Source of the DNA: Photobacterium aquimaris
GTDB taxonomy: Bacteria > Pseudomonadota > Gammaproteobacteria > Enterobacterales > Vibrionaceae
Length of the DNA: 64,000 nt
Direction: 5' to 3'
NCBI RefSeq assembly: GCF_002954455.1
Contig: NZ_MSCC01000001.1
Coordinates: forward strand, 184,951 to 248,950
In this document: in pieces, positions 1 through 64,000 of the stretch
Numbering within the stretch: the stretch's first letter is position 1
How the letters are laid out: each line of letters starts with the position of its first letter
The notes under the pieces: generated by a model
Database searches by the model: none
What the model was told of the DNA's origin: nothing
What the model saw: the letters and a program-made list of their open reading frames with translations, nothing else
Position numbers and translations under genes: made by a program

Positions 1-680
1 AACTGATTGATGTCTGCCGTGAACTTACGCCAATGGATATTGCAAGCTTAATGAAGGTCAGTGATAAAATTGCTGGACTAAATGCAGCTCGTTTTGCTGA
101 GTGGCAGCCTCAATTTACTCAAGACAATGCACGTCAGGCAATATTGGCTTTTAAAGGCGATGTTTATACCGGTCTTGCAGCTGAAACGATGACACAAGAG
201 CAGTTTGCTTATGCTCAACAGCATTTACGCATGCTGTCTGGTTTATATGGTTTATTACGTCCATTAGATTTGATGCAACCTTATCGTCTTGAGATGGGGA
301 CCAAATTAACCAATCCTCGTGGAACTAATTTGTATCAGTTCTGGGGCGATATTATTACTGATAAATTGAATCAAGCATTAGCAGAACAAGGCGATGATAT
401 TCTGATCAATCTTGCATCTAATGAATATTTTAAAGCGGTGAAACCAAAGCAGTTGAATGCTCAATTAATCACACCAATTTTTAAAGATTGCAAGAATGGC
501 ACTTATAAAGTGATTAGTTTTTACGCTAAAAAAGCCCGTGGCATGATGGTGCGTTACATTATTGATAACCAAATCACCTCGATTGAAGCCTTAAAGAAAT
601 TTGATTGCGCAGGTTATTATTTCGTAGCAGCAGAATCAACGGCGAAAGAATTGGTGTTTAAGCGCGAACAGCAAAACTAA
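1..680 (+). CDS. yaaA: YaaA family peroxide stress protein, 5' end outside window
   Basis: The frame is open from the first bases of the window, so the gene starts upstream; about 226 codons are present and some 30 N-terminal residues are missing compared with the roughly 258-residue family. Hallmarks of the YaaA (DUF328/UPF0246) family are clear: FKGDVYTGL, the block [38 protein letters not shown] and SFYAKKARG. In E. coli YaaA is a cytoplasmic DNA-binding protein that lowers free iron and oxidative damage under peroxide stress. The ATG at 33 is an internal Met, because homologous sequence (..CRELTP..) continues in frame before it. It is convergent with srmB across a shared terminator. Identification is secure; biochemical detail is from the family. 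Confidence 0.93.
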
Positions 681-703
681 CATTGCTATCGTTTGTTAAG
701 ATC

Positions 704-744
704 AAAAAAAGGCCAACGTCTTAGCGTTGGCCTTATTATTTTAT
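704..744. terminator. Bidirectional terminator between yaaA and srmB
   Basis: A 10-bp perfect stem (709-718 with 725-734) around a 6-nt loop has an A-run on its left (704-710) and a T-rich stretch on its right. It can therefore end both yaaA on the plus strand and srmB on the minus strand. Confidence 0.85.
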
Positions 745-763
745 CTATGTTGTAAAAGAGAAA

Positions 764-2014
764 TTACGACTTAGCTTGGCTTTTTTTAGCTGCTTGTTTG
801 ATTTTCTTTTTCGCTTTCGCTTCTTTTACTTTTTTATTTACTTTTTTCTTTTTCTTGGCTGTGCTTGGTTTTTTGGTCTGTGGACGCAAGCCATGAATAA
901 AGCGTTCTTGAATTTCTTCTTTCATGTAGCGACTAATACGCTCGATCATACCTTGGTCATGTGCTTCAACTAAGGCGATGGCAGTACCTTTCTTACCAGC
1001 ACGTGCAGTACGACCAATACGGTGTACATATACTTCAGCTGTACGTGGTAGATCAAAGTTAATCACATGGCTAACATCGGGTAAATCAATACCACGAGCA
1101 GCAACGTCTGTCGCAATTAATACGTTCACGACACCATCACGGAAACGGGTGATCATATTAGTACGCGCAGCTTGTGCCATTTCACCTTGAATCCAGTTAC
1201 AAGGGATACCCATTGCGTCTAATTGACTGCGAAGGATAGCTAGACGCTCACGTGTTTTCACAAAGATGATGGTGCGTTCAGCTTGATCTTTAATGATGTT
1301 TTCTAATAGAGCGAGTTTGTGCTCCATATTGTCACAGCGCAGGTACATCTGGTGGATCTTCTTACGCTCACGGCGAGAAGGATCAGCATTGACTTCAAGT
1401 GGTTCATTCAGAATAGTTTCTGAGAACTCACGTACGCCTTTACCCTCTAAGGTTGCCGAGAATAATAAGCTCTGACGACGCCAGCGACATTCATGGTTGA
1501 TGCGCTCAACAATTTTACCAAAGCCCATATCCAACATACGGTCAGCTTCATCAAGAATTAGACATTCAATTGCACGGCAATCAAATTTCTCTGACTCAAT
1601 GTATTCCATTAAACGACCTGGTGTTGCCACAACGATATCTTGCGTTTTGCCTAGTAGCTCAGCGTGCTCATCGTAAGAGATACCACCAGTAATGGTAAAT
1701 ATTTTTAAGTTAGTGTATTTAGCCAGCGCACGCGCATGCTCAGTAACTTGAATCGCTAATTCACGAGTAGGGGTTAAGATCAGTACACGTGCAGGCCCCG
1801 GTTTTTTACGCGGGAAATCTTGCAAGTGCTGAATCATTGGCAGTAAAAACGCGGCTGTTTTTCCGGTCCCTGTTGGTGCAGAAGCCATGACATCTTTACC
1901 GTCAAGGGCATGAGGGATAGCCTGCGCTTGAACTACGGTTGGGCGGCTATAGCCGATCTCGTCAATCGCTCGTAATAGCTCGCTATCTAACTCTAATTCG
2001 GAAAAGTCTTTCAC
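764..2014 (-). CDS. srmB: ATP-dependent DEAD-box RNA helicase SrmB
   Basis: DEAD-box helicase acting early in 50S ribosomal subunit assembly. Motifs in order: Q motif (GYSRPTVVQAQAIP), Walker A APTGTGKT, PTRELA, TGG, ATPGRL, DEAD, SAT, then in domain 2 IIFVKTRE, TDVAARGIDLPDV and HRIGRTARAG. The tail is strongly lysine-rich (last 40 residues), as in SrmB. The sequence follows E. coli SrmB along its length (416 versus 444 residues, with a shorter tail). The start is a GTG (2012-2014) preceded by GGGAGAG about 9 nt upstream; no better ATG is available. The next gene, trmN6, lies upstream on the same strand, whereas in E. coli the two genes are divergent. Confidence 0.95.
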   Translation of the reverse strand: MKDFSELELDSELLRAIDEIGYSRPTVVQAQAIPHALDGKDVMASAPTGTGKTAAFLLPMIQHLQDFPRKKPGPARVLILTPTRELAIQVTEHARALAKYTNLKIFTITGGISYDEHAELLGKTQDIVVATPGRLMEYIESEKFDCRAIECLILDEADRMLDMGFGKIVERINHECRWRRQSLLFSATLEGKGVREFSETILNEPLEVNADPSRRERKKIHQMYLRCDNMEHKLALLENIIKDQAERTIIFVKTRERLAILRSQLDAMGIPCNWIQGEMAQAARTNMITRFRDGVVNVLIATDVAARGIDLPDVSHVINFDLPRTAEVYVHRIGRTARAGKKGTAIALVEAHDQGMIERISRYMKEEIQERFIHGLRPQTKKPSTAKKKKKVNKKVKEAKAKKKIKQAAKKSQAKS

Positions 2015-2209
2015 CAGTTATCTCTCCCAAGACAAATGCTAAATATGTTCTCGTCACTGTGCTTTTAAAGCGTAACCAGAACATGGGTATTTATATTAAG
2101 GGGCGGCATTATATCCACTCTTGGCGTAAGTAACACCGATTAAAACATAAAAACTTCAGTTAATGATCAATATTCACCATTATAGAATTAAGTTTTATGC
2201 TGTTAGCGA

Positions 2210-2920
2210 TTACATTTTTAAGTAAAAATCTTTAGTAAGTGCAATAAAATCAGATGAATAGCTGTTTTCAGTATGAATGCAAAGCTGGTGTTGCTCAGTA
2301 ATGGCACAATTTTTTGTTAATTCAATCAATGTGCGCATAAACGGTTTATGTGGTGTCGAACGAACATCACAACGGCGTTGGCAGTATAAACCGTATGCCG
2401 CAGCTTGAGTGAGCAGTTGCTGGCCTTCATAAGTCGGTAGAATAAGACTGGCACAGCCATCAGTGGTTAACAAATGACGAATAGTCGCCAATAACTGTTG
2501 GTGACTAAGAGTATCGGTATGGCGTGCAGTCGCGCGGTGTTGTTGTTGTGCCTGCTGACCAGTATTAAAATAAGGTGGATTACAAATAATACTATCAATC
2601 GATTCAGCTGCAATAGCTTGACACCAGTGAGTAATGTCACTGTCAATGCATTGTAAGCGAGACTGCCACGGTGATGCTGCAAAGTTAGCCGTTGCGGCGG
2701 TGACGGCTGCGGCATCTAATTCAATCGCAGTGATCATTGCTGTAGATGTACGCTGTGCAGCCATTAATGCTAATAAGCCACTACCGGTACCAATATCAAC
2801 AATATGCCCTTGCTGCGGTAATCTTGCCCACGCGCCTAATAATACTCCATCGGTACTGATTGGCATGCCGCAACCGTGATCATTGATAGTAAATTGTTTA
2901 AAACTAAAGCTGCGACTCAT
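2210..2920 (-). CDS. trmN6: tRNA1(Val) (adenine(37)-N6)-methyltransferase TrmN6
   Basis: SAM-dependent enzyme that methylates N6 of A37 in tRNA-Val (E. coli YfiC). It has the SAM-binding motif I (VDIGTGSGLLALMAAQR), an acidic motif II (AIELDAAAV) and the NPPY catalytic tetrad typical of amino-group N6 methyltransferases (IICNPPYF). The frame extends 13 residues upstream to 2959, but the ATG at 2920 is preferred. It follows AAGGA with a 6-nt spacer, and family alignment begins at the following F-x-FKQF segment. The final ..LTKDFYLKM matches the E. coli C-terminus. It lies 195 bp upstream of srmB on the same strand. Confidence 0.93.
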   Translation of the reverse strand: MSRSFSFKQFTINDHGCGMPISTDGVLLGAWARLPQQGHIVDIGTGSGLLALMAAQRTSTAMITAIELDAAAVTAATANFAASPWQSRLQCIDSDITHWCQAIAAESIDSIICNPPYFNTGQQAQQQHRATARHTDTLSHQQLLATIRHLLTTDGCASLILPTYEGQQLLTQAAAYGLYCQRRCDVRSTPHKPFMRTLIELTKNCAITEQHQLCIHTENSYSSDFIALTKDFYLKM

Positions 2921-3294
2921 GATGGATCCTTGGGTGACAGTATTACTGTTAGGGTTCATAAAGCATATAAAACGATGGTGATATAATCAAAAAATCACAC
3001 TTGATAATAAACTGTTTATTTGTTGTTAATCAGTTGTTATATCTTTTTTGTAAGTATGGTATTTATGGTTTAAAATGGCTTTTTATTTTGTTTTTTGGTT
3101 TTAAATTGGTTGTTAGTTTCGGTTTATTCGCTGCTTAACTGGATTATATGGTGTTTTTATCTGGTCTATTGCTAAGGGTACTATTTTTAGTCATTATGCT
3201 ACGAGGCACAATAATTATAGCGATATATATTAGGTGCTACTTATTATAAAAAATGCAGACACAATATAACCCATTAGCGAGTGGAAGGTGCAGT
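2921..3294. other. AT-rich divergent intergenic region trmN6/brnQ
   Basis: About 370 bp of very AT-rich sequence separates the divergent trmN6 and brnQ starts, so it must carry both promoters. I see long T-tracts and TTTGTT/GTTTTT runs, but no convincing full sigma-70 promoter pair, riboswitch or small gene. The last 42 bases are an in-frame extension of brnQ that is probably not translated. Confidence 0.5.
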
Positions 3295-4611
3295 TTGAAA
3301 AAAACACTCAAAGTAACAGATATTATCGCGCTAGGCTTTATGACCTTTGCGTTCTTTTTAGGTGCGGGCAACATCATTTTTCCACCGTTAGCAGGACAGC
3401 TAGCTGGTGATAATATGTTACTTGCAATGTCAGGCTTTTTAGTTACTGCGGTTGGCTTACCTTTAATTGGTATTATCGCTGTCGCTATTGCAGGTGGTGG
3501 TTGGAGTGGGTTAACCCGTGATTTACCGTCAAAAGTAGCAACATTAATGGCGGTATTGATTTTTATCATTATTGGCCCTGCGTTCGCTGCACCTCGTACC
3601 GGTCTTGTTGCCTATGAAATGGCTGTTAAACCGTTTATTACTGATGCGAGTCAAACCAGCTTAACTATTTTTTCTATCCTTTTTTTTGCTGTAGCACTGT
3701 TTTTTGCTTGGTCTCGCGGTAAATTGATCGACATGATCGGTAAGTTTTTAACACCGGCTTTATTTGTAGTATTGACGATACTTGCGATTGCTGTGTTCAT
3801 GAATCCACAAGGCAGTATTATTGCAGCGCAAGGTGAATATATCACTCAACCGTTTACCAAAGGTTTCCTTGAAGGCTACAACACCATGGATACTTTTGCG
3901 GCGCTGATGTTTGGTATGTTGATTGTTGATGTGATTCGAAGCAAAGGCATCACTGATGATAAGACTACCTGTACATATCTTATCTATGCGGGCTTAATTG
4001 CTGCAGCAGGTTTAGCGTTTGTGTATGTGTCATTGTTTTATCTTGGCGCGACCAGTGCGAGTATTGCGGCTGGTGTCGGTAATGGCGGTGCTATTTTAAC
4101 GACTTATGTGATGGCGTTATTTGGCTCAACGGGACAAATTATTTTATCGAGCATTGTATTGCTAGCATGTTTAACTACCGCGATAGGCCTAATCAGTGCG
4201 TGTGCTGATTACTTTAGTACCCTAACACCACTATCTTATAAAAAGTGGGCAGTACTATTAGCTATCGTGTGTGCAATTGTGGCAAATGTTGGTTTAAATA
4301 TGCTGATTTCATTGTCGATACCCGTATTATTTGCCTTGTACCCTGTCGCGATTGCTCTGGTAGCATTAACTTTAGTGCGTAAATGGTTACCAAATCCACG
4401 TTTAGCCTACCGTGTGGTTCTGTTAGTTTCTTTTATCTTTAGTATGATTGATGTGGCGAAGTACTTGCAGTTTGATGTATCAATGTTCAGTAGCTTACCA
4501 CTATTTAATTACGGTATGGGCTGGGTATTACCAACCTTGATTGCACTGGTGATAACCCGCTTTGTCGGTGTTAAGACCAACAATAATCATAGCGATACTG
4601 TTGCTGTGTAA
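3295..4611 (+). CDS. brnQ: Branched-chain amino acid transport system carrier protein BrnQ
   Basis: Inner-membrane Na+-coupled (LIVCS family) importer of Leu, Ile and Val. It has about 12 hydrophobic segments and the family signature near the N-terminus (IIALGFMTFAFFLGAGNIIF). The N-terminus resembles E. coli BrnQ from KVTDIIALGF onward. An ATG at 3253 opens the frame 14 codons earlier but has no good ribosome-binding site. The TTG at 3295 has GGAAGG about 6 nt upstream and gives a normal N-terminus, so it is preferred (438 residues; E. coli 439). It is a single-gene unit closed by a hairpin terminator. Leucine control via Lrp is known for relatives but no site was identified here. Confidence 0.93.
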   Translation: MKKTLKVTDIIALGFMTFAFFLGAGNIIFPPLAGQLAGDNMLLAMSGFLVTAVGLPLIGIIAVAIAGGGWSGLTRDLPSKVATLMAVLIFIIIGPAFAAPRTGLVAYEMAVKPFITDASQTSLTIFSILFFAVALFFAWSRGKLIDMIGKFLTPALFVVLTILAIAVFMNPQGSIIAAQGEYITQPFTKGFLEGYNTMDTFAALMFGMLIVDVIRSKGITDDKTTCTYLIYAGLIAAAGLAFVYVSLFYLGATSASIAAGVGNGGAILTTYVMALFGSTGQIILSSIVLLACLTTAIGLISACADYFSTLTPLSYKKWAVLLAIVCAIVANVGLNMLISLSIPVLFALYPVAIALVALTLVRKWLPNPRLAYRVVLLVSFIFSMIDVAKYLQFDVSMFSSLPLFNYGMGWVLPTLIALVITRFVGVKTNNNHSDTVAV

Positions 4612-4635
4612 TAACACTGTTATTGTTAAACAAAA

Positions 4636-4670
4636 AAGGGATGCCATATTATATTGGCGTCCCTTTTTTA
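4636..4670. terminator. Bidirectional terminator brnQ/fldB
   Basis: A 9-bp stem with one G-U pair (arms 4638-4646 and 4655-4663) is flanked by an A-run on the left and six Ts on the right. It serves convergent brnQ and fldB. Confidence 0.85.
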
Positions 4671-4698
4671 TATGGTATCGTTTATCGCCGTTAAGCTC

Positions 4699-5220
4699 TT
4701 ATGGTAGTTGTGCGTATTCCAGCATAATCTGTTCGCACCATTGTTCAATGCGGGCATCACTTAATTCATATTGGCTATCTTCATCTAACGCTAAACCGAC
4801 AAAAAATTGTTCATCTGCAGTTAACGCTTTTGATGCTTGAAATTGGTAGCTGTCATCATTGGGCCAATAACCGATAAATTGCACCCCAGTGGAGCAGAGT
4901 TGATCGTGCAACATGCCCATCGCATCTAAAAACCACTCGGTATAACCTTCCTGATCGCCAAGACCAAACAGTGCTACTGTTTTTTGTTGTAATTGTAAAC
5001 TATCGAGTTGTTGCCACACTGCTTCCCAATCTTCTTGGATTTCACCAAAGTCCCAGGTTGAAATGCCTAAAATCAACATGTCATATTGGTTCATTTCTGC
5101 TACTGGCGTGTGCTTAATGTTATGTAATTCAATGAGTTCAGCCCCGAGGCAATCACGAATTTTTTCTGCTGCCATTTCGGTATAGCAGGTGGTTGAGCCA
5201 TAAAACAAACCAATTTTCAT
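4699..5220 (-). CDS. fldB: Flavodoxin 2 (FldB)
   Basis: Small FMN-binding electron carrier of 173 residues. The N-terminal FMN phosphate loop reads [10 protein letters not shown], followed by [13 protein letters not shown] and the FMN-side loop [17 protein letters not shown]. These match long-chain flavodoxin of the FldB type (E. coli 173 residues) more than FldA. It lies divergently from xerD, as in E. coli (fldB, then xerD-dsbC-recJ), which supports FldB. A ribosome-binding site (CAGGGT) lies upstream of the ATG. Physiological partner reactions are not visible here. Confidence 0.92.
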
Positions 5221-5433
5221 GTCGTGTACCCTGTGTGCGTATTATTAGATTAAAGTGTACTCGTTATTGTTGTTTGAGCTCAAGACTCGGCTGGCATTGA
5301 AAGCGATAAGTTTAAGATTAATAAACAGAGAACGAGGTTACTTTTCAGAATAAATATCCTATCATGCGCTAATTACTGTGTTTTTATCCATGTATTTAAA
5401 CCGTCTTATGACACAGCTTATGGCGAGGTAAAA

Positions 5434-6330
5434 ATGGTAACCGACGATGTTATTATTGAACGCTTTCTCGATGCGATGTGGATGGAGCGAGGGTTATCTG
5501 AAAATACTCTTGCTTCTTATCGTAATGATTTAAAAAAATTACAGCAATGGATGCAACAGCAAAATATTGCGCTATCTCAGGCTTCGATTGATGATTTACA
5601 ACGTTATCAATTATGGCTATTTGATCAAGATTATAAACAAACATCACGGGCACGAATGGTGTCCGCTATTCGACGTTTATTTCAATATTTGTACCGTGAA
5701 AAAGTGCGCGTAGATGATCCTAGTGCGATGCTTGTTACGCCTAAATTGCCACAACGGCTACCTAAAGATCTTACCGAAGCGCAAGTTGATGCCTTATTAG
5801 AAGCGCCTGATGTTAATGACCCGCTGCAATTGCGTGATAAGGCAATGTTGGAGTTATTGTATGCCACCGGGCTGCGTGTGACAGAGTTAGTAACTTTAAC
5901 CATGGATAAAGTCAGCTTACGTCAAGGTGTTGTGAGGGTAACAGGTAAAGGTGATAAAGAACGTTTAGTGCCAATGGGTGAAAATGCCGTTGATTGGATT
6001 GAGCAGTTTATTGACAGTGGTCGGCCAGTATTATTAGGTGAAAAAAGTTCAGATGTGTTATTTCCTAGCCGACGAGCAAGGCAAATGACACGCCAAACAT
6101 TTTGGCATCGAATTAAATATTATGCGGTGTTAGCTGGCATTGATGCCGATACTTTATCACCCCATGTAATGCGGCATGCATTTGCGACTCACTTGCTTAA
6201 TTACGGCGCAGATTTGCGAGTGGTACAAATGTTGCTTGGTCATAGTGATCTATCAACCACTCAAATATATACCCATGTTGCGACGGAAAGATTGAAACAA
6301 TTGCATCAAAGCCACCATCCTCGTGCATAA
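5434..6330 (+). CDS. xerD: Site-specific tyrosine recombinase XerD
   Basis: Partner of XerC in resolving chromosome dimers at dif, activated by FtsK at the septum. The 298-residue protein carries the full catalytic set at the same positions as E. coli XerD: R148 (LLYATGLRVTEL), K172 (GKGDKERLVP), H244 and R247 (HVMRHAFATH), H270 (LLGHSDLSTT) and nucleophile Y279 (QIYTHV). The N-terminal SAM-like core-binding domain covers about residues 1-95. The ATG is 5 nt after GAGGT. It is the first gene of the conserved xerD-dsbC-recJ-prfB-lysS order. Confidence 0.97.
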   Translation: MVTDDVIIERFLDAMWMERGLSENTLASYRNDLKKLQQWMQQQNIALSQASIDDLQRYQLWLFDQDYKQTSRARMVSAIRRLFQYLYREKVRVDDPSAMLVTPKLPQRLPKDLTEAQVDALLEAPDVNDPLQLRDKAMLELLYATGLRVTELVTLTMDKVSLRQGVVRVTGKGDKERLVPMGENAVDWIEQFIDSGRPVLLGEKSSDVLFPSRRARQMTRQTFWHRIKYYAVLAGIDADTLSPHVMRHAFATHLLNYGADLRVVQMLLGHSDLSTTQIYTHVATERLKQLHQSHHPRA

Positions 6331-6491
6331 TTATGAGATATTGTTAGATAAAACTAGCGATAATATTTGTATTTAGGGATACTTCATTTATGCTGCGGAC
6401 ATAAAAATAGTAGTGTAATTGAAACTATATAGTTGTGATCTCGGTCTGTAGTTATATCGAGATAGTCATCATTTTAAAAGGGAATAACAAG

Positions 6492-7223
6492 ATGCATTTT
6501 ATTCGTCGCACCGTGCTGGCTACGGCTGTTGCACTGACTGCTTTTTCTGCGGTTGCAAAACCTGATGTAGCAGCTATCACTAAGCAACTTTCAAATATTG
6601 GTTTAACGCCAAGCTCAATTACAGCCTCACCGATGGCGGGAGTTAATGAAGTTGTGACTGAACGTGGTGTTGTGTATGCCTCTGATGACGGACAATATTT
6701 CTTAGCGGGGCATTTATACCAAAATACTGGTGTTGAGCCGATTAATTTAACTGAGCAAAAAATGGCACAGTTAAATAAAGCTAAATTGGCGGGTATGGAT
6801 AAAGACATGATTGTTTATCCTGCTAAAAATGAAAAATATGTGGTGACTGTGTTTACAGACACCAGCTGTGGTTATTGCCGTAAATTGCATAATGAAATGC
6901 AAGGTTATAACGATGCCGGTATTACAGTACGTTACCTTGCTTTCCCACGCGGTGGCGAGCGTTCAAGTAACTTCAGCCAAATGAGTGCGATTTGGGGCGC
7001 TAAAGATCGTGCTAAAGCGATGCATGACGCGAAAAATGGCACTTTTGATGAATCAAAGATCACGCCACGTCCTGATTTAGTGATGGAGCAATATCAATTA
7101 GGTGTTGCGATGGGGGTTAATGGAACGCCTGCAATCGTACTAGAAGATGGCACGATGATCCCTGGCTACCAACCGCCAGCAGCATTGCTACAGTTATTAG
7201 ATAGCAAAGCAAAAGCTAACTAA
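6492..7223 (+). CDS. dsbC: Periplasmic disulfide isomerase DsbC
   Basis: Protein-disulfide isomerase that reshuffles wrong disulfides in the periplasm and is kept reduced by DsbD. The 243-residue product has a signal peptide (residues 1-22, ending AVA), an N-terminal dimerisation domain and a thioredoxin-like domain with active-site CGYC (C126, C129). The cis-Pro loop reads NGTPAIVLEDG. An upstream in-frame start at 6435 would add 19 residues ahead of the signal peptide; the ATG at 6492, after AGGGAA, is preferred. It sits between xerD and recJ as in E. coli. A strong terminator follows. Confidence 0.95.
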   Translation: MHFIRRTVLATAVALTAFSAVAKPDVAAITKQLSNIGLTPSSITASPMAGVNEVVTERGVVYASDDGQYFLAGHLYQNTGVEPINLTEQKMAQLNKAKLAGMDKDMIVYPAKNEKYVVTVFTDTSCGYCRKLHNEMQGYNDAGITVRYLAFPRGGERSSNFSQMSAIWGAKDRAKAMHDAKNGTFDESKITPRPDLVMEQYQLGVAMGVNGTPAIVLEDGTMIPGYQPPAALLQLLDSKAKAN

Positions 7224-7250
7224 CTGATAACCCACTGCGCCATTGAATAT

Positions 7251-7279
7251 AAAGCCTGATACTGATATCAGGCTTTTTT
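7251..7279 (+). terminator. Terminator after dsbC
   Basis: Perfect stem of about 10 bp (7252-7261 with 7265-7274) followed by a T6 run; it separates dsbC from recJ. Confidence 0.88.
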
Positions 7280-7337
7280 GTTGGTGGTGATTTGGTTAAG
7301 ATGAAAAGATAATCATTCCCTTAAAGAAGCCGTTATT

Positions 7338-9062
7338 ATGATAGAAATAAAGCGTCGTCCTGTTGCCGATCCTCAAGGCTTCTCTAGTGCAATCCCCGCT
7401 ATTTTACAACGTATTTATGCCAGTCGTGGTATTAGCAATGACGCTGAGCTGGAACGCGGCGCTAAAGGGCTACTTAACTATAACCAACTTCACGGTATGA
7501 GCGATGCTGTTAAATTGTTAGTGACGGCATTGGCTAATAATACCCGTATTATTATTGTCGGTGATTTTGATGCCGATGGTGCCACTAGCTCAGCATTATC
7601 TGTTTTGGCTTTAAAAATGTTGGGCTGTCGTAATGTCGATTATTTAGTTCCGAATCGATTTGATGACGGTTATGGTTTAAGCCCTGATGTAGCGCAACAA
7701 GCGATTGAGCGTGGGGCTGAGTTGATCATGACGGTTGATAACGGTGTTTCTTCGATTAGCGGTGTTGCAGCAGCAAAAGCACAAGGGGTAAAAGTGCTGG
7801 TTACCGATCATCACTTGCCTGGTGATTGTTTACCTGAAGCTGACGCGATGGTGAACCCAAACCTTGGCCAATGTGGCTTTCCATCAAAAGCATTATGCGG
7901 CGTTGGGGTGGCGTTTTATTTAATGTTAGCGCTACGGGCTGAATTACGTAATAACGGCTGGTTTGAACAACAAGCGCTAGCCGTTCCTAATCTGGCTGAA
8001 CTGCTTGATTTAGTCGCATTAGGCACCGTTGCTGATGTGGTGGCATTAGACGGTAATAACCGTATTTTAGTCCATCAAGGATTACAACGTATTCGTGCTG
8101 GTAAATGTCGCCCTGGTATTCAGGCGTTAATTGAAGTTGCCAACCGTGATCCAGCGCGGTTAGTGGCTAGCGATCTTGGGTTTGCATTAGGGCCACGTAT
8201 TAATGCTGCTGGGCGCTTAGATGATATGTCATTTGGGGTTGAGTTATTATTGTGTGACAACATTCAAGCGGCGCGTCGCATGGCATCAGAACTTGATGCA
8301 CTTAATCAAACCCGCAAAGAAATCGAACAAGGAATGAAAGAAGAAGGCCTAGCGATTTGTGAGAGGTTGCAGTTTAACCACCAGAATATGCCTTATGGAT
8401 TAGTGCTGTTTCAACGTGATTGGCATCAAGGGGTGATTGGTATTTTAGCTTCGCGAATCAAAGATAAATACCATCGCCCAGTGATTGCATTTGCTGATGC
8501 AGGCAACGACGAAATCAAAGGTTCGTGTCGTTCTATTGTGGGATTGCATATGCGTGATGTATTGGATGTGGTTGATACTCAACATCCTGGAATGATTTTA
8601 AAGTTTGGTGGTCATGCAATGGCGGCAGGATTAACCATTCCGGAATCACAATTAGAGGCGTTTAGTGTTGCCTTTGATACCGCGGTACGACAAGTTCTTG
8701 ATGAAGATGCACTCCAAGGTGTTTTGCTTAGTGATGGCGAATTACAATCTAATGAATTAACACTTGAGACCGCAGAAATTCTGCGTGCAGGTGGGCCGTG
8801 GGGGCAGCAATTTCCGGAGCCGACCTTTGACGGTACGTTTCGACTATTACATCAAAAGCTGGTGGCGGGTAAACATCTAAAAATGATGGTTGAGCCGTTA
8901 GCGGGTGGTAGCGTCATTGATGCAATTGCATTTAACGTCGATCTAAAGCGTTGGCCAGATGCTTCAGTGCAACAGATTGAGTTAGTGTATCGTCTAGATG
9001 TCAATGAGTTTCGCGGTAACCGTAGTGTACAATTGATGGTTGAACACTTGGCGGCGAAATAA
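7338..9062 (+). CDS. recJ: Single-stranded-DNA-specific 5'-3' exonuclease RecJ
   Basis: Mn2+/Mg2+-dependent 5'-3' ssDNA exonuclease of recombination and mismatch repair. The 574-residue length matches E. coli (577). DHH-family motifs are visible: motif I VGDFDADGATSS, motif II TVDNGVSS, motif III VTDHHLPGD with the DHH triad, motif IV region ALGTVADVVALDG and the DHHA1 motif FGGHAMAAGLTI. The reading frame continues to the C-terminal OB-fold region. It lies between dsbC and prfB as in the conserved order. The start is ATG with only a weak purine-rich ribosome-binding site (AAAGAAG). Confidence 0.96.
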   Translation: MIEIKRRPVADPQGFSSAIPAILQRIYASRGISNDAELERGAKGLLNYNQLHGMSDAVKLLVTALANNTRIIIVGDFDADGATSSALSVLALKMLGCRNVDYLVPNRFDDGYGLSPDVAQQAIERGAELIMTVDNGVSSISGVAAAKAQGVKVLVTDHHLPGDCLPEADAMVNPNLGQCGFPSKALCGVGVAFYLMLALRAELRNNGWFEQQALAVPNLAELLDLVALGTVADVVALDGNNRILVHQGLQRIRAGKCRPGIQALIEVANRDPARLVASDLGFALGPRINAAGRLDDMSFGVELLLCDNIQAARRMASELDALNQTRKEIEQGMKEEGLAICERLQFNHQNMPYGLVLFQRDWHQGVIGILASRIKDKYHRPVIAFADAGNDEIKGSCRSIVGLHMRDVLDVVDTQHPGMILKFGGHAMAAGLTIPESQLEAFSVAFDTAVRQVLDEDALQGVLLSDGELQSNELTLETAEILRAGGPWGQQFPEPTFDGTFRLLHQKLVAGKHLKMMVEPLAGGSVIDAIAFNVDLKRWPDASVQQIELVYRLDVNEFRGNRSVQLMVEHLAAK

Positions 9063-9230
9063 TACTAATTCGGTTATGAAGTGATTAATGGTGAGGATCT
9101 TGGTGTTTTCAGTCTAGATTGTCACCATATTTTGATTAATTTTCTGATAACCTTTCTCTCCCTCTGTATATTCTATCTACAATTCGATAGAATCTTGCGG
9201 TTATATCTATTTCGGTAATGAAGCGTGGCG

Positions 9231-10329
9231 ATGTTCGAAATTAATCCTATTAAAAACCGACTTGAGGATGTGTCAGCACGTACTGATATCCTTAGGGGGT
9301 ACCTTTGACTATGATGCTAAACAAGAGCGTCTAGAAGAGGTAAATGCAGAACTAGAGCAACCAGATGTATGGAATGAACCTGAACGCGCTCAAGCGTTAG
9401 GTAAAGAACGTGCAGCGTTGGAAGCGGTAGTTGAAACTATTGACCAATTAGACCAAGGCGTTGAAGACGTTGAGGGCTTACTTGAGTTAGCGGTTGAAGA
9501 AGACGATCAAGAAACCTTTGATGAGATTGAACCTGAGTTAGCTGAGCTTGAAGCTAAGTTAGCTAAGTTAGAATTTCGTCGTATGTTTGCTGGCGATCAT
9601 GATAGTTCTGATTGCTATCTCGACCTTCAAGCAGGCTCTGGTGGTACTGAAGCACAAGATTGGACTTCAATGATGCTGCGCATGTACTTGCGTTGGGCAG
9701 ATGCGAAAGGTTTTAAAACCGAAATCATTGAAATCTCTGATGGTGATGTTGCTGGTCTGAAATCTGTTACTGTTCGTATTAGCGGAGAGTATGCTTATGG
9801 TTGGTTACGTACTGAAACCGGTGTACACCGTTTAGTTCGTAAATCACCGTTTGACTCCGGCGGTCGTCGCCATACTTCGTTTGCTTCAGCATTTGTGTAT
9901 CCAGAAATTGATGACAATATAGTTATTGATATCAACCCTTCTGATTTACGTATCGACGTATACCGCGCATCTGGTGCCGGTGGTCAGCACGTAAACACCA
10001 CTGAATCGGCAGTACGTATTACGCACATGCCAACCAATATTGTGGTGCAGTGTCAGAACGATCGCTCTCAGCATAAGAATAAAGATCAAGCAATGAAGCA
10101 GTTAAAAGCAAAATTGTTTGAATATGAAATGCAAAAGCAAAATGCTGAAAAACAAGCCAGTGAAGATACTAAATCTGACATTGGTTGGGGTAGTCAAATC
10201 CGTTCTTATGTATTGGATGACTCCCGCATTAAAGATTTACGTACTGGGGTGGAAAACAGAAACACCCAAGCAGTACTGGACGGTGATTTAGACCGTTTTA
10301 TTGAAGCAAGCTTGAAATCAGGTCTGTAA
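9231..10329 (+). CDS. prfB: Peptide chain release factor 2 (RF2), read by programmed +1 frameshift
   Basis: RF2 recognises UGA and UAA and releases the nascent peptide. The gene is in two frames. Zero-frame codons start at the ATG 9231 ([14 protein letters not shown]..) and run to CTT TGA at 9303-9308; a +1 slip at CTT-T continues at GAC 9307 to 10329. The family markers are present in the second frame: the GGQ peptidyl-hydrolase loop ([10 protein letters not shown]) and the SPF codon-recognition tripeptide (RKSPFDSGG), which specifies RF2. A continuous reading that begins near 9262 in the +1 frame is an artefact, because its first residues do not match RF2. lysS follows after 32 bp. Confidence 0.96.
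9294..9308 (+). promoter_or_regulatory. RF2 programmed +1 ribosomal frameshift site
   Basis: An internal Shine-Dalgarno AGGGGG (9294-9299) is followed three bases later by CTT TGA C (9303-9309), matching the classic prfB autoregulatory element. When RF2 is scarce the in-frame UGA is read slowly and the ribosome slips +1, restoring RF2 synthesis. Confidence 0.96.
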
Positions 10330-10361
10330 CTGAATTTCAGTAAAATTTTAAGGGTTCCCCC

Positions 10362-11870
10362 ATGACTGACCAAGTACAAGATGAGAATAAACTGATTGCA
10401 GAGCGTCGCGCGAAACTGGATATGATTCGCGAAAACTGCAAAGCAAATGGCCACCCAAACGATTTCCGTCGTGATAGCTTAGCGGCTGATCTACAAGCAA
10501 AATACGGTGAGATGACCAAGGAAGAGCTTGAACAAGCTGGTCATGTATTTGCAATCGCTGGTCGTGTTATGGCTAAGCGTGGTCCTTTCCTAGCTATTCA
10601 GGATGTGTCTGGCCGTATTCAGGCTTATGCATCTAAAGATGTTCAGAAAGAGCTAAAAGCGAAATATTCTGGTCTAGATATCGGTGACATCATCGGTGTT
10701 AAAGGGGTACTGCAAAAATCTGGTAAAGGTGATCTTTACGTTGAGATGGATAACTACGAGTTGCTAACTAAAGCACTACGTCCATTACCAGAAAAATTCC
10801 ATGGTCTAACTGACCAAGAGATGCGTTACCGTCAGCGTTATGTTGATCTGATTGTGAATGATGATTCTCGTCGTGCATTTGTGATCCGTTCAAAAGTTGT
10901 TTCAGCTATTCGTAGCTTCATGGTAACTAAAGGTTTCATGGAAGTTGAAACACCAATGATGCACGTGATCCCTGGTGGTGCAACAGCACGTCCTTTTATC
11001 ACGCACCATAACGCACTTGATATCGACATGTACCTACGTGTTGCACCTGAGCTTTACCTTAAGCGTCTAGTGGTTGGCGGTTTTGAGCGTGTATTTGAAA
11101 TCAACCGTAACTTCCGTAACGAAGGTCTATCTCCTCGTCATAATCCAGAATTCACAATGATGGAATTCTACATGGCGTATGCAGATTACAATGATCTGAT
11201 GGATATCACAGAAGAAATGCTAAGCAGCATCGCAATTGATGTATTAGGTTCTTCTAAAATGCCATACGGTGAGTTCGAAGTTGAATTCGCAGGTCCTTAT
11301 ACTCGCATGAGCATGTTGGATGCAATTAAGCAATACAACCCAGATCACGCAGAAATCCAAGCATTAACTTACGAAGGCGTTGCTGATCGTGAGCTAATGG
11401 TTAAGATCGCAAAATCTGTTCATGTTGACGTAGAAAGCTTCTGGACATGTGGTCAATTACTTGAAGAAATCTTTGGTGAAACAGCTGAGCCTCAACTAAT
11501 GCAACCGACGTTTATTACTGAATACCCTGCTGATATTTCTCCACTTGCGCGTCGTAACGATGAAAACCCATTCATTACTGACCGTTTTGAATTCTTCATC
11601 GGTGGTCGTGAAGTAGCGAATGGTTTCTCTGAGCTTAACGATGCTCAAGATCAAGACCAACGCTTTAAAGCACAGGTTAACGCTAAAGATGCTGGTGATG
11701 ATGAAGCAATGTACTACGACGCAGACTACATTACTGCGCTAGAGCATGGTTTACCACCAACAGCAGGCCAAGGTATTGGTATTGACCGTTTAGTGATGCT
11801 ATTTACTAACACACATACTATTCGTGATGTTATTTTGTTCCCAGCAATGCGCCCACAAACAAATAACTAA
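10362..11870 (+). CDS. lysS: Lysyl-tRNA synthetase (class II)
   Basis: Charges tRNA-Lys. At 502 residues it matches E. coli LysS/LysU (505). The N-terminal OB-fold anticodon-binding domain covers about residues 60-150 ([20 protein letters not shown]). The class II core has motif 2 ([21 protein letters not shown]) and motif 3 ([14 protein letters not shown]). It lies 32 bp after prfB, the same pair as in E. coli, so co-transcription is likely. A purine run (AAGGG) precedes the ATG, and a terminator follows the stop. Confidence 0.97.
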
Positions 11871-11884
11871 TTGAATTATTATAA

Positions 11885-11917
11885 AAAGCCATCGCTCAGT
11901 GCGGTGGCTTTTTTTTG
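11885..11917 (+). terminator. Terminator after lysS
   Basis: Stem AGCCAtCGC/GCGgTGGCT with a short loop, followed by eight Ts. Confidence 0.87.
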
Positions 11918-12105
11918 GCTTTTTTTTGTTAAAAGGAGTCAATAAAGTGACAAATAGCAATTTGTGAGACCGCAATATAGCTAACATTATTATTTTATAT
12001 AGGCTTAATCATATTATAGTAAACAAGTTGCATTTGTTCGTATATCATTAATAAAGTAGTAGTTAAGTCAAATATAAGATAATTGCTTTATTCAAGGAGG
12101 GATAA

Positions 12106-13449
12106 ATGACAATTGGAATGGTAAAAAAAGCACAAACTGTGATTTCTAATACCTTGGTTGTTTTTGGTGGCAGTAATCAAAATTGGTTACTTGCAATGGA
12201 AGCCGCTGGTTGGTTATGTCACCGTTGTTATGATTTGCGTACCGCAGAAACATTATTGTTAGAGATTGGCCCCTGTATTGGTGTAGTTGATCTTAGCCAT
12301 GATGATTTTAGTATTCATAGTTTTTCAGCAATGGTGAATCGTAATAAACAAGTGCGTTGGATTGCGATTGTGCGTGATGATCAATTGAACAATGAAGCTA
12401 TCGGTCAATTTATCGTTAATTTTTGTCTTGATTATTTTTCTGTTCCTATTCCTCCAGAGCGGTTACAACAAACCATAGGTCACCAGATTGGTATGCTCAA
12501 CCTGGAACGTCAAGTATGGCCACAATTAGGTAATTTTGGTCAACAAGGGCTGCAGGGCTCGACGGCGGTAATGAAAAAATTACGTGATCAAGTTAAGCGG
12601 ATTGCATTAAGTGATGTACCTGTCGTTATTAGTGGTGAAATTGGTACTGGCAAAATATTAGTAGCAGACGCTATTTTTCAAGCTTCAGCGCGCGCCAAAC
12701 AACAGGTAATACGAGTTAATTGTGAAACCATGACTGCAGATTGGCAGATTGAAACTGTCAGTGGTACTGAGTCGGTATTTGAAGCTGCAAATAATGGTGT
12801 ACTGGTATTAGAAGAGTTTACCGCGTTAACCGATGCTTGCCAGCAGGCGTTATATCAAGTATTGGCTGAAGGGTATTACTACAATCAAGCGGGTGAGGCG
12901 ACTACTGTTGATATTCGCGTTATTTCTATTACCAAGTATTCATTTGATTATTTAGTTACTTTAACGACATTACGACGTGAATTATATTTTCGCTTAAACG
13001 TCGTATCATTAACGGTGCCGACATTGCGTGAACGTGGCGATGATATTATTGTTTTAGCTGAATTTTTATTATTAAAATATGCACGTCAGTATAATAGTGT
13101 GGCTAAGTCTTTATCGGAACAAGCGCAAGCAATGCTATTGCAATATCCGTGGCCAGGTAATGTGCAAGAGCTTATTTGCCAAATTAAGCGTGCAGTATTA
13201 CTCGCAGAAAATAAATGTATTGAAGCAGAACAATTAGATATACCGCGCTTAGTTGATGATAAATTAAGCTTGAAAAAAGTGCGCGAAGAATCTGAACGTA
13301 ATGCATTATTAACCGTATTAGAAAATAATAAAGGTCAAATTTCTGCCGCAGCACGAGAGCTGGGGGTATCAAGAGCGACGATGTATCGATTATTAAACAA
13401 ACATGAGCTTATTCCGCCACCGCGTTGTTTTCGTCAAGGCCATGCGTAA
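12106..13449 (+). CDS. vpsR: VpsR-like response-regulator/AAA+ transcription factor
   Basis: 447-residue protein built like an NtrC-family regulator. It has an N-terminal receiver-like domain (about 1-125, with a candidate acceptor Asp in VVDLSHDD), an AAA+ domain (about 145-375) and a C-terminal Fis-type helix-turn-helix (about 410-432, ISAAARELGVSRATMYRLL). Its position right after lysS and its sequence (GPCIGVVDLSHDDFS, QFIVNFCLDYF) point to VpsR, the c-di-GMP-responsive activator of Vibrio exopolysaccharide and biofilm genes. The AAA+ motifs are degenerate: Walker A is GEIGTGKI, Walker B is LVLEEF, and the GAFTGA sigma-54 loop is absent (the segment before FEAANNG is about 18 residues short). 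VpsR itself lacks GAFTGA and works with sigma-70. A strong AAGGAGGG precedes the ATG. Orthology is inferred. Confidence 0.78.
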   Translation: MTIGMVKKAQTVISNTLVVFGGSNQNWLLAMEAAGWLCHRCYDLRTAETLLLEIGPCIGVVDLSHDDFSIHSFSAMVNRNKQVRWIAIVRDDQLNNEAIGQFIVNFCLDYFSVPIPPERLQQTIGHQIGMLNLERQVWPQLGNFGQQGLQGSTAVMKKLRDQVKRIALSDVPVVISGEIGTGKILVADAIFQASARAKQQVIRVNCETMTADWQIETVSGTESVFEAANNGVLVLEEFTALTDACQQALYQVLAEGYYYNQAGEATTVDIRVISITKYSFDYLVTLTTLRRELYFRLNVVSLTVPTLRERGDDIIVLAEFLLLKYARQYNSVAKSLSEQAQAMLLQYPWPGNVQELICQIKRAVLLAENKCIEAEQLDIPRLVDDKLSLKKVREESERNALLTVLENNKGQISAAARELGVSRATMYRLLNKHELIPPPRCFRQGHA

Positions 13450-13455
13450 AGTTGG

Positions 13456-14136
13456 CTAAATAAAATGTCGTTGTAATAATTGTGCAGTAAATTGTTTTTT
13501 TAAATAAAAGCCACGGGGTAGGGTTTTAATTGGTTGGCCATTAGTACCATAGGCTTCGGTTAGTGCTTTACTGTTGGCAGCTTTTGGGCGTAATTGTAGA
13601 ACTTCACCATGACGGGCAGTGATTGATTCTACTTGACCTAATACAATCAGATCCATCAACTCTTCCCAATCTTGCTGTAATTGTTGTTCTTCTTCTGCAC
13701 TTGGGCTCCATAATAGTGCAGATCCAACATGACGATCTTCAAGTGGAATATCACGCTCTCCTTCAACGGGGACCCATAATACGCGTGCCAGTTTTTGCCT
13801 AATATGACTACTTTTCCACTGTAAACCTTGTACGCCAATTAATGGTGCAACACAGACAAAGGTAGTTTCTAATGGCTTACCTTGATAGCTGATTGGAATC
13901 GTTTTTAGTTCAATGCCAAGTTCAATAAAATCAGGTACAGGCTTGCTACCTGCAGTTGCTCCTAAATGCCATTCTAATAATTGCCCAACCCAGCCTTTAT
14001 CACGCTTAAGGTTTGGCGGTGGAATTATTCCAGCCTGAGTCGCTAATTCACCCAGTGTCATGCCTGCCAATTGGTGGGCGCGATAAAGTAATTCGGCTTC
14101 TGTTTTTGGTTTGGGTTGCATCGAATGTTGGCTCAT
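13456..14136 (-). CDS. mutH: DNA mismatch repair endonuclease MutH
   Basis: Cuts the unmethylated strand at hemimethylated GATC when activated by MutS/MutL. It has the PD-(D/E)xK nuclease core [11 protein letters not shown], with D69, E76 and K78 as catalytic triad. Other family segments are [27 protein letters not shown] and the C-terminal [12 protein letters not shown]. The ATG at 14136 gives the family N-terminus (MSQ..); a TTG at 14157 would add seven residues, and neither has a clear ribosome-binding site. The stop lies 6 bp from the convergent vpsR stop. MutH presence implies a Dam-methylating host. Confidence 0.95.
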
Positions 14137-14863
14137 AAAATATTGTGATAGTACCAATAGTAAAGATGGTATTGGCTGATAATACTATCATATTAGTCGC
14201 AGTTTTAGCTGAAGATCTGCGATGATCGTTATGAGGAATAAGGGATTATTATTGATCATGTGAGTTGCAGAAATAGAATAATGACTGTTGATTGTCTGGT
14301 AATGAGTAACTTATGGCAGTTATTTAGCGCTAAGATCAAAATAAAAAGATATCCACAGCTTTTTTTTAAAAAATATTTTTTCAGGTTAACTGAGTGTTTA
14401 TACAGTGTGGTGGTGGAATAATATTCGTTATGGTGCGATCTTGCTCACCACTAAAAGCCACCATTTGTGGATAACGCCATTGTTGGTTGATCTTTAACCG
14501 ATCGTTTTTTGGCGATGTGAAAGTTAGCTTTATTTTTATTTATTATGAACTTAACTTGCACATATCTATTTGATTATCATTGTTAATTTTGATTTTAATT
14601 TGTTTTTTGTTGGGTGTAATAAAATTTTTTTCAATCACTTAAATATGCTTTTTTTAGGTTTCTGCACAAATCTATCCACAGAAAGAGTGAATAAATGTGG
14701 GGTATGTCTCACTTAGCTGTTGGTAAAGTGGTCATTATGCAAAGTTATCCCAAATATGGTTTAAATTGAGTAAAACTGATCGATATTAATGAATGTTTGT
14801 TTACCGATCCCGTCTACTATGAAAAAATCACTATTAATAGATATTTATACTTGAGGTCGTCCA
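14137..14863. other. Long AT-rich intergenic region with DnaA-box-like and GATC sites
   Basis: About 0.7 kb without a gene between divergent mutH and rppH. It holds one exact DnaA-box consensus (TTATCCACA, reverse strand, 14466-14474) and three one-mismatch copies: ATATCCACA 14349-14357, TTCTGCACA 14660-14668 and CTATCCACA 14672-14680. A weaker one starts at 14745. I count nine GATC sites, mostly in the first half plus two near 14778 and 14806. A very AT-rich core spans about 14520-14660. The rppH promoter must also lie here. Whether this is a replication-linked element is inference. Confidence 0.5.
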
Positions 14864-15388
14864 GTGATTGATGGCGATGGATACCGCCCTAATGTAGGGA
14901 TCGTTATCTGCAATGGCCATGGCCAGGTATTTTGGGCTCGACGATATGGACAACATTCTTGGCAGTTTCCGCAAGGTGGTATTGATGAAGGTGAAACCCC
15001 TGAACAGGCCATGTATCGTGAATTGTATGAAGAAGTAGGATTAACCAAAAAAGATGTCAGGATTATTGCGTCAAGCCGTCATTGGTTACGTTATAAATTA
15101 CCTAAGCGTCTTGTGCGGTGGGATTCAAAACCTGTTTGTATCGGTCAAAAGCAAAAGTGGTTTTTGCTGAGTTTAGAATGCGATGAGTCCAAGGTTAATA
15201 TGCAGCGTGGTGCTACACCAGAGTTTGATGGTTGGCGTTGGGTAAGTTATTGGTACCCAGTAAGACAAGTGGTGTCTTTTAAGCGTGATGTATACCGTCG
15301 TGCATTAAAAGAGTTTGCCGCTGTCGCAATGCCATTTAAAGAATGGAAAGAACGTAAATTTAAACGCACAAAGAGTAAGCGTAATTAG
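14864..15388 (+). CDS. rppH: RNA pyrophosphohydrolase RppH
   Basis: Nudix enzyme that converts 5'-triphosphate (or diphosphate) mRNA ends to monophosphate, triggering RNase E decay. The 174-residue protein has the Nudix box at residues 38-60 ([20 protein letters not shown]) and N-terminal [12 protein letters not shown], both RppH-like. The basic C-terminus ([13 protein letters not shown]) is also family-like. The start is GTG with GAGG 7 nt upstream. It sits 45 bp ahead of ptsP, the E. coli order rppH-ptsP, suggesting an operon. Confidence 0.96.
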
Positions 15389-15433
15389 CAAATAGAGGTT
15401 ATTGGCTCACAGGGAACAATTTAAAGGCCCACT

Positions 15434-17692
15434 ATGCTGACACAGCTAAGAGATATTGTTGACAAGGTTGTTAGCGCTCACACATTGATTGATGCATTGG
15501 ATCAATTAGTCTCAAACACGACGTTAGCAATGAAGACCGATTGTTGTTCGGTGTATATTGCCGATCATCAGCGTCAGGTTTATACCTTGATGGCAACGCA
15601 GGGGTTAAATAAATCTCGACGACGCATTAGTTTGCGCTTTGATCAAGGGCTAGTAGGGTTAGTGGGTCAACGAGCAGAGCCGTTAAATGTTGCAGATGCG
15701 CGTTTACATCCTCGTTTTAAACATGTATCAGGGATCGGAGAGGAATCTTTTCGATCCTTTTTTGGTACGCCAATTATACATCAGCGCCAAGTTCTTGGTG
15801 TTATCGTGGTTCAACAACGTCAGCAGCGTGAATTTAACGAAAGTGAAGAATCGTTTTTAGTCACACTTGCCGCTCAACTGGCGGGTATTTTAGCCCACGC
15901 GAAAGCACAAGGAATGTGGTTTGAGCAAGGTAATCGGCTTCATTTAACCGGTTCAGCGGCATCCAGTGGCGTTGCGGTGGCAAAAGCGTGGTGGGATGAT
16001 ACTCAGCCATTATTAGAGCATGTTGCGCCAGCGTCATGTTTAAATATCCATGCCGAACAAGATCGATTAACGATTGCGATTGATGCGGCAGCAAAAGAAT
16101 TTCGCCGTTTACGGAAGCGGTTTGATAGCGATTTGCAAAAAGAAACCCTCGCTATTTTTGATCTCTTTAGTCACTTACTCAATGATCCATTGCTACGCCA
16201 AGATCTTAAAACTCGTATAGATGGTGGTGATCAAGCGGAATGGGCAGTGCGACAAGTGGTTGAAGCGTATTCTAACCGTTTTTCTAATATGAAAGATCAA
16301 TACCTTAAAGAGCGAGCGCGTGATATTCGTGAATTAGGGCAGCGGTTATTGTATTTTTTATGTGATGACGAGCCTAATGAGCAGCAGTGGGATGAGCCGA
16401 TTGTACTGCTGACGCGAGAATTAACAGCTGCAATGTTAGCAACAGTACCTGCGGGTAAACTAGCTGCTGTGGTTGCTCAAGACGGTGCCGCTAACTCACA
16501 TGCGGCTATTTTATCTCGTGCACTAGGCATTCCTGCCATTATGGGGGTTGATTTTACGCCACATACTGTGCATAACAATGTGGTGGTGGTTGATGGTTAT
16601 CGCGGTGATTTTTTAGTTAATCCAAATCGACATGTGCTGGCTGAATATCGACGCTTACTGCGTGAAGATGATGAACTTGAAAAAATCGTTGAAGGTGACC
16701 AACAACAACTGGCTGTGACCAAAGATCAGCAACGGATCATGGTCCACATTAATGCCGGCTTAAGTGCTGACTCACATCTTGCTATCAATAAAGGTATTGA
16801 TGGCGTTGGACTTTACCGCACCGAAGTACCGTTTTTACTGCAACGTAGTTTCCCCTCTGAAGAAGAACAAATTAATCAATACCGAACTATTTTGCACACT
16901 TACCCGCATCAGCCTGTTGTGATGCGTACACTTGATATTGGCGGAGATAAACCGCTACCTTATCTACCAATTGAAGAAGATAACCCTTTTCTAGGCTGGC
17001 GTGGAATTCGATTTACGCTCGATCATCCTGAAATATTCATGATCCAAGTACGAGCCATGCTACGTGCTAGCATTGGTTTGAACAATATGGATATTTTACT
17101 GCCAATGATTTCAAGTATTAATGAACTTGATGACGCCAAGGCGATTATTGAACGGGCGTATGCGGATGTTGCTCAAACAGCATTAGCAGCAGGGCAACAA
17201 CTGCATAAGCCACGAATAGGCATCATGATTGAAGTACCGTCAATGTTATATCAACTCCATGCGTTGGTTGGTCGAGTTGATTTTCTCTCTGTTGGTAGTA
17301 ATGATTTAACCCAATATTTATTGGCGGTTGATCGTAATAATGCGCGAGTAGCGAGTGTTTATGATGCGCTGCATCCAGCTGTTTTACATGCGCTAAAGCA
17401 TATCGTTGATAGTGCTGAAAAATATCAATTACCCGTGTGTGTTTGTGGTGAATTAGCTGGCGATCCTGTTGGTGCATTACTGCTGGTTGGCATGGGCTAT
17501 CGCTCGTTGAGCATGAATGCCCGTAATGTTGCCAAAATTAAATATATTTTACGCCATATCAATAGTACCGATATGACTGCGTTGGCGACTCAGGCACTGC
17601 AGGTTGATATTGCTGATGATGTGCGCCAATTAACGACAGTATTTATTGAACAGCATCAGTTAGGTGGATTTATTCGAGCAGGTAATAAATAA
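15434..17692 (+). CDS. ptsP: PTS-Ntr enzyme I (PtsP)
   Basis: Phosphoenolpyruvate-protein phosphotransferase of the nitrogen-related PTS; it phosphorylates NPr and then EIIA-Ntr. The 752-residue protein has an N-terminal GAF domain (about 1-165; DCCSVYIADHQ..GLVGLVGQRAEPLNVADA). The EI swivel domain carries the phosphohistidine in GAANSHAAILSRALG, and the C-terminal PEP-binding barrel contains LYRTEVPFL, MRTLDIGGDKPLPY, VGSNDLTQY and the Cys motif VCGELAGD. This fits PtsP and excludes PtsI, which lacks the GAF domain. It is followed after 36 bp by a TauE-type permease. Confidence 0.96.
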   Translation: MLTQLRDIVDKVVSAHTLIDALDQLVSNTTLAMKTDCCSVYIADHQRQVYTLMATQGLNKSRRRISLRFDQGLVGLVGQRAEPLNVADARLHPRFKHVSGIGEESFRSFFGTPIIHQRQVLGVIVVQQRQQREFNESEESFLVTLAAQLAGILAHAKAQGMWFEQGNRLHLTGSAASSGVAVAKAWWDDTQPLLEHVAPASCLNIHAEQDRLTIAIDAAAKEFRRLRKRFDSDLQKETLAIFDLFSHLLNDPLLRQDLKTRIDGGDQAEWAVRQVVEAYSNRFSNMKDQYLKERARDIRELGQRLLYFLCDDEPNEQQWDEPIVLLTRELTAAMLATVPAGKLAAVVAQDGAANSHAAILSRALGIPAIMGVDFTPHTVHNNVVVVDGYRGDFLVNPNRHVLAEYRRLLREDDELEKIVEGDQQQLAVTKDQQRIMVHINAGLSADSHLAINKGIDGVGLYRTEVPFLLQRSFPSEEEQINQYRTILHTYPHQPVVMRTLDIGGDKPLPYLPIEEDNPFLGWRGIRFTLDHPEIFMIQVRAMLRASIGLNNMDILLPMISSINELDDAKAIIERAYADVAQTALAAGQQLHKPRIGIMIEVPSMLYQLHALVGRVDFLSVGSNDLTQYLLAVDRNNARVASVYDALHPAVLHALKHIVDSAEKYQLPVCVCGELAGDPVGALLLVGMGYRSLSMNARNVAKIKYILRHINSTDMTALATQALQVDIADDVRQLTTVFIEQHQLGGFIRAGNK

Positions 17693-17728
17693 TGGCGACT
17701 TCTTCGGTTAAGGTTATGGGTAGTTATT

Positions 17729-18532
17729 ATGCATGAAAGCGTAATATGGCTTTTCTCTATGTGCTTAATTTTAGGTGCAGTGGTAGGGTTATTAGCAGGA
17801 TTATTGGGAATAGGTGGCGGTTTATTGGTGGTGCCTGCATTAGTATGGTTGTTGCCACAAGCTGGCATTGAACCTGCGATGTTAATGCACATTGCATTAG
17901 CGACATCGTTAGCCAGTATTGTAATGACTTCAATGGCTTCTGCGCGCAATCATTTTAGATTGGGAAATGTTGATTTCTCAGTGGTTAAAGTGCTTGCTCC
18001 GGGGATCATTATTGGCGGATTAGGCGGCAGCGTGGTGGCAGAATTGGTGCCTGCACAATATTTACCTAAAGTGTTTGCTGTGATTGTGCTGCTGCTTGCT
18101 TTGCAAATGCTGCTATCACTACGTGTCACTCATGCTCGACCATTACCAAGTGCACTGGCATCGGCTGCTGGTGGTTGTGTTATCGGCTTATTATCAAGTT
18201 TAGCCGGCATTGGTGGCGGCTCATTAACGGTGCCATATTTGAGCTATTTTGGGATTGAAATGCGCCGTGCTATTGGTTCGGCCTCATTAGTTGGTTTTCT
18301 TATTGCGGTCTCTGGCATGATTGGTTTTATTTTTGCTGGTGTTGGCAGTGCTGATTTACCGGCATATAGCCTTGGGTATGTCTATTTACCCGCTCTAATC
18401 GGTATTGCTGCAACGTCAATGATTACTACTCGTTATGGCGCTGCGCTTGTTACGCGATTGCCAACGGCAACCCTTAAAAAAATGTTTGCAGTACTGCTGC
18501 TTATTATCAGTATTAAAATGTTCATGAGTTGA
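17729..18532 (+). CDS. TauE/SafE family permease (putative sulfite/organosulfonate exporter)
   Basis: 267-residue inner-membrane protein with about 8 hydrophobic helices. It carries the two characteristic internal repeats of the TauE/SafE (DUF81) family, GLLAGLLGIGGGLLVVPAL near the N-terminus and GLLSSLAGIGGGSLTVPYL in the second half. Members move sulfite, sulfonates or related anions, but the substrate here cannot be read from sequence. It sits between ptsP and thyA, where E. coli has lgt. The gap to thyA is too small for another gene. Probable co-transcription with rppH-ptsP. Confidence 0.88.
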   Translation: MHESVIWLFSMCLILGAVVGLLAGLLGIGGGLLVVPALVWLLPQAGIEPAMLMHIALATSLASIVMTSMASARNHFRLGNVDFSVVKVLAPGIIIGGLGGSVVAELVPAQYLPKVFAVIVLLLALQMLLSLRVTHARPLPSALASAAGGCVIGLLSSLAGIGGGSLTVPYLSYFGIEMRRAIGSASLVGFLIAVSGMIGFIFAGVGSADLPAYSLGYVYLPALIGIAATSMITTRYGAALVTRLPTATLKKMFAVLLLIISIKMFMS

Positions 18533-18587
18533 TATTGGCTAGCTTTAAGTTTGCTATCTTCTGATAGAATTAAAAGTAACGACTTTA

Positions 18588-18611
18588 GACGCCTAGCTTT
18601 TGCTGGGCGTC
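18588..18611 (+). other. Stem-loop between tauE-like gene and thyA
   Basis: Ten-base arms (18588-18597, 18602-18611) pair with one G-U around a tttt loop. There is no T-run after it, so it is either a weak or factor-assisted terminator or a thyA leader hairpin. It ends 21 bp before the thyA start. Confidence 0.55.
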
Positions 18612-18632
18612 ATTAATTTAACGGGTAGGACA

Positions 18633-19484
18633 ATGAAACAGTACTTAGCGTTATGTCAGCGAATTGTTGATGATGGTGTATGGATTGAAAATGAGCGTAC
18701 AGGGAAACGTTGTCTAACGGTGATCAATGCTGATTTAACCTATGATGTTGCTAATAATCAATTTCCATTGATCACTACTCGTAAAAGCTTTTGGAAAGCG
18801 GCAATTGCGGAGTTATTAGGTTATTTACGTGGCTATGATAATGCTGCCCAATTTCGTGCTATTGGTTGTAATACATGGAATGCTAATGCCAATGATAACC
18901 AAGCATGGCTAAATAATCCGTACCGTAAAGGTGAGGATGATATGGGACGCGTTTATGGTGTTCAAGGTCGTCGCTGGCAAAAGGCGGATGGTACGGTTAT
19001 CGATCAATTAAAGAAGATTGTTGATGACTTAACCAAAGGGATTGATGATCGTGGCGAAATATTAACGTTTTATAACCCTGGTGAGTTTGATATGGGCTGT
19101 TTACGCCCATGCATGCACACCCATACTTTTTCATTATTGGGCGATACCTTGTATTTGACGAGTGCTCAGCGTTCTTGTGATGTCCCGTTAGGGCTTAACT
19201 TTAACCAAGTTCAAGTGTTTACGTTATTGGCGTTAATGGCGCAAATTACCGGCCATAAACCGGGTCAGGCTTATCATAAAATTATTAATGCCCATATTTA
19301 TGAAGATCAATTACCACTAATGCGTGATGAGCAATTAACCCGTATTCCATTTGCATCGCCACAATTGATTATCAATCCTAAAATTACCTCACTAGAAGAT
19401 TTAGAAACGTGGGTAACGTTGGATGATTTTGAGGTGGTGGGTTATCAACACCATGCGCCAATTCAATACCCATTCTCGGTATAG
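18633..19484 (+). CDS. thyA: Thymidylate synthase ThyA
   Basis: Methylates dUMP to dTMP using methylene-tetrahydrofolate. It has [12 protein letters not shown], the catalytic-Cys loop [22 protein letters not shown] (nucleotide binding) and the dUMP-contact region AHIYEDQL. The 283-residue length is that of Vibrio-type ThyA, slightly longer than E. coli (264). The ATG at 18633 has TAGGA 5 nt upstream; an earlier in-frame start at 18600 would translate part of the preceding stem-loop and adds nothing conserved. It ends at a strong bidirectional terminator shared with nptA. Confidence 0.96.
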
Positions 19485-19581
19485 TGTTAGATTTAAAATA
19501 GTGTAGTTTAATTGACGTAATATGCATTCCATTAATTAGATACTTATTGGAATCGATATTAGTGTCAAATATTAGAATGAC

Positions 19582-19620
19582 AAAAAGCCCCGCACAATTG
19601 CTTGTGCGGGGCTTTTTATT
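19582..19620. terminator. Bidirectional terminator thyA/nptA
   Basis: Perfect 16-bp inverted repeat (19582-19597 with 19602-19617) including a GC-rich core and A5/T5 ends. It works on both strands for convergent thyA and nptA. Confidence 0.93.
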
Positions 19621-19652
19621 GAACAGTACTTTTATTTAACTTAGCGTAATGA

Positions 19653-20795
19653 TTAAGCCGTAAACGCTAGGATTGAACCAGGGATAGCAATGAATACTAG
19701 GCCAAGGTAACCCGCAACAGCGGCTTTGTTCTTCGTTGCTAAGTCGCTGAGGTAGAAAGCACACTTAAGTGGAATTTCACGTAAGAACGGTACACCGAAA
19801 ATTAATACTGTTGCTAGTACGTTAAAGCATAAGTGTACCAGTGCAATCTGTAGTGCAAATACTGCGTGCTCACCTGATACTGCTGTCGCTGCTAGTAGTG
19901 CAGTGATACAGGTACCGATGTTTGCGCCTAGAGTAAATGGGTACACTTCACGGACAGTTAATACACCAGTACCTACTAGCGGTACCATCAAACTTGTTGT
20001 TGTTGATGATGACTGTACCAGCACAGTTACCGCAGTGCCTGAAGCAATACCATGTAATGGACCACGACCGATTGCGCTCTTAAGAATATCACGAGCACGA
20101 CCAACCATTAAACCTCGCATTAAGCGACCCATTAGCGTAATAGAAACGAAAATCAGTGCAATACCTAGAATGATTAGACCAAAACCACCGTTGTGACCAA
20201 ATACTTCTAGTGGACCTTTTACTAAATCTACTGCTGGTTGAGTTAATGGCTTCATGAAATCCATGCCGTCCATGCTCATATCACCCGCTTTTAAGAACGG
20301 TGATACTAACCAACCTGATAACTTATCAAGAATACCAAACATCATTTCCAATGGAAGGAAAATGGCAACAGCTAATAAGTTAAAGAAATCATGTACAGTC
20401 GCACTTGCAAATGCGCGACGGAATTCTTCTTTACAACGTGCGTGACCTAAACTAACTAATGTATTGGTTAATGTGGTACCGATATTAGCACCCATAACCA
20501 TTGGAATGGCGGTTTCGACCGGTAAACCACCTGCCACAAGACCAACGATAATAGAGGTTACAGTACTTGATGATTGAATAAGTGCAGTCGCAATTAGACC
20601 AATCATTAAGCCTGCAACTGGGTGAGAAGCAAATTCAAATAATGTTTTTGCTTGCTCGCCAACAGACCATTTAAAACCGCCGCTGACCATAGATACAGCA
20701 ACGAGTAACAAATATAGCATGAACGCTAGGTTGGCCCAGCGGACCCAACGCATAGAGCTGAACTTAGATGCAGCAGTAGTGGCTTGGGTAGTCAT
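19653..20795 (-). CDS. nptA: Na+/phosphate cotransporter (NptA-type, PNaS family)
   Basis: Inner-membrane Na+-driven inorganic phosphate symporter. The 380-residue protein shows the inverted repeat of the PNaS/SLC34 family: QSSST occurs twice (ALIQSSSTVTSIIVG and VLVQSSSTTTSLMVP), each followed by an ANIGT motif (MGANIGTTLTNT and LGANIGTCITAL). Vibrio cholerae has NptA near thyA, supporting the symbol. Two ATGs are possible (20801 and 20795). GGAG lies only 2 nt before the first but 8 nt before the second, so 20795 is chosen. A T/A-rich leader of several hundred bases separates it from divergent nhaA. Confidence 0.88.
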   Translation of the reverse strand: MTTQATTAASKFSSMRWVRWANLAFMLYLLLVAVSMVSGGFKWSVGEQAKTLFEFASHPVAGLMIGLIATALIQSSSTVTSIIVGLVAGGLPVETAIPMVMGANIGTTLTNTLVSLGHARCKEEFRRAFASATVHDFFNLLAVAIFLPLEMMFGILDKLSGWLVSPFLKAGDMSMDGMDFMKPLTQPAVDLVKGPLEVFGHNGGFGLIILGIALIFVSITLMGRLMRGLMVGRARDILKSAIGRGPLHGIASGTAVTVLVQSSSTTTSLMVPLVGTGVLTVREVYPFTLGANIGTCITALLAATAVSGEHAVFALQIALVHLCFNVLATVLIFGVPFLREIPLKCAFYLSDLATKNKAAVAGYLGLVFIAIPGSILAFTA

Positions 20796-21310
20796 AATCA
20801 TTTCTCCATGACAGGAATATGTCGTTTAGGTGTCATTTTGTTGAAATCTGCGTGAATATTAGTTTGGTTATATTTCAGAAATATTACACTGAGTGTCATA
20901 AATGAATATTTGTTTGCGTTTTGTCAGCAAAGTGAGAGCGCAACCGATTAAATTGTACAATGTCAGGTTGCAATAATACTCTCTAGTAGATTGTTTCTAA
21001 TTGTTTTTTAATGAAATGAATTATTAGATATAAAAATCGTGATGGAATCGTTATTTAAAGTAAATTTTTGCTATTGATTTTTTTTTCAGCATAAAGCTAA
21101 TGAATCGTAGTTCGGTGACAGTGCGGATATAGTAGCTATATAACTACAACCTTTCGGTTTTACCGAGTATTTATATCTATACAAACGATTTCTCAGATTA
21201 TGAGAATGACGTTTACACTAAATTTAATTGAGATGACCAAGTATTTAGCTAACCTTATAGTTAGAGCAGCTTGGATCGCGTGGACAATATAGTTAAAGGA
21301 GTGACGGTCG
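20796..21310. other. Divergent regulatory region nptA/nhaA
   Basis: About 500 bp without a gene. It contains small inverted repeats such as CGGTTTTACCG near 21155 and a TATAGTAGCTATATA stretch near 21126, plus long T-runs. Promoters for both genes must lie here. I could not fix a -10/-35 pair, nor a Pho box or an NhaR site, with confidence. AAAGGAG near 21295 is the nhaA ribosome-binding site. Confidence 0.45.
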
Positions 21311-22468
21311 ATGACCGATGCTATTCGTAAGTTTCTTAAATTAGAATCAGCTGGCGGTATTATTCTTATTATCGCAGCGTTAATTGCAATGGTTATTGCT
21401 AATTCGCCATTGGCATCAATATATACTGACACTTTGCATAGCTATATTGCAGGATTATCAGTAGCCCATTGGATCAATGACGGTTTAATGGCGATTTTCT
21501 TTTTCTTAATTGGATTAGAAGTTAAGCGTGAGCTGATTGAGGGTGCGCTTAATACGAAGGAAAAGGCAATCTTTCCGGCAATAGCCGCTGTAGGCGGTAT
21601 GATTGCACCAGCGTTAATTTATACCGCATTTAACTACAGCGATCCGATGGCTGTGAAAGGTTGGGCCATTCCTGCAGCGACCGATATTGCATTTGCACTA
21701 GGTGTAATGGCATTGCTGGGTAACCGTGTACCGGTGAGTTTAAAAGTGTTCTTATTAGCGCTAGCTATTATTGATGACTTAGGGGTAATTGTTATTATCG
21801 CCCTATTCTATAGCAGTGATTTATCGACTATTGCGCTAGCGGTGGCATTTATTGCGACAGCGACGTTAGTCGTTATGAACTTAAAGAATATCACTAGTAT
21901 TCCATTATACTTAATTGTTGGTGCTATTTTATGGTTCAGTGTGCTGCAATCTGGCGTTCATGCGACCTTGGCTGGTGTGGTATTAGGTTTTGCAGTGCCA
22001 TTAGCAGGTAAAGATGGTCGCGCAGATACTCATTCACCACTTAAAAACATTGAACATGCATTACACCCGTATGTTGCTTTCTTAATCTTGCCATTATTTG
22101 CATTTGCAAACGCAGGTATATCACTTACCGGTGTATCACTGGCGAGTCTATCAGCAATGTTACCGATGGGGATTGCAGCCGGTTTGTTTATTGGTAAGCC
22201 AGTCGGCATATTTACTGCATGTTTTATTGCGGTTAAGACGGGTGTGGCAAAATTACCTGATGGGATTAACTTCAAGCATATTTTTGCAGTATCAATCCTG
22301 TGTGGTATCGGATTTACGATGTCGATTTTCATCTCATCATTGGCGTTTGTTGGTGCGGATGAGAGCTTTGCGACTTATTCACGACTTGGAATCCTATTAG
22401 GTTCTACTGTTGCAGCTGTTGTTGGTTACATAATGTTGAGTAAAACACTACCTAAATCAGAGGTGTAA
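21311..22468 (+). CDS. nhaA: Na+/H+ antiporter NhaA
   Basis: Electrogenic 2 H+/1 Na+ antiporter for sodium and alkaline tolerance. The 385-residue protein with about 12 membrane segments has the key acidic residues in context: ATDIAFALG (equivalent of D133) and [12 protein letters not shown] (the D163/D164 pair). [12 protein letters not shown] is also a family signature. It starts at an ATG with AAAGGAG about 9 nt upstream. The small secreted protein begins 2 nt after the stop and nhaR, the usual activator, follows, forming a compact sodium-response cluster. Confidence 0.96.
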
Positions 22469-22469
22469 T

Positions 22470-22709
22470 ATGAAAACGTTGCTAGTTGTTATTGCGTGTT
22501 TATTTTCATTACCCAGTGTGGCTGCGAATTATCAGCAGTGTACTAATGATGATCGTTCTGAGTTATGCCAAGCATACTTACAAGGGATCCATGATGCTAA
22601 AACGAGCGCAGTAAAAGCATCTACTGTACGTGAAAACTCGTTTCGTCAACGAGCGTTAGAGCAACGTGGTGGCGAACGAGTACGCAATTTAGAGCGACTG
22701 CAACGTTAA
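22470..22709 (+). CDS. Small secreted protein downstream of nhaA, function unknown
   Basis: 79-residue protein with a clear Sec signal peptide (MKTLLVVIACLFSLPSVAA, cleavage after about residue 19). The mature part of about 60 residues is polar and has two cysteines (QQCTNDDRSELCQAY) spaced to form an intramolecular disulfide, then an Arg-rich helix-forming tail. It starts 2 nt after the nhaA stop, with GAGGTG from the nhaA end as ribosome-binding site. It is therefore translationally coupled to nhaA and must share its mRNA. A terminator closes the unit. I do not recognise a family; a periplasmic location is inferred. Confidence 0.8.
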   Translation: MKTLLVVIACLFSLPSVAANYQQCTNDDRSELCQAYLQGIHDAKTSAVKASTVRENSFRQRALEQRGGERVRNLERLQR

Positions 22710-22772
22710 TTGCGACTCAAATACGATCTTGGTTTGATTTTACTATAATTTATAGTGTCAAACATTGAACAG

Positions 22773-22812
22773 CCCAGTGGCACAGCGTAAGCTTTGCCGC
22801 TGGGTTTTTTTA
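22773..22812 (+). terminator. Terminator of the nhaA operon
   Basis: Stem CCCAGTGGC/GCCGCTGGG with one G-U pair, loop of about 15 nt, then T7. It lies inside the longest open frame leading into nhaR, which argues that nhaR starts after it. Confidence 0.85.
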
Positions 22813-22827
22813 TTTAAAATAGCGGCA

Positions 22828-23712
22828 ATGTCTCACTTAAATTATAACCATCTGTATTATTTTTGGATGGTCTGCAAACAAGGCTCAGTAACCAAAGCAG
22901 CTGATGCATTATTCCTAACACCACAAACGGTTACCGGTCAAATTCGTTCATTAGAAGAGCGTTTAAAAGGCAAGTTAACTAAGCGGGTTGGGCGTAATAT
23001 TGAACCAACAGAGCTTGGCCAATTAGTGTTTAAATATGCCGATAAGATGTTTGATCTCAGTTATCAAATGCTTGATCGTATTAATTATACCCAGCGTGAT
23101 AACCAATTGTTTGAAGTTGGTGTAGCTGATGCGTTGTCAAAACGATTAGTGAGCCAAGTGTTGCTTGAAGGTATACCGAACGATCAACGGATCCAATTAA
23201 GTTGTTTTGAATCTACCCATGAAATGTTGTTAGAGCAGTTATCACAACATAAATTAGACATGATTCTGTCAGATTGCCCAGTGAGTTCGACCCAAAACCC
23301 AGGTCTATACAGTAAAAAACTCGGGGAGTCGGCAATGAGTTTTTTTTGTACCGATGACTTATCTGATGCTGATTTTCCTGCTTGTATTGAAGATTATAAG
23401 TTATTAGTACCTAGTCGACGTTCAGCAATGGGACGAAAATTACATCAATGGTTTGATCAACAAGGGATCACGCCAAATATTTTGGGCGAGTTTGATGATG
23501 CAGCCTTAATGAAGGCATTTTCTTGTTACCATAAGTCGATGTTTATCGCGCCATCGATTTATGCTGATGAGTTGACTAGCAGTAGTCGAGTGCATGAAGT
23601 GAAGCGGGTGGTTGATATTTGCGATGAGTATTTTGTTATTTTTGCTGAACGAATGATAATGCATCCTGCAGTAAAACGTATTTGTGCGGCAGATTTTAGC
23701 AACTTATTTTAA
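22828..23712 (+). CDS. nhaR: LysR-type transcriptional activator NhaR
   Basis: LysR family regulator that activates nhaA in response to Na+. The sequence tracks E. coli NhaR from [13 protein letters not shown], through the helix-turn-helix ([24 protein letters not shown]) to the effector domain ([44 protein letters not shown]). The frame opens at 22765, but the first 21 codons would lie across a terminator hairpin, so the ATG at 22828 is the start (294 residues). The ribosome-binding site is weak. It is placed directly behind nhaA and its small partner. Confidence 0.94.
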
Positions 23713-23726
23713 ATAACCATTATTAA

Positions 23727-23754
23727 TTAACGCCTTACGAATATAAGGCGTTAA
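23727..23754. terminator. Inverted repeat between nhaR and DUF502 gene
   Basis: Perfect 11-bp stem (23727-23737, 23744-23754) with a 6-nt loop between two convergent genes. The flanks are AT-rich but without a clean T-run; probably a bidirectional terminator of moderate strength. Confidence 0.65.
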
Positions 23755-23777
23755 TGATTATTGTTGTTAATGCTTGT

Positions 23778-24425
23778 CTATTGCTGCGGATTTGCCGCTA
23801 ATGGATCTTTAGCGTCTTTTTCTTTTTCTTTTTCTTTTTCTTCTTTATCTTTGGCTGCAATTGAAATACCGGCAGTTAAATTATAACGCATTGCATCTTC
23901 AAACGACCAATCAACAATGGTGAGATCTTGACGTTTAACCAGCGTTGTAACGCCCGCTATTTGGTAACTTAGCGGAAACAGTACCGGAACCCAGTCACCT
24001 TCCGGTAATGCGTTTGTCAGCGGTTCTGGCGTGTCGTTAGCCATAATAAAGCCCACCACATAGGTATCATTGGCTTGATGGACTAACACGGTTTGCTGAC
24101 TTTTATTTTTATTGTCGCTGCTCATTAATGAGGCAATATCATTAATGCTGCTATAAACCGTTTTAAAAAACGGGAATCGCATCAGTTGACGAATGATAAA
24201 ATCATATAGCCATGCGATAGGGCTGACAGAAAAAAGTAGTCCGGCAACGAATAATAAGATTAGAATGAGTAAAAAACCAGCACCTTTAAAGAGTTCATTG
24301 ATATGAACAAGGCCAAATAAAAAACTGCCTACTTCATCTAATGACTCAAAAAGTGACCAGAATAACCAAATACTTAATACTAGCGGCAGAACGTTGAACA
24401 AGCCGCGTAATAGCGTTTTTTTCAT
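23778..24425 (-). CDS. DUF502 family inner-membrane protein
   Basis: 215-residue protein of the DUF502 family. Two N-terminal transmembrane helices (about residues 8-28 and 45-70) precede the conserved stretch FFKTVYSSINDIASLM and a cytoplasmic or periplasmic domain (VGFIMAND, GDWVPVLFPLSYQIAGVTTLV). The C-terminus ends in a lysine/glutamate run encoded by a hexanucleotide repeat. A TTG at 24455 would extend it by 10 residues; the ATG at 24425 (MKKTLLRG) looks like the natural start. Function is unknown in the family. It lies just beyond the rpsT terminator on the same strand. Confidence 0.85.
   Translation of the reverse strand: MKKTLLRGLFNVLPLVLSIWLFWSLFESLDEVGSFLFGLVHINELFKGAGFLLILILLFVAGLLFSVSPIAWLYDFIIRQLMRFPFFKTVYSSINDIASLMSSDNKNKSQQTVLVHQANDTYVVGFIMANDTPEPLTNALPEGDWVPVLFPLSYQIAGVTTLVKRQDLTIVDWSFEDAMRYNLTAGISIAAKDKEEKEKEKEKDAKDPLAANPQQ
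23816..23839 (-). repeat. Hexanucleotide microsatellite in DUF502 gene
   Basis: Four perfect CTTTTT units (AAAAAG on the coding strand) followed by imperfect CTT units encode the Lys-Glu repeat near the C-terminus. Gain or loss of a unit adds or removes two residues without a frameshift. Confidence 0.85.
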
Positions 24426-24521
24426 TTTATGCTCGAAGATGTGAAATAAATTCAACTATAAAGTTAGCAATGTTAACGATTGAAGTGCTAGTTTTATAGA
24501 CGATGGCTAGTGAAGAGACAT

Positions 24522-24551
24522 AAAAAACCGACCCTAAGGTCGGTTTTTTTA
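24522..24551 (-). terminator. Terminator after rpsT
   Basis: Perfect 12-bp stem with ctaa loop; A6 and T7 ends make it usable on the minus strand for rpsT (and in principle on the plus strand). Confidence 0.88.
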
Positions 24552-24572
24552 ATCTAGACTCATTAATTAAAA

Positions 24573-24833
24573 TTAAAGAGCTTTGATTTTCGCTGTTAGA
24601 CGAGCTTTGTGACGTGCAGCTTTGTTCTTATGGATCAGGCCTTTAGTAGCCATGCGGTCCATAACAGGTTGCATTTCAGCGAAAGCTTGTGTTGCAGCTT
24701 CTTTATTACCAGCTTCAATAGCGATAATTACTTTCTTGAAGAAAGTGCGCATCATAGAACGACGGCTAGCGTTATGCTGACGACGTTTTTCTGAAGTTAG
24801 TGCACGTTTCTTAGCAGATTTGATATTTGCCAA
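24573..24833 (-). CDS. rpsT: 30S ribosomal protein S20
   Basis: Primary 16S rRNA-binding protein of the 30S subunit. The 86-residue basic protein ([11 protein letters not shown].., [17 protein letters not shown].., [19 protein letters not shown]) is S20 along its length. The start is TTG at 24831-24833, 8 nt after GGGAG; an ATG 33 codons upstream lies in the 5' leader and gives non-S20 sequence. E. coli rpsT also uses UUG, and the weak codon is part of S20 feedback control. A good promoter lies 50-75 bp upstream. Confidence 0.96.
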
Positions 24834-24879
24834 GGGTGTAACTCCCAAATCTTGGTATGGTGACAATTTAAGGCCGAGG

Positions 24880-24908
24880 ACTATGCCCTTAATCTTAATC
24901 ATTGTCAA
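24880..24908 (-). promoter_or_regulatory. Sigma-70 promoter of rpsT
   Basis: On the minus strand TTGACA (24903-24908) and CATAGT (24880-24885) are separated by 17 bp. Transcription would start about 40 nt before the TTG start codon. Confidence 0.7.
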
Positions 24909-25040
24909 ATGATTCGTGCAAATAACCGCCATACCAATCTAGTTGGCACTTGCGGATTAACACGGTTAATATGGCGGAAGATTTTACCAGTATTTCGAAT
25001 CAGAAGTCACCTTTCTGAACATCTTTTATGAGGTTTTTTT

Positions 25041-26603
25041 GTGAGTAAGCGTCTTTTACGCTCTGGAATGATAGTTAGCGCCATGACTTTGGTGTCTCGC
25101 GTGCTCGGTTTAGTCCGAGATGTGGTCGTCGCTAACCTTATGGGAGCAGGGGCTGCGGCCGATGTTTTTTTCTTTGCCAACAAAATTCCCAATTTTTTAC
25201 GTCGTCTTTTTGCGGAGGGGGCTTTTTCACAAGCCTTTGTACCCGTACTAACGGAATATCATGCCGCTGGTGACGTAGATAAAACGCGATTATTAATTGC
25301 TCGGGCTGCAGGTACCTTAGGCGGTATTGTTACTCTTGTGACTTTTTTGGGGGTATTGGGGTCGGGTGTTGTCACCGCCTTGTTTGGTTTTGGCTGGTTT
25401 TGGGATTGGATGCATAACATTTCGCCAGGCGCTGAAAAATTTGAATTAGCGAGTTTGTTACTAAAAATTACCTTTCCCTATTTGTGGTTTGTTACCTTCG
25501 TGGCGCTATCTGGCGCAATCTTAAACACCCTAGGGAAATTTGCGATTTCATCGTTTACGCCAGTATTTCTTAATATTGCGATTATTAGTTGTGCGATGTT
25601 TGTTGCCCCCCATCTGGCCAAACCTGAAATTGGTTTAGCGATCGGTGTTTTCATCGGTGGTTTAGTCCAATTTGGTTTTCAATTACCGTTTTTGTATCGT
25701 GAGGGTTATTTAGTTCGGCCACAATGGGGCTGGAATGACCCTGGCGTGACCAAAATACGTAAACTGATGCTTCCGGCTCTGTTTGGTGTCTCCGTTACTC
25801 AAATCAATCTATTGCTTGATACTTTGATTGCGAGTTTTCTGATGACGGGCTCAATCAGTTGGTTATATTATTCTGATCGCTTATTAGAATTTCCGTTAGG
25901 ACTCTTTGGCATCGCGATCGCGACGGTAATTTTACCGGCGTTATCACGTAAGCATGTTGATAAATCCCCTGAACAGTTCTCTCATACCATGGATTGGGGG
26001 GTGCGAATGGTGTTGATCTTAGGCATTCCTGCAATGCTGGGTATGATCACCTTAGCTAAGCCGATGTTGATGGTAATGTTCATGCGCGGTGAGTTTAATC
26101 TGTATGACGTTAATCAAACGGCAATGTCGCTATGGGTGGTATCAGCGGGTTTACTTAATTACATGTTGATTAAAGTCTTTGCTCCGGGTTATTACGCTCG
26201 TCAAGATACCAAAACACCAGTAAAAATTGGTATTATAGCCATGGTGAGTAATATGGTATTTAACGGTATCTTTGCCCCATTCTATGGTTACGTTGGTTTA
26301 TCGATTGCGAGTGTGTTATCGGCTTTACTTAATGCGGGGTTGCTATATCGCGGTTTACACAAGGGAAATATTTATCGCATCAGCCGTCAGACATTATTGT
26401 TTGTGCTGCGATTAGCGATTGCTGGTGTGGTGATGGTGACAGGATTACTCTGGTTTAGTCCAACCACAGAGCAATGGTTAGCTTTCCATTTACTAGAACG
26501 ATTGATGTGGCTGTTTGGTTTGATCTTCGGCGGCAGTGGTCTTTATCTGCTATGTGCGATTATTTTAGGTGTTCGTCCGCGTCATCTGCGTGCAGAGAGC
26601 TGA
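25041..26603 (+). CDS. murJ: Lipid II flippase MurJ
   Basis: Polytopic MOP-superfamily protein (520 residues, about 14 membrane helices) that moves lipid II to the outer face of the inner membrane. Family segments include the N-terminal SRVLGLVRDVVVANLMGAG, FFFANKIPNFLRRLFAEGAFSQAFVP and the later LFGIAIATVILPALSR. The start is GTG, with GAGG 7 nt upstream. It is divergent from rpsT and followed by ribF, the Vibrio order. Conserved N-terminal arginines (R18, R24, R52 region) are present by inspection. Confidence 0.96.
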   Translation: MSKRLLRSGMIVSAMTLVSRVLGLVRDVVVANLMGAGAAADVFFFANKIPNFLRRLFAEGAFSQAFVPVLTEYHAAGDVDKTRLLIARAAGTLGGIVTLVTFLGVLGSGVVTALFGFGWFWDWMHNISPGAEKFELASLLLKITFPYLWFVTFVALSGAILNTLGKFAISSFTPVFLNIAIISCAMFVAPHLAKPEIGLAIGVFIGGLVQFGFQLPFLYREGYLVRPQWGWNDPGVTKIRKLMLPALFGVSVTQINLLLDTLIASFLMTGSISWLYYSDRLLEFPLGLFGIAIATVILPALSRKHVDKSPEQFSHTMDWGVRMVLILGIPAMLGMITLAKPMLMVMFMRGEFNLYDVNQTAMSLWVVSAGLLNYMLIKVFAPGYYARQDTKTPVKIGIIAMVSNMVFNGIFAPFYGYVGLSIASVLSALLNAGLLYRGLHKGNIYRISRQTLLFVLRLAIAGVVMVTGLLWFSPTTEQWLAFHLLERLMWLFGLIFGGSGLYLLCAIILGVRPRHLRAES

Positions 26604-26640
26604 TTGAAATTGTTGAGTAGTATATAATTCACTAGTTTTA

Positions 26641-26688
26641 CGCGGGAAAGCTTTTGTCAGTAGTAATGGTGATGGATGACTTTCCGCG
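26641..26688 (+). other. Imperfect stem-loop between murJ and ribF
   Basis: CGCGGgAAAG (26641-26650) can pair with CTTTCCGCG (26680-26688), with one bulged G and a 29-nt loop. Only an AT-rich tail follows. It may be a weak terminator or a ribF leader hairpin. Confidence 0.35.
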
Positions 26689-26762
26689 GTTATTAAATTT
26701 TTGGCTGTTATTGGTCATCATATAAAACAAGTAACCTGATTGTAGGATGAACGAATAGCCTT

Positions 26763-27752
26763 ATGAGTACTGACATAGTTACATCACCTATGGAATTAAT
26801 TCGAGGTATACCCAATATTCAGCCATACCATCATGGTTGCGTGTTGACGATCGGTAATTTTGATGGCGTCCATCTTGGCCATCAAACCTTGCTTAAAAAG
26901 GTGGTTGCGAAAGCACATTCAATGGGACTTGCCGCAACGGTGATGACATTTGAACCACAACCACAAGAACTTTTTGCTGGTGATAAAGCGCCTGCAAGGT
27001 TAACTCGTTTTCGCGAGAAATATGTAGAATTGAAAAAAGTCGGTATTGATCGATTATTGTGTGTTAATTTTAATCATCATTTTGCTGCCATGACTGCTGA
27101 ATATTTCGTCGAATGCTTGTTGGTAAAGCAATTGGGTGTTAAATTTCTGGTTATTGGTGATGACTTTCGTTTTGGTCAAGAGCGACGTGGTGATTTTGCG
27201 ATGCTGGTGGCGGCTGGTAAGAAATACGGATTTGAAGTAATTAGTACTGCAAGTTTTTGTGTTTCAGAGCAGCGAGTAAGCAGTACTGCAATTCGTCATG
27301 CGTTAGCGAATAATGAATTAGAACAAGTAGAACAAATGCTTGGTCGACCATACAGTATTCGTGGTCGTGTCTCACACGGAAGAAAATTAGGCCGTACTAT
27401 CGGCTTTCCAACAGCAAATATTCCACTAAAACGCCGTGTAGCACCTGTTGCAGGGGTTTACGCGGTTGAAGTGTTGGGTATTACTGCCGCACCTATTGCG
27501 GGTGTAGCTAATGTTGGCCACCGACCAACGGTACAAGGTGTACGACAACAACTGGAAGTTCACCTATTTGATTATCAAGCGGATCTTTACGGTCGCCAGC
27601 TTGAAGTCGTGTTGCGCCATAAATTGCGTGACGAACAAAAATTTGAATCATTCGATGCGCTGAAACTACAAATCGAACGAGATGCTCAAGCAGCACGGGT
27701 GTGGCTGTCTGAGCGTAATAATGTCCAATTTCGCCCAAGTAACGGAATCTAG
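26763..27752 (+). CDS. ribF: Bifunctional riboflavin kinase / FAD synthetase RibF
   Basis: Makes FMN from riboflavin and FAD from FMN. The N-terminal adenylyltransferase domain has [29 protein letters not shown] and [10 protein letters not shown]. The C-terminal flavokinase domain has [20 protein letters not shown] and [10 protein letters not shown]. Family alignment begins at MELIRGIPN, so the ATG at 26790 is a plausible alternative to the one at 26763; the only Shine-Dalgarno (AGGA) is 14 nt before 26763. ileS follows after 5 bp, the conserved ribF-ileS-lspA order. Confidence 0.95.
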
Positions 27753-27757
27753 AATCC

Positions 27758-30598
27758 ATGAGTGACTATAAAGATACCCTGAACCTGCCTGAAACAGGGT
27801 TTCCGATGCGAGGCAACCTAGCTCAACGTGAGCCAGCAATGCTTAAGCGTTGGTATGATGAAGATCTTTACGGTGAAATTCGTAAAGCTAAGAAAGGTAA
27901 AAAATCTTTCGTATTACACGATGGCCCTCCTTACGCTAACGGTGATATTCACATCGGTCACGCGTTAAACAAGATTCTTAAAGATATTATTATTAAGTCA
28001 AAGACACTTTCTGGCTTTGATTCACCGTACATTCCTGGTTGGGATTGCCACGGTCTACCGATTGAATTAATGGTAGAAAAGAAATTTGGTAAGCCAGGTC
28101 AAAAATTAACGGCTGCTGAGTTCCGCGAAAAATGTCGTGCATATGCTGCTGGTCAAGTTGAAGGCCAAAAAGAAAGTTTCATGCGTCTAGGTGTACTAGG
28201 CCAGTGGGATAAGCCATACCGTACTATGGATTTTGGTACTGAAGCCAATATTATTCGTGCATTAGGCAAAATTGCAGATAAAGATCATTTACTGAAAGGT
28301 TTTAAGCCTGTTCACTGGTGTACTGATTGTGGTTCTGCTTTGGCTGAAGCTGAAGTTGAATACCAAGATAAAGTATCGCTATCTATCGATGTTAAATTTA
28401 AAGCGGTAGACGAAGCTGCAGTATTAGCGAAGTTTGGCTGTGTTGCTGACCAAGGCGAAGGCGATGTGTCGATTGTTATCTGGACAACCACACCGTGGAC
28501 AATGCCAGCTAACCGTGCAGTTGCTGTAAGTGCAGATCTTGAATACGCATTAGTACAAACACCAGTAACTGACGCACACCCTCAACCACAACGTTTGATC
28601 GTAGCGGCTGAGCTTGTGAAAGAAGTGATGGGCCGTGTTGGCTTTGAAGAATCAGAAATTCTTGGTTTTTGTAAAGGTGATGCATTAGAGCTAATGCGCT
28701 TTAATCACCCATTCTACAGCTTTGATGTGCCAGTAGTGCTTGCTGATCACGTTACAACAGAATCAGGTACTGGTTGTGTACATACCGCACCTGGCCACGG
28801 TCAAGAAGACTTCGTGGTTGGTCAAAAGTACAACCTAGAAATTGCTAACCCTGTTGGCAGCAACGGCGTTTACTTACCTGATACAGAGATCTTTGCCGGT
28901 CAACACGTATTTAAAGCTAACGAAGTGGTTGTAGATGTATTACGTGAACACGGTTCACTGTTAAATTTCTCAAAAATCACTCACAGCTACCCACATTGCT
29001 GGCGCCATAAAACGCCAATTATTTTCCGTGCAACGCCACAGTGGTTTATCTCGATGGAGAAAGCTGGTCTGCGTGCAAAAGCATTAGGTGAAATCAAAAG
29101 CGTACAATGGATGCCTGAATGGGGCCAAAGCCGTATCGAAGGTATGGTTGAAGGACGTCCTGAGTGGTGTATCTCACGTCAACGTACTTGGGGTGTGCCA
29201 ATTGCGCTGTTTATCCATAAAGAAACGCAAGAGCTTCACCCACAAACATCTGAGCTAATTGAAAAAGTAGCACAGCTTGTTGAGCAAAAGGGTATTCAAG
29301 CGTGGTGGGATCTAGAACTTACTGACGTAATGAGCGCAGAAGACGCCGCTAATTACGAGAAAGTACTAGATACATTAGACGTATGGTTTGACTCTGGTGT
29401 TACTCACTTCTCTGTGGTTGATAGTCGCCCTGAGTTCAACGGTCATTCAGCAGATCTTTACCTTGAAGGTTCAGATCAGCATCGTGGTTGGTTCCAGTCT
29501 TCATTGATTTCATCGGTAGCGATGAAAGACAAAGCTCCGTATAAGCAAGTGTTAACACACGGCTTCGTGGTTGACGGTCAAGGCCGTAAAATGTCGAAAT
29601 CAGTAGGTAACGTTGTTGCACCTAAAGATGTGACTAACAAGCTTGGTGCAGATATTCTACGTCTATGGGTTGCATCAACCGATTACACTGGTGAAGTTGC
29701 AGTATCTGATGAGATCCTAAAGCGTTCAGCTGATGCGTACCGTCGTATTCGTAACACTGCACGTTTCTTCCTTGCAAACCTAAACGGCTTTAACCCAGAA
29801 ACAGATTGTGTGCCAGTTGATGAAATGGTAGCACTTGATCGTTGGGCTGTGGGTCGTGCAATGGCTGCTCAAGAAGAGATCGTTAAAGCATACGAAGATT
29901 ACAACCTACATACAGTAACTCAACGTTTAATGCAGTTCTGTTCTGTTGAAATGGGCTCTTTCTACTTAGATGTTATTAAAGACCGTCAGTACACAGCAAA
30001 ACGTGGCAGTCATGCACAACGTAGCTGTCAAACAGCACTTTACTACATCGTTGAAGCGCTTGTTCGTTGGATGGCACCTATCATGTCATTCACTGCCGAT
30101 GAAATCTGGAACGAAATGCCAGGTAAGCGTGATCAATTCGTGTTTACTGGTGAATGGTTCGATGGTTTATTTGGTCTAGCTGAAAACGAAGAACTAAATA
30201 ACGAATTCTGGGCTGAAATTCAGCAAGTTCGTGGTGCAGTGAACAAGTTACTTGAAACAGCACGTAGCGAAAAAGTTATCGGCGGTTCACTACAAGCTGA
30301 AGTGACATTAACTGCAAATGCAGAGCTTGCAGCGAAACTGAATAAGCTAGAAGACGAATTACGTTTTGTATTGCTAACATCAAAAGCACAAGTTGTTGTT
30401 GCTGATAGCAAGCCTGAAGGCGCACAAGAAACAGATATCGAAGGATTATTTGTAACTGTGAATGCATCAGAAGCGGCAAAATGTGAGCGTTGTTGGCACC
30501 ATGTTGCTGATGTTGGCACAATTGCAGGACACGAAGAAGTGTGTGGCCGTTGTGTAACTAACATCGATGGCGACGGCGAAGAGCGTAAATTTGCCTAA
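27758..30598 (+). CDS. ileS: Isoleucyl-tRNA synthetase
   Basis: Class I synthetase of 946 residues (E. coli 938). HIGH motif: [21 protein letters not shown] motif: [10 protein letters not shown]. The CP1 editing domain lies between ([29 protein letters not shown]). The C-terminal zinc finger uses CERCWHH and CGRC. The stop codon overlaps the lspA start by one base, indicating translational coupling. It is part of the ribF-ileS-lspA unit. Confidence 0.97.
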
Positions 30599-31122
30599 TG
30601 ACTAGTTCAACACCTCAGCAACCGCTAACGCTTAAACAATCGGGTATTCGTTGGTTATGGCTAGCGATTCTGGTATTTATTATCGACAATGGCTCTAAGC
30701 TATTGGTGATGGACACGATGGGCTATGGTTGGCCAAACCGGATTGAAATCACACCGTTTTTTAATTTACTGTATGTGCACAATACGGGTGCCGCATTTAG
30801 TTTTTTAAGTAGTGCGGGTGGTTGGCAGCGATGGTTATTTGCAGCGATTGCCTTTGGTGTTTGTGGCTTATTAGCTGTGTGGATGCGTCGTACACCTGCA
30901 ACCAATAAAATGATCAACATTGCGTATGCGCTAATTATTGGTGGTGCATTCGGCAATTTATTTGATCGCTTATACCATGGTTTTGTGGTCGATTTTCTTG
31001 ACTTTTACTACGGTAATTATCATTGGCCTGCATTTAACATTGCTGATTCAGCCATTTGTTTAGGGGCTGCATTATTGATTCTTGATGGTTTTCGAGCCGA
31101 TAAAGTCGCTAAAGCACACTAA
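30598..31122 (+). CDS. lspA: Lipoprotein signal peptidase, copy 1
   Basis: Aspartic protease (signal peptidase II) of the inner membrane that cleaves prolipoproteins after lipidation. The 174-residue protein has four membrane helices, the [11 protein letters not shown] motif and both catalytic aspartates in context: D123 in GNLFDR and D150 in FNIAD. It overlaps ileS by one base, as the canonical gene does in many gamma-proteobacteria. It is followed by a terminator and then by a second lspA copy. Confidence 0.96.
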
Positions 31123-31145
31123 ACATTGATCGGTTATTAAAATAT

Positions 31146-31179
31146 AACGCTGCCTGTGATTACAGGTGGCGTTTTTTTT
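31146..31179 (+). terminator. Terminator between the two lspA copies
   Basis: 12-bp stem with two G-U pairs (31146-31157, 31162-31173), gatt loop, then eight Ts. It implies that copy 2 needs its own promoter or read-through. Confidence 0.85.
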
Positions 31180-31281
31180 AATTATTAATTGGCGATGTCT
31201 ATGTTTGACTTCGATAAGACTTAAATTTCAGTGGCAATAGTTATACTAGATGGCAAATGGTGTGATGAGGAGTATACCCAA

Positions 31282-31800
31282 ATGGCAAAGGTAGGATTAG
31301 ATTCAAAATTTGAGCAACGATCAGGCTTACGCTGGCTATGGGTCGCAATGATTGTGTTCATGGTTGATTACCTAAGTAAAATTATCATTATGGGTACTAT
31401 GGCTGCCAATGGGGAGAAACCGATAGCCGTATTGCCATTTATGAATCTGTATTACGTCCATAATACTGGTGCTGCATTTAGTTTTTTAAGTACCGAAGGG
31501 GGTTGGCAACGGTGGCTATTTGGCTTCATTGCTGTGGTGGTATGTGGTTTTTTAAGTTATCAAATGCGCCAAGCTTCGATTACAAAAACGGCGCATAATA
31601 TTGGTTGTGCATTGATTATTGGGGGCGCATTAGGCAATCTTTTCGATCGAGTACATTATGGTTTTGTAATTGATTTTTTAGATTTTTATTATAAGAATCA
31701 CCACTTTGCTATTTTTAATATTGCTGATGTTGCCATTTGTTGCGGTGCAATATTGTATTTATTGAGCAGTATTAACTCGCCTCGATCTGTTCCAAAGTAG
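31282..31800 (+). CDS. lspA: Lipoprotein signal peptidase, copy 2 (tandem paralogue)
   Basis: 172-residue second LspA, 160 bp after the first. It keeps the [11 protein letters not shown] block, [15 protein letters not shown], and both catalytic aspartates (D122 in GNLFDR, D149 in FNIAD), so it is probably active. It differs from copy 1 in the first periplasmic loop (AANGEKPIAVLP versus [12 protein letters not shown]), the third helix and both termini. Start: ATG 31282 with AGGAG 9 nt upstream; a GTG at 31231 would add 17 non-conserved residues. Long identical runs shared with copy 1 point to duplication, or acquisition from a close relative. Its special role is unknown. Confidence 0.93.
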   Translation: MAKVGLDSKFEQRSGLRWLWVAMIVFMVDYLSKIIIMGTMAANGEKPIAVLPFMNLYYVHNTGAAFSFLSTEGGWQRWLFGFIAVVVCGFLSYQMRQASITKTAHNIGCALIIGGALGNLFDRVHYGFVIDFLDFYYKNHHFAIFNIADVAICCGAILYLLSSINSPRSVPK

Positions 31801-31899
31801 CGTCAGAGTTGTTGAAGTTGGTAAAACCTTAGTCAGCATGCGTTGATACCCGTGACACTTTGTTGTTAAATAGTCGTAACCAATAATAGGGGAAAATAT

Positions 31900-32334
31900 A
31901 TGTCGGTGATCAAGGATAACAGCGAAGTGCTAATGCATTTTGCGATTAAATTGGCTGATGGGTCTGTCGCTGAATCGACGTTTGCTAATGCTAAACCAGT
32001 GATATTTCGCATGGGTGATGGCAGTCTTACTGCTAACTTTGAAAAATGTCTATTAGGATTAACAGTAGGACAAAAGGCGACATTTGATTTAGCACCTGAA
32101 GATGCTTTTGGCCCTTCAAACCCGAATAATATTCATCATGTCGATCTGAGTAAGTTTAGTGCAAATACACCAGCTGAAGTTGGTCGTATTATTGCCTTCA
32201 CAGGACCTGATGGGCATGATATTCCCGGTATAATTACTCAAGTAATGGGTGAGTCAGTGACCGTTGACTTTAATCACCCATTAGCAGGTAAGACAGTCAC
32301 CTTTGAGGTTGAAGTTGTCTCCATTGAACGTTAA
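31900..32334 (+). CDS. fkpB: FKBP-type peptidyl-prolyl cis-trans isomerase FkpB (SlpA)
   Basis: 144-residue SlyD-like FKBP with an inserted IF (chaperone) domain. FKBP parts at the N-terminus (LMHFAIKLADGSVAEST) and C-terminus (VDFNHPLAGKTVTFEVEV) enclose the insert (EDAFGPSNPNNIHHVDLSKF..). No signal peptide, so cytoplasmic. AGGGGA precedes the ATG. Its place between lspA and ispH is the conserved lspA-fkpB-ispH order, here interrupted by the second lspA. Confidence 0.95.
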   Translation: MSVIKDNSEVLMHFAIKLADGSVAESTFANAKPVIFRMGDGSLTANFEKCLLGLTVGQKATFDLAPEDAFGPSNPNNIHHVDLSKFSANTPAEVGRIIAFTGPDGHDIPGIITQVMGESVTVDFNHPLAGKTVTFEVEVVSIER

Positions 32335-32346
32335 GAGCCATAATTG

Positions 32347-33291
32347 ATGAAAATATTACTCGCAAATCCACGGGGTTTTTGTGCTGGTGTTGATCGTGCG
32401 ATTAGCATTGTTGAGCGTGCACTAGAAATGTATCAGCCACCTATTTATGTGCGTCATGAAGTGGTACACAACCGCTTTGTTGTCGAAGGGCTTAAACAGC
32501 GTGGAGCTATTTTTGTTGAGGAATTAAGTGAAGTACCTGACGATAATATCGTTATTTTCTCTGCTCATGGGGTATCTCAAGCGGTTAGAAATGAAGCCAA
32601 AGCACGACAATTAACCGTGTTTGATGCTACTTGCCCATTGGTAACAAAAGTGCATATGGAAGTGGCTCGTGCTAGTCGTAAAGCAATGGAAGTGGTGTTG
32701 ATTGGCCATGCGGGTCATCCGGAAGTCGAAGGCACCATGGGCCAATATGCCAACCAAGACGGTGGTATGTACTTGGTTGAGAAACCACAAGATGTCGATG
32801 CTTTAGTAGTAAAAGATCCATCAAATCTTCATTTTGTTAGTCAAACGACGTTATCTGTTGATGAAACGGCCGATGTCATTGATCGTCTGCGGCAGGTGTT
32901 TCCTGAGATTCAAGGACCACGTAAAGATGATATTTGTTATGCAACCCAAAATCGTCAAGATGCAGTACGTGAAATGGCTGCCACCGTTGATGTAATGATT
33001 GTGGTTGGCTCTAAAAATTCATCCAATTCAAATCGCTTACGTGAGCTAGCGGTAAAACTTGGCACGCCGGGTTATTTGACCGATAGTGCAGACGATATTG
33101 ATCCACTATGGTTTGAAGATAAAACCTTAGTCGGTGTTACGGCTGGTGCATCAGCACCTGAAGAGCTAGTGAATCAAATTATTACGCGTATTAAGCAGCT
33201 GACTAATGCCACTAATGTTGAAGAATTATCCGGTCGTGAAGAAAATATGTTCTTTGAAGTACCGAAAGAGTTACAAGTAAAAAATATCTAA
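32347..33291 (+). CDS. ispH: 4-hydroxy-3-methylbut-2-enyl diphosphate reductase IspH
   Basis: Last step of the MEP isoprenoid pathway, giving IPP and DMAPP. It has the three cluster-ligating cysteines at the same positions as E. coli: C12 ([11 protein letters not shown]), C96 ([11 protein letters not shown]) and C197 ([11 protein letters not shown]). Substrate-contact His residues are in EVVHN and [11 protein letters not shown], and E126 is in the latter motif. The ATG at 32347 gives 314 residues; a TTG one codon earlier is not needed. It lies 12 bp after fkpB, so co-transcribed. Confidence 0.97.
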
Positions 33292-33315
33292 GCCAGTGTT
33301 TGTTTGTGATTGATG

Positions 33316-33344
33316 AGCCTCAGTGAAAACTGGGGCTTTTTTTA
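33316..33344 (+). terminator. Terminator after ispH
   Basis: 9-bp stem with one G-U pair and a GAAA tetraloop, followed by T7. Confidence 0.88.
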
Positions 33345-33383
33345 TCATAGTCAACAGGCTACAGTGGAACGATATTATTATGA

Positions 33384-34220
<837 letters not shown>

Positions 34221-34240
34221 ACTTAGTCACTATCCGCTTT

Positions 34241-34267
34241 AAAACCTGCCATTGTGCAGGTTTTTTT
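34241..34267 (+). terminator. Terminator after dapB
   Basis: 8-bp stem AAACCTGC/GCAGGTTT with 6-nt loop, then a T-run. Confidence 0.88.
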
Positions 34268-34773
34268 ATAACTGAATGATCGTATGCGCCTTTTTTTATG
34301 CATATTTGTGGGTGTTTTGTGCATAGCATAAGCTGATTGTTTTGCTGTAACTCAAGCGTAGGGTAATGCTGGTTAAATTGTGTATTTTGGTGTTGTTTAT
34401 GTCAATTTGGCTCTTTTTTTCTTTGCTTATGGTTGTTTCTGTGTGTAAAGTCCGATTATTTTATCGTTTGCGCGCTGTTTTAAATTTTGTTAATGGGGTT
34501 GTTACTTTGGCAATCGATTACATTTCAAGTTACGTTATTCAATAGTCCTAAAGATGTAATTAAAGTTGTTTTTTTCAGTGTTTGATGTAAAAAAGAGAGC
34601 TTAGTCGTGATTTTCCAAATTTAATTACAGTTAAATGTTGACAGTTTGCTAACTGATCCATAGAATTTGCGCAATTTGTCAAAAATCAGTAGTTAAAGGT
34701 TTTTGGCGTTAAATGGAATGGGTAGTTGAAAATTTATCTGTTTTAATTGCATTTTTATTTTTTGGAGGTTGTC
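34268..34773 (+). other. carAB upstream regulatory region
   Basis: About 500 bp of AT-rich, gene-free sequence between the dapB terminator and carA. It holds the strong promoter at 34638-34666. In E. coli this region carries tandem promoters controlled by ArgR, PurR, PepA, IHF and UTP-sensitive start-site slippage. I cannot place an ARG box here with confidence, and I see no second clear promoter. Confidence 0.5.
34638..34666 (+). promoter_or_regulatory. Sigma-70 promoter of carAB
   Basis: Perfect -35 TTGACA (34638-34643), 17-bp spacer, -10 TAGAAT (34661-34666). Predicted start near 34673, leaving a leader of about 100 nt before the carA TTG start. Confidence 0.8.
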
Positions 34774-35913
34774 TTGAGCAAATCTGCGCTGTTAGTCCTT
34801 GAAGATGGGACAGTGTTCCGCGGCGTGTCCATTGGGGCAGATGGTTCGGCTGTTGGTGAAGTTGTTTTTAATACCTCGATGACGGGGTACCAGGAAATTC
34901 TCACTGACCCCTCTTACTCGCAACAGATCGTTACTCTTACTTATCCTCATATTGGCAATACTGGTACCAATACCGAAGACGAAGAATCAACAGCAATTCA
35001 TGCTCAAGGTTTGGTTATTCGTGATCTTCCTCTTATTGCTTCTAACTTCCGCTCTGAACAATCCCTTTCTGACTACCTTAAATCACAAAATATTGTTGGC
35101 ATCGCAGATATTGATACGCGTAAGTTAACCCGTATTTTACGTGAGAAAGGTGCTCTAAATGGTTGTATTATTGCGGGTAATGACCTTGATGAGACTGCAG
35201 CATTGGCTCAAGCTAAAGCATTCCCTGGTCTTAAAGGTATGGACTTAGCAAAAGAAGTGACCACGGCTGAAACTTATAGCTGGAAGCAAGGTTCATGGAC
35301 ATTAACGGGCGGTTTACCTGCAGCAAAAGATGACAGCGAACTACCGTACCATGTTGTTGCCTACGACTTTGGTGCTAAGCGCAATATCCTACGTATGCTT
35401 GTTGATCGCGGTTGCCGTCTAACGGTAGTACCAGCGCAAACGTCAGCAGAAGAAGTATTAGCATTAAATCCAAATGGTGTTTTCTTATCGAATGGTCCTG
35501 GTGATCCAGCCCCATGTACTTATGCGATTGAAGCAACGAAAGTATTTTTAGATAAAGGGTTACCGATTTTTGGTATCTGTCTTGGTCACCAAATTCTGGC
35601 ATTGGCTAGTGGTGCACAAACAGTGAAAATGAAATTTGGTCACCACGGTGCTAACCACCCAGTAAAAGATCTTGAGCGTGATGTGGTAATGATCACCAGC
35701 CAAAACCACGGTTTTGCTGCTGATGAAGCAACCTTACCTGATAATCTACGTGCAACTCATAAATCCCTGTTTGATGGCTCTTTACAAGGTATCCATCGTA
35801 CCGACAAGCCAGCATTTAGTTTCCAAGGCCACCCAGAAGCGAGCCCTGGTCCACATGATGCAGCACCACTATTTGATCATTTCATCGAACTAATCAAGAA
35901 ACACAGCGCCTAA
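34774..35913 (+). CDS. carA: Carbamoyl-phosphate synthase small subunit (glutaminase)
   Basis: Hydrolyses glutamine and channels ammonia to CarB for carbamoyl phosphate, precursor of arginine and pyrimidines. The 379-residue protein has the N-terminal domain ([11 protein letters not shown].. [15 protein letters not shown]) and a class I amidotransferase domain. The nucleophile Cys is in FGICLGHQ and the His/Glu pair in [13 protein letters not shown]. The start is a TTG at 34774, 5 nt after GGAGG; the ATG nine codons upstream lies in the leader and gives non-conserved residues. carB follows after 16 bp. Confidence 0.97.
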
Positions 35914-35929
35914 ACTGGGAGTAGTAAAA

Positions 35930-38900
35930 ATGCCAAAACGTACTGACATTAAAAGTGTATTAATCTTAGGTGCTGGTCCGATTGTTATCGGTCAAGCGTG
36001 TGAATTCGACTACTCAGGTGCACAAGCATGTAAAGCGTTACGTGAAGAGGGTTACCGCGTTATTCTGGTTAACTCAAATCCAGCAACGATCATGACCGAC
36101 CCTGATATGGCGGATGCAACGTACATTGAGCCTATTCACTGGGAAGTGGTACGCAAGATCATAGAAAAAGAACGTCCAGATGCAGTATTGCCAACGATGG
36201 GTGGCCAAACTGCACTTAACTGTGCGTTAGATCTTGAAAAGTATGGCGTATTAAAAGAATTTAATGTCGAAATGATTGGCGCTACAGCTGACGCAATTGA
36301 TAAAGCTGAAAACCGTTCACGTTTCGATAAAGCAATGAAAGCGATTGGCCTTGAATGTCCACGCGCAGATACTGCAACCACCATGGAAGAAGCCTACAAA
36401 GTTCTCGATATGGTTGGCTTCCCTTGTATTATTCGCCCGTCGTTTACGATGGGTGGTACTGGTGGCGGTATTGCATACAACAAACAAGAATTTGAAGAAA
36501 TCTGTTCGCGCGGTCTCGATTTATCACCAACCAGTGAGTTGTTGATTGATGAATCACTGATTGGCTGGAAAGAATACGAAATGGAAGTGGTGCGTGATAA
36601 AAACGACAACTGCATTATCGTATGTGCGATTGAAAACTTTGACCCAATGGGTATTCATACTGGTGACTCAATCACTGTTGCACCAGCACAAACACTAACG
36701 GATAAAGAATACCAGCTAATGCGTAATGCATCGCTAGCAGTATTACGTGAAATTGGTGTTGAAACAGGTGGTTCAAACGTTCAGTTTGGTATTAACCCTG
36801 AAGATGGCCGTATGGTTATCATCGAAATGAACCCACGTGTATCACGCTCATCAGCATTAGCATCTAAAGCAACGGGTTTCCCGATTGCTAAAATTGCTGC
36901 AAAACTGGCGATTGGTTTCACCCTTGATGAACTAATGAATGATATCACAGGTGGCGCAACACCAGCCTCGTTTGAACCAACGATTGACTATGTTGTAACT
37001 AAAATTCCTCGTTTTAACTTTGAAAAATTTGCGGGTGCTAACGATCGCCTAACGACGCAGATGAAATCTGTTGGTGAAGTAATGGCGATTGGCCGTAACC
37101 AACAAGAATCATTACATAAAGCTTTACGTGGTTTAGAAGTTGGCGCGAATGGTTTTGACGAGATGGTTGATCTTGATGAACCTGATGCAATGAGCAAAAT
37201 TCGCTATGAACTAAAAGAAGCGGGTGCTGAGCGTATTTGGTACATCGGTGATGCATTCCGTGCGGGGATGTCAGTTGACGGTATCTTTAACCTTACCAAC
37301 ATTGACCGTTGGTTCTTGGTTCAAATCGAAGACATTATTAAAGACGAAGCACGCGTAAAAGCGGCAGGTTTTGCAGGTCTTAATGAACAATCACTACGTA
37401 CATTAAAGCGTAAAGGTTTTGCTGATGCGCGCCTAGCTAAATTGCTTGGTGTCGCTGAAAGTGAAATTCGCAAGCTGCGTGACCAATTCAATATTCACCC
37501 AGTGTATAAGCGTGTTGATACTTGTGCAGCTGAGTTCTCATCAGATACTGCTTACATGTACTCATCTTATGATGATGAATGTGAAGCAAACCCAACCACT
37601 AAAGAAAAAATCATGATTCTTGGTGGTGGCCCTAACCGTATTGGTCAGGGAATTGAATTTGATTACTGTTGTGTACATGCATCACTAGCATTACGTGAAG
37701 ACGGTTACGAAACCATTATGGTTAACTGTAACCCAGAAACAGTATCAACAGATTACGATACTTCTGACCGTTTGTACTTTGAACCAGTAACACTGGAAGA
37801 TGTACTTGCGATTGCACGTGTTGAGAAACCAAAAGGTGTTATCGTTCAATACGGTGGCCAAACGCCACTTAAATTAGCACGTGCACTTGAAGCTGCTGGT
37901 GTGCCAATTATTGGTACGAGCCCAGATGCTATCGACCGTGCTGAAGACCGTGAGCGTTTCCAACAAGCAGTTGACCGTTTAGGTTTATTACAACCTGAAA
38001 ACGCAACCGTGACCACGATGGAGCAGGCGATTGAGAAATCAAAAATCATCGGTTTCCCATTAGTGGTACGTCCATCGTATGTACTTGGTGGTCGTGCAAT
38101 GGAAATTGTTTACGATGAGCAAGATTTACGTCGTTACTTTAATGAAGCAGTAAGTGTATCAAACGAATCACCAGTATTGTTAGACCGTTTCTTAGATGAT
38201 GCGATTGAAGTCGATGTTGATGCGATTTGTGACGGCGAACAAGTGGTAATTGGCGGTATCATGGAGCATATCGAGCAAGCCGGTGTTCACTCTGGTGACT
38301 CAGCGTGTTCATTACCTGCTTATACGCTAAGCCAAGATATTCAAAATGTAATGCGTGAGCAAGTGAAGAACTTAGCATTTGAATTAGGTGTTCGAGGTTT
38401 AATGAATACTCAGTTCGCTGTTAAAGATAACCAAGTTTACTTAATTGAAGTTAACCCGCGTGCTGCACGTACGGTACCATTTGTTTCAAAAGCAACTGGC
38501 GCACCATTGGCTAAGATTGCTGCGCGTGTAATGGCGGGTCAATCACTTGAGTCGCAAGGTTTCACTAAAGAAATCATTCCACCGTATTACTCAGTAAAAG
38601 AAGTGGTACTGCCGTTTAATAAATTCCCAGGTGTTGATCCGCTGTTAGGCCCAGAAATGCGCTCAACAGGTGAGGTTATGGGTATCGGTAATACCTTTGC
38701 AGAAGCGTTTGCTAAAGCTGAGCTAGGCTGTGGTAAAGAGTATCCATCATCAGGTCGTGCATTACTTTCTGTACGTGAAGGTGATAAGAAGCGTGTGGTT
38801 GATTTGGCTTCTAAGTTGATTAAACTTGGTTACCAACTTGATGCAACTCATGGTACGGCGGTTATTCTTGGCGAAGCAGGTATTAACCCACGCTTGGTAA

Positions 38901-39148
38901 ACAAGGTTCACGAAGGTCGTCCTCATATTCTTGACCGTATTAAGAATAATGAGTACACCTACATTGTGAATACTGCAGAGGGTCGTCAAGCGATTGAGGA
39001 TTCTAAGGTACTACGTCGTAGTGCTTTAGCTGAAAAGGTCAATTACACTACCACCTTGAACGCTGGTTTTGCGACTTGTCTGGCACACACTGCAGATGAC
39101 CGTAACACAGTAACATCGATTCAAGAACTGCATGGAATGATTAAGTAA
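35930..39148 (+). CDS. carB: Carbamoyl-phosphate synthase large subunit
   Basis: 1072-residue synthetase (E. coli 1073) with two homologous ATP-grasp halves. The carboxyphosphate half (residues about 1-400) has [17 protein letters not shown] and [11 protein letters not shown]; the carbamoyl-phosphate half (about 550-935) has [32 protein letters not shown] and [12 protein letters not shown]. The C-terminal MGS-like allosteric domain, which binds UMP/ornithine, starts near residue 937. GGGAG precedes the ATG. Operon with carA, closed by a terminator. Confidence 0.98.
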
Positions 39149-39173
39149 TCGTATTTCGATACATAATTAAATT

Positions 39174-39203
39174 AAAGCCGATCATGAAATGATCGGCTTT
39201 TTT
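39174..39203 (+). terminator. Terminator after carAB
   Basis: 12-bp perfect stem AAAGCCGATCAT/ATGATCGGCTTT with a 3-nt loop and a T-run. Confidence 0.9.
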
Positions 39204-39251
39204 ATTTGATAGCATTATCGCTTGTTGTGTTTTAGAAAATACTAGATTTGG

Positions 39252-39279
39252 TTGCAGCAATGTACTAATAGCGTACAAT
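39252..39279 (+). promoter_or_regulatory. Candidate promoter of the mgtE-like gene
   Basis: TTGCAG (39252-39257), 16-bp spacer, TACAAT (39274-39279). Transcription would start near 39286 and yield a leader of about 350 nt before the transporter start, including the mini-ORF and hairpins below. Confidence 0.55.
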
Positions 39280-39318
39280 GCAGTCGTCGCAGTAGGCGAT
39301 ATATTTTTGGAGATGTAA

Positions 39319-39369
39319 GTGAACGATACCGACCACCCCCCGAGTATGATGGTGGAAAATCAAGTCTAG
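39319..39369 (+). CDS. Candidate 16-residue leader peptide (MNDTDHPPSMMVENQV)
   Basis: A GTG start 6 nt after a GGAG Shine-Dalgarno opens a 16-codon frame ending in TAG. The predicted peptide has acidic residues near the start followed by two consecutive prolines. In E. coli/Salmonella, short Asp/Pro-containing leader peptides upstream of Mg2+ transporter genes (mgtL, mgtP) sense Mg2+ or proline-tRNA through ribosome behaviour. Here the frame lies between a promoter and an MgtE-like gene. Bases within it can pair with downstream segments (39326-39331 with 39373-39378; 39340-39344 with 39403-39407). Translation is inferred, not shown. Confidence 0.45.
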   Translation: MNDTDHPPSMMVENQV

Positions 39370-39409
39370 CAACGGTATTTGTAACAGTTCCGTGCTGCCA
39401 GGCTCGGAA
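39326..39409 (+). promoter_or_regulatory. Leader RNA with alternative pairings (possible attenuator or riboswitch-like element)
   Basis: Hairpin 1: ATACCG/CGGTAT (39326-39331, 39373-39378) encloses CCACC/GGTGG (39333-39337, 39351-39355). Hairpin 2: TTCCG/CGGAA (39388-39392, 39405-39409). The loop bases CCGAG (39340-39344) can pair instead with CTCGG (39403-39407), which excludes hairpin 2. Hairpin 1 and the loop overlap the mini-ORF, so a translating ribosome would disrupt them. It does not resemble the M-box consensus as I know it. Confidence 0.4.
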
Positions 39410-39499
39410 TAATATGTCCTTCTTTTAGTGCGATAACTTATCCACGATATTTTCCTCGATTTTCCCGTTTATATTTCAATGCAATTTGACTATTGAATA

Positions 39500-39569
39500 C
39501 CCTCAATACCAGTCTATTTATGGCTGTTATTAGCGGTAGGCCTAATGGTATGCCTGCTATAGTTGAGGG
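39500..39569 (+). promoter_or_regulatory. Nested stem-loop in the mgtE-like leader
   Basis: Outer stem CCCTCAA (39500-39506) with TTGAGGG (39563-39569); inner stem GTAGGC (39536-39541) with GCCTGC (39552-39557, one G-U). The element lies about 70 nt before the probable start codon and supports reading this stretch as untranslated leader instead of coding sequence. Confidence 0.4.
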
Positions 39570-39639
39570 CCAAGTTTTAAATTGTGACGGTCGCTACTTA
39601 TTACTCTTATTTGAGTATCAGTTAACCGGGAAACCTGTC

Positions 39640-40428
39640 ATGACAGTAATGAATTTTGCAGCCTATGCCGCTGCTGCAACAACTACTAACTTAGATCAAC
39701 GCGATGCTTTAGCTGTGCGCAATGCTTTTCTAAAATATGATTTAGATGAGCAAGCACAATTATTAGCAAAAATGGCCTTACCCGAAGCATTAGTCATGCT
39801 TCATGAATGCCCTTTACGCCATGTTCAATTATTACTTGATCGTCTTGATGAACGTAAAGAAGACGTTAAAGTGCGACAATTGGCTAATGGATTAGGGTTG
39901 ATTTGTTCTGAAGTTGAACCTGTAGGGCATTATTTACAAAATAGTGTATTTAGTCACGTGCGTGAACGCATTGGTTGGATTGTTGGTTTAGCTTTAATGG
40001 GCATTATTTCAGGTTTAATTATCTCTCATTATGAAGACACATTAAGCCAATTAGTGTTACTTGCGATTTATATGCCTGTGATAGCTGCTGCTGGTGGTAA
40101 TACAGGTTCGCAAGCAGCGACGCTTGTTGTACGTGCATTAGCGATGGAGGAAATACGATCTCGAGATTGGATGGCGGTCTTATGGAAAGAATTTCGTGTT
40201 TCATTAGTGATTGCGTTTGGACTAGCGGCTGTGATCGTTGGTCGAGTGGTATTCTTTAGTGGTCATGTGGTATCAACCAGTGCTGGGGGATTATTGCCAT
40301 TAATTGCGCGCGCATTTAACCTAGATCCTGCAGTGCTTGTAAGCCCCGTATTAGCTTCAATGGTTGATATTACAGGGATGGTTATTTATTTTAACACCAT
40401 TAATTGGATCCTTGGGTTAGGCCATTAA
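39640..40428 (+). CDS. Short MgtE-family divalent cation transporter
   Basis: 262-residue protein. A short cytoplasmic N-terminal part (about 1-110; QRDALAVRNAFLKYDLDEQAQLL) has no CBS pair. The MgtE membrane domain follows, with the ion-pathway signature IAAAGGNTGSQAATLVVRAL and the last-helix motif SPVLASMVDITGMVIYF. Four convincing membrane helices are seen, whereas MgtE has five; the link between the helix ending RVVFF and the GGLLPLIARAF segment looks about 20 residues short. ATGs at 39640 and 39649 are both possible starts; GGGAA lies about 9 nt before the first. A TTG at 39493 would translate across the leader hairpin and is rejected. Mg2+ as substrate is inferred from family. Confidence 0.75.
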   Translation: MTVMNFAAYAAAATTTNLDQRDALAVRNAFLKYDLDEQAQLLAKMALPEALVMLHECPLRHVQLLLDRLDERKEDVKVRQLANGLGLICSEVEPVGHYLQNSVFSHVRERIGWIVGLALMGIISGLIISHYEDTLSQLVLLAIYMPVIAAAGGNTGSQAATLVVRALAMEEIRSRDWMAVLWKEFRVSLVIAFGLAAVIVGRVVFFSGHVVSTSAGGLLPLIARAFNLDPAVLVSPVLASMVDITGMVIYFNTINWILGLGH

Positions 40429-40489
40429 TTATGATGGTTATGGCGTATTAGTTAACCGTTAATTATGGTAATTGTGATTAACTGTTTTA

Positions 40490-40547
40490 AAAAAGCCCTG
40501 TTTATTGATGAATGTTTTTAAGATTATCATCGATAAATAGGGCTTTT
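40490..40547. terminator. Bidirectional terminator between mgtE-like gene and dacB
   Basis: Long imperfect inverted repeat: AAAAGCCCT..TTTAT..GATGA against TCATC..ATAAA..AGGGCTTTT, with A/T runs at both ends. Serves both convergent genes. Confidence 0.8.
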
Positions 40548-40576
40548 AGATGTTGCTAACGAATATTGTCAGTCAA

Positions 40577-41998
40577 TCAGTAATTATTATATAGCGACGT
40601 ATAATATTGCTTTTCAAACTGATTGATTGGCGGTAACGGACTCGCCTTTAATTCGGCATCTGTTGGGTAATAGTTAGTTACCAGCTGTACAAATAATAGT
40701 GGCTCACCAGATTTAGTTTTAATAATACCAGCAAGATTATAAGTGCCAAATAATGAGCCTGTTTTGGCAATAATATTATTTTTTAACGGCGCAGTTTGAA
40801 CACTTTTACGGTATTGAAGAGTGCCACTTTTACCTGCAACGGGTAAATCGGTGATTAATCCTAGTTTCGGGTGCTGGTAAATGTAAGTAAGCACTTCCAT
40901 TAAATCATGGGTGTTTAAGCGGTTATTACGCGAAAGGCCTGAACCATCAACCATAATAGTGTTAGATAAATCAATATTGGCTTTTTGTTTTAGGATCGCT
41001 TTAATAGCGGCGACACCATTGGCATAATTACCCGCTTGATTAAAGTATTTAGCGCCGATGGTTTTAGCAAGGTTATCGGCAAATAAATTATCAGAACGTT
41101 TAAGCATGATATACAGCAGTGTCGTTAATGGCGCAGACTGATGGGTTGCAATGATCTTACCGCTGATGGTGTCATTACGTAAAATTTTACCGTCTAAATT
41201 GATCCCTGCTTGTTTTAATTCACGCTTAATAATAGCTGTTGTATATAGCGTGGTATTTTGTACCGCAAATCGCAGCGCGAGTGGATCTTTTTTAGGTTGA
41301 ATACAGCCTGTGATGTGGTAGTTATTATTATCATTGGCTTGCAGTGATAGCTCACAGTGGTGTTCTTTTTGCTGTGTTTTGGTGACCACAATTGCATCAT
41401 TGGTAGCAGTAATTGGCTGGTGGCTAGGAATATGTAGCCGTGTTTTAGCACCAAAAGCCATGTTTGAATATAACGCCCCTTCAAAACAGTTATGCTCCAA
41501 AGTAATGCTACTTGATGGCGCACTGTAGCACTGAGTCAGCATATCCCACGGTGAGCCTACCGCATGTTCAAATCCGGTAAAGTGACCACCATTAAGATAA
41601 AGATTACCTTTAATTGTACTAACACCTTGTTGCTTGAGTTGGCGTAACAAGTTGGCAATATCACTGCTTTTTAGGGTTGGATCACCATTAAAATTTAAAA
41701 TAACATTATTGCCTTGAGTCTCAAGGTTAGTACTAAAACGGAAATCATTACCTAAATATAATTTAGCCGCAAGTGCGGTTAATAACTTTTGAGTACTAGC
41801 TGGTGCTTGGAGATGGCTGGCTTGGTGTTGGTAAATGATTTTGTTGGTTGCAGGGTTAACAACCAGTAGTGAGGCATCACTACCTGTCGGTAATTGCTTG
41901 AGGGCTTGCTGAGGCGCAAACGCTGCAAGTGATGGCATGCTTGTTAGCAGCAAGGCAGAACAAATAAGTCTTTTAAGCATCTTTAGGAATATTGGCAT
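40577..41998 (-). CDS. dacB: D-alanyl-D-alanine carboxypeptidase/endopeptidase DacB (PBP4)
   Basis: Periplasmic class C low-molecular-mass PBP that trims and cleaves peptidoglycan crosslinks. The 473-residue precursor has a signal peptide (about residues 1-26, ending SLAA). Active-site motifs are SxxK (S68-T-Q-K71), SxN (GSGLSRNN) and KTG-like motifs in the C-terminal part (AKTGSLFGTYNLAG). A large insert domain lies between the first two motifs, as in PBP4. The start could also be the ATG at 41980 (MLKRLICSALLL), which gives a tighter signal peptide. dacB-ompU-greA neighbours follow Vibrio order. Confidence 0.95.
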   Translation of the reverse strand: MPIFLKMLKRLICSALLLTSMPSLAAFAPQQALKQLPTGSDASLLVVNPATNKIIYQHQASHLQAPASTQKLLTALAAKLYLGNDFRFSTNLETQGNNVILNFNGDPTLKSSDIANLLRQLKQQGVSTIKGNLYLNGGHFTGFEHAVGSPWDMLTQCYSAPSSSITLEHNCFEGALYSNMAFGAKTRLHIPSHQPITATNDAIVVTKTQQKEHHCELSLQANDNNNYHITGCIQPKKDPLALRFAVQNTTLYTTAIIKRELKQAGINLDGKILRNDTISGKIIATHQSAPLTTLLYIMLKRSDNLFADNLAKTIGAKYFNQAGNYANGVAAIKAILKQKANIDLSNTIMVDGSGLSRNNRLNTHDLMEVLTYIYQHPKLGLITDLPVAGKSGTLQYRKSVQTAPLKNNIIAKTGSLFGTYNLAGIIKTKSGEPLLFVQLVTNYYPTDAELKASPLPPINQFEKQYYTSLYNNY

Positions 41999-42092
41999 AA
42001 ATAAAATGAATCATAATCATAGCTTTTTTAACACTGTTAGTAAAAAAAGCCGTTTGATATCGTTATCACCAATAATGTGTTAGCTAAGATAG

Positions 42093-42121
42093 CAAAAAGC
42101 GCCGACCGAGGCCGACGCTTT
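42093..42121 (-). terminator. Terminator after ompU
   Basis: On the minus strand a 12-bp stem with two G-U pairs is followed by a T-run; placed 25 bp after the porin stop. Confidence 0.82.
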
Positions 42122-42145
42122 GTAGTACGCTTTTAATCGTTTGGA

Positions 42146-43210
42146 TTAGAAGTCGTAACGTGCACCAAGAACAACTTGGTCAGATGCTGCAACTTTACCT
42201 ACTTTGTTCTTATCAAGCATGTTGAATGTGTAAGAAGCGTAAGTACGGAAGTTGCTGTTGAAGTAGTAAGTACCGTCAACAGATAGTTGGTTTGCTAACT
42301 CATCGTAAGCACCGCTAGTGTTACGCTCGTCTTTCATGAAGCCGTAAGTAGTAGTAAATACGGCTTTACCCATAGTGTAAGCGGCTGCGAATTCGTAACC
42401 TTGAGAATCTGTTACGTCGCCATTCACTAGGTTAGTTGCATCACGGTGACCGTACTTGTATAGACCACCGAAGTATAGATCGCCCATAGTGTAAGATGCT
42501 ACAGCAAATGTTTGCTTAGATGTTTGGTTTACTGGGTTGTTGATTGCAGTTTGATCTTTCTGCTGCGCGTAACCAGCACCAAGAGCAAGGCCTGTATCTG
42601 CTACATTGTATTTAACCGCAGTTGAGAAACCATTCTGGTTTGTTTTCTGACCAGTTTTTTCGTTGTAAGCCGCGCCATCAAATACGTAGTTCGCTTTGAA
42701 AGTTAGGTTATTAAATGTACCTGAGTAAGCTAGGTTATTTGTAGTACGGTCAGATACAGCTAGCTTAGAACCACCAACAACAGAACCTGCGTATGCCATG
42801 ATATCAGTGAAATCAGTGATCATACCTAGAGAGCCGTCAGCCTTACCGTAAACGATTTGGCCGTACTTATCGCTGTTTACACCCGCATAGATGTAACGGT
42901 TTTCATCGTTAGCGTTATCAGCTTTGAATTCACGCTCAAAGTAACCAATACCTTGTACGCCGTCAGCGATTTGTGTTTTAGCATCAATGTTTACACGTAC
43001 ACGTGAAATGTCAGTTACATCGTTGCTTGTGTGTTGCTTTAGAACGTCAGTAACTTGGTCGTTTGTTGCGTTCTCAGAAGAAAGTGCGCGAGCTTCTACA
43101 CGGCCGCCGATAGCTAGGCTAGAAGTGTCATCTGAGTAAACTGTTGCTGCTGATGCTGCGCCAGAGAAAGTCGCTGCTGCTACTGCTAGAGCAATTAGGT
43201 TCTTGTTCAT
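42146..43210 (-). CDS. ompU: OmpU-type general outer-membrane porin
   Basis: 354-residue trimeric beta-barrel porin precursor. Signal peptide about residues 1-21 (MNKNLIALAVAAATFSGAASA). Typical porin strands alternate polar and hydrophobic residues, with GRVEARAL, YIYAGVNSDKYGQIVYGKADG and TDFTDIMAYAG; the last matches Vibrio OmpU. It ends in the outer-membrane signal Tyr-Asp-Phe with terminal Phe (VVLGARYDF). Position between dacB and greA matches V. cholerae ompU. Codon use is highly biased, as for an abundant protein. A ribosome-binding site AAAGGA lies 7 nt before the ATG. ToxR control is known in Vibrio, but I could not identify its site here. Confidence 0.88.
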   Translation of the reverse strand: MNKNLIALAVAAATFSGAASAATVYSDDTSSLAIGGRVEARALSSENATNDQVTDVLKQHTSNDVTDISRVRVNIDAKTQIADGVQGIGYFEREFKADNANDENRYIYAGVNSDKYGQIVYGKADGSLGMITDFTDIMAYAGSVVGGSKLAVSDRTTNNLAYSGTFNNLTFKANYVFDGAAYNEKTGQKTNQNGFSTAVKYNVADTGLALGAGYAQQKDQTAINNPVNQTSKQTFAVASYTMGDLYFGGLYKYGHRDATNLVNGDVTDSQGYEFAAAYTMGKAVFTTTYGFMKDERNTSGAYDELANQLSVDGTYYFNSNFRTYASYTFNMLDKNKVGKVAASDQVVLGARYDF

Positions 43211-43814
43211 TACCGAATCCTTTATATGATTTTTTTATAGGTTGCATTTTGATGCCAAATGCTATGGCGTTCTTTTTACTTGTGTCATTGGTAATATGTT
43301 AGTAAAAAAAACTGAAAAATAGTTTAAATAAGTGGTTTTTAGTTTTTATGGTACTTATCGTGTTTTTTATCAGTGTGTTAGCTAAATAAGTAAAAGTTCT
43401 AATTATTTTTTGAATTTTAGTTCTATTTAGAAAATATTGTTTTTTTTATATTTAAAAAGGACATTTTTATTTGTAAGAGTGTGATTTAGCGCGCTTTTTG
43501 ATATGGCTTAGATTGTAACGTTTTTTATGTTGTTAGCGCCAATATCACAATAGTAAGTGCTGACATTAAAGCGTGTTTGATCTTTGGTGGCTATTAATCG
43601 CGACACGGATGTTTTTAGGACTGCGGTGAAATAAAAGAATTAGCATAAAAATGACAGTTAAATACGGATTATCATTTATCAATGATGATCTCTGAGTCAT
43701 CTTTGTTTAAAATAAACCAAATCATTTTTTATTCTGTCGGGCTAGCCATGGGCTAGACTGGCGCTATTTACCTGAAATTGGCGAGCGCTATCAGGTTACA
43801 GAGGCTATTTATTT
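43211..43814. other. Divergent regulatory region ompU/greA
   Basis: About 600 bp, very AT-rich on the ompU side (about 43290-43480), without a credible gene. Just before greA, ACCTGA (43770-43775) pairs with TCAGGT (43791-43796), forming a leader hairpin about 18 bp before the ATG. The ompU promoter and any ToxR/OmpR operator must lie in the AT-rich part. Confidence 0.5.
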
Positions 43815-44288
43815 ATGGAAAAAGTACCAATGACTGTTCGCGGCGAACAAAAGCTGCTCAAGGAACTTGAGGTATTATTAAAGCGTCGTCCGCTTATTTC
43901 TCAAGCGATTGCTGAAGCACGTGAACTTGGTGACTTAAAAGAAAATGCTGAGTACCACGCTGCACGTGAAGAGCAGGGTATTTGTGAAGCACAAATTCGT
44001 GATATTGAATATAAATTATCAGTTGCCCAAGTTATTGATGTAACAACATTAGCAAACACAGGTAAAGTTATTTTTGGTACCACTATTAAACTGTTAGATT
44101 TAGATAGTGATAAAGAAATGAATTATTGCATCGTCGGTGATGACGAAGCAGATATTAAGCAAAATTTAATTTCAGTTAACTCACCGATTGCACGTGGTTT
44201 AATTGGTAAGCTAGTTGGTGACGAAGTTCAAATTACAACACCTGGCGGCTTAAAAGAATTTGAAATCATGGATGTACAATACATTTAA
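43815..44288 (+). CDS. greA: Transcription elongation factor GreA
   Basis: Stimulates cleavage of backtracked RNA by RNA polymerase. The 157-residue protein has the N-terminal coiled-coil with its acidic tip ([17 protein letters not shown]) and a C-terminal FKBP-like domain ([36 protein letters not shown]). That is GreA, not GreB. The ATG at 43815 gives the family N-terminus ([11 protein letters not shown]). A leader hairpin precedes it; E. coli greA also has a regulatory leader. Confidence 0.97.
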
Positions 44289-44408
44289 TATTTAATTGCT
44301 GTTTGTTGTTCGTAAAAATTTAGACTATGTTTGACAAATAAGCGTTAACTTATTAATTACGGTAAGGTTTGTCGTTAACAAAATATGTTTATTGCTAACG
44401 ACGAATAT

Positions 44409-44436
44409 AAAAAAGGCCGCTAGGCGGCCTTTTTTA
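44409..44436. terminator. Bidirectional terminator greA/yhbY
   Basis: Perfect inverted repeat of 12 bp (A6-GGCCGC / GCGGCC-T6) with a 3-nt loop between convergent genes; its right edge touches the yhbY stop. Confidence 0.93.
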
Positions 44437-44730
44437 TTTACGAGGAAGTTCGATTTTACGATCTTCTGTTTGACGGTAAAGCACTAATGTTTTACCAATC
44501 ACCTGTACTTTTTCAGCTTTAGTTTCGCGAATAATAGCGTCGACGATTAATAATTTAGTTTCACGATCTTCAGAAGCCACTTTTACTTTAATAAGCTCAT
44601 GGTGGTTTAGGGCTAAATCGATTTCGGCTAATACTGCTTCAGTTAGGCCGTTGGCACCCATAAGAACAACAGGTTTTAGGTTGTGAGCAAGGCCTTTTAA
44701 GAACTGCTTTTGTTTTGTGCTTAGATTCAT
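44434..44730 (-). CDS. yhbY: CRM-domain ribosome assembly RNA-binding protein YhbY
   Basis: 98-residue single CRM (KH-like) domain protein associated with pre-50S particles. It shows the GxxG-type loop and typical segments KQFLKGLAHNLKPVVLMGANGLTEAVLAEID and VQVIGKTLVLYRQ. It is divergent from rlmE-ftsH and convergent with greA, the same arrangement as in E. coli. Confidence 0.95.
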   Translation of the reverse strand: MNLSTKQKQFLKGLAHNLKPVVLMGANGLTEAVLAEIDLALNHHELIKVKVASEDRETKLLIVDAIIRETKAEKVQVIGKTLVLYRQTEDRKIELPRK

Positions 44731-44942
44731 GATGACTCTATTTTTTTAGTTACAAGGGTTGAAAACGCGACATTCTACCGCCATCTAGTCTAGAAGACTA
44801 ATTTGTTTAATAGATGACAGTCGGAAAATTTACAGTGATTATGTTGCACTGCACATTTTTAGGGCGCAATCTAATGAATTAGGTGCGATAAAGTCTTTAG
44901 CCGACGTATACTTACTAAGTATGGCAACTCATTAGGTTTAGC

Positions 44943-45572
44943 ATGAGTAGAAAAAAACAATCCGCTAGCTCAGGCCGGTGGTTAAAAGAACATTTTGACG
45001 ATAAATATGTACAAGAAGCACAAAAACGGGGCTACCGTTCACGGGCTTTCTTTAAAATTGAAGAAATTCAAAATAAAGATAAATTATTAAAACCGGGCAT
45101 GACAGTGGTTGACCTTGGTGCTGCACCAGGTGGTTGGTCACAGTACGCGGCAGAAATTGTAGGTGATGAAGGACAGGTCATCGCTTGTGATATTTTGCCA
45201 ATGGATTCACTGCCGGGGGTTAGTTTCCTCCAAGGTGATTTCCGTGAAGAAGCAGTATTAGAGGCTTTATTAACACGCATTCAACCAGATATGGTTGATG
45301 TGGTAATGTCTGATATGGCTCCTAATATGAGTGGTAACCTTGCATCCGACCAACCTCGAGCTATGTATCTTGTTGAGCTTGCATTAGATATGTGTCGACA
45401 AGTGCTTGCACCGAATGGCAGTTTTGCGGTAAAAGTTTTCCAAGGTGAAGGCTTTGACCAATATTTAGCTGATATTCGTAGCATGTTTAAAGTGGTCAAA
45501 ATTCGTAAACCTGATTCCTCGCGAGATCGTTCGCGTGAAGTCTATATTGTGGCTACAGGTTACAAACTGTAG
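44943..45572 (+). CDS. rlmE: 23S rRNA 2'-O-methyltransferase RlmE (FtsJ/RrmJ)
   Basis: Heat-shock SAM-dependent enzyme that methylates U2552 of 23S rRNA. The 209-residue protein (E. coli 209) has a SAM loop [15 protein letters not shown] and the K-D-K-E tetrad: Lys in the AFFKIEEI region, Asp in SDMAPNMSG, Lys in [11 protein letters not shown] and Glu in [10 protein letters not shown]. It is followed by ftsH 40 bp later, the conserved rlmE-ftsH pair. Confidence 0.97.
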
Positions 45573-45612
45573 TAATCTACATTCATCTTTTAGTTATCGC
45601 GAGGTTAACACC

Positions 45613-47565
45613 TTGAGTGACATGGCAAAAAACTTGATTTTATGGCTGGTCATTGCTGTTGTTCTTATGTCTGTATTCCAGAGTTTTGGAACCAATAGTA
45701 ATAGTACCAAAGGCCAAGTCGATTATACGACATTTGTCCGTCAAATCGGTCAGGATCAGATAAAGGAAGTACGATTCAATGATCGTCAAATCACTGTAAC
45801 CAAACGTGATAATGCGAGCTATGTAACATACTTACCTGTCGCAAATGATCCAAAACTGTTAGACGATCTTATTAACGCAAACGTAGCAGTTGCGGGTACA
45901 CCACCAGAAGAACCAAGCCTTTTAGCTTCAATCTTCATCTCGTGGTTCCCTATGCTATTGCTTATTGGTGTTTGGATTTTCTTTATGCGTCAGATGCAGG
46001 GCGGTGGTGGCAAAGGTGCCATGTCGTTCGGCAAATCTAAAGCACGCATGATGGGTGAAGACCAAATCAAAACAACCTTTGCTGATGTAGCTGGTTGTGA
46101 CGAAGCTAAAGAAGACGTTAAAGAACTGGTTGATTACTTACGTGATCCAAGCCGTTTCCAAAAACTAGGCGGTAAAATCCCAACAGGTGTGTTGATGGTT
46201 GGTCCTCCTGGTACTGGTAAAACATTACTAGCAAAAGCTATTGCTGGTGAAGCGAAAGTACCGTTCTTTACTATCTCTGGTTCTGACTTTGTTGAAATGT
46301 TTGTCGGTGTGGGTGCATCCCGTGTCCGTGACATGTTTGAACAAGCGAAGAAAGCAGCGCCTTGTATTATCTTTATCGATGAAATCGATGCAGTAGGTCG
46401 TCAACGTGGTGCTGGTGTTGGTGGTGGTCACGATGAGCGTGAGCAAACACTGAACCAGATGCTGGTTGAAATGGATGGTTTTGAGGGTAATGAAGGTATT
46501 ATCGTTATTGCCGCAACCAACCGTCCTGATGTTCTGGATCCTGCATTACTTCGTCCTGGTCGTTTTGACCGCCAAGTTGTAGTTGGTCTTCCGGATGTAC
46601 GTGGTCGTGAACAGATTCTTAAAGTTCATATGCGTAAAGTGCCGCTAGACGGTGATGTTAATCCATCATTGATTGCTCGTGGTACACCAGGTTTCTCTGG
46701 TGCTGATCTTGCAAACCTTGTTAACGAAGCTGCATTATTCGCCGCTCGTGGTGAGAAACGCACTGTTTCAATGGTTGAATTTGAACTAGCAAAAGACAAA
46801 ATCATGATGGGCGCTGAGCGTAAATCAATGGTGATGTCTGAAGATCAGAAAGCATCAACTGCATACCACGAAGCAGGTCACGCAATTATTGGTCGTTTAG
46901 TACCGGATCACGATCCAGTGTACAAAGTATCAATTATTCCACGTGGTCGTGCATTAGGTGTGACAATGTACTTACCAGAGCAAGATCGTGTAAGTCATTC
47001 TCGTGAATTCTTAGAATCAATGATTTCAAGTCTTTACGGTGGTCGTTTGGCTGAAGAGCTTATCTATGGTCGTGAGAAAGTATCTACTGGTGCTTCAAAC
47101 GATATCGAACGCGCAACTGATATTGCACGTAAGATGGTGACGCAGTGGGGCTTCTCTGACAAGTTAGGGCCGTTACTATATGCAGAAGACGAAGGTGAAG
47201 TATTCCTTGGTCGTTCAGTAACACAAAGTAAGCATATGTCTGATGACACTGCGAAGCTGATTGATACTGAAGTTCGTATTCTGATTGACCGTAATTACCA
47301 GCGCGCACGTCAAATTTTGGTTGATAATATGGATATCATGCATGCAATGAAAGATGCATTGATGAAGTATGAAACCATTGATGCGGGTCAGATTGATGAC
47401 CTAATGGAACGTAAGGCTGTGATTCGCGCACCAAAAGGTTGGGCTGATGACGGTGATACAATCCATAATGCACCTGAAACAGAGCTAGCACCTGATGAGC
47501 CTGTAGGCGATGGTATCGATGCATTATCTGAAAAAGATGATACAGATACTAAACCACAAGCCTAA
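45613..47565 (+). CDS. ftsH: ATP-dependent zinc metalloprotease FtsH
   Basis: Membrane-anchored AAA protease that degrades sigma-32, LpxC and misassembled membrane proteins. About 650 residues: TM1 (about 8-25), a periplasmic domain, TM2 ([16 protein letters not shown]), Walker A GPPGTGKT, Walker B IIFIDEID, the arginine-finger region RPGRFDRQ, and zinc motif HEAGH. The start chosen is TTG 45613, which has GAGG 8 nt upstream; the ATG at 45622 (MAKNLIL) is 17 nt away and is the E. coli annotated start. The C-terminal tail is acidic and differs from E. coli. A terminator follows. Confidence 0.97.
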
Positions 47566-47580
47566 TTGCTAAGTGAATAG

Positions 47581-47610
47581 AAAACCCTGACTTAGGTCGG
47601 GGTTTTTTTT
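47581..47610 (+). terminator. Terminator after ftsH
   Basis: Stem AACCCtGAC/GTCgGGGTT with ttag loop and T8, located just before folP. Confidence 0.87.
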
Positions 47611-47633
47611 ATGGAAATTTCCGGAGTCATAAC

Positions 47634-48467
47634 ATGATGTTAATCAGTAAAACTAAGACGCTTGATCTGACAACACCTCAAGTGATGGGGATTGTTAATA
47701 TAACCCCCGATTCATTTTCTGATGGCGGTAAATATAATCAATTAGATAGTGCGCTCCATCATGTCAAATCTATGGTTGAAGCAGGTACAGCTATCATTGA
47801 TATAGGTGGTGAGTCGACGCGTCCAGGTGCTGCCGATGTAAGTATTGAACAAGAACTTGCACGTGTTATTCCGGTAATAGAAGCGATTAGACAACGATTT
47901 GATTGTTGGATTTCAATTGATACCAGTAAAGCGCAGGTAATGACTGAGGCGGTAAATGCAGGGGCTGATTTAATTAATGATGTACGTGCATTACAAGAAC
48001 CAGGAGCAATAGTTGCTGCGGCCAAAGCAAATGTTCCTATATGCTTGATGCATATGCAAGGTCAACCGCGTACAATGCAAGCTGATCCTAATTATGTTGA
48101 CTTGATCACAGATGTAAATCATTTTTTTCACCAGCGTATTCAAGCTTGTGAGAAACAAGGCATTAGCCGCCAACAACTGGTATTAGATCCCGGCTTTGGT
48201 TTTGGTAAAACAATGGCACATAATTATCAATTATTAGCTCAATTTGAACAATTTCATCAGTTTGGTTTACCGTTATTAGCGGGAATGTCACGCAAATCAA
48301 TGGTTTCGAAATTATTAGATAAACCAGCCGTTGATTGCTTAGCCGGTAGTTTAGCTTGTGCAACTGTGGCTGCAATGAAAGGCGCACAAATAATTCGAGT
48401 TCATGACGTACAAGAGACAATTGATGTTATGAAAGTCTGTAATATAGTGATGAATTATTCCAAATAA
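47634..48467 (+). CDS. folP: Dihydropteroate synthase FolP
   Basis: Condenses p-aminobenzoate with dihydropterin pyrophosphate in folate synthesis; target of sulfonamides. TIM-barrel signatures: MGIVNITPDSFSDGG, DIGGESTRPGA, SIDTSKA, NDVRAL, LMHMQGQPRTM, LDPGFGFGKT, GMSRKSM and IIRVHDV. 277 residues (E. coli 282). GGAG lies 7 nt before the first of two ATGs. It sits between ftsH and glmM as in E. coli. Confidence 0.97.
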   Translation: MMLISKTKTLDLTTPQVMGIVNITPDSFSDGGKYNQLDSALHHVKSMVEAGTAIIDIGGESTRPGAADVSIEQELARVIPVIEAIRQRFDCWISIDTSKAQVMTEAVNAGADLINDVRALQEPGAIVAAAKANVPICLMHMQGQPRTMQADPNYVDLITDVNHFFHQRIQACEKQGISRQQLVLDPGFGFGKTMAHNYQLLAQFEQFHQFGLPLLAGMSRKSMVSKLLDKPAVDCLAGSLACATVAAMKGAQIIRVHDVQETIDVMKVCNIVMNYSK

Positions 48468-48563
48468 TGCAGATATAACCTTATTTCAGTGAATGATTGT
48501 AATGAAAAGCACAACGCTAATTACAATCAATATACTTATAAAAAAGAAAGCTAGGAGTGTAAA

Positions 48564-49901
48564 ATGGCTGAACGTAAGTTCTTTGGTACTGATGGTATTC
48601 GTGGTTTTGTTGGTGAAGGTCCAATTACACCTGATTTTGTAATGAAACTGGGTTGGGCTGCAGGACGTGTATTATCACAAACAGGTACTAAAAAAGTATT
48701 AATAGGTAAAGATACTCGCATTTCAGGTTACATGCTTGAGTCTGCTTTAGAAGCAGGTCTTGCCGCTGCTGGTCTAAAAGCGGCTTTTACTGGTCCAATG
48801 CCAACCCCTGCTGTTGCCTATTTAACTCGTACATTTCGTGCTGAAGCGGGTATTGTAATTTCTGCATCGCACAATCCTTACCATGATAACGGCATCAAAT
48901 TCTTTTCGGCTCAAGGTACTAAATTACCGGATGAAGTTGAATTAGCCATTGAAGCTGAAATGGAAAAACCATTAACGTGTGTTGAATCAGCACTATTGGG
49001 TAAAGCATACCGTATTGATGATGCTGCTGGACGTTACATTGAATTTTGTAAAGGTACATTCCCTAATCATCTAAGCCTTGAAGGTTTTAAGATTGTCGTC
49101 GATTGTGCGCATGGTGCTACGTACCATATTGCTCCTAAAGTTTTCGCTGAATTAGGTGCTGAAATTATTACTATTGGTTGCGAACCAAACGGTATCAATA
49201 TTAATGATAAAGTAGGTGCTACAGATGTTGCCGCATTACAAGCTAAAGTATTAGCTGAAAAAGCTGACTTTGGTATTGCCCTTGATGGCGATGGTGACCG
49301 TATTATCATGGTGGATGAGCTTGGTAATAAAATTGATGGTGACCAGATTGCTTACATCATTGCACGTGATGCATTACGTTGTGGCGAACTGAAAGGCGGT
49401 GTCGTTGGTACGCTAATGACCAATATGGGCATGGAAGTTGCACTTAGAAATCTAGGCATTCCTTTTGTACGTGCAAAAGTGGGTGACCGTTATGTAATGG
49501 AAGAACTACTAAAGCATAATTGGTTAATTGGTGCTGAAAATTCAGGTCATGTAATTTTACTTGATAAAGTAACGACAGGTGACGGTATTGTTGCTGGTTT
49601 ACAAGTTATGGCTTCTATCGTAGCAAGTAAAATGAGCCTGAAAGAGCTAAGTGATGGCATGATAATGTTCCCGCAGGTTTTGGAAAATGTTCGCTTTAAG
49701 GGTGACAACGATCCTCTACAATCAGCAGCTGTTATTGCAGCTACTCAAGCGGTTGAACAAAAATTAGGTGATAATGGTCGCGTATTGTTACGTAAATCAG
49801 GCACTGAGCCATTAATCCGTGTTATGGTTGAAGGCCAAAATGCAGCTGATGTTAAGCAATATGCATTAGATATTGCAAAAGCAGTAAAAGAAAACTGCTA
49901 A
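48564..49901 (+). CDS. glmM: Phosphoglucosamine mutase GlmM
   Basis: Converts glucosamine-6-P to glucosamine-1-P for UDP-GlcNAc, hence peptidoglycan and LPS. The 445-residue alpha-D-phosphohexomutase has the phosphoserine loop [12 protein letters not shown], metal loop DGDGDR, sugar-binding GAENSGH and phosphate-binding [20 protein letters not shown] 6 nt before the ATG. Follows folP after about 100 bp. Confidence 0.97.
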
Positions 49902-49955
49902 TGTAATGGTTATTGATAACTGTTTAATTTTTTAAACATTATTCAATAAAGGAGG

Positions 49956-49990
49956 AGGCTGGCTAATACAAATATGGTCAGCCTTTTTAT
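49956..49990 (+). terminator. Terminator after glmM
   Basis: AGGCTG (49956-49961) pairs with CAGCCT (49979-49984), followed by a T5 tract; the loop is long (17 nt). Confidence 0.7.
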
Positions 49991-50171
49991 TTCGATGACT
50001 TTGTTTTTGGCTAAATGTTGTGCAAGTGGTTCGGAATATTCACTTTTTTAGTAAATATTACTTGTCACTGTTACAGGGTTTCGCTAGTATTCATTCGCTC
50101 TCTAGATAAGAGGAATGCGCTGGCACTGCTAAAGCAAAGCCGGTATAGCAATTTAACCATAGGTGGAACCC

Positions 50172-50561
50172 ATGTACGAAATTCTACTTGTGATTTATCT
50201 TGTCGCTGCGCTTGGTGTAATTGGCCTAGTAATGGTTCAGCAAGGTAAAGGCGCAGATATGGGAGCTTCATTCGGGGCTGGTGCTTCAGGAACTTTGTTC
50301 GGCTCTAGCGGCTCAGGAAATTTTCTAACTCGAATGACAACACTTTGTGCACTAATTTTCTTTGTGATCAGTCTTGTTCTTGGCAACATCAGTACCAAGC
50401 AAGCAACAGAGACAAGTGGTTGGGATAACCTTTCGGCTCCTGCTACAACACAAACTGTTGAAACACCAAAGACTGTAACTACAGATAAAGTTGTTACAGC
50501 TGAAAAAACAACTGAGAACACTGCTGAAACAACACCAGCAACAAGTGAGAAATCTCAGTAA
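50172..50561 (+). CDS. secG: Protein translocase subunit SecG
   Basis: Small subunit of the SecYEG translocon. Two transmembrane helices (about residues 2-22 and 53-73) flank the conserved GKGADMGASFGAGASGTLFGSSGSGNF loop. The C-terminal tail is unusually long and rich in Thr/Glu (TETSGWDN.. to ..TTPATSEKSQ), as in Vibrio relatives; total 129 residues against 110 in E. coli. The ATG at 50172 follows AGGTGG by 5 nt; a GTG three codons earlier lies within this ribosome-binding site. tRNA-Leu follows within 12 nt, as in E. coli secG-leuU. Confidence 0.95.
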   Translation: MYEILLVIYLVAALGVIGLVMVQQGKGADMGASFGAGASGTLFGSSGSGNFLTRMTTLCALIFFVISLVLGNISTKQATETSGWDNLSAPATTQTVETPKTVTTDKVVTAEKTTENTAETTPATSEKSQ

Positions 50562-50572
50562 GTAAATATTTA

Positions 50573-50657
50573 GCCGAGATGGTGAAATTGGTAGACACGC
50601 TAGCATGAGGTGCTAGTGCCGTAAGGTGTAGGGGTTCAAGTCCCCTTCTCGGCACCA
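50573..50657 (+). tRNA. leuU: tRNA-Leu (anticodon GAG)
   Basis: 85-nt class II tRNA with long variable arm. Acceptor GCCGAGA pairs with TCTCGGC; anticodon loop contains GAG; the T-loop GGTTCAAGTCC and encoded CCA end are clear. It matches E. coli leuU in sequence and in its place after secG. Confidence 0.95.
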
Positions 50658-50670
50658 TTATACTGGTTAC

Positions 50671-50699
50671 TTGTAATAGTAACATCTGAACGGTATACT
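50671..50699 (+). promoter_or_regulatory. Promoter of initiator tRNA / rimP-nusA-infB operon
   Basis: TTGTAA (50671-50676), 17-bp spacer, TATACT (50694-50699). The predicted start near 50706 lies about 8 nt before the mature tRNA. Confidence 0.7.
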
Positions 50700-50714
50700 C
50701 AGTTCAGAATCGGA

Positions 50715-50791
<77 letters not shown>

Positions 50792-50884
50792 CTTTCCTGA
50801 AAATAGACTATTCTTACTTTTGAATGTTTGTTTTCTTACTAAGACACTTGCTTGCATGGTTTTAGTAATCAGGGTCCAGTAATA

Positions 50885-50911
50885 AAAACCCCGTATTCGG
50901 GGTTTTTTATT
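50885..50911 (+). terminator. First terminator between metY and rimP
   Basis: Stem AAAACCCCG/CGGGGTTTT with a tatt loop and T6 tail. Such leader terminators limit read-through from the tRNA into the nusA operon. Confidence 0.87.
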
Positions 50912-50941
50912 ATCTGAAACATGACCATTCAGGTATTTACT

Positions 50942-50961
50942 GGGCTTTATGCCCTTTTTTT
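50942..50961 (+). terminator. Second, short terminator-like hairpin before rimP
   Basis: A 4-bp GC stem (GGGC/GCCC) with a 5-nt loop is followed by seven Ts and ends 18 bp before the rimP start. Possible attenuator for rimP-nusA-infB. Confidence 0.5.
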
Positions 50962-50978
50962 GTTTCCGGGGGGTTGTC

Positions 50979-51434
50979 TTGACAGCTTTAGAGACACAAT
51001 TAACCGACTTACTTGAGCCTTCAGTTCAAGCTATTGGCTTTGAACTTGTTGGTTTAGAGTTCATCCGTGCTGGTGAGCACTCCACACTTCGCGTGTTTAT
51101 TGACCATGAAAATGGTATAAATGTAGACGGTTGTGCAGAGGTTAGCCGCCAGATTAGTGCAGTAATGGATGTTGAAGATCCAATTACTGTTGCTTACCAC
51201 CTAGAAGTGTCTTCCCCTGGATTGGAAAGACCACTCTTCAAAGCAGCACATTACCAACAATTTATTGGTCATGAAGTTAGCTTAGTATTAAAAATGGCGA
51301 TGGGTAACCGTCGTAAGTGGAAAGGTGACATTGTCGCTGTTGAAGGCGAACTGATCACACTTAACGTAGATGGCAATGACGAGTCCTTTGCACTTAGCAA
51401 TATCTCCAAGGCCAACCTAGTTCCAAAATTCTAA
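50979..51434 (+). CDS. rimP: Ribosome maturation factor RimP
   Basis: Assembly factor needed for 30S maturation. The 151-residue protein matches Rim[56 protein letters not shown] and [13 protein letters not shown]. The start is TTG at 50979 (MTALETQL), 5 nt after a G-rich Shine-Dalgarno; the frame continues upstream through the attenuator hairpin, which is rejected. E. coli rimP also starts with TTG. First protein gene of the nusA-infB operon. Confidence 0.95.
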
Positions 51435-51456
51435 CCGCTAAATTGGGGCATTAGAA

Positions 51457-52944
51457 ATGAACAAAGAAATCTTGGCTGTCGTAGAAGCGGTATCCAACGA
51501 AAAAGCTGTTCCTCGCGAGCGTATCTTTGAAGCGCTTGAGATTGCATTAGCGACAGCAACTAAAAAGAAACACGAAGCTGAAATCGAAGTTCGTGTTGTT
51601 ATCGATCGTAAAACTGGTGAATTTGAAACTTTCCGTCGTTGGAAAGCAGTAGAAGAGGTGACTCAACCTACACTTGAAATTACCTTAGAAGCGGCACAAT
51701 TTGAAGATCCAACAATTGCTCTTGGCGATTATGTTGAAGATGATATTCAATCTGTAACGTTCGACCGTATTACTACGCAAACAGCAAAGCAAGTTATCGT
51801 ACAAAAAGTACGTGAAGCTGAGCGTGAGCAAATCGTGGCACAATTTATTGACAACGAAGGTGAGCTAATTACTGGTATTGTTAAGAAAGTAAATCGTGAC
51901 GCAGTAATTATTGATTTAGGCAGCAACGCAGAAGCGGTTATCCAGCGTGATGATCAACTTCCTCGTGAAAACTTCCGTCCAGGCGACCGTGTTCGTGGTC
52001 TACTTTACAAAGTTGCCCCTGAAGCTCGTGGTTTCCAGTTATTCATGACGCGCTCTAAGCCTGAAATGTTATCTGAGCTATTCCGCATTGAAGTGCCTGA
52101 AATGGGCGAAGAACTGATTGAGCTAATGGGTGCAGCACGTGATGCTGGTTCTCGTGCAAAAATTGCAGTAAAAACTAACGATAAGCGTATTGATCCTGTT
52201 GGTGCGTGTGTTGGTATGCGTGGCGCACGTGTTCAAGCTGTTTCTAGTGAGCTTGGCGGCGAGCGTATTGATATCGTATTGTGGGATGAGAATGCTGCAC
52301 AATACGTGATCAATGCAATGGCACCTGCGGAAGTTGATTCAATTATTGTTGATGAAGACAACCACACTATGGATATCGCTGTACAGAAAGATAATCTGGC
52401 ACAAGCGATCGGTCGTAACGGTCAAAACGTACGTCTAGCATCACAGCTTACTGGCTGGGAACTAAACGTAATGACAGTTGAAGATCTACAGAAAAAACAC
52501 CAAGCAGAAGCACAAGCATCAATTGAAGTGTTTACTAAGCACCTTGATATTGATGAAGACTTTGCCACTGTATTGGTAGAAGAAGGCTTTACTACACTAG
52601 AAGAAATTGCTTACGTTCCATTAAGTGAATTAATGGATATTGATGGTCTTGATGAAGAGACTATTGAGCAACTACGTAGCCGTGCAAAAGCTGCATTGAC
52701 TACGTTAGCGCTTGCTAAAGAAGAATCGCTTGATGGTGTAGAACCAGCTGAAGATTTATTAAGTCTGGAAGGTCTTGAGCGCGAATTAGCGTTTAAGTTT
52801 GCAGCAAAAGGTATTTGTACGCTTGAAGATCTTGCTGATCAAGGAACTGATGACTTGACCGACATTGAAGGCGTGGACGAAGCAAAAGCGGGTGAGCTAA
52901 TTATGGCTGCGCGTAATATTTGCTGGTTCAGCGACGAAGCGTAA
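51457..52944 (+). CDS. nusA: Transcription termination/antitermination factor NusA
   Basis: 495-residue RNA polymerase-binding factor controlling pausing, termination and antitermination. Domains in order: N-terminal RNAP-binding domain (1-125), S1 (about 135-200; [21 protein letters not shown]), KH1 and KH2 ([27 protein letters not shown]), then two acidic AR repeats with helix-hairpin-helix character ([40 protein letters not shown]). The two-repeat C-terminus is typical of gamma-proteobacteria. Operon between rimP and infB. Confidence 0.97.
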
Positions 52945-52971
52945 TAAAAAATAAAGCAAGGGAGGAGCATT

Positions 52972-55704
52972 ATGTCAGAGGTTACCGTTAAAACATTGGC
53001 GGAAGAAATTGGTACGCCGATTGACCGTTTACTTCAACAGTTTTCAGATGCTGGGATAGCTAAGAATGTTGATGCAAATGTAAGCCAAACCGAAAAACAG
53101 GCGTTACTTAACCATCTCCAAAAGGAGCATGGTAGTGACGGCAATACTGACGGCGCTCCGACTCGTCTGACTCTGCAGCGTAAGACACGAAGTACACTAA
53201 GTGTGTCTGGCAGTGGTGGCAAGAGCAAAAATGTTCAAGTAGAAGTGCGCAAAAAGCGCACCTACGTGAAACGTTCAGCACTAGAGGATGAACAACGTGC
53301 AGCAGAAGAAGCTGTTAAGCGCGAAGCGGAAGCAAAAGCGCAACGTGAAGCTGACATGATTGCCAAACAAGCCGCAGAAGAAGCAGCAAAACGTAGCGCA
53401 GAGGAAGCTGCACTACGTAAAGCTGAAGAGCAGCGTAAAGCAGAAGAAACTGCTAAGCGTGAAGCAGAACAGAAACTAAAGCGTGCCGCTGAGGATAAAG
53501 CGAATCGTACCGAACAGGATAAGCGCAAAGCTGACGAAAAAGCTAAGCGCACCGTCGCTGACAAACAGGCTAAGTTAGATGCTGAAGTACTACAGCGTCG
53601 TCTGGAAGAGGAAGCCAAGCGAAAAGCCGAAGAAGAAAGTCAGCGTCAGCTAGAAGAGGCTCGCAAAATGGCAGAACAGAACGAGAAAAACGGGGTAAAA
53701 CCTGAGCAAGCAGTAAGTATGGAAAAATCTGATTACCATACAACGACATCTACTTATGCTCGTGCTGCAGAAGATGAACAAGACCGCAAAGAAGAAACTT
53801 CTCGCCGTCGTAAAAAGAAAAAGCCAGCGGCTAAGCAAGACGAACGTGGTGGCCGTGGCGGTCGTAACCAACGTGGTCGCGGTAAGCCACAAATGAACAA
53901 ACCAGCTTCAATGCAACATGGCTTCGATAAGACAGCACTAGTTGCTAAGCAAGATGTTGTTATCGGTGAAACGATTACAGTTGCTGAGCTAGCGAACAAA
54001 ATGTCTGTTAAAGGCGTTGAAGTTATCAAGGTAATGATGAAGATGGGCGCTATGGCGACTATCAACCAAGTTATCGACCAAGAAACAGCAACATTAGTTG
54101 CTGAAGAAATGGGTCACAAAGTTATTCTACGTAAAGAAAACGAGCTTGAAGAAGCGGTGCTTTCTGATCGTAACGCAGCTGATCTATTGAAAGTTTCTCG
54201 TGCACCAGTTGTTACTATCATGGGCCACGTTGACCATGGTAAGACATCAACACTTGACTACATTCGTAAAGCACACGTTGCTTCTGGCGAAGCAGGTGGT
54301 ATTACACAGCACATTGGTGCTTACCACGTTGAAACTGAAAACGGTATGATCACGTTCCTTGATACTCCAGGACACGCAGCGTTTACAGCTATGCGTGCTC
54401 GTGGTGCTCAAGCGACAGATATCGTTGTACTTGTTGTGGCTGCAGACGATGGCGTAATGCCACAAACAATCGAAGCGATTCAGCACGCAAAAGCGGCTGG
54501 TGTACCTTTGATCGTTGCGGTAAACAAGATCGATAAAGAAGATGCAAACCCAGATAACGTGAAGAACGAGTTAGCTCAATACGACGTTATGCCTGAAGAG
54601 TGGGGCGGTGAGAACATGTTTGTTCACATCTCTGCGAAACAAGGTACTAACATCGATGGTCTACTAGAAGCAATTCTTCTTCAGTCAGAAATTCTTGAGC
54701 TAACAGCAGTTGAAGAAGGCATGGCATCAGGTGTTGTTATTGAATCTCGTCTTGATAAAGGCCGTGGTCCAGTTGCAACAGTACTTGTTCAAGAAGGTAC
54801 ATTGCGTAAAGGCGATATCGTTCTTTGTGGTCTAATGCATGGTCGTATTCGTGCAATGCGCAACGAACAAGGTCAAGAAATCGAATCAGCAGGTCCATCG
54901 ATTCCTGTGGAGATCCTTGGTCTTTCTGGTGTGCCATCATCAGGTGATGAAGCGACTGTAGTACGTGATGAGCGTAAAGCACGTGAAGTTGCACTTTACC
55001 GTCAAGGTAAATTCCGTGATGTTAAACTAGCACGTCAACAAAAAGCTAAACTAGAAAACATGTTTGCTAACATGGAAGCTGGTGAAGTTGCTGAACTAAA
55101 CGTTGTGCTTAAAGCAGACGTTCAAGGTTCTGTTGAAGCAATCGCTGACTCACTACGTAAGCTTTCAACTGATGAAGTTAAAGTGAACATCGTAGGTTCA
55201 GGTGTTGGTGCAATCACTGAAACTGATGCAGTACTTGCAGCAGCTTCTAACGCAATCGTACTTGGTTTCAACGTTCGTGCTGATGCGTCTGCGCGTCAAA
55301 CAATCGAAAATGAAAACCTAGACCTACGTTACTACTCAATCATCTACCAACTAATCGACGAAGTTAAAGCGGCGATGGGCGGTATGTTGGCTCCTGAGTT
55401 CAAGCAAGAGATCATTGGTCTTGCTGAAGTACGTGACGTATTTAAGTCACCTAAGATTGGCGCAATCGCTGGTTGTATGGTAACTGAAGGTACTATTAAG
55501 CGTAACAACCCTATTCGTGTTCTACGTGAAAACGTAGTTATCTACGAAGGTGAGCTTGAGTCACTACGTCGCTTTAAAGATGACGTTGCTGAAGTTAAGA
55601 ACGGTTACGAGTGTGGTATCGGCGTTAAGAACTACAACGACGTTCGCGTTGGCGACCAGATCGAAGTATTCGAAATTATTGAAATCCAACGTACACTTGA
55701 CTAA
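52972..55704 (+). CDS. infB: Translation initiation factor IF-2
   Basis: GTPase that brings fMet-tRNA to the 30S subunit. 910 residues. The long N-terminal region (about 95-250) is a charged Ala/Glu/Lys/Arg coiled coil with many KAEE/KREAE repeats, followed by a basic, Gly-rich segment ([14 protein letters not shown]). The G domain shows GHVDHGKT (G1), DTPGH (G3), NKID (G4) and SAKQG (G5). Domains II-IV include the tRNA-binding C-terminus ([21 protein letters not shown]). GGGAGGAG precedes the ATG. Shorter IF2 isoforms from internal starts, as in E. coli, are possible but not located. Confidence 0.98.
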
Positions 55705-55743
55705 TAATCAGTGTAGATAGTTGTTTTTCAACATGATAATGAT

Positions 55744-55767
55744 AATGGGGAGCTTCGGCTCCCCATT
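55744..55767 (+). other. Strong UUCG stem-loop between infB and rbfA
   Basis: Perfect 10-bp stem AATGGGGAGC/GCTCCCCATT capped by a ttcg tetraloop. Only CTTT follows, so it is a weak terminator or, more likely, an RNA-processing/stability hairpin within the operon. Confidence 0.7.
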
Positions 55768-55802
55768 CTTTCAAGAGCATTATTCTTAGAGAGAGCAAGA
55801 CA

Positions 55803-56204
55803 ATGGCAAAAGAATTTAGCCGTACCCAACGTGTAGCACAACAGCTACAAAAAGAATTAGCAGTGATTTTACAGCGTGAAATCAAAGATCCAGCGATCGC
55901 AATGACAACAATCTCAAGTGTTGATGTATCGCGTGATATGAACTACGCCAAAATCTATGTAACTTTCTTTCCGATTGGTGAGCAAACTGCCGAAGGCAGC
56001 TTGGCAGCACTACGTGAAATGGCACCTTACATTCGTTCACTACTAGGTAAAGAAATTCGCCTACGTGTAACACCTGAGCTTAACTTCATTTTTGATCAAT
56101 CGTTAACTGAAGGTATGCGTATTTCTAACCTAGTATCAAAAGCGGTACGTGACGATGAAGATCGTCGTGGTGATGAAGACGAAGTAGAAAAAGGCGAGGA
56201 GTAA
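55803..56204 (+). CDS. rbfA: 30S ribosome-binding factor RbfA
   Basis: 133-residue KH-fold cold-shock factor for 16S rRNA 5'-end maturation. Family segments: [41 protein letters not shown] and [20 protein letters not shown]. The C-terminal tail is acidic ([17 protein letters not shown]). truB begins 3 nt after its stop and uses a GAGGAG inside the rbfA end, so the two are coupled. Confidence 0.97.
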
Positions 56205-56206
56205 GC

Positions 56207-57151
56207 ATGGCACGTCGTCGTAAAGGTCGTCCAATTAACGGTGTGATCTTGGTTGATAAACCAACCGGCATTAGTTCTAACGATACCCTGCAAAAAGTGA
56301 AACGTATCTTTTTTGCACAAAAAGCGGGCCATACTGGTGCGCTTGATCCTTTAGCGACGGGCATGTTACCGCTTTGTTTTGGTGAAGCGACCAAATTTTC
56401 ACAATTTTTATTAGATTCTGATAAGCGTTATCGTGTGATTGCCAAATTAGGCGAACGTACCGATACCTCTGATTCTGATGGTGAAGTGGTTGAGACCCGT
56501 GAGGTTAATGTTGATCGCGATCAGCTTGAAGCATGCATCGACCGTTTTCGTGGCACGACTGATCAAATTCCATCAATGTACTCAGCATTAAAATATCAAG
56601 GCCGTAAATTGTATGAATACGCACGTGAAGGGATCTCAATCCCTCGTGAGTCGCGTAAGATTACTGTGTATTCGGTTGAGCTATTGCGATTTGATAACAA
56701 TGAAGTTGAAATGGAACTTCATGTATCAAAAGGTACGTATATTCGTACTATCGTTGATGACTTGGGGGAAATGCTAGGTTGTGGTGCTCATGTTATTATG
56801 TTGCGTCGTACTGGTGTTTCTAACTTCCCGTATGAGCGCATGGTATCCATTGAGCAGTTACAAGCGATGCTCGATGATGCTAAAGCTAATGATGTTGAGC
56901 CAGGTACAGTATTAGATGCGTTATTATTACCAACTGATACTGCAGTACAAGATTTACCAGCAGTGAATATCACCGCAGAAGCTGCGGTTCATGTTCTACA
57001 CGGTAATCCTGTCGTTGCCGAGGTTGTTCCAGCTGAAGGCACATTAGTGCGTATTACGGTTGGGAATACTGCTGAATTTATTGGCGTTGGTACCATTGAT
57101 GCAAAAGGCATGTTGGCACCAAAGCGAGTAATGGCAAATGAACAACAGTAA
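56207..57151 (+). CDS. truB: tRNA pseudouridine(55) synthase TruB
   Basis: Makes pseudouridine 55 in the T-loop of all tRNAs. The 314-residue protein has the catalytic Asp motif [14 protein letters not shown], the substrate loops [20 protein letters not shown] and [18 protein letters not shown], the [14 protein letters not shown] motif, and a C-terminal PUA-like region. It is coupled to rbfA by a 2-nt gap, the usual rbfA-truB-rpsO-pnp order. Confidence 0.97.
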
Positions 57152-57252
57152 TAATGACTCCAGTAAATCACAAGTAATAGTCAATCATTAATCAGCTTGA
57201 TTAGGGTAAATAAGTTGCTTGAGATTAAAAATAACGCTGGTTAATTATTCGC

Positions 57253-57281
57253 TTGTAGTTCGTAGCGCTGATCAGTATAAT
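57253..57281 (+). promoter_or_regulatory. Sigma-70 promoter of rpsO
   Basis: TTGTAG (57253-57258), 17-bp spacer, consensus TATAAT (57276-57281). The predicted start near 57288 leaves a leader of about 65 nt, in which S15 autoregulation would act by analogy with E. coli. Confidence 0.78.
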
Positions 57282-57352
57282 CCGCGGCTTGGGTGTCGGC
57301 TGAATCAGAGATTGGCGGCACAAATTAAAACATCTTGTATTAGGAATGAGTT

Positions 57353-57622
57353 ATGTCTCTGAATGCAGAAACTAAAGCAGCAATCGTTGCAGATTACGCA
57401 CAATGTGAAAATGATACTGGTTCTCCTGAAGTTCAGGTTGCACTTTTAACAGCGCAAATCAACCACCTTCAAGGTCACTTTGCTAACCACAAGCACGACC
57501 ACCACAGCCGTCGCGGTCTACTACGTATGGTTTCTCGTCGTCGTAAGCTTCTAGATTACCTTAAGGGTAAAAACCTAGATCGTTACCAAGACTTGATCAA
57601 GCGTCTAGGCCTACGTCGCTAA
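57353..57622 (+). CDS. rpsO: 30S ribosomal protein S15
   Basis: 89-residue primary 16S rRNA-binding protein. Diagnostic residues: the [21 protein letters not shown] block, [26 protein letters not shown] and [13 protein letters not shown]. It has its own promoter and a strong terminator, giving a mono-cistronic transcript besides read-through into pnp. Confidence 0.97.
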
Positions 57623-57631
57623 GATTGCTTT

Positions 57632-57661
57632 AAGAAAGGAGCCCTAGGCTCCTTTCTTTTT
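57632..57661 (+). terminator. Terminator after rpsO
   Basis: Perfect 12-bp stem (57632-57643, 57647-57658) with a 3-nt loop and T-rich end. Confidence 0.9.
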
Positions 57662-57761
57662 ATCTGCTCTTTTTATTACTGATACCGCTATTATTGATTC
57701 GCCTTCCTGTCATCTTTTCTAATTTCGTCTACTATCTGTACCGGAGTTAAGCTCAAGTTTG

Positions 57762-57790
57762 TTGTATGAATGCTTACGCAGAGATATGAT
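57762..57790 (+). promoter_or_regulatory. Candidate promoter of pnp
   Basis: TTGTAT (57762-57767), 17-bp spacer, TATGAT (57785-57790). Start near 57797 gives a leader of about 220 nt containing the long hairpin at 57863-57911. A TATAAT at 57969-57974 with ATGACG 17 bp upstream is a weaker second candidate that would bypass the hairpin. Confidence 0.6.
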
Positions 57791-57862
57791 AGGTGGTGAG
57801 TAAATAACTGCACATTTCCACTATTTTTATGGCTTTGCGAGTCGTTTTCGTCGACCTTCAGG

Positions 57863-57911
57863 TCGCGGCTAATAAAAGTTTTCGTCATATGAGAACTTTG
57901 ATTAGTCGCGA
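57863..57911 (+). promoter_or_regulatory. pnp leader long hairpin (RNase III/PNPase autoregulation)
   Basis: TCGCGGCTAAT (57863-57873) pairs with ATTAGTCGCGA (57901-57911), and the stem continues inward as AAAGTT/AACTTT, so the duplex exceeds 18 bp. In E. coli RNase III cuts a comparable pnp leader duplex and PNPase then destabilises its own mRNA; the position and length here fit that mechanism. Confidence 0.75.
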
Positions 57912-58016
57912 TACGTGAAATCATAATAAAGTGGACATCAATTACATGACGCTTATGTTTGTGTTGGTTATAATTGACCTGCAAATAGAAAGCGGAATAT
58001 ATTTAAGGAAATTCAC

Positions 58017-60140
58017 GTGAATCCTATCGTAAAGACTTTCCAGTACGGTAACCACACGGTTACTCTTGAGACTGGTGTTATAGCACGTCAAGCGACTGCT
58101 GCAGTAATGGTTAGCATGGACGACACATCAGTGTTCGTTTCTGTTGTTGGTAAGAAAACAGCAGTAGAAGGTCAAGACTTCTTCCCACTAACAGTGAACT
58201 ACCAAGAGCGTACTTACGCTGCAGGTAAAATCCCTGGTGGTTTCTTCAAGCGTGAAGGCCGTCCTTCTGAAGGCGAAACACTGACTGCACGTCTAATCGA
58301 CCGTCCAATCCGTCCGTTATTCCCAGATGATTTCAAAAACGAAGTACAAGTTATTGCAACAGTGGTTTCTGTAAACCCTGCTGTTAACCCTGATATGGTT
58401 ACAATGATTGGTACTTCTGCAGCACTTGCTATTTCTGGTATTCCATTTAATGGTCCTATCGGTGCGGCACGTGTAGGTTACATTAACGATCAATTCGTTC
58501 TTAACCCAAGCAATGAAGAGCTAGAAACAAGCCGTCTAGATCTTGTTGTTGCTGGTACTAAAGATGCAGTATTGATGGTTGAGTCAGAAGCTGACCGTCT
58601 ATCTGAAGAGCAAATGCTACAAGCTGTTGTATTTGGTCACGACCAACAACAAGTTGTTATCAATGCAATCAATGAGTTTGCAGCTGAAGTTGCGACTCCT
58701 GCTTGGGATTGGACTGCACCTGCAGAGAACACAGCACTTAAAGCTAAGATCGCAGAACTTGCAGAAGCTAAGCTTGTTGAAGCTTACCAAATCACAGAGA
58801 AAATGGCGCGTTACGACCGTATTCATGAGATTGCAGCTGAAGTAAATGACGCGATTGTTGCTGAAGATGCTGATGCAAATGCGAAAGAAATCCACACTAT
58901 CTTCCACGATTTAGAGAAGACAGTTGTACGTGGCCGTATCATTGCTGGTCACCCACGTATCGATGGTCGTGAAAAAGACATGGTTCGTGCGCTAGACGTA
59001 CGTACTGGTGTACTTCCACGTACTCACGGTTCTTCACTATTTACACGTGGTGAGACTCAAGCACTTGTTACTGCAACATTGGGTACACAACGTGATGCTC
59101 AAATCATTGATAGCATCATGGGTGAGAAGAAAGATCACTTCCTTCTTCACTACAACTTCCCTCCATACTGTGTAGGTGAAACTGGTTTCGTTGGTTCACC
59201 TAAGCGTCGTGAAATTGGTCACGGTAAGTTGGCGAAGCGTGGTATTCAAGCGGTAATGCCATCTGTTGACGAATTCCCATACACAGTACGCGTAGTATCA
59301 GAAATCACCGAATCTAACGGTTCATCTTCAATGGCTTCTGTATGTGGTACGTCGCTAGCACTTATGGATGCTGGTGTGCCAATTAAAGCGTCTGTTGCGG
59401 GTATCGCAATGGGTCTTGTTAAAGAAGGCAATGATTTCGTTGTTCTTTCTGACATCCTTGGTGACGAAGATCACCTAGGTGACATGGACTTTAAAGTAGC
59501 GGGTACTGACGACGGTATCACAGCACTTCAGATGGATATCAAGATTGAAGGTATCACTAAAGAGATCATGGAAATTGCACTTAACCAAGCTAAAGGCGCG
59601 CGTAAGCACATCCTTAGCGTAATGGATAATGCAATTAACTCTCCTCGTGAAGAGATCTCTCAGTTTGCTCCTCGCATTCACATGATGAAGATCAACCCAG
59701 AGAAGATCAAAGATGTTATCGGTAAAGGTGGTGCAGTTATCCGTGCACTAACTGAAGAAACTGGTACTACAATCGAGATCGAAGACGATGGTACAGTGAA
59801 GATCGCTGCGACTGAAGGTACTGCTGCACAAGAAGCAATCCGTCGCATCGAAGAAATCACTGCAGACGTTGAAGTTGGCCGTGTTTACACTGGTAAAGTA
59901 ATGCGTATCGTTGACTTCGGTGCGTTTGTATCAGTTATCGGTGCAAAAGAAGGTCTAGTTCACATTTCTCAAATCTCACAAGATCGTGTAGAGAAAGTGT
60001 CTGATTACCTACAAATGGGTCAAGAAGTTCAAGTTAAAGTACTTGAAATCGACCGTCAAGGCCGTATTCGTCTAAGCATGAAAGAAGCAGTAGAAGCGCC
60101 AGCCGCAGCTCCTGCACAAGACGAGCAGCCACAAGGCTAA
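58017..60140 (+). CDS. pnp: Polyribonucleotide nucleotidyltransferase (PNPase)
   Basis: Phosphorolytic 3'-5' exoribonuclease, core of the RNA degradosome. 707 residues: two RNase PH-like domains (1-220 and about 310-540; [42 protein letters not shown]-type and [13 protein letters not shown] motifs), then a KH domain ([20 protein letters not shown]) and an S1 domain ([20 protein letters not shown]). The start is GTG at 58017 with AAGGA 7 nt upstream. Expression is probably autoregulated through the leader hairpin. Confidence 0.98.
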
Positions 60141-60163
60141 GCGTTTTGCTAATATCATGATAT

Positions 60164-60188
60164 AAAGGGGCTAATAGCCCCTTTTTTT
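60164..60188 (+). terminator. Terminator after pnp
   Basis: 9-bp stem AAAGGGGCT/AGCCCCTTT with an aat loop, followed by more Ts. Confidence 0.88.
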
Positions 60189-60244
60189 GATCTAAATATT
60201 ATCATAGACGCTGGATCGTCATTGATGTCACAGGGAGAACTGAG

Positions 60245-61147
60245 TTGATAATACGCCATCTTCAATATGTTGTAATTGCATCTGCATTAATGCTAAGCGG
60301 ATGTTCGGTAATGCCTACAACATGGAGCCATCCGCCAATGGCGATCCCTTATCAACCTAGTTTGCCGCAGCAGATTCAGTTGGCACGGATTGAGCAAATA
60401 TTACAGCAGCCTAATATTCCTCAAACAACATTAGCAACCATTTATTATGATCGTGGTTTATTGCATGACAGTTTAGGTCTACGCGATTTAGCGCGGTTAG
60501 ATTTTAATAAGTCGTTAAAGTTAAACCCAAATCAACCGGACTTATTTAATGTTGCCGGGGTGATATTTACTCAAATGGGGATGTTTGATTCAGCTTATGA
60601 GTCATTTGATTCAACGCTGGATTTAGCCCCAGATCATCCTTATGCACATCGTAATCGCGGTATCGCATTGTATTACGGTGAGCGTTATGAGCTCGCTAAC
60701 GATGATTTATTACCTCATTATCAGCAAGATATTGATGATCCTTACCGTGTTATCTGGCTGTATATCAATGATTTAAAATTGGTGCCTCAGCAAGCACAGA
60801 CATTGCTTCAACAGCGTTATGCCGCGAGTGATAAAAAAGATTGGGGCTGGCAGATTGTGCGGATGTACCTTGGTGAGGTCAGTGAAGAGCAGTTTTTAAC
60901 AGATATTGCAGAGCAGAGTAAAGATAACGAGCAATTAGCGCTGCGATTGACAGAAGGGTATTTTTATCTAGCGCAACGTTACCAACAGCAGCAAGATTAT
61001 CCAACTGCGATCATGCTTTATAAATTGGCATTATCAGGCAATGTGTATGAATTTATTGAACATCGACTATCGTTACTTGAACTAAATCGTATTTTTACCG
61101 CAGAGCAAAATGCAACGGCTGTAGAGACGGCCTCTCCAACGGCATAG
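60245..61147 (+). CDS. nlpI: Lipoprotein NlpI (TPR protein)
   Basis: Outer-membrane lipoprotein that acts as adaptor for peptidoglycan hydrolases and the Prc protease. 300 residues with a type II signal peptide and lipobox LSGC (Cys20). TPR-like repeats follow: TLATIYYDRGLLHDSLGLRDLARLDFNKSLKLNP, FNVAGVIFTQMGMFDSAYESFDSTLDLAP and HRNRGIALYYGERYELA. The start is TTG at 60245, about 6 nt after GGGAGA. Downstream of pnp, as in E. coli. It is a likely substrate of the LspA enzymes encoded in this window. Confidence 0.95.
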   Translation: MIIRHLQYVVIASALMLSGCSVMPTTWSHPPMAIPYQPSLPQQIQLARIEQILQQPNIPQTTLATIYYDRGLLHDSLGLRDLARLDFNKSLKLNPNQPDLFNVAGVIFTQMGMFDSAYESFDSTLDLAPDHPYAHRNRGIALYYGERYELANDDLLPHYQQDIDDPYRVIWLYINDLKLVPQQAQTLLQQRYAASDKKDWGWQIVRMYLGEVSEEQFLTDIAEQSKDNEQLALRLTEGYFYLAQRYQQQQDYPTAIMLYKLALSGNVYEFIEHRLSLLELNRIFTAEQNATAVETASPTA

Positions 61148-61164
61148 CGCTGATGATTTTCTAT

Positions 61165-61199
61165 AAAAATAGCCGCTTATCATAGCGGCTATTTTTTTA
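61165..61199. terminator. Bidirectional terminator nlpI/ubiV
   Basis: Perfect 13-bp inverted repeat (61165-61177, 61184-61196) with A5/T-run ends between convergent genes. Confidence 0.92.
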
Positions 61200-61206
61200 T
61201 TCTAAA

Positions 61207-61241
61207 CGAACCTCGAACCTCGAACCTCGAACCTCGAACCT
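61207..61241. repeat. Heptanucleotide tandem repeat (CGAACCT)x5
   Basis: Five perfect head-to-tail CGAACCT units lie between the nlpI/ubiV terminator and the ubiV stop codon, the last base overlapping the stop. Because seven is not a multiple of three and the array is outside the coding region, copy number could vary freely. Confidence 0.95.
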
Positions 61242-62116
61242 TAGCGAATATCTAATCCTGCTAGATTATGCCAGTAACCATTGCATTGATGACCATCAGC
61301 AAGTGAGTGATGAATATCACCTTGTTCATTGGCTCGGAAATCATCAATCAGTGTCAGGGTATCAAGTCCCATTGGGCTTAATCGCACTACATCGACCATA
61401 TCTTTCATGCCTTTCAAATCGTTAATCAGGTTATAACAGTAACCGGATTGGGTTTGAATGCCATTAAGGGTGAAGACTTTTTGATCTTCTTGGCTGTTAA
61501 CTGTGATCCCTTGCGGATACTTAATACAACAAGTTTCGCAATCATCTTTAGCTTTATTTTCAGCCCTAGCAGTAAAGCAGCGCGCAGAGTAAGCTAATGG
61601 AAGGTAGCCATAACTGAACACTTCGGTTTCAAATTGTTGACGTATTCCAAGTGCTTCGCATTCGATTAGTGTGTTACGTAACCAATCACGAGACAGTTCA
61701 ACTGGCATACACCAACGGGTCATGCCTTGTTTAGCAAACAATTTCAACGTCTGTGCGTTATAGCAGTTTACCGCTGGCCCTACTACAAATGGCACTTTGC
61801 TTTGTGAGGCAAGTTGAATCGCAGATACATCGTTAGCTTCAACAATAAAGTCGCCATTATCGATATATTTTTTCATGATGTTGACTTCGCTAGGTGCTTC
61901 TAGCAACGCCATGGTTGACAGCACTACCTGCTTACCATTTGCAGCGAGCTCTTTGGCGATATCAATCCATTGGGCTGGTTTTAATGCTCGACGTTTAGAA
62001 CACACCGTTTCCCCTAAATAAATCACATCAACATTGCTGTGCTTGGCTTGTTGATAAAATGTTTCAACATCATGCTGAGGCCAAAAGTAAAGCAATGGTC
62101 CAAGTGAATATTTCAT
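61241..62116 (-). CDS. ubiV: Ubiquinone biosynthesis protein UbiV (YhbV)
   Basis: Peptidase U32-family iron-sulfur protein that, with UbiU and UbiT, makes ubiquinone without O2. The 4Fe-4S cysteines match E. coli positions: C39 (GETVCSKRR), C180 (YSARCFTAR), C193 and C197 (DDCETCC). 291 residues from the ATG at 62116, which follows AAGGA by 6 nt; the longer frame overlaps the ubiU end and is not favoured. It starts 10 bp after ubiU. ubiT is not next to the pair in this window. Confidence 0.95.
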   Translation of the reverse strand: MKYSLGPLLYFWPQHDVETFYQQAKHSNVDVIYLGETVCSKRRALKPAQWIDIAKELAANGKQVVLSTMALLEAPSEVNIMKKYIDNGDFIVEANDVSAIQLASQSKVPFVVGPAVNCYNAQTLKLFAKQGMTRWCMPVELSRDWLRNTLIECEALGIRQQFETEVFSYGYLPLAYSARCFTARAENKAKDDCETCCIKYPQGITVNSQEDQKVFTLNGIQTQSGYCYNLINDLKGMKDMVDVVRLSPMGLDTLTLIDDFRANEQGDIHHSLADGHQCNGYWHNLAGLDIR

Positions 62117-62126
62117 TAATGATCCT

Positions 62127-63134
62127 TTATTGCCATTTACGGTGGTATGCACCTAACGTTGTTTGTTTACCTTCAGACAAATTACCTAGGCATGCATTCC
62201 ACGCAGGATTAACACTGTAGCCTTCAGGATTTGCTAAATAGTGGTCAATCGCAGCGCGCCAAGTGCGAGTCACTTGTTCTACATACGCTGGGCTACGTTG
62301 ACGGCCTTCAATCTTAACCGAAGCAATATTGGCTTTAAAAAGCTCAGGTAGAATCTCTAATGTATTAAGACTGGTAGGCTCTTCTAGTGCATGGAAGCGC
62401 TTGTTATTACCATCGATATTAATATCAAATCGACCCTTACATAAGGTTGGATAACCCGCATTTTCACCCGCAGCATAGCGATCAATTAGCACTTCATTTA
62501 AGCGTGATTCTAGCCCTTGTGGTGTTTCTTGCCAGCGAACATATTTAGCCGGTGAACAAGCACCAACAGTATTGGGTGATTCACCTGTCATGTAAGAAGA
62601 TAAATAACAGCGACCTTCAGACATAATGCACAAGCTACCAAAAGCAAAAACTTCTAATTGCATATCGGTATTACGTGCTAACTGCTTTACTTGGTGTATA
62701 GACAGTACGCGCGGTAATACTACTCGCTTGATATTGAAGTTTTGTTGATAAAATTCAATCGCAGCAATGTTGGTTGCTGATGCTTGTACCGAAAGATGCA
62801 ATTCTAAATCGGGGTAGGTGGTAGCGGCATATTCAAGTACACCGATATCAGCCACAATCAGCGCATCCACGCCCATTGCTGCAGCATTATCAACTGCTTT
62901 AGTCCAACGACTAAAACCATCTGGATGGGCAAAAGTGTTTAAAGCAACATGCAATTTACGATCATGATCTTTTACATACTGCACTGCTTTTTCAAGTTTG
63001 CGATCAGTAAAGTTTAAACCCGCAAAGTGGCGAGCGTTAGTATCGTCTTTAAAGCCGATATAAACTGCATCTGCACCATTATCAATAGCCGTTTTTAATG
63101 CTGGTAAATTGCCAGCTGGGCAAAGAAGCTCCAT
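62127..63134 (-). CDS. ubiU: Ubiquinone biosynthesis protein UbiU (YhbU)
   Basis: U32-family partner of UbiV in O2-independent ubiquinone hydroxylation. The four cluster cysteines occur exactly at C169, C176 (GSLCIMSEGRCYLSS), C193 (VGACSPAKY) and C232 (TLCKGRF). The N-terminus MELLCPAGNLPALKTAIDNGADAVY is the U32 barrel start. 335 residues (E. coli 331). It is the promoter-proximal gene of ubiU-ubiV; its ribosome-binding site is weak. Confidence 0.95.
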   Translation of the reverse strand: MELLCPAGNLPALKTAIDNGADAVYIGFKDDTNARHFAGLNFTDRKLEKAVQYVKDHDRKLHVALNTFAHPDGFSRWTKAVDNAAAMGVDALIVADIGVLEYAATTYPDLELHLSVQASATNIAAIEFYQQNFNIKRVVLPRVLSIHQVKQLARNTDMQLEVFAFGSLCIMSEGRCYLSSYMTGESPNTVGACSPAKYVRWQETPQGLESRLNEVLIDRYAAGENAGYPTLCKGRFDINIDGNNKRFHALEEPTSLNTLEILPELFKANIASVKIEGRQRSPAYVEQVTRTWRAAIDHYLANPEGYSVNPAWNACLGNLSEGKQTTLGAYHRKWQ

Positions 63135-63275
63135 GTTATTTTATTATCCAATCTTTGCATAAAAGCGATGTTATTATAGTAAAAGTGTTTATTGTCGTAG
63201 ATCTTGATGCTAGGCAGGTTTTGTTGATATTAAACAATAAAATTGTTACTAAATGATCGTGTTTTTAGACTGATA

Positions 63276-64000
63276 TCAACCAGTCAGATAAATTTTTTCC
63301 TTTAATAACAACTCTTCAAGTTCTTGTTTAGGCATTGGACGATGAAAATGAAACCCTTGAATATAGTCACAATTAAGGTTTGATAGTAGTGTCGCTTGTT
63401 GGCGAGTCTCAATCCCTTCAGCAACTACACTCATGTTAAGTGATTTGCCTAAATTGATAATATTTTCAATCAGGGTAATTTGTTTGGGAATGGTATCAAT
63501 GTCTTTAATAAACGCCCGATCAATTTTAAGTTCATCAAGGGGAAAGCGGGCTAAATAAGACAATGAAGAATAACCGGTGCCAAAGTCATCAATTGATAGT
63601 GCAAATCCTTGTTTTTTAATTGCATTTAGCATTTGAATAGTATGCTCTCCGTCACTCATGACCGTACTTTCAGTTAGCTCAAAGGTAAAGTCAGCCGCAT
63701 TAATGCCTGTGAGTTGACGCAGTTGATCGACAAAGCTGATTAACTTAGGATTTTCAAATTGTTGGGATGATAAGTTAATCGCGACACGGCCTTTTAAAAG
63801 CTGTTGTTTTTTCCATTGGTTAACGGTAGTAAAGACTTCTCGCATCACCACTCGACCTAATTGTTCGATAAGACCTGAACGCTCAGCAACGGGAATAAAC
63901 TGCGCTGGACTGATGTAACCTTCAACAGGGTGCTTCCAACGAACTAATGCTTCAGCGCCATCAATTTCAAAGTTTTTAGCATTAACCTTAGGTTGATACC
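63276..64000 (-). CDS. EAL-domain cyclic-di-GMP phosphodiesterase, 5' end outside window
   Basis: The frame is open to the window edge, so the N-terminus (possible sensor, GGDEF or membrane part) is missing. The visible 240 residues are nearly all EAL domain: YQPKV, EALVRWKHP with the signature Glu-Ala-Leu, FIPVAERSGLI, INLSSQQF (metal-ligand Asn), ELTES, IDDFGTGYSSL (Asp-Asp pair), KIDRAFI, VAEGIET and QGFHFHRPMP. All residues known to be needed for c-di-GMP hydrolysis appear present, so an active phosphodiesterase is expected. It may act on the same messenger that VpsR-like regulators read; that link is speculation. Confidence 0.93.
   Translation of the reverse strand, partial: YQPKVNAKNFEIDGAEALVRWKHPVEGYISPAQFIPVAERSGLIEQLGRVVMREVFTTVNQWKKQQLLKGRVAINLSSQQFENPKLISFVDQLRQLTGINAADFTFELTESTVMSDGEHTIQMLNAIKKQGFALSIDDFGTGYSSLSYLARFPLDELKIDRAFIKDIDTIPKQITLIENIINLGKSLNMSVVAEGIETRQQATLLSNLNCDYIQGFHFHRPMPKQELEELLLKEKIYLTG

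Follow-up and report, generated by a model that had tools for sequence, protein, structure and literature searches.

The short mgtE gene of Photobacterium aquimaris is preceded by what is almost certainly a cis-regulatory leader carrying a translated mini-ORF. The window, meaning the whole 64,000-nucleotide stretch of DNA that was analysed (contig NZ_MSCC01000001.1, positions 184,951 to 248,950), carries all of the features described here on its forward strand, and coordinates are positions within it. A first-pass annotation of this DNA had proposed a translation-coupled, cation-sensing leader, and it is the translation-coupled part of that proposal which is strongly supported, because the mini-ORF is conserved, the alternative helices are mutually exclusive and the leader co-occurs almost perfectly with the gene; the Mg2+ part remains an analogy. 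Switching of RNA folds by the position of ribosomes on the mini-ORF is, in our judgement, quite probable, and for the element as a whole we lean towards a translation-gated attenuator of short mgtE that is common across the Vibrionaceae, resembles mgtL and mgtQ, and would have had a separate origin. No earlier description of this leader was found among the open-licence papers listed, judged by titles and abstract openings.

Organization of the leader region

Upstream of the leader in the window lies carB with its terminator (39174-39200), followed by a promoter-like pair at 39252-39279 in which TTGCAG (39252-39257) and TACAAT (39274-39279) are separated by a 16-nt spacer. The pair had been proposed in the first-pass annotation; its letters are present, and cgTAnAAT and ttg are well-conserved columns in an alignment of 34 Photobacterium sequences, the window copy included. 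In a promoter consensus scan the same pair fell under the threshold and was not listed. By the presumed transcript start is a 5' hairpin (39283-39300), listed as terminator-like, whose CGTCGC..GCGAT letters recur in relatives. A permissive Rfam scan of 39145-39760 gave eight matches, all below gathering scores and none of them an M-box; most fall on the carB terminator, and one, to SNORA7, lies partly across the mini-ORF with a score well under its cut-off.

The mini-ORF (39319-39369), which is unannotated, comprises 16 codons and a TAG stop (39367-39369), begins with GTG, has its Shine-Dalgarno sequence GGAG at 39309-39312 and encodes the peptide (M)NDTDHPPSMMVENQV. A further 270 nt of leader separate its stop from mgtE (39640-40428), which encodes a short MgtE-type transporter of 262 amino acids. 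The protein matches Pfam PF01769 (E=2.2e-24, with a longer frame used as query), matches TIGR00400 only partially (E=1.1e-34, 120.1 bits against a cut-off of 232.75), and is matched by solved MgtE chains over residues 109-256. The start of mgtE is most likely 39640 rather than the TTG at 39493, because relatives show ATG-[AG]Cx-GTA-ATG at this point, their own starts having been located by a pattern for those letters.

Between 39369 and 39640 the scan, which covered the window only, listed no intrinsic terminator of the kind formed by a G+C-rich hairpin and a U-run. The same interval contains a C-rich, G-poor stretch at 39434-39511 that resembles a Rho-utilisation site; its C/G ratio of 3.17 is the highest in the leader and exceeds the 99.9th percentile (2.57) of 78-nt stretches on the forward strand of the window. 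This composition extends to 89 representative leaders, among which 30-nt segments at stop+45 and stop+60 have more C than G in 99% and 98%, respectively (mean C 0.27, mean G 0.08-0.09). The representatives were drawn at an 85% identity cut from 130 leaders in which the mgtE start could be located by letter pattern. Nine of 139 leaders gave no start and are absent from the 130, four being too short (L220, L149, L157, L209) and five having no match (L137, L210, L175, L191, L207); the start of L001 was set by hand, from 201 to 321, as were the stops of two leaders with shortened frames (L180, L183) for the helix, C-rich block and fold analyses.

Distribution and association with mgtE

A covariance model built from 57 leaders finds the element in 194 of 296 Vibrionaceae genomes, one copy in each, and short mgtE is present in 197 of the same sample. 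There is no leader without the gene, in that the 99 Vibrionaceae genomes lacking short mgtE give no match at E<=0.001. Three genomes have the gene and no leader match: in G229 the mini-ORF is out of frame and the mgtE frame has 131 codons, in G240 the mgtE frame has 119 codons, and in G259, with an mgtE frame of 281 codons, the leader is degenerate, with CTG in place of the start codon and Asp-Ser-Pro-Pro still legible. Among the listed genomes with mgtE frames below 200 codons, many of them Salinivibrio-type, the leader is kept in 11 of 12 (G229 being the exception), and the joint decay in G229 and G240 is therefore weak evidence.

Approached from the protein side, 67 loci were brought in by MgtE, of which 13 (L278-L290) were hand-picked for divergence or for lacking a match. 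The leader model matches 66 of the 67 at E<=10, 65 of them at E<=0.00024 and L280 at only 0.31; L280 (no start codon) and L290 (no match) were dropped, leaving 65 usable rows, 63 of them unique, which are referred to below as gene-selected leaders. In the genus Photobacterium, 35 of 52 genomes encode short MgtE (E<1e-90) and, by eye, the same 35 match leader DNA. A sample across the order has the leader in 24 of 375 genomes and the gene in 24, again the same genomes by eye, including one from another family (G342) that carries the leader with MNDSDHPPSIKVGNNP.

A letter pattern over codons 1-8, allowing up to two mismatches, matches in 191 of the 296 Vibrionaceae genomes, some matches being off-target (as in G092 and G104), against six matches in five genomes for the reversed control pattern. 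Applied to named genomes, the pattern scan yielded at least 119 stretches, 118 of them in Vibrionaceae (Vibrio, Photobacterium, Enterovibrio and Salinivibrio) and one in a Deltaproteobacteria MAG (L213), which has no mgtE and was left out of later counts as unrelated; viral contigs gave no matches. The leader tracks the gene and not the locus: of 113 leaders with at least 1 kb of DNA on their upstream side, 40 have carB there. All of these counts are inflated by the relatedness of the leader sequences, which are not independent of one another.

Alternative RNA pairings

The bases of the mini-ORF take part in several predicted helices. The first, P1, joins codons 3-5 (39325-39331) to a segment just past the mini-ORF stop (39373-39379), and is supported by covariation as well as by the letters themselves. 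Across the alignment 89.5% of cells pair, against 10-48% in slid controls, and two-sided changes affect 16 cells where shuffles give 4.6, none of 500 shuffles reaching 16; the count of pairs with two-sided change, which is three, was reached by 33 of 500 shuffles and is the less clear control. In several species P1 extends into a helix over the Shine-Dalgarno sequence of the mini-ORF itself (duplexes of L134, L150 and L185). Its probability in the ribosome-free, full-length ensemble is low (mean 0.211, median 0.008 over 89 leaders), so P1, if it acts, would act during transcription. Within the frame, CCACC (39333-39337) can pair with GGTGG (39351-39355), a hairpin for which support is moderate because its register differs between clades in the alignment.

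Another helix, helix II, pairs the end of the mini-ORF (GGAAAATC, 39354-39361) with GATTTTCC (39458-39465) inside the C-rich, G-poor stretch. RNAalifold recovers the equivalent helix in two clades, as GGAGAAAAAU with AUUUUUCUCC in a set of 30 that is mostly Vibrio and includes Salinivibrio, and as GGAAAAUC with GAUUUUCC-type sequence in a set of 24 from Photobacterium; several positions differ on both sides between the two clades. These sets had been preselected for the 3' motif of the helix (for frames of up to 14 amino acids 47 of 50 passed and 30 were used; for frames of 16 or 17 amino acids 25 of 27 passed and 24 were used). Free of such preselection, at least 8 bp form in 84 of 89 leaders (shuffle mean 54.9, maximum 62) and at least 10 bp in 46 of 89 (shuffle mean 15.2, maximum 21). 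Shuffle tests on individual sequences are modest, with 17 of 89 beating all 40 shuffles and a mean z of -1.50. Folding of the window sequence alone gave nothing unusual (z of -1.10 and -0.70), and a single RNAalifold run over all 89 leaders from all clades gave -0.98 kcal/mol and at least three pairs; clade-wise alignments worked better, because tail lengths differ.

A long-range helix links CGACC in the mini-ORF (39330-39334) to GGTCG near mgtE (39589-39593). Its 8-bp form, in which CGACCATC from codons 4-7 pairs with G[AG]TGGTCG ahead of the mgtE start, occurs in 78 of 89 leaders, and scores average 20.2, compared with 14.4 for shuffles. Only five contiguous base pairs form in the window's clade, and L008 has a mismatch in the helix. 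Swapping partners between species does not discriminate (duplex -13.1 for own and -13.0 for swapped partners), because both arms hardly vary. The case for this predicted helix lies in the invariance of a non-coding box that complements conserved codons exactly, with an A/G wobble, and not in compensatory change. Neither this link nor helix II had been noticed in the first-pass annotation.

In the coordinates of the window, P1 overlaps the long-range helix by two bases and also crosses helix II, and the in-ORF hairpin shares bases with both; in a nested fold the pairings therefore fall into two exclusive sets, P1 with the inner hairpin or the long-range helix with helix II. Some of the pairings originally put forward are not among the best conserved. 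The hairpin at 39388-39409 is present, and the Photobacterium alignment shows it again with substitutions in its stem. Competition between it and a pairing of 39340-39344 (CCGAG) with 39403-39407 (CTCGG) holds in kind: the complementarity exists, and in RNAalifold of 24 Photobacterium leaders the 3' arm of the hairpin prefers the mini-ORF tail, with some two-sided changes. A nested stem-loop placed at 39500-39569 is not convincingly conserved: folds of L003-L005, the three closest relatives, do not preserve it in that form. The comparison with relatives, in which absence of the frame or of the pairings had been named as evidence against a leader, was run and did not go against it.

Around the start of mgtE, CGCTACT (39592-39598) pairs with AGTAATG (39645-39651) within the gene, forming helix R, which encloses the ribosome binding site (RBS). 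In its general form CGTTACC pairs with GGTAATG in mgtE codons 2-4, with all seven pairs in 131 of 144 unique leaders and six of seven in the window. L278 and the window's clade carry U-A in place of C-G, and the clade has one mismatch besides. Outside this clade, in which the long-range and RBS elements are both weakened, the Shine-Dalgarno stretch of mgtE, AATCGGGAG[AG]TT, hardly varies.

Ribosome position and the output of the leader

The effect of ribosomes was modelled in the 89 leaders by blocking 30-nt footprints, with coaxial stacking, pseudoknots and kinetics lying outside the scope of the model. With no ribosome, helix II has a probability of 0.523 and the C-rich block is 0.446 unpaired; a ribosome on the start codon changes these values to 0.652 and 0.419, one at Pro8 to 0.159 and 0.502 (block up in 57 and down in 10 of the 89), and one at the stop to 0.023 and 0.549 (up in 67, down in 8). 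For the window's own copy, helix II has probabilities of 0.711 free, 0.724 with a ribosome at the start, 0.461 at Pro8 and 0.001 at the stop. These changes favour a leader in which full translation would expose the Rho-like block, whereas a ribosome that pauses early or is lost would leave it hidden. A ribosome at Pro8 weakens helix II and opens the block slightly, so that plain stalling there does not yield the ON state; a pause closer to the start codon, or drop-off, would fit the model better than simple Pro-Pro stalling.

That masking of a Rho site is the main output of the leader is a tentative reading to which we give a little less than even weight, Rho and the polarity of the response both being matters that we infer. 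A rather unlikely alternative is translational control of the kind seen in mgtQ-mgtB, in which translation of the mini-ORF would open or close the mgtE RBS through pairing, independently of Rho. The enclosure of the mgtE Shine-Dalgarno sequence and start by helix R, the pairing of codons 4-7 with a box directly upstream and the near invariance of the Shine-Dalgarno stretch all speak for such control, and Salmonella mgtQ operates in this way according to the available text of PMC8092293. Against it, RBS accessibility barely shifts with ribosome position (0.451 free, 0.451 at the start, 0.433 at Pro8 and 0.419 at the stop) in a fold model that is blind to coaxial stacking, pseudoknots and kinetics. 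An ermC-like scheme, with the 3' arm of helix II as an anti-Shine-Dalgarno sequence, was also considered; RBS accessibility is almost unchanged in the fold model, and the scheme is kept as a rival only.

Conservation of the mini-ORF and its peptide

The Shine-Dalgarno sequence of the mini-ORF is kept in relatives and begins 9-11 nt before the start in all 139 unique leaders (GGAG in 137, GGAT in 2). The start codon is ATG in 134 and GTG in 5 of these leaders, a set gathered largely with the pattern over codons 1-8, so that conservation within those codons is circular there. The 34 aligned Photobacterium leaders retain TTTGGAGA-n-ATGAACGATACCGACCATCCCCCGAGTATGAAGGTGGAAAATC with few changes. Predicted peptides are 11, 14, 16, 17, 18 or 19 amino acids long, with tails that vary in length and sequence, and Asp stands at codon 3 in only 33 of the 139, the others having a single acidic residue within the first nine codons.

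The gene-selected leaders are more informative about the peptide. Asp-x-Pro-Pro occupies codons 5-8 in 62 of the 63, the exception (L279) being frameshifted, so that the Asp and Pro-Pro singled out in the first-pass annotation are the invariant residues. The Asp5 codon is GAC in 62 of 63; codon 7 is CCT in 33, CCC in 29 and CTC in the one frameshifted copy; and codon 8 is CCG in 31, CCT in 20, CCC in 9 and CCA in 3. Asn stands at codon 2 in 59 of 63, intact frames have Asn, Asp, Thr or Val at codon 3, and at codon 6 His predominates (55), followed by Gln (4), Asn (2) and Tyr (1). Where the long-range box is absent (L283, L284), His6 has become Asn and the Asp and both Pro residues are retained. 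In L180 a 1-nt deletion after the Pro codons in the alignment shortens the frame to MNNTDHPPVAG, and L183 has the same peptide. The conserved core of the predicted peptide is thus Asp-x-Pro-Pro early in a short frame, and the comparisons demonstrate, at the level of sequence, selection on a mini-ORF encoding M-N-x-x-Asp-(His)-Pro-Pro-Ser and a variable tail.

M-box riboswitches precede and control Mg2+ transporter genes elsewhere, and in alignments the first nine codons are conserved at most of their bases, third positions included, as they would be in an ion- or ligand-binding riboswitch with an incidental reading frame. We regard this as very improbable, since the Shine-Dalgarno sequence, start and in-frame stop are all retained, the Pro codons of intact frames vary only synonymously, and Asp-x-Pro-Pro persists where codon 6 changes and the long-range box is absent. 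The conserved reading frame sets the leader apart from the M-box, as does the covariance search against Rfam proposed in the first-pass annotation, which at curated gathering scores matched no family within the leader. Action of the peptide in trans on MgtE or another target, which its conservation beside a transporter gene might suggest, is scarcely credible given a tail that varies in sequence and in length (whole peptides having 11-19 amino acids), conserved bases that also pair, and a single copy per genome.

Proposed mechanism and relation to known Mg2+ leaders

One plausible sequence of events under the translation-gated attenuator is as follows. Ribosomes would initiate on the mini-ORF and, when translating to its stop, would cover the 3' end of the frame (GGAAAATC in the window, GGAGAAAAAT in many Vibrio) and block helix II, leaving the C-rich, G-poor stretch open for Rho to load and mgtE untranscribed. 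An early pause or drop-off near Asp-His-Pro-Pro would free the 3' end, allowing helix II to mask the stretch and mgtE to be made. Further dependence on the presence of a ribosome on the mini-ORF would come from P1 and from the pairing of codons 4-7 with the mgtE-proximal box. The analogy with mgtL and mgtQ suggests low cytosolic Mg2+ as the probable signal, and we put the chance that Mg2+ is the physiological signal at about even. If short MgtE exports, the polarity argument reverses.

As described in the available text of PMC11282234, mgtL has a Rho-dependent terminator whose accessibility is set by full translation of the leader peptide. Like mgtL, the mgtE leader has a short ORF with a Shine-Dalgarno sequence, by its sequence and in a transcript that is presumed, ahead of a gene of Mg2+-transporter type, a short peptide in which acidic and Pro residues come early, and competing RNA folds. 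It differs in that the downstream gene is of MgtE type and not the mgtA P-type ATPase, in that the peptide is MN[ND]TDHPPS in most species and lacks an EPDP motif (the resemblance being partial, in Asp and Pro-Pro), in its helices, including the link to the transporter start region, and in its distribution, which takes in Vibrionaceae and a single genome from one other family, whereas mgtL is enterobacterial. Both mgtL and mgtQ have two early acidic residues, and most mgtE leaders have one within the first nine codons.

For mgtQ-mgtB, the available text of PMC8092293 reports that low translation of mgtQ goes with high translation of mgtB, and describes a very short ORF with acidic residues near its start and overlapping alternative stems (1:2 and 3:4 against 2:3), features to which the mgtE leader has counterparts. 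In mgtQ the acidic residues that hinder translation of the ORF stand at codons 2 and 5; the gene-selected mgtE leaders have Asp at codon 5 in 62 of 63 and mostly Asn at codon 2. The same text places mgtQ inside an operon and has it acting on translation only, with a single Pro codon that matters for pairing only; in the mgtE leader a Rho-type stretch is present and Pro-Pro is invariant with synonymous change. Features of the mgtQ type do exist, in that helix R encloses the RBS and there are alternative stems, but the fold model gives no RBS coupling. The Salmonella mgtCBR tandem attenuators, in the part of PMC3641672 available, carry short ORFs in their leader, and translation of these is expected to govern its stem-loops; they have two ORFs, unlike the one found here, and precede a different gene.

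A more specific proposal, which we consider doubtful as a whole, is that the M-N-x-T-D-H-P-P-S frames encode undescribed regulatory nascent peptides of the Vibrionaceae that would sense the state of translation, most likely ribosome stability at low Mg2+; that the same codons would pair either past their own stop or with the box beside the transporter start some 150-300 nt away; that the ORF tail would mask or expose a Rho site; and that the system would have evolved independently of mgtL and mgtQ. If the analogy holds, control of Mg2+ transporters by an aborting or pausing leader peptide has arisen more than once, with unrelated genes and peptides, and ribosome destabilisation would be a general bacterial gauge of Mg2+ and not an enterobacterial peculiarity. 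The peptide is short and nearly invariant, and its natural variants (His, Gln, Tyr or Asn at codon 6; Asn, Asp, Thr or Val at codon 3) make pausing or departure of the ribosome at Asp-His-Pro-Pro testable. Work on EF-P and EfpL exists in Vibrio campbellii and V. natriegens, as indicated by the available portion of PMC11611912.

Variation around mgtE

Directly upstream of mgtE, in relatives such as the locus L230, lies the sequence AATC-GGGA-GATT, which contains the Shine-Dalgarno sequence of the gene and can fold into a small hairpin that places it in the loop; the window counterpart (39624-39635) has diverged. This hairpin may have a separate role, since the sequence is retained in three leader loci (L280, L283 and L284) in which the long-range box, the mgtE-proximal arm that pairs with mini-ORF codons 4-7, was not found.

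At L186, L187 and L239 (Salinivibrio) and at L155 (V. xiamenensis) the leader is retained and mgtE is replaced by a protein of 124-128 aa, comprising the N-terminal part of MgtE and one hydrophobic stretch, and its repeated occurrence at near-constant length suggests a functional short form rather than a decayed one. At L168 (V. diabolicus), L197 (Vibrio sp. ES.051) and L228 (V. sonorensis) the leader is intact, yet the mgtE open frame stops at 203-213 aa. In one genome, G033, a further short MgtE paralogue with 53% identity is encoded at G033:C12:364124-364885, and the single leader recognised there by the covariance model is located at the other mgtE copy, on contig G033:C10.

Other RNA features of the window

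The 3' end of carB (39145-39206) carries a strong terminator hairpin, where a permissive Rfam scan gave weak, below-threshold matches to the Qrr and frnS models. In V. cholerae the sRNA CarZ derives from the carAB 3' UTR, and the carB 3' end is possibly its counterpart. Matches at the Rfam gathering score included two tRNAs (50573-50788), a rimP leader (50853-50961) and an S15 leader (57292-57409).
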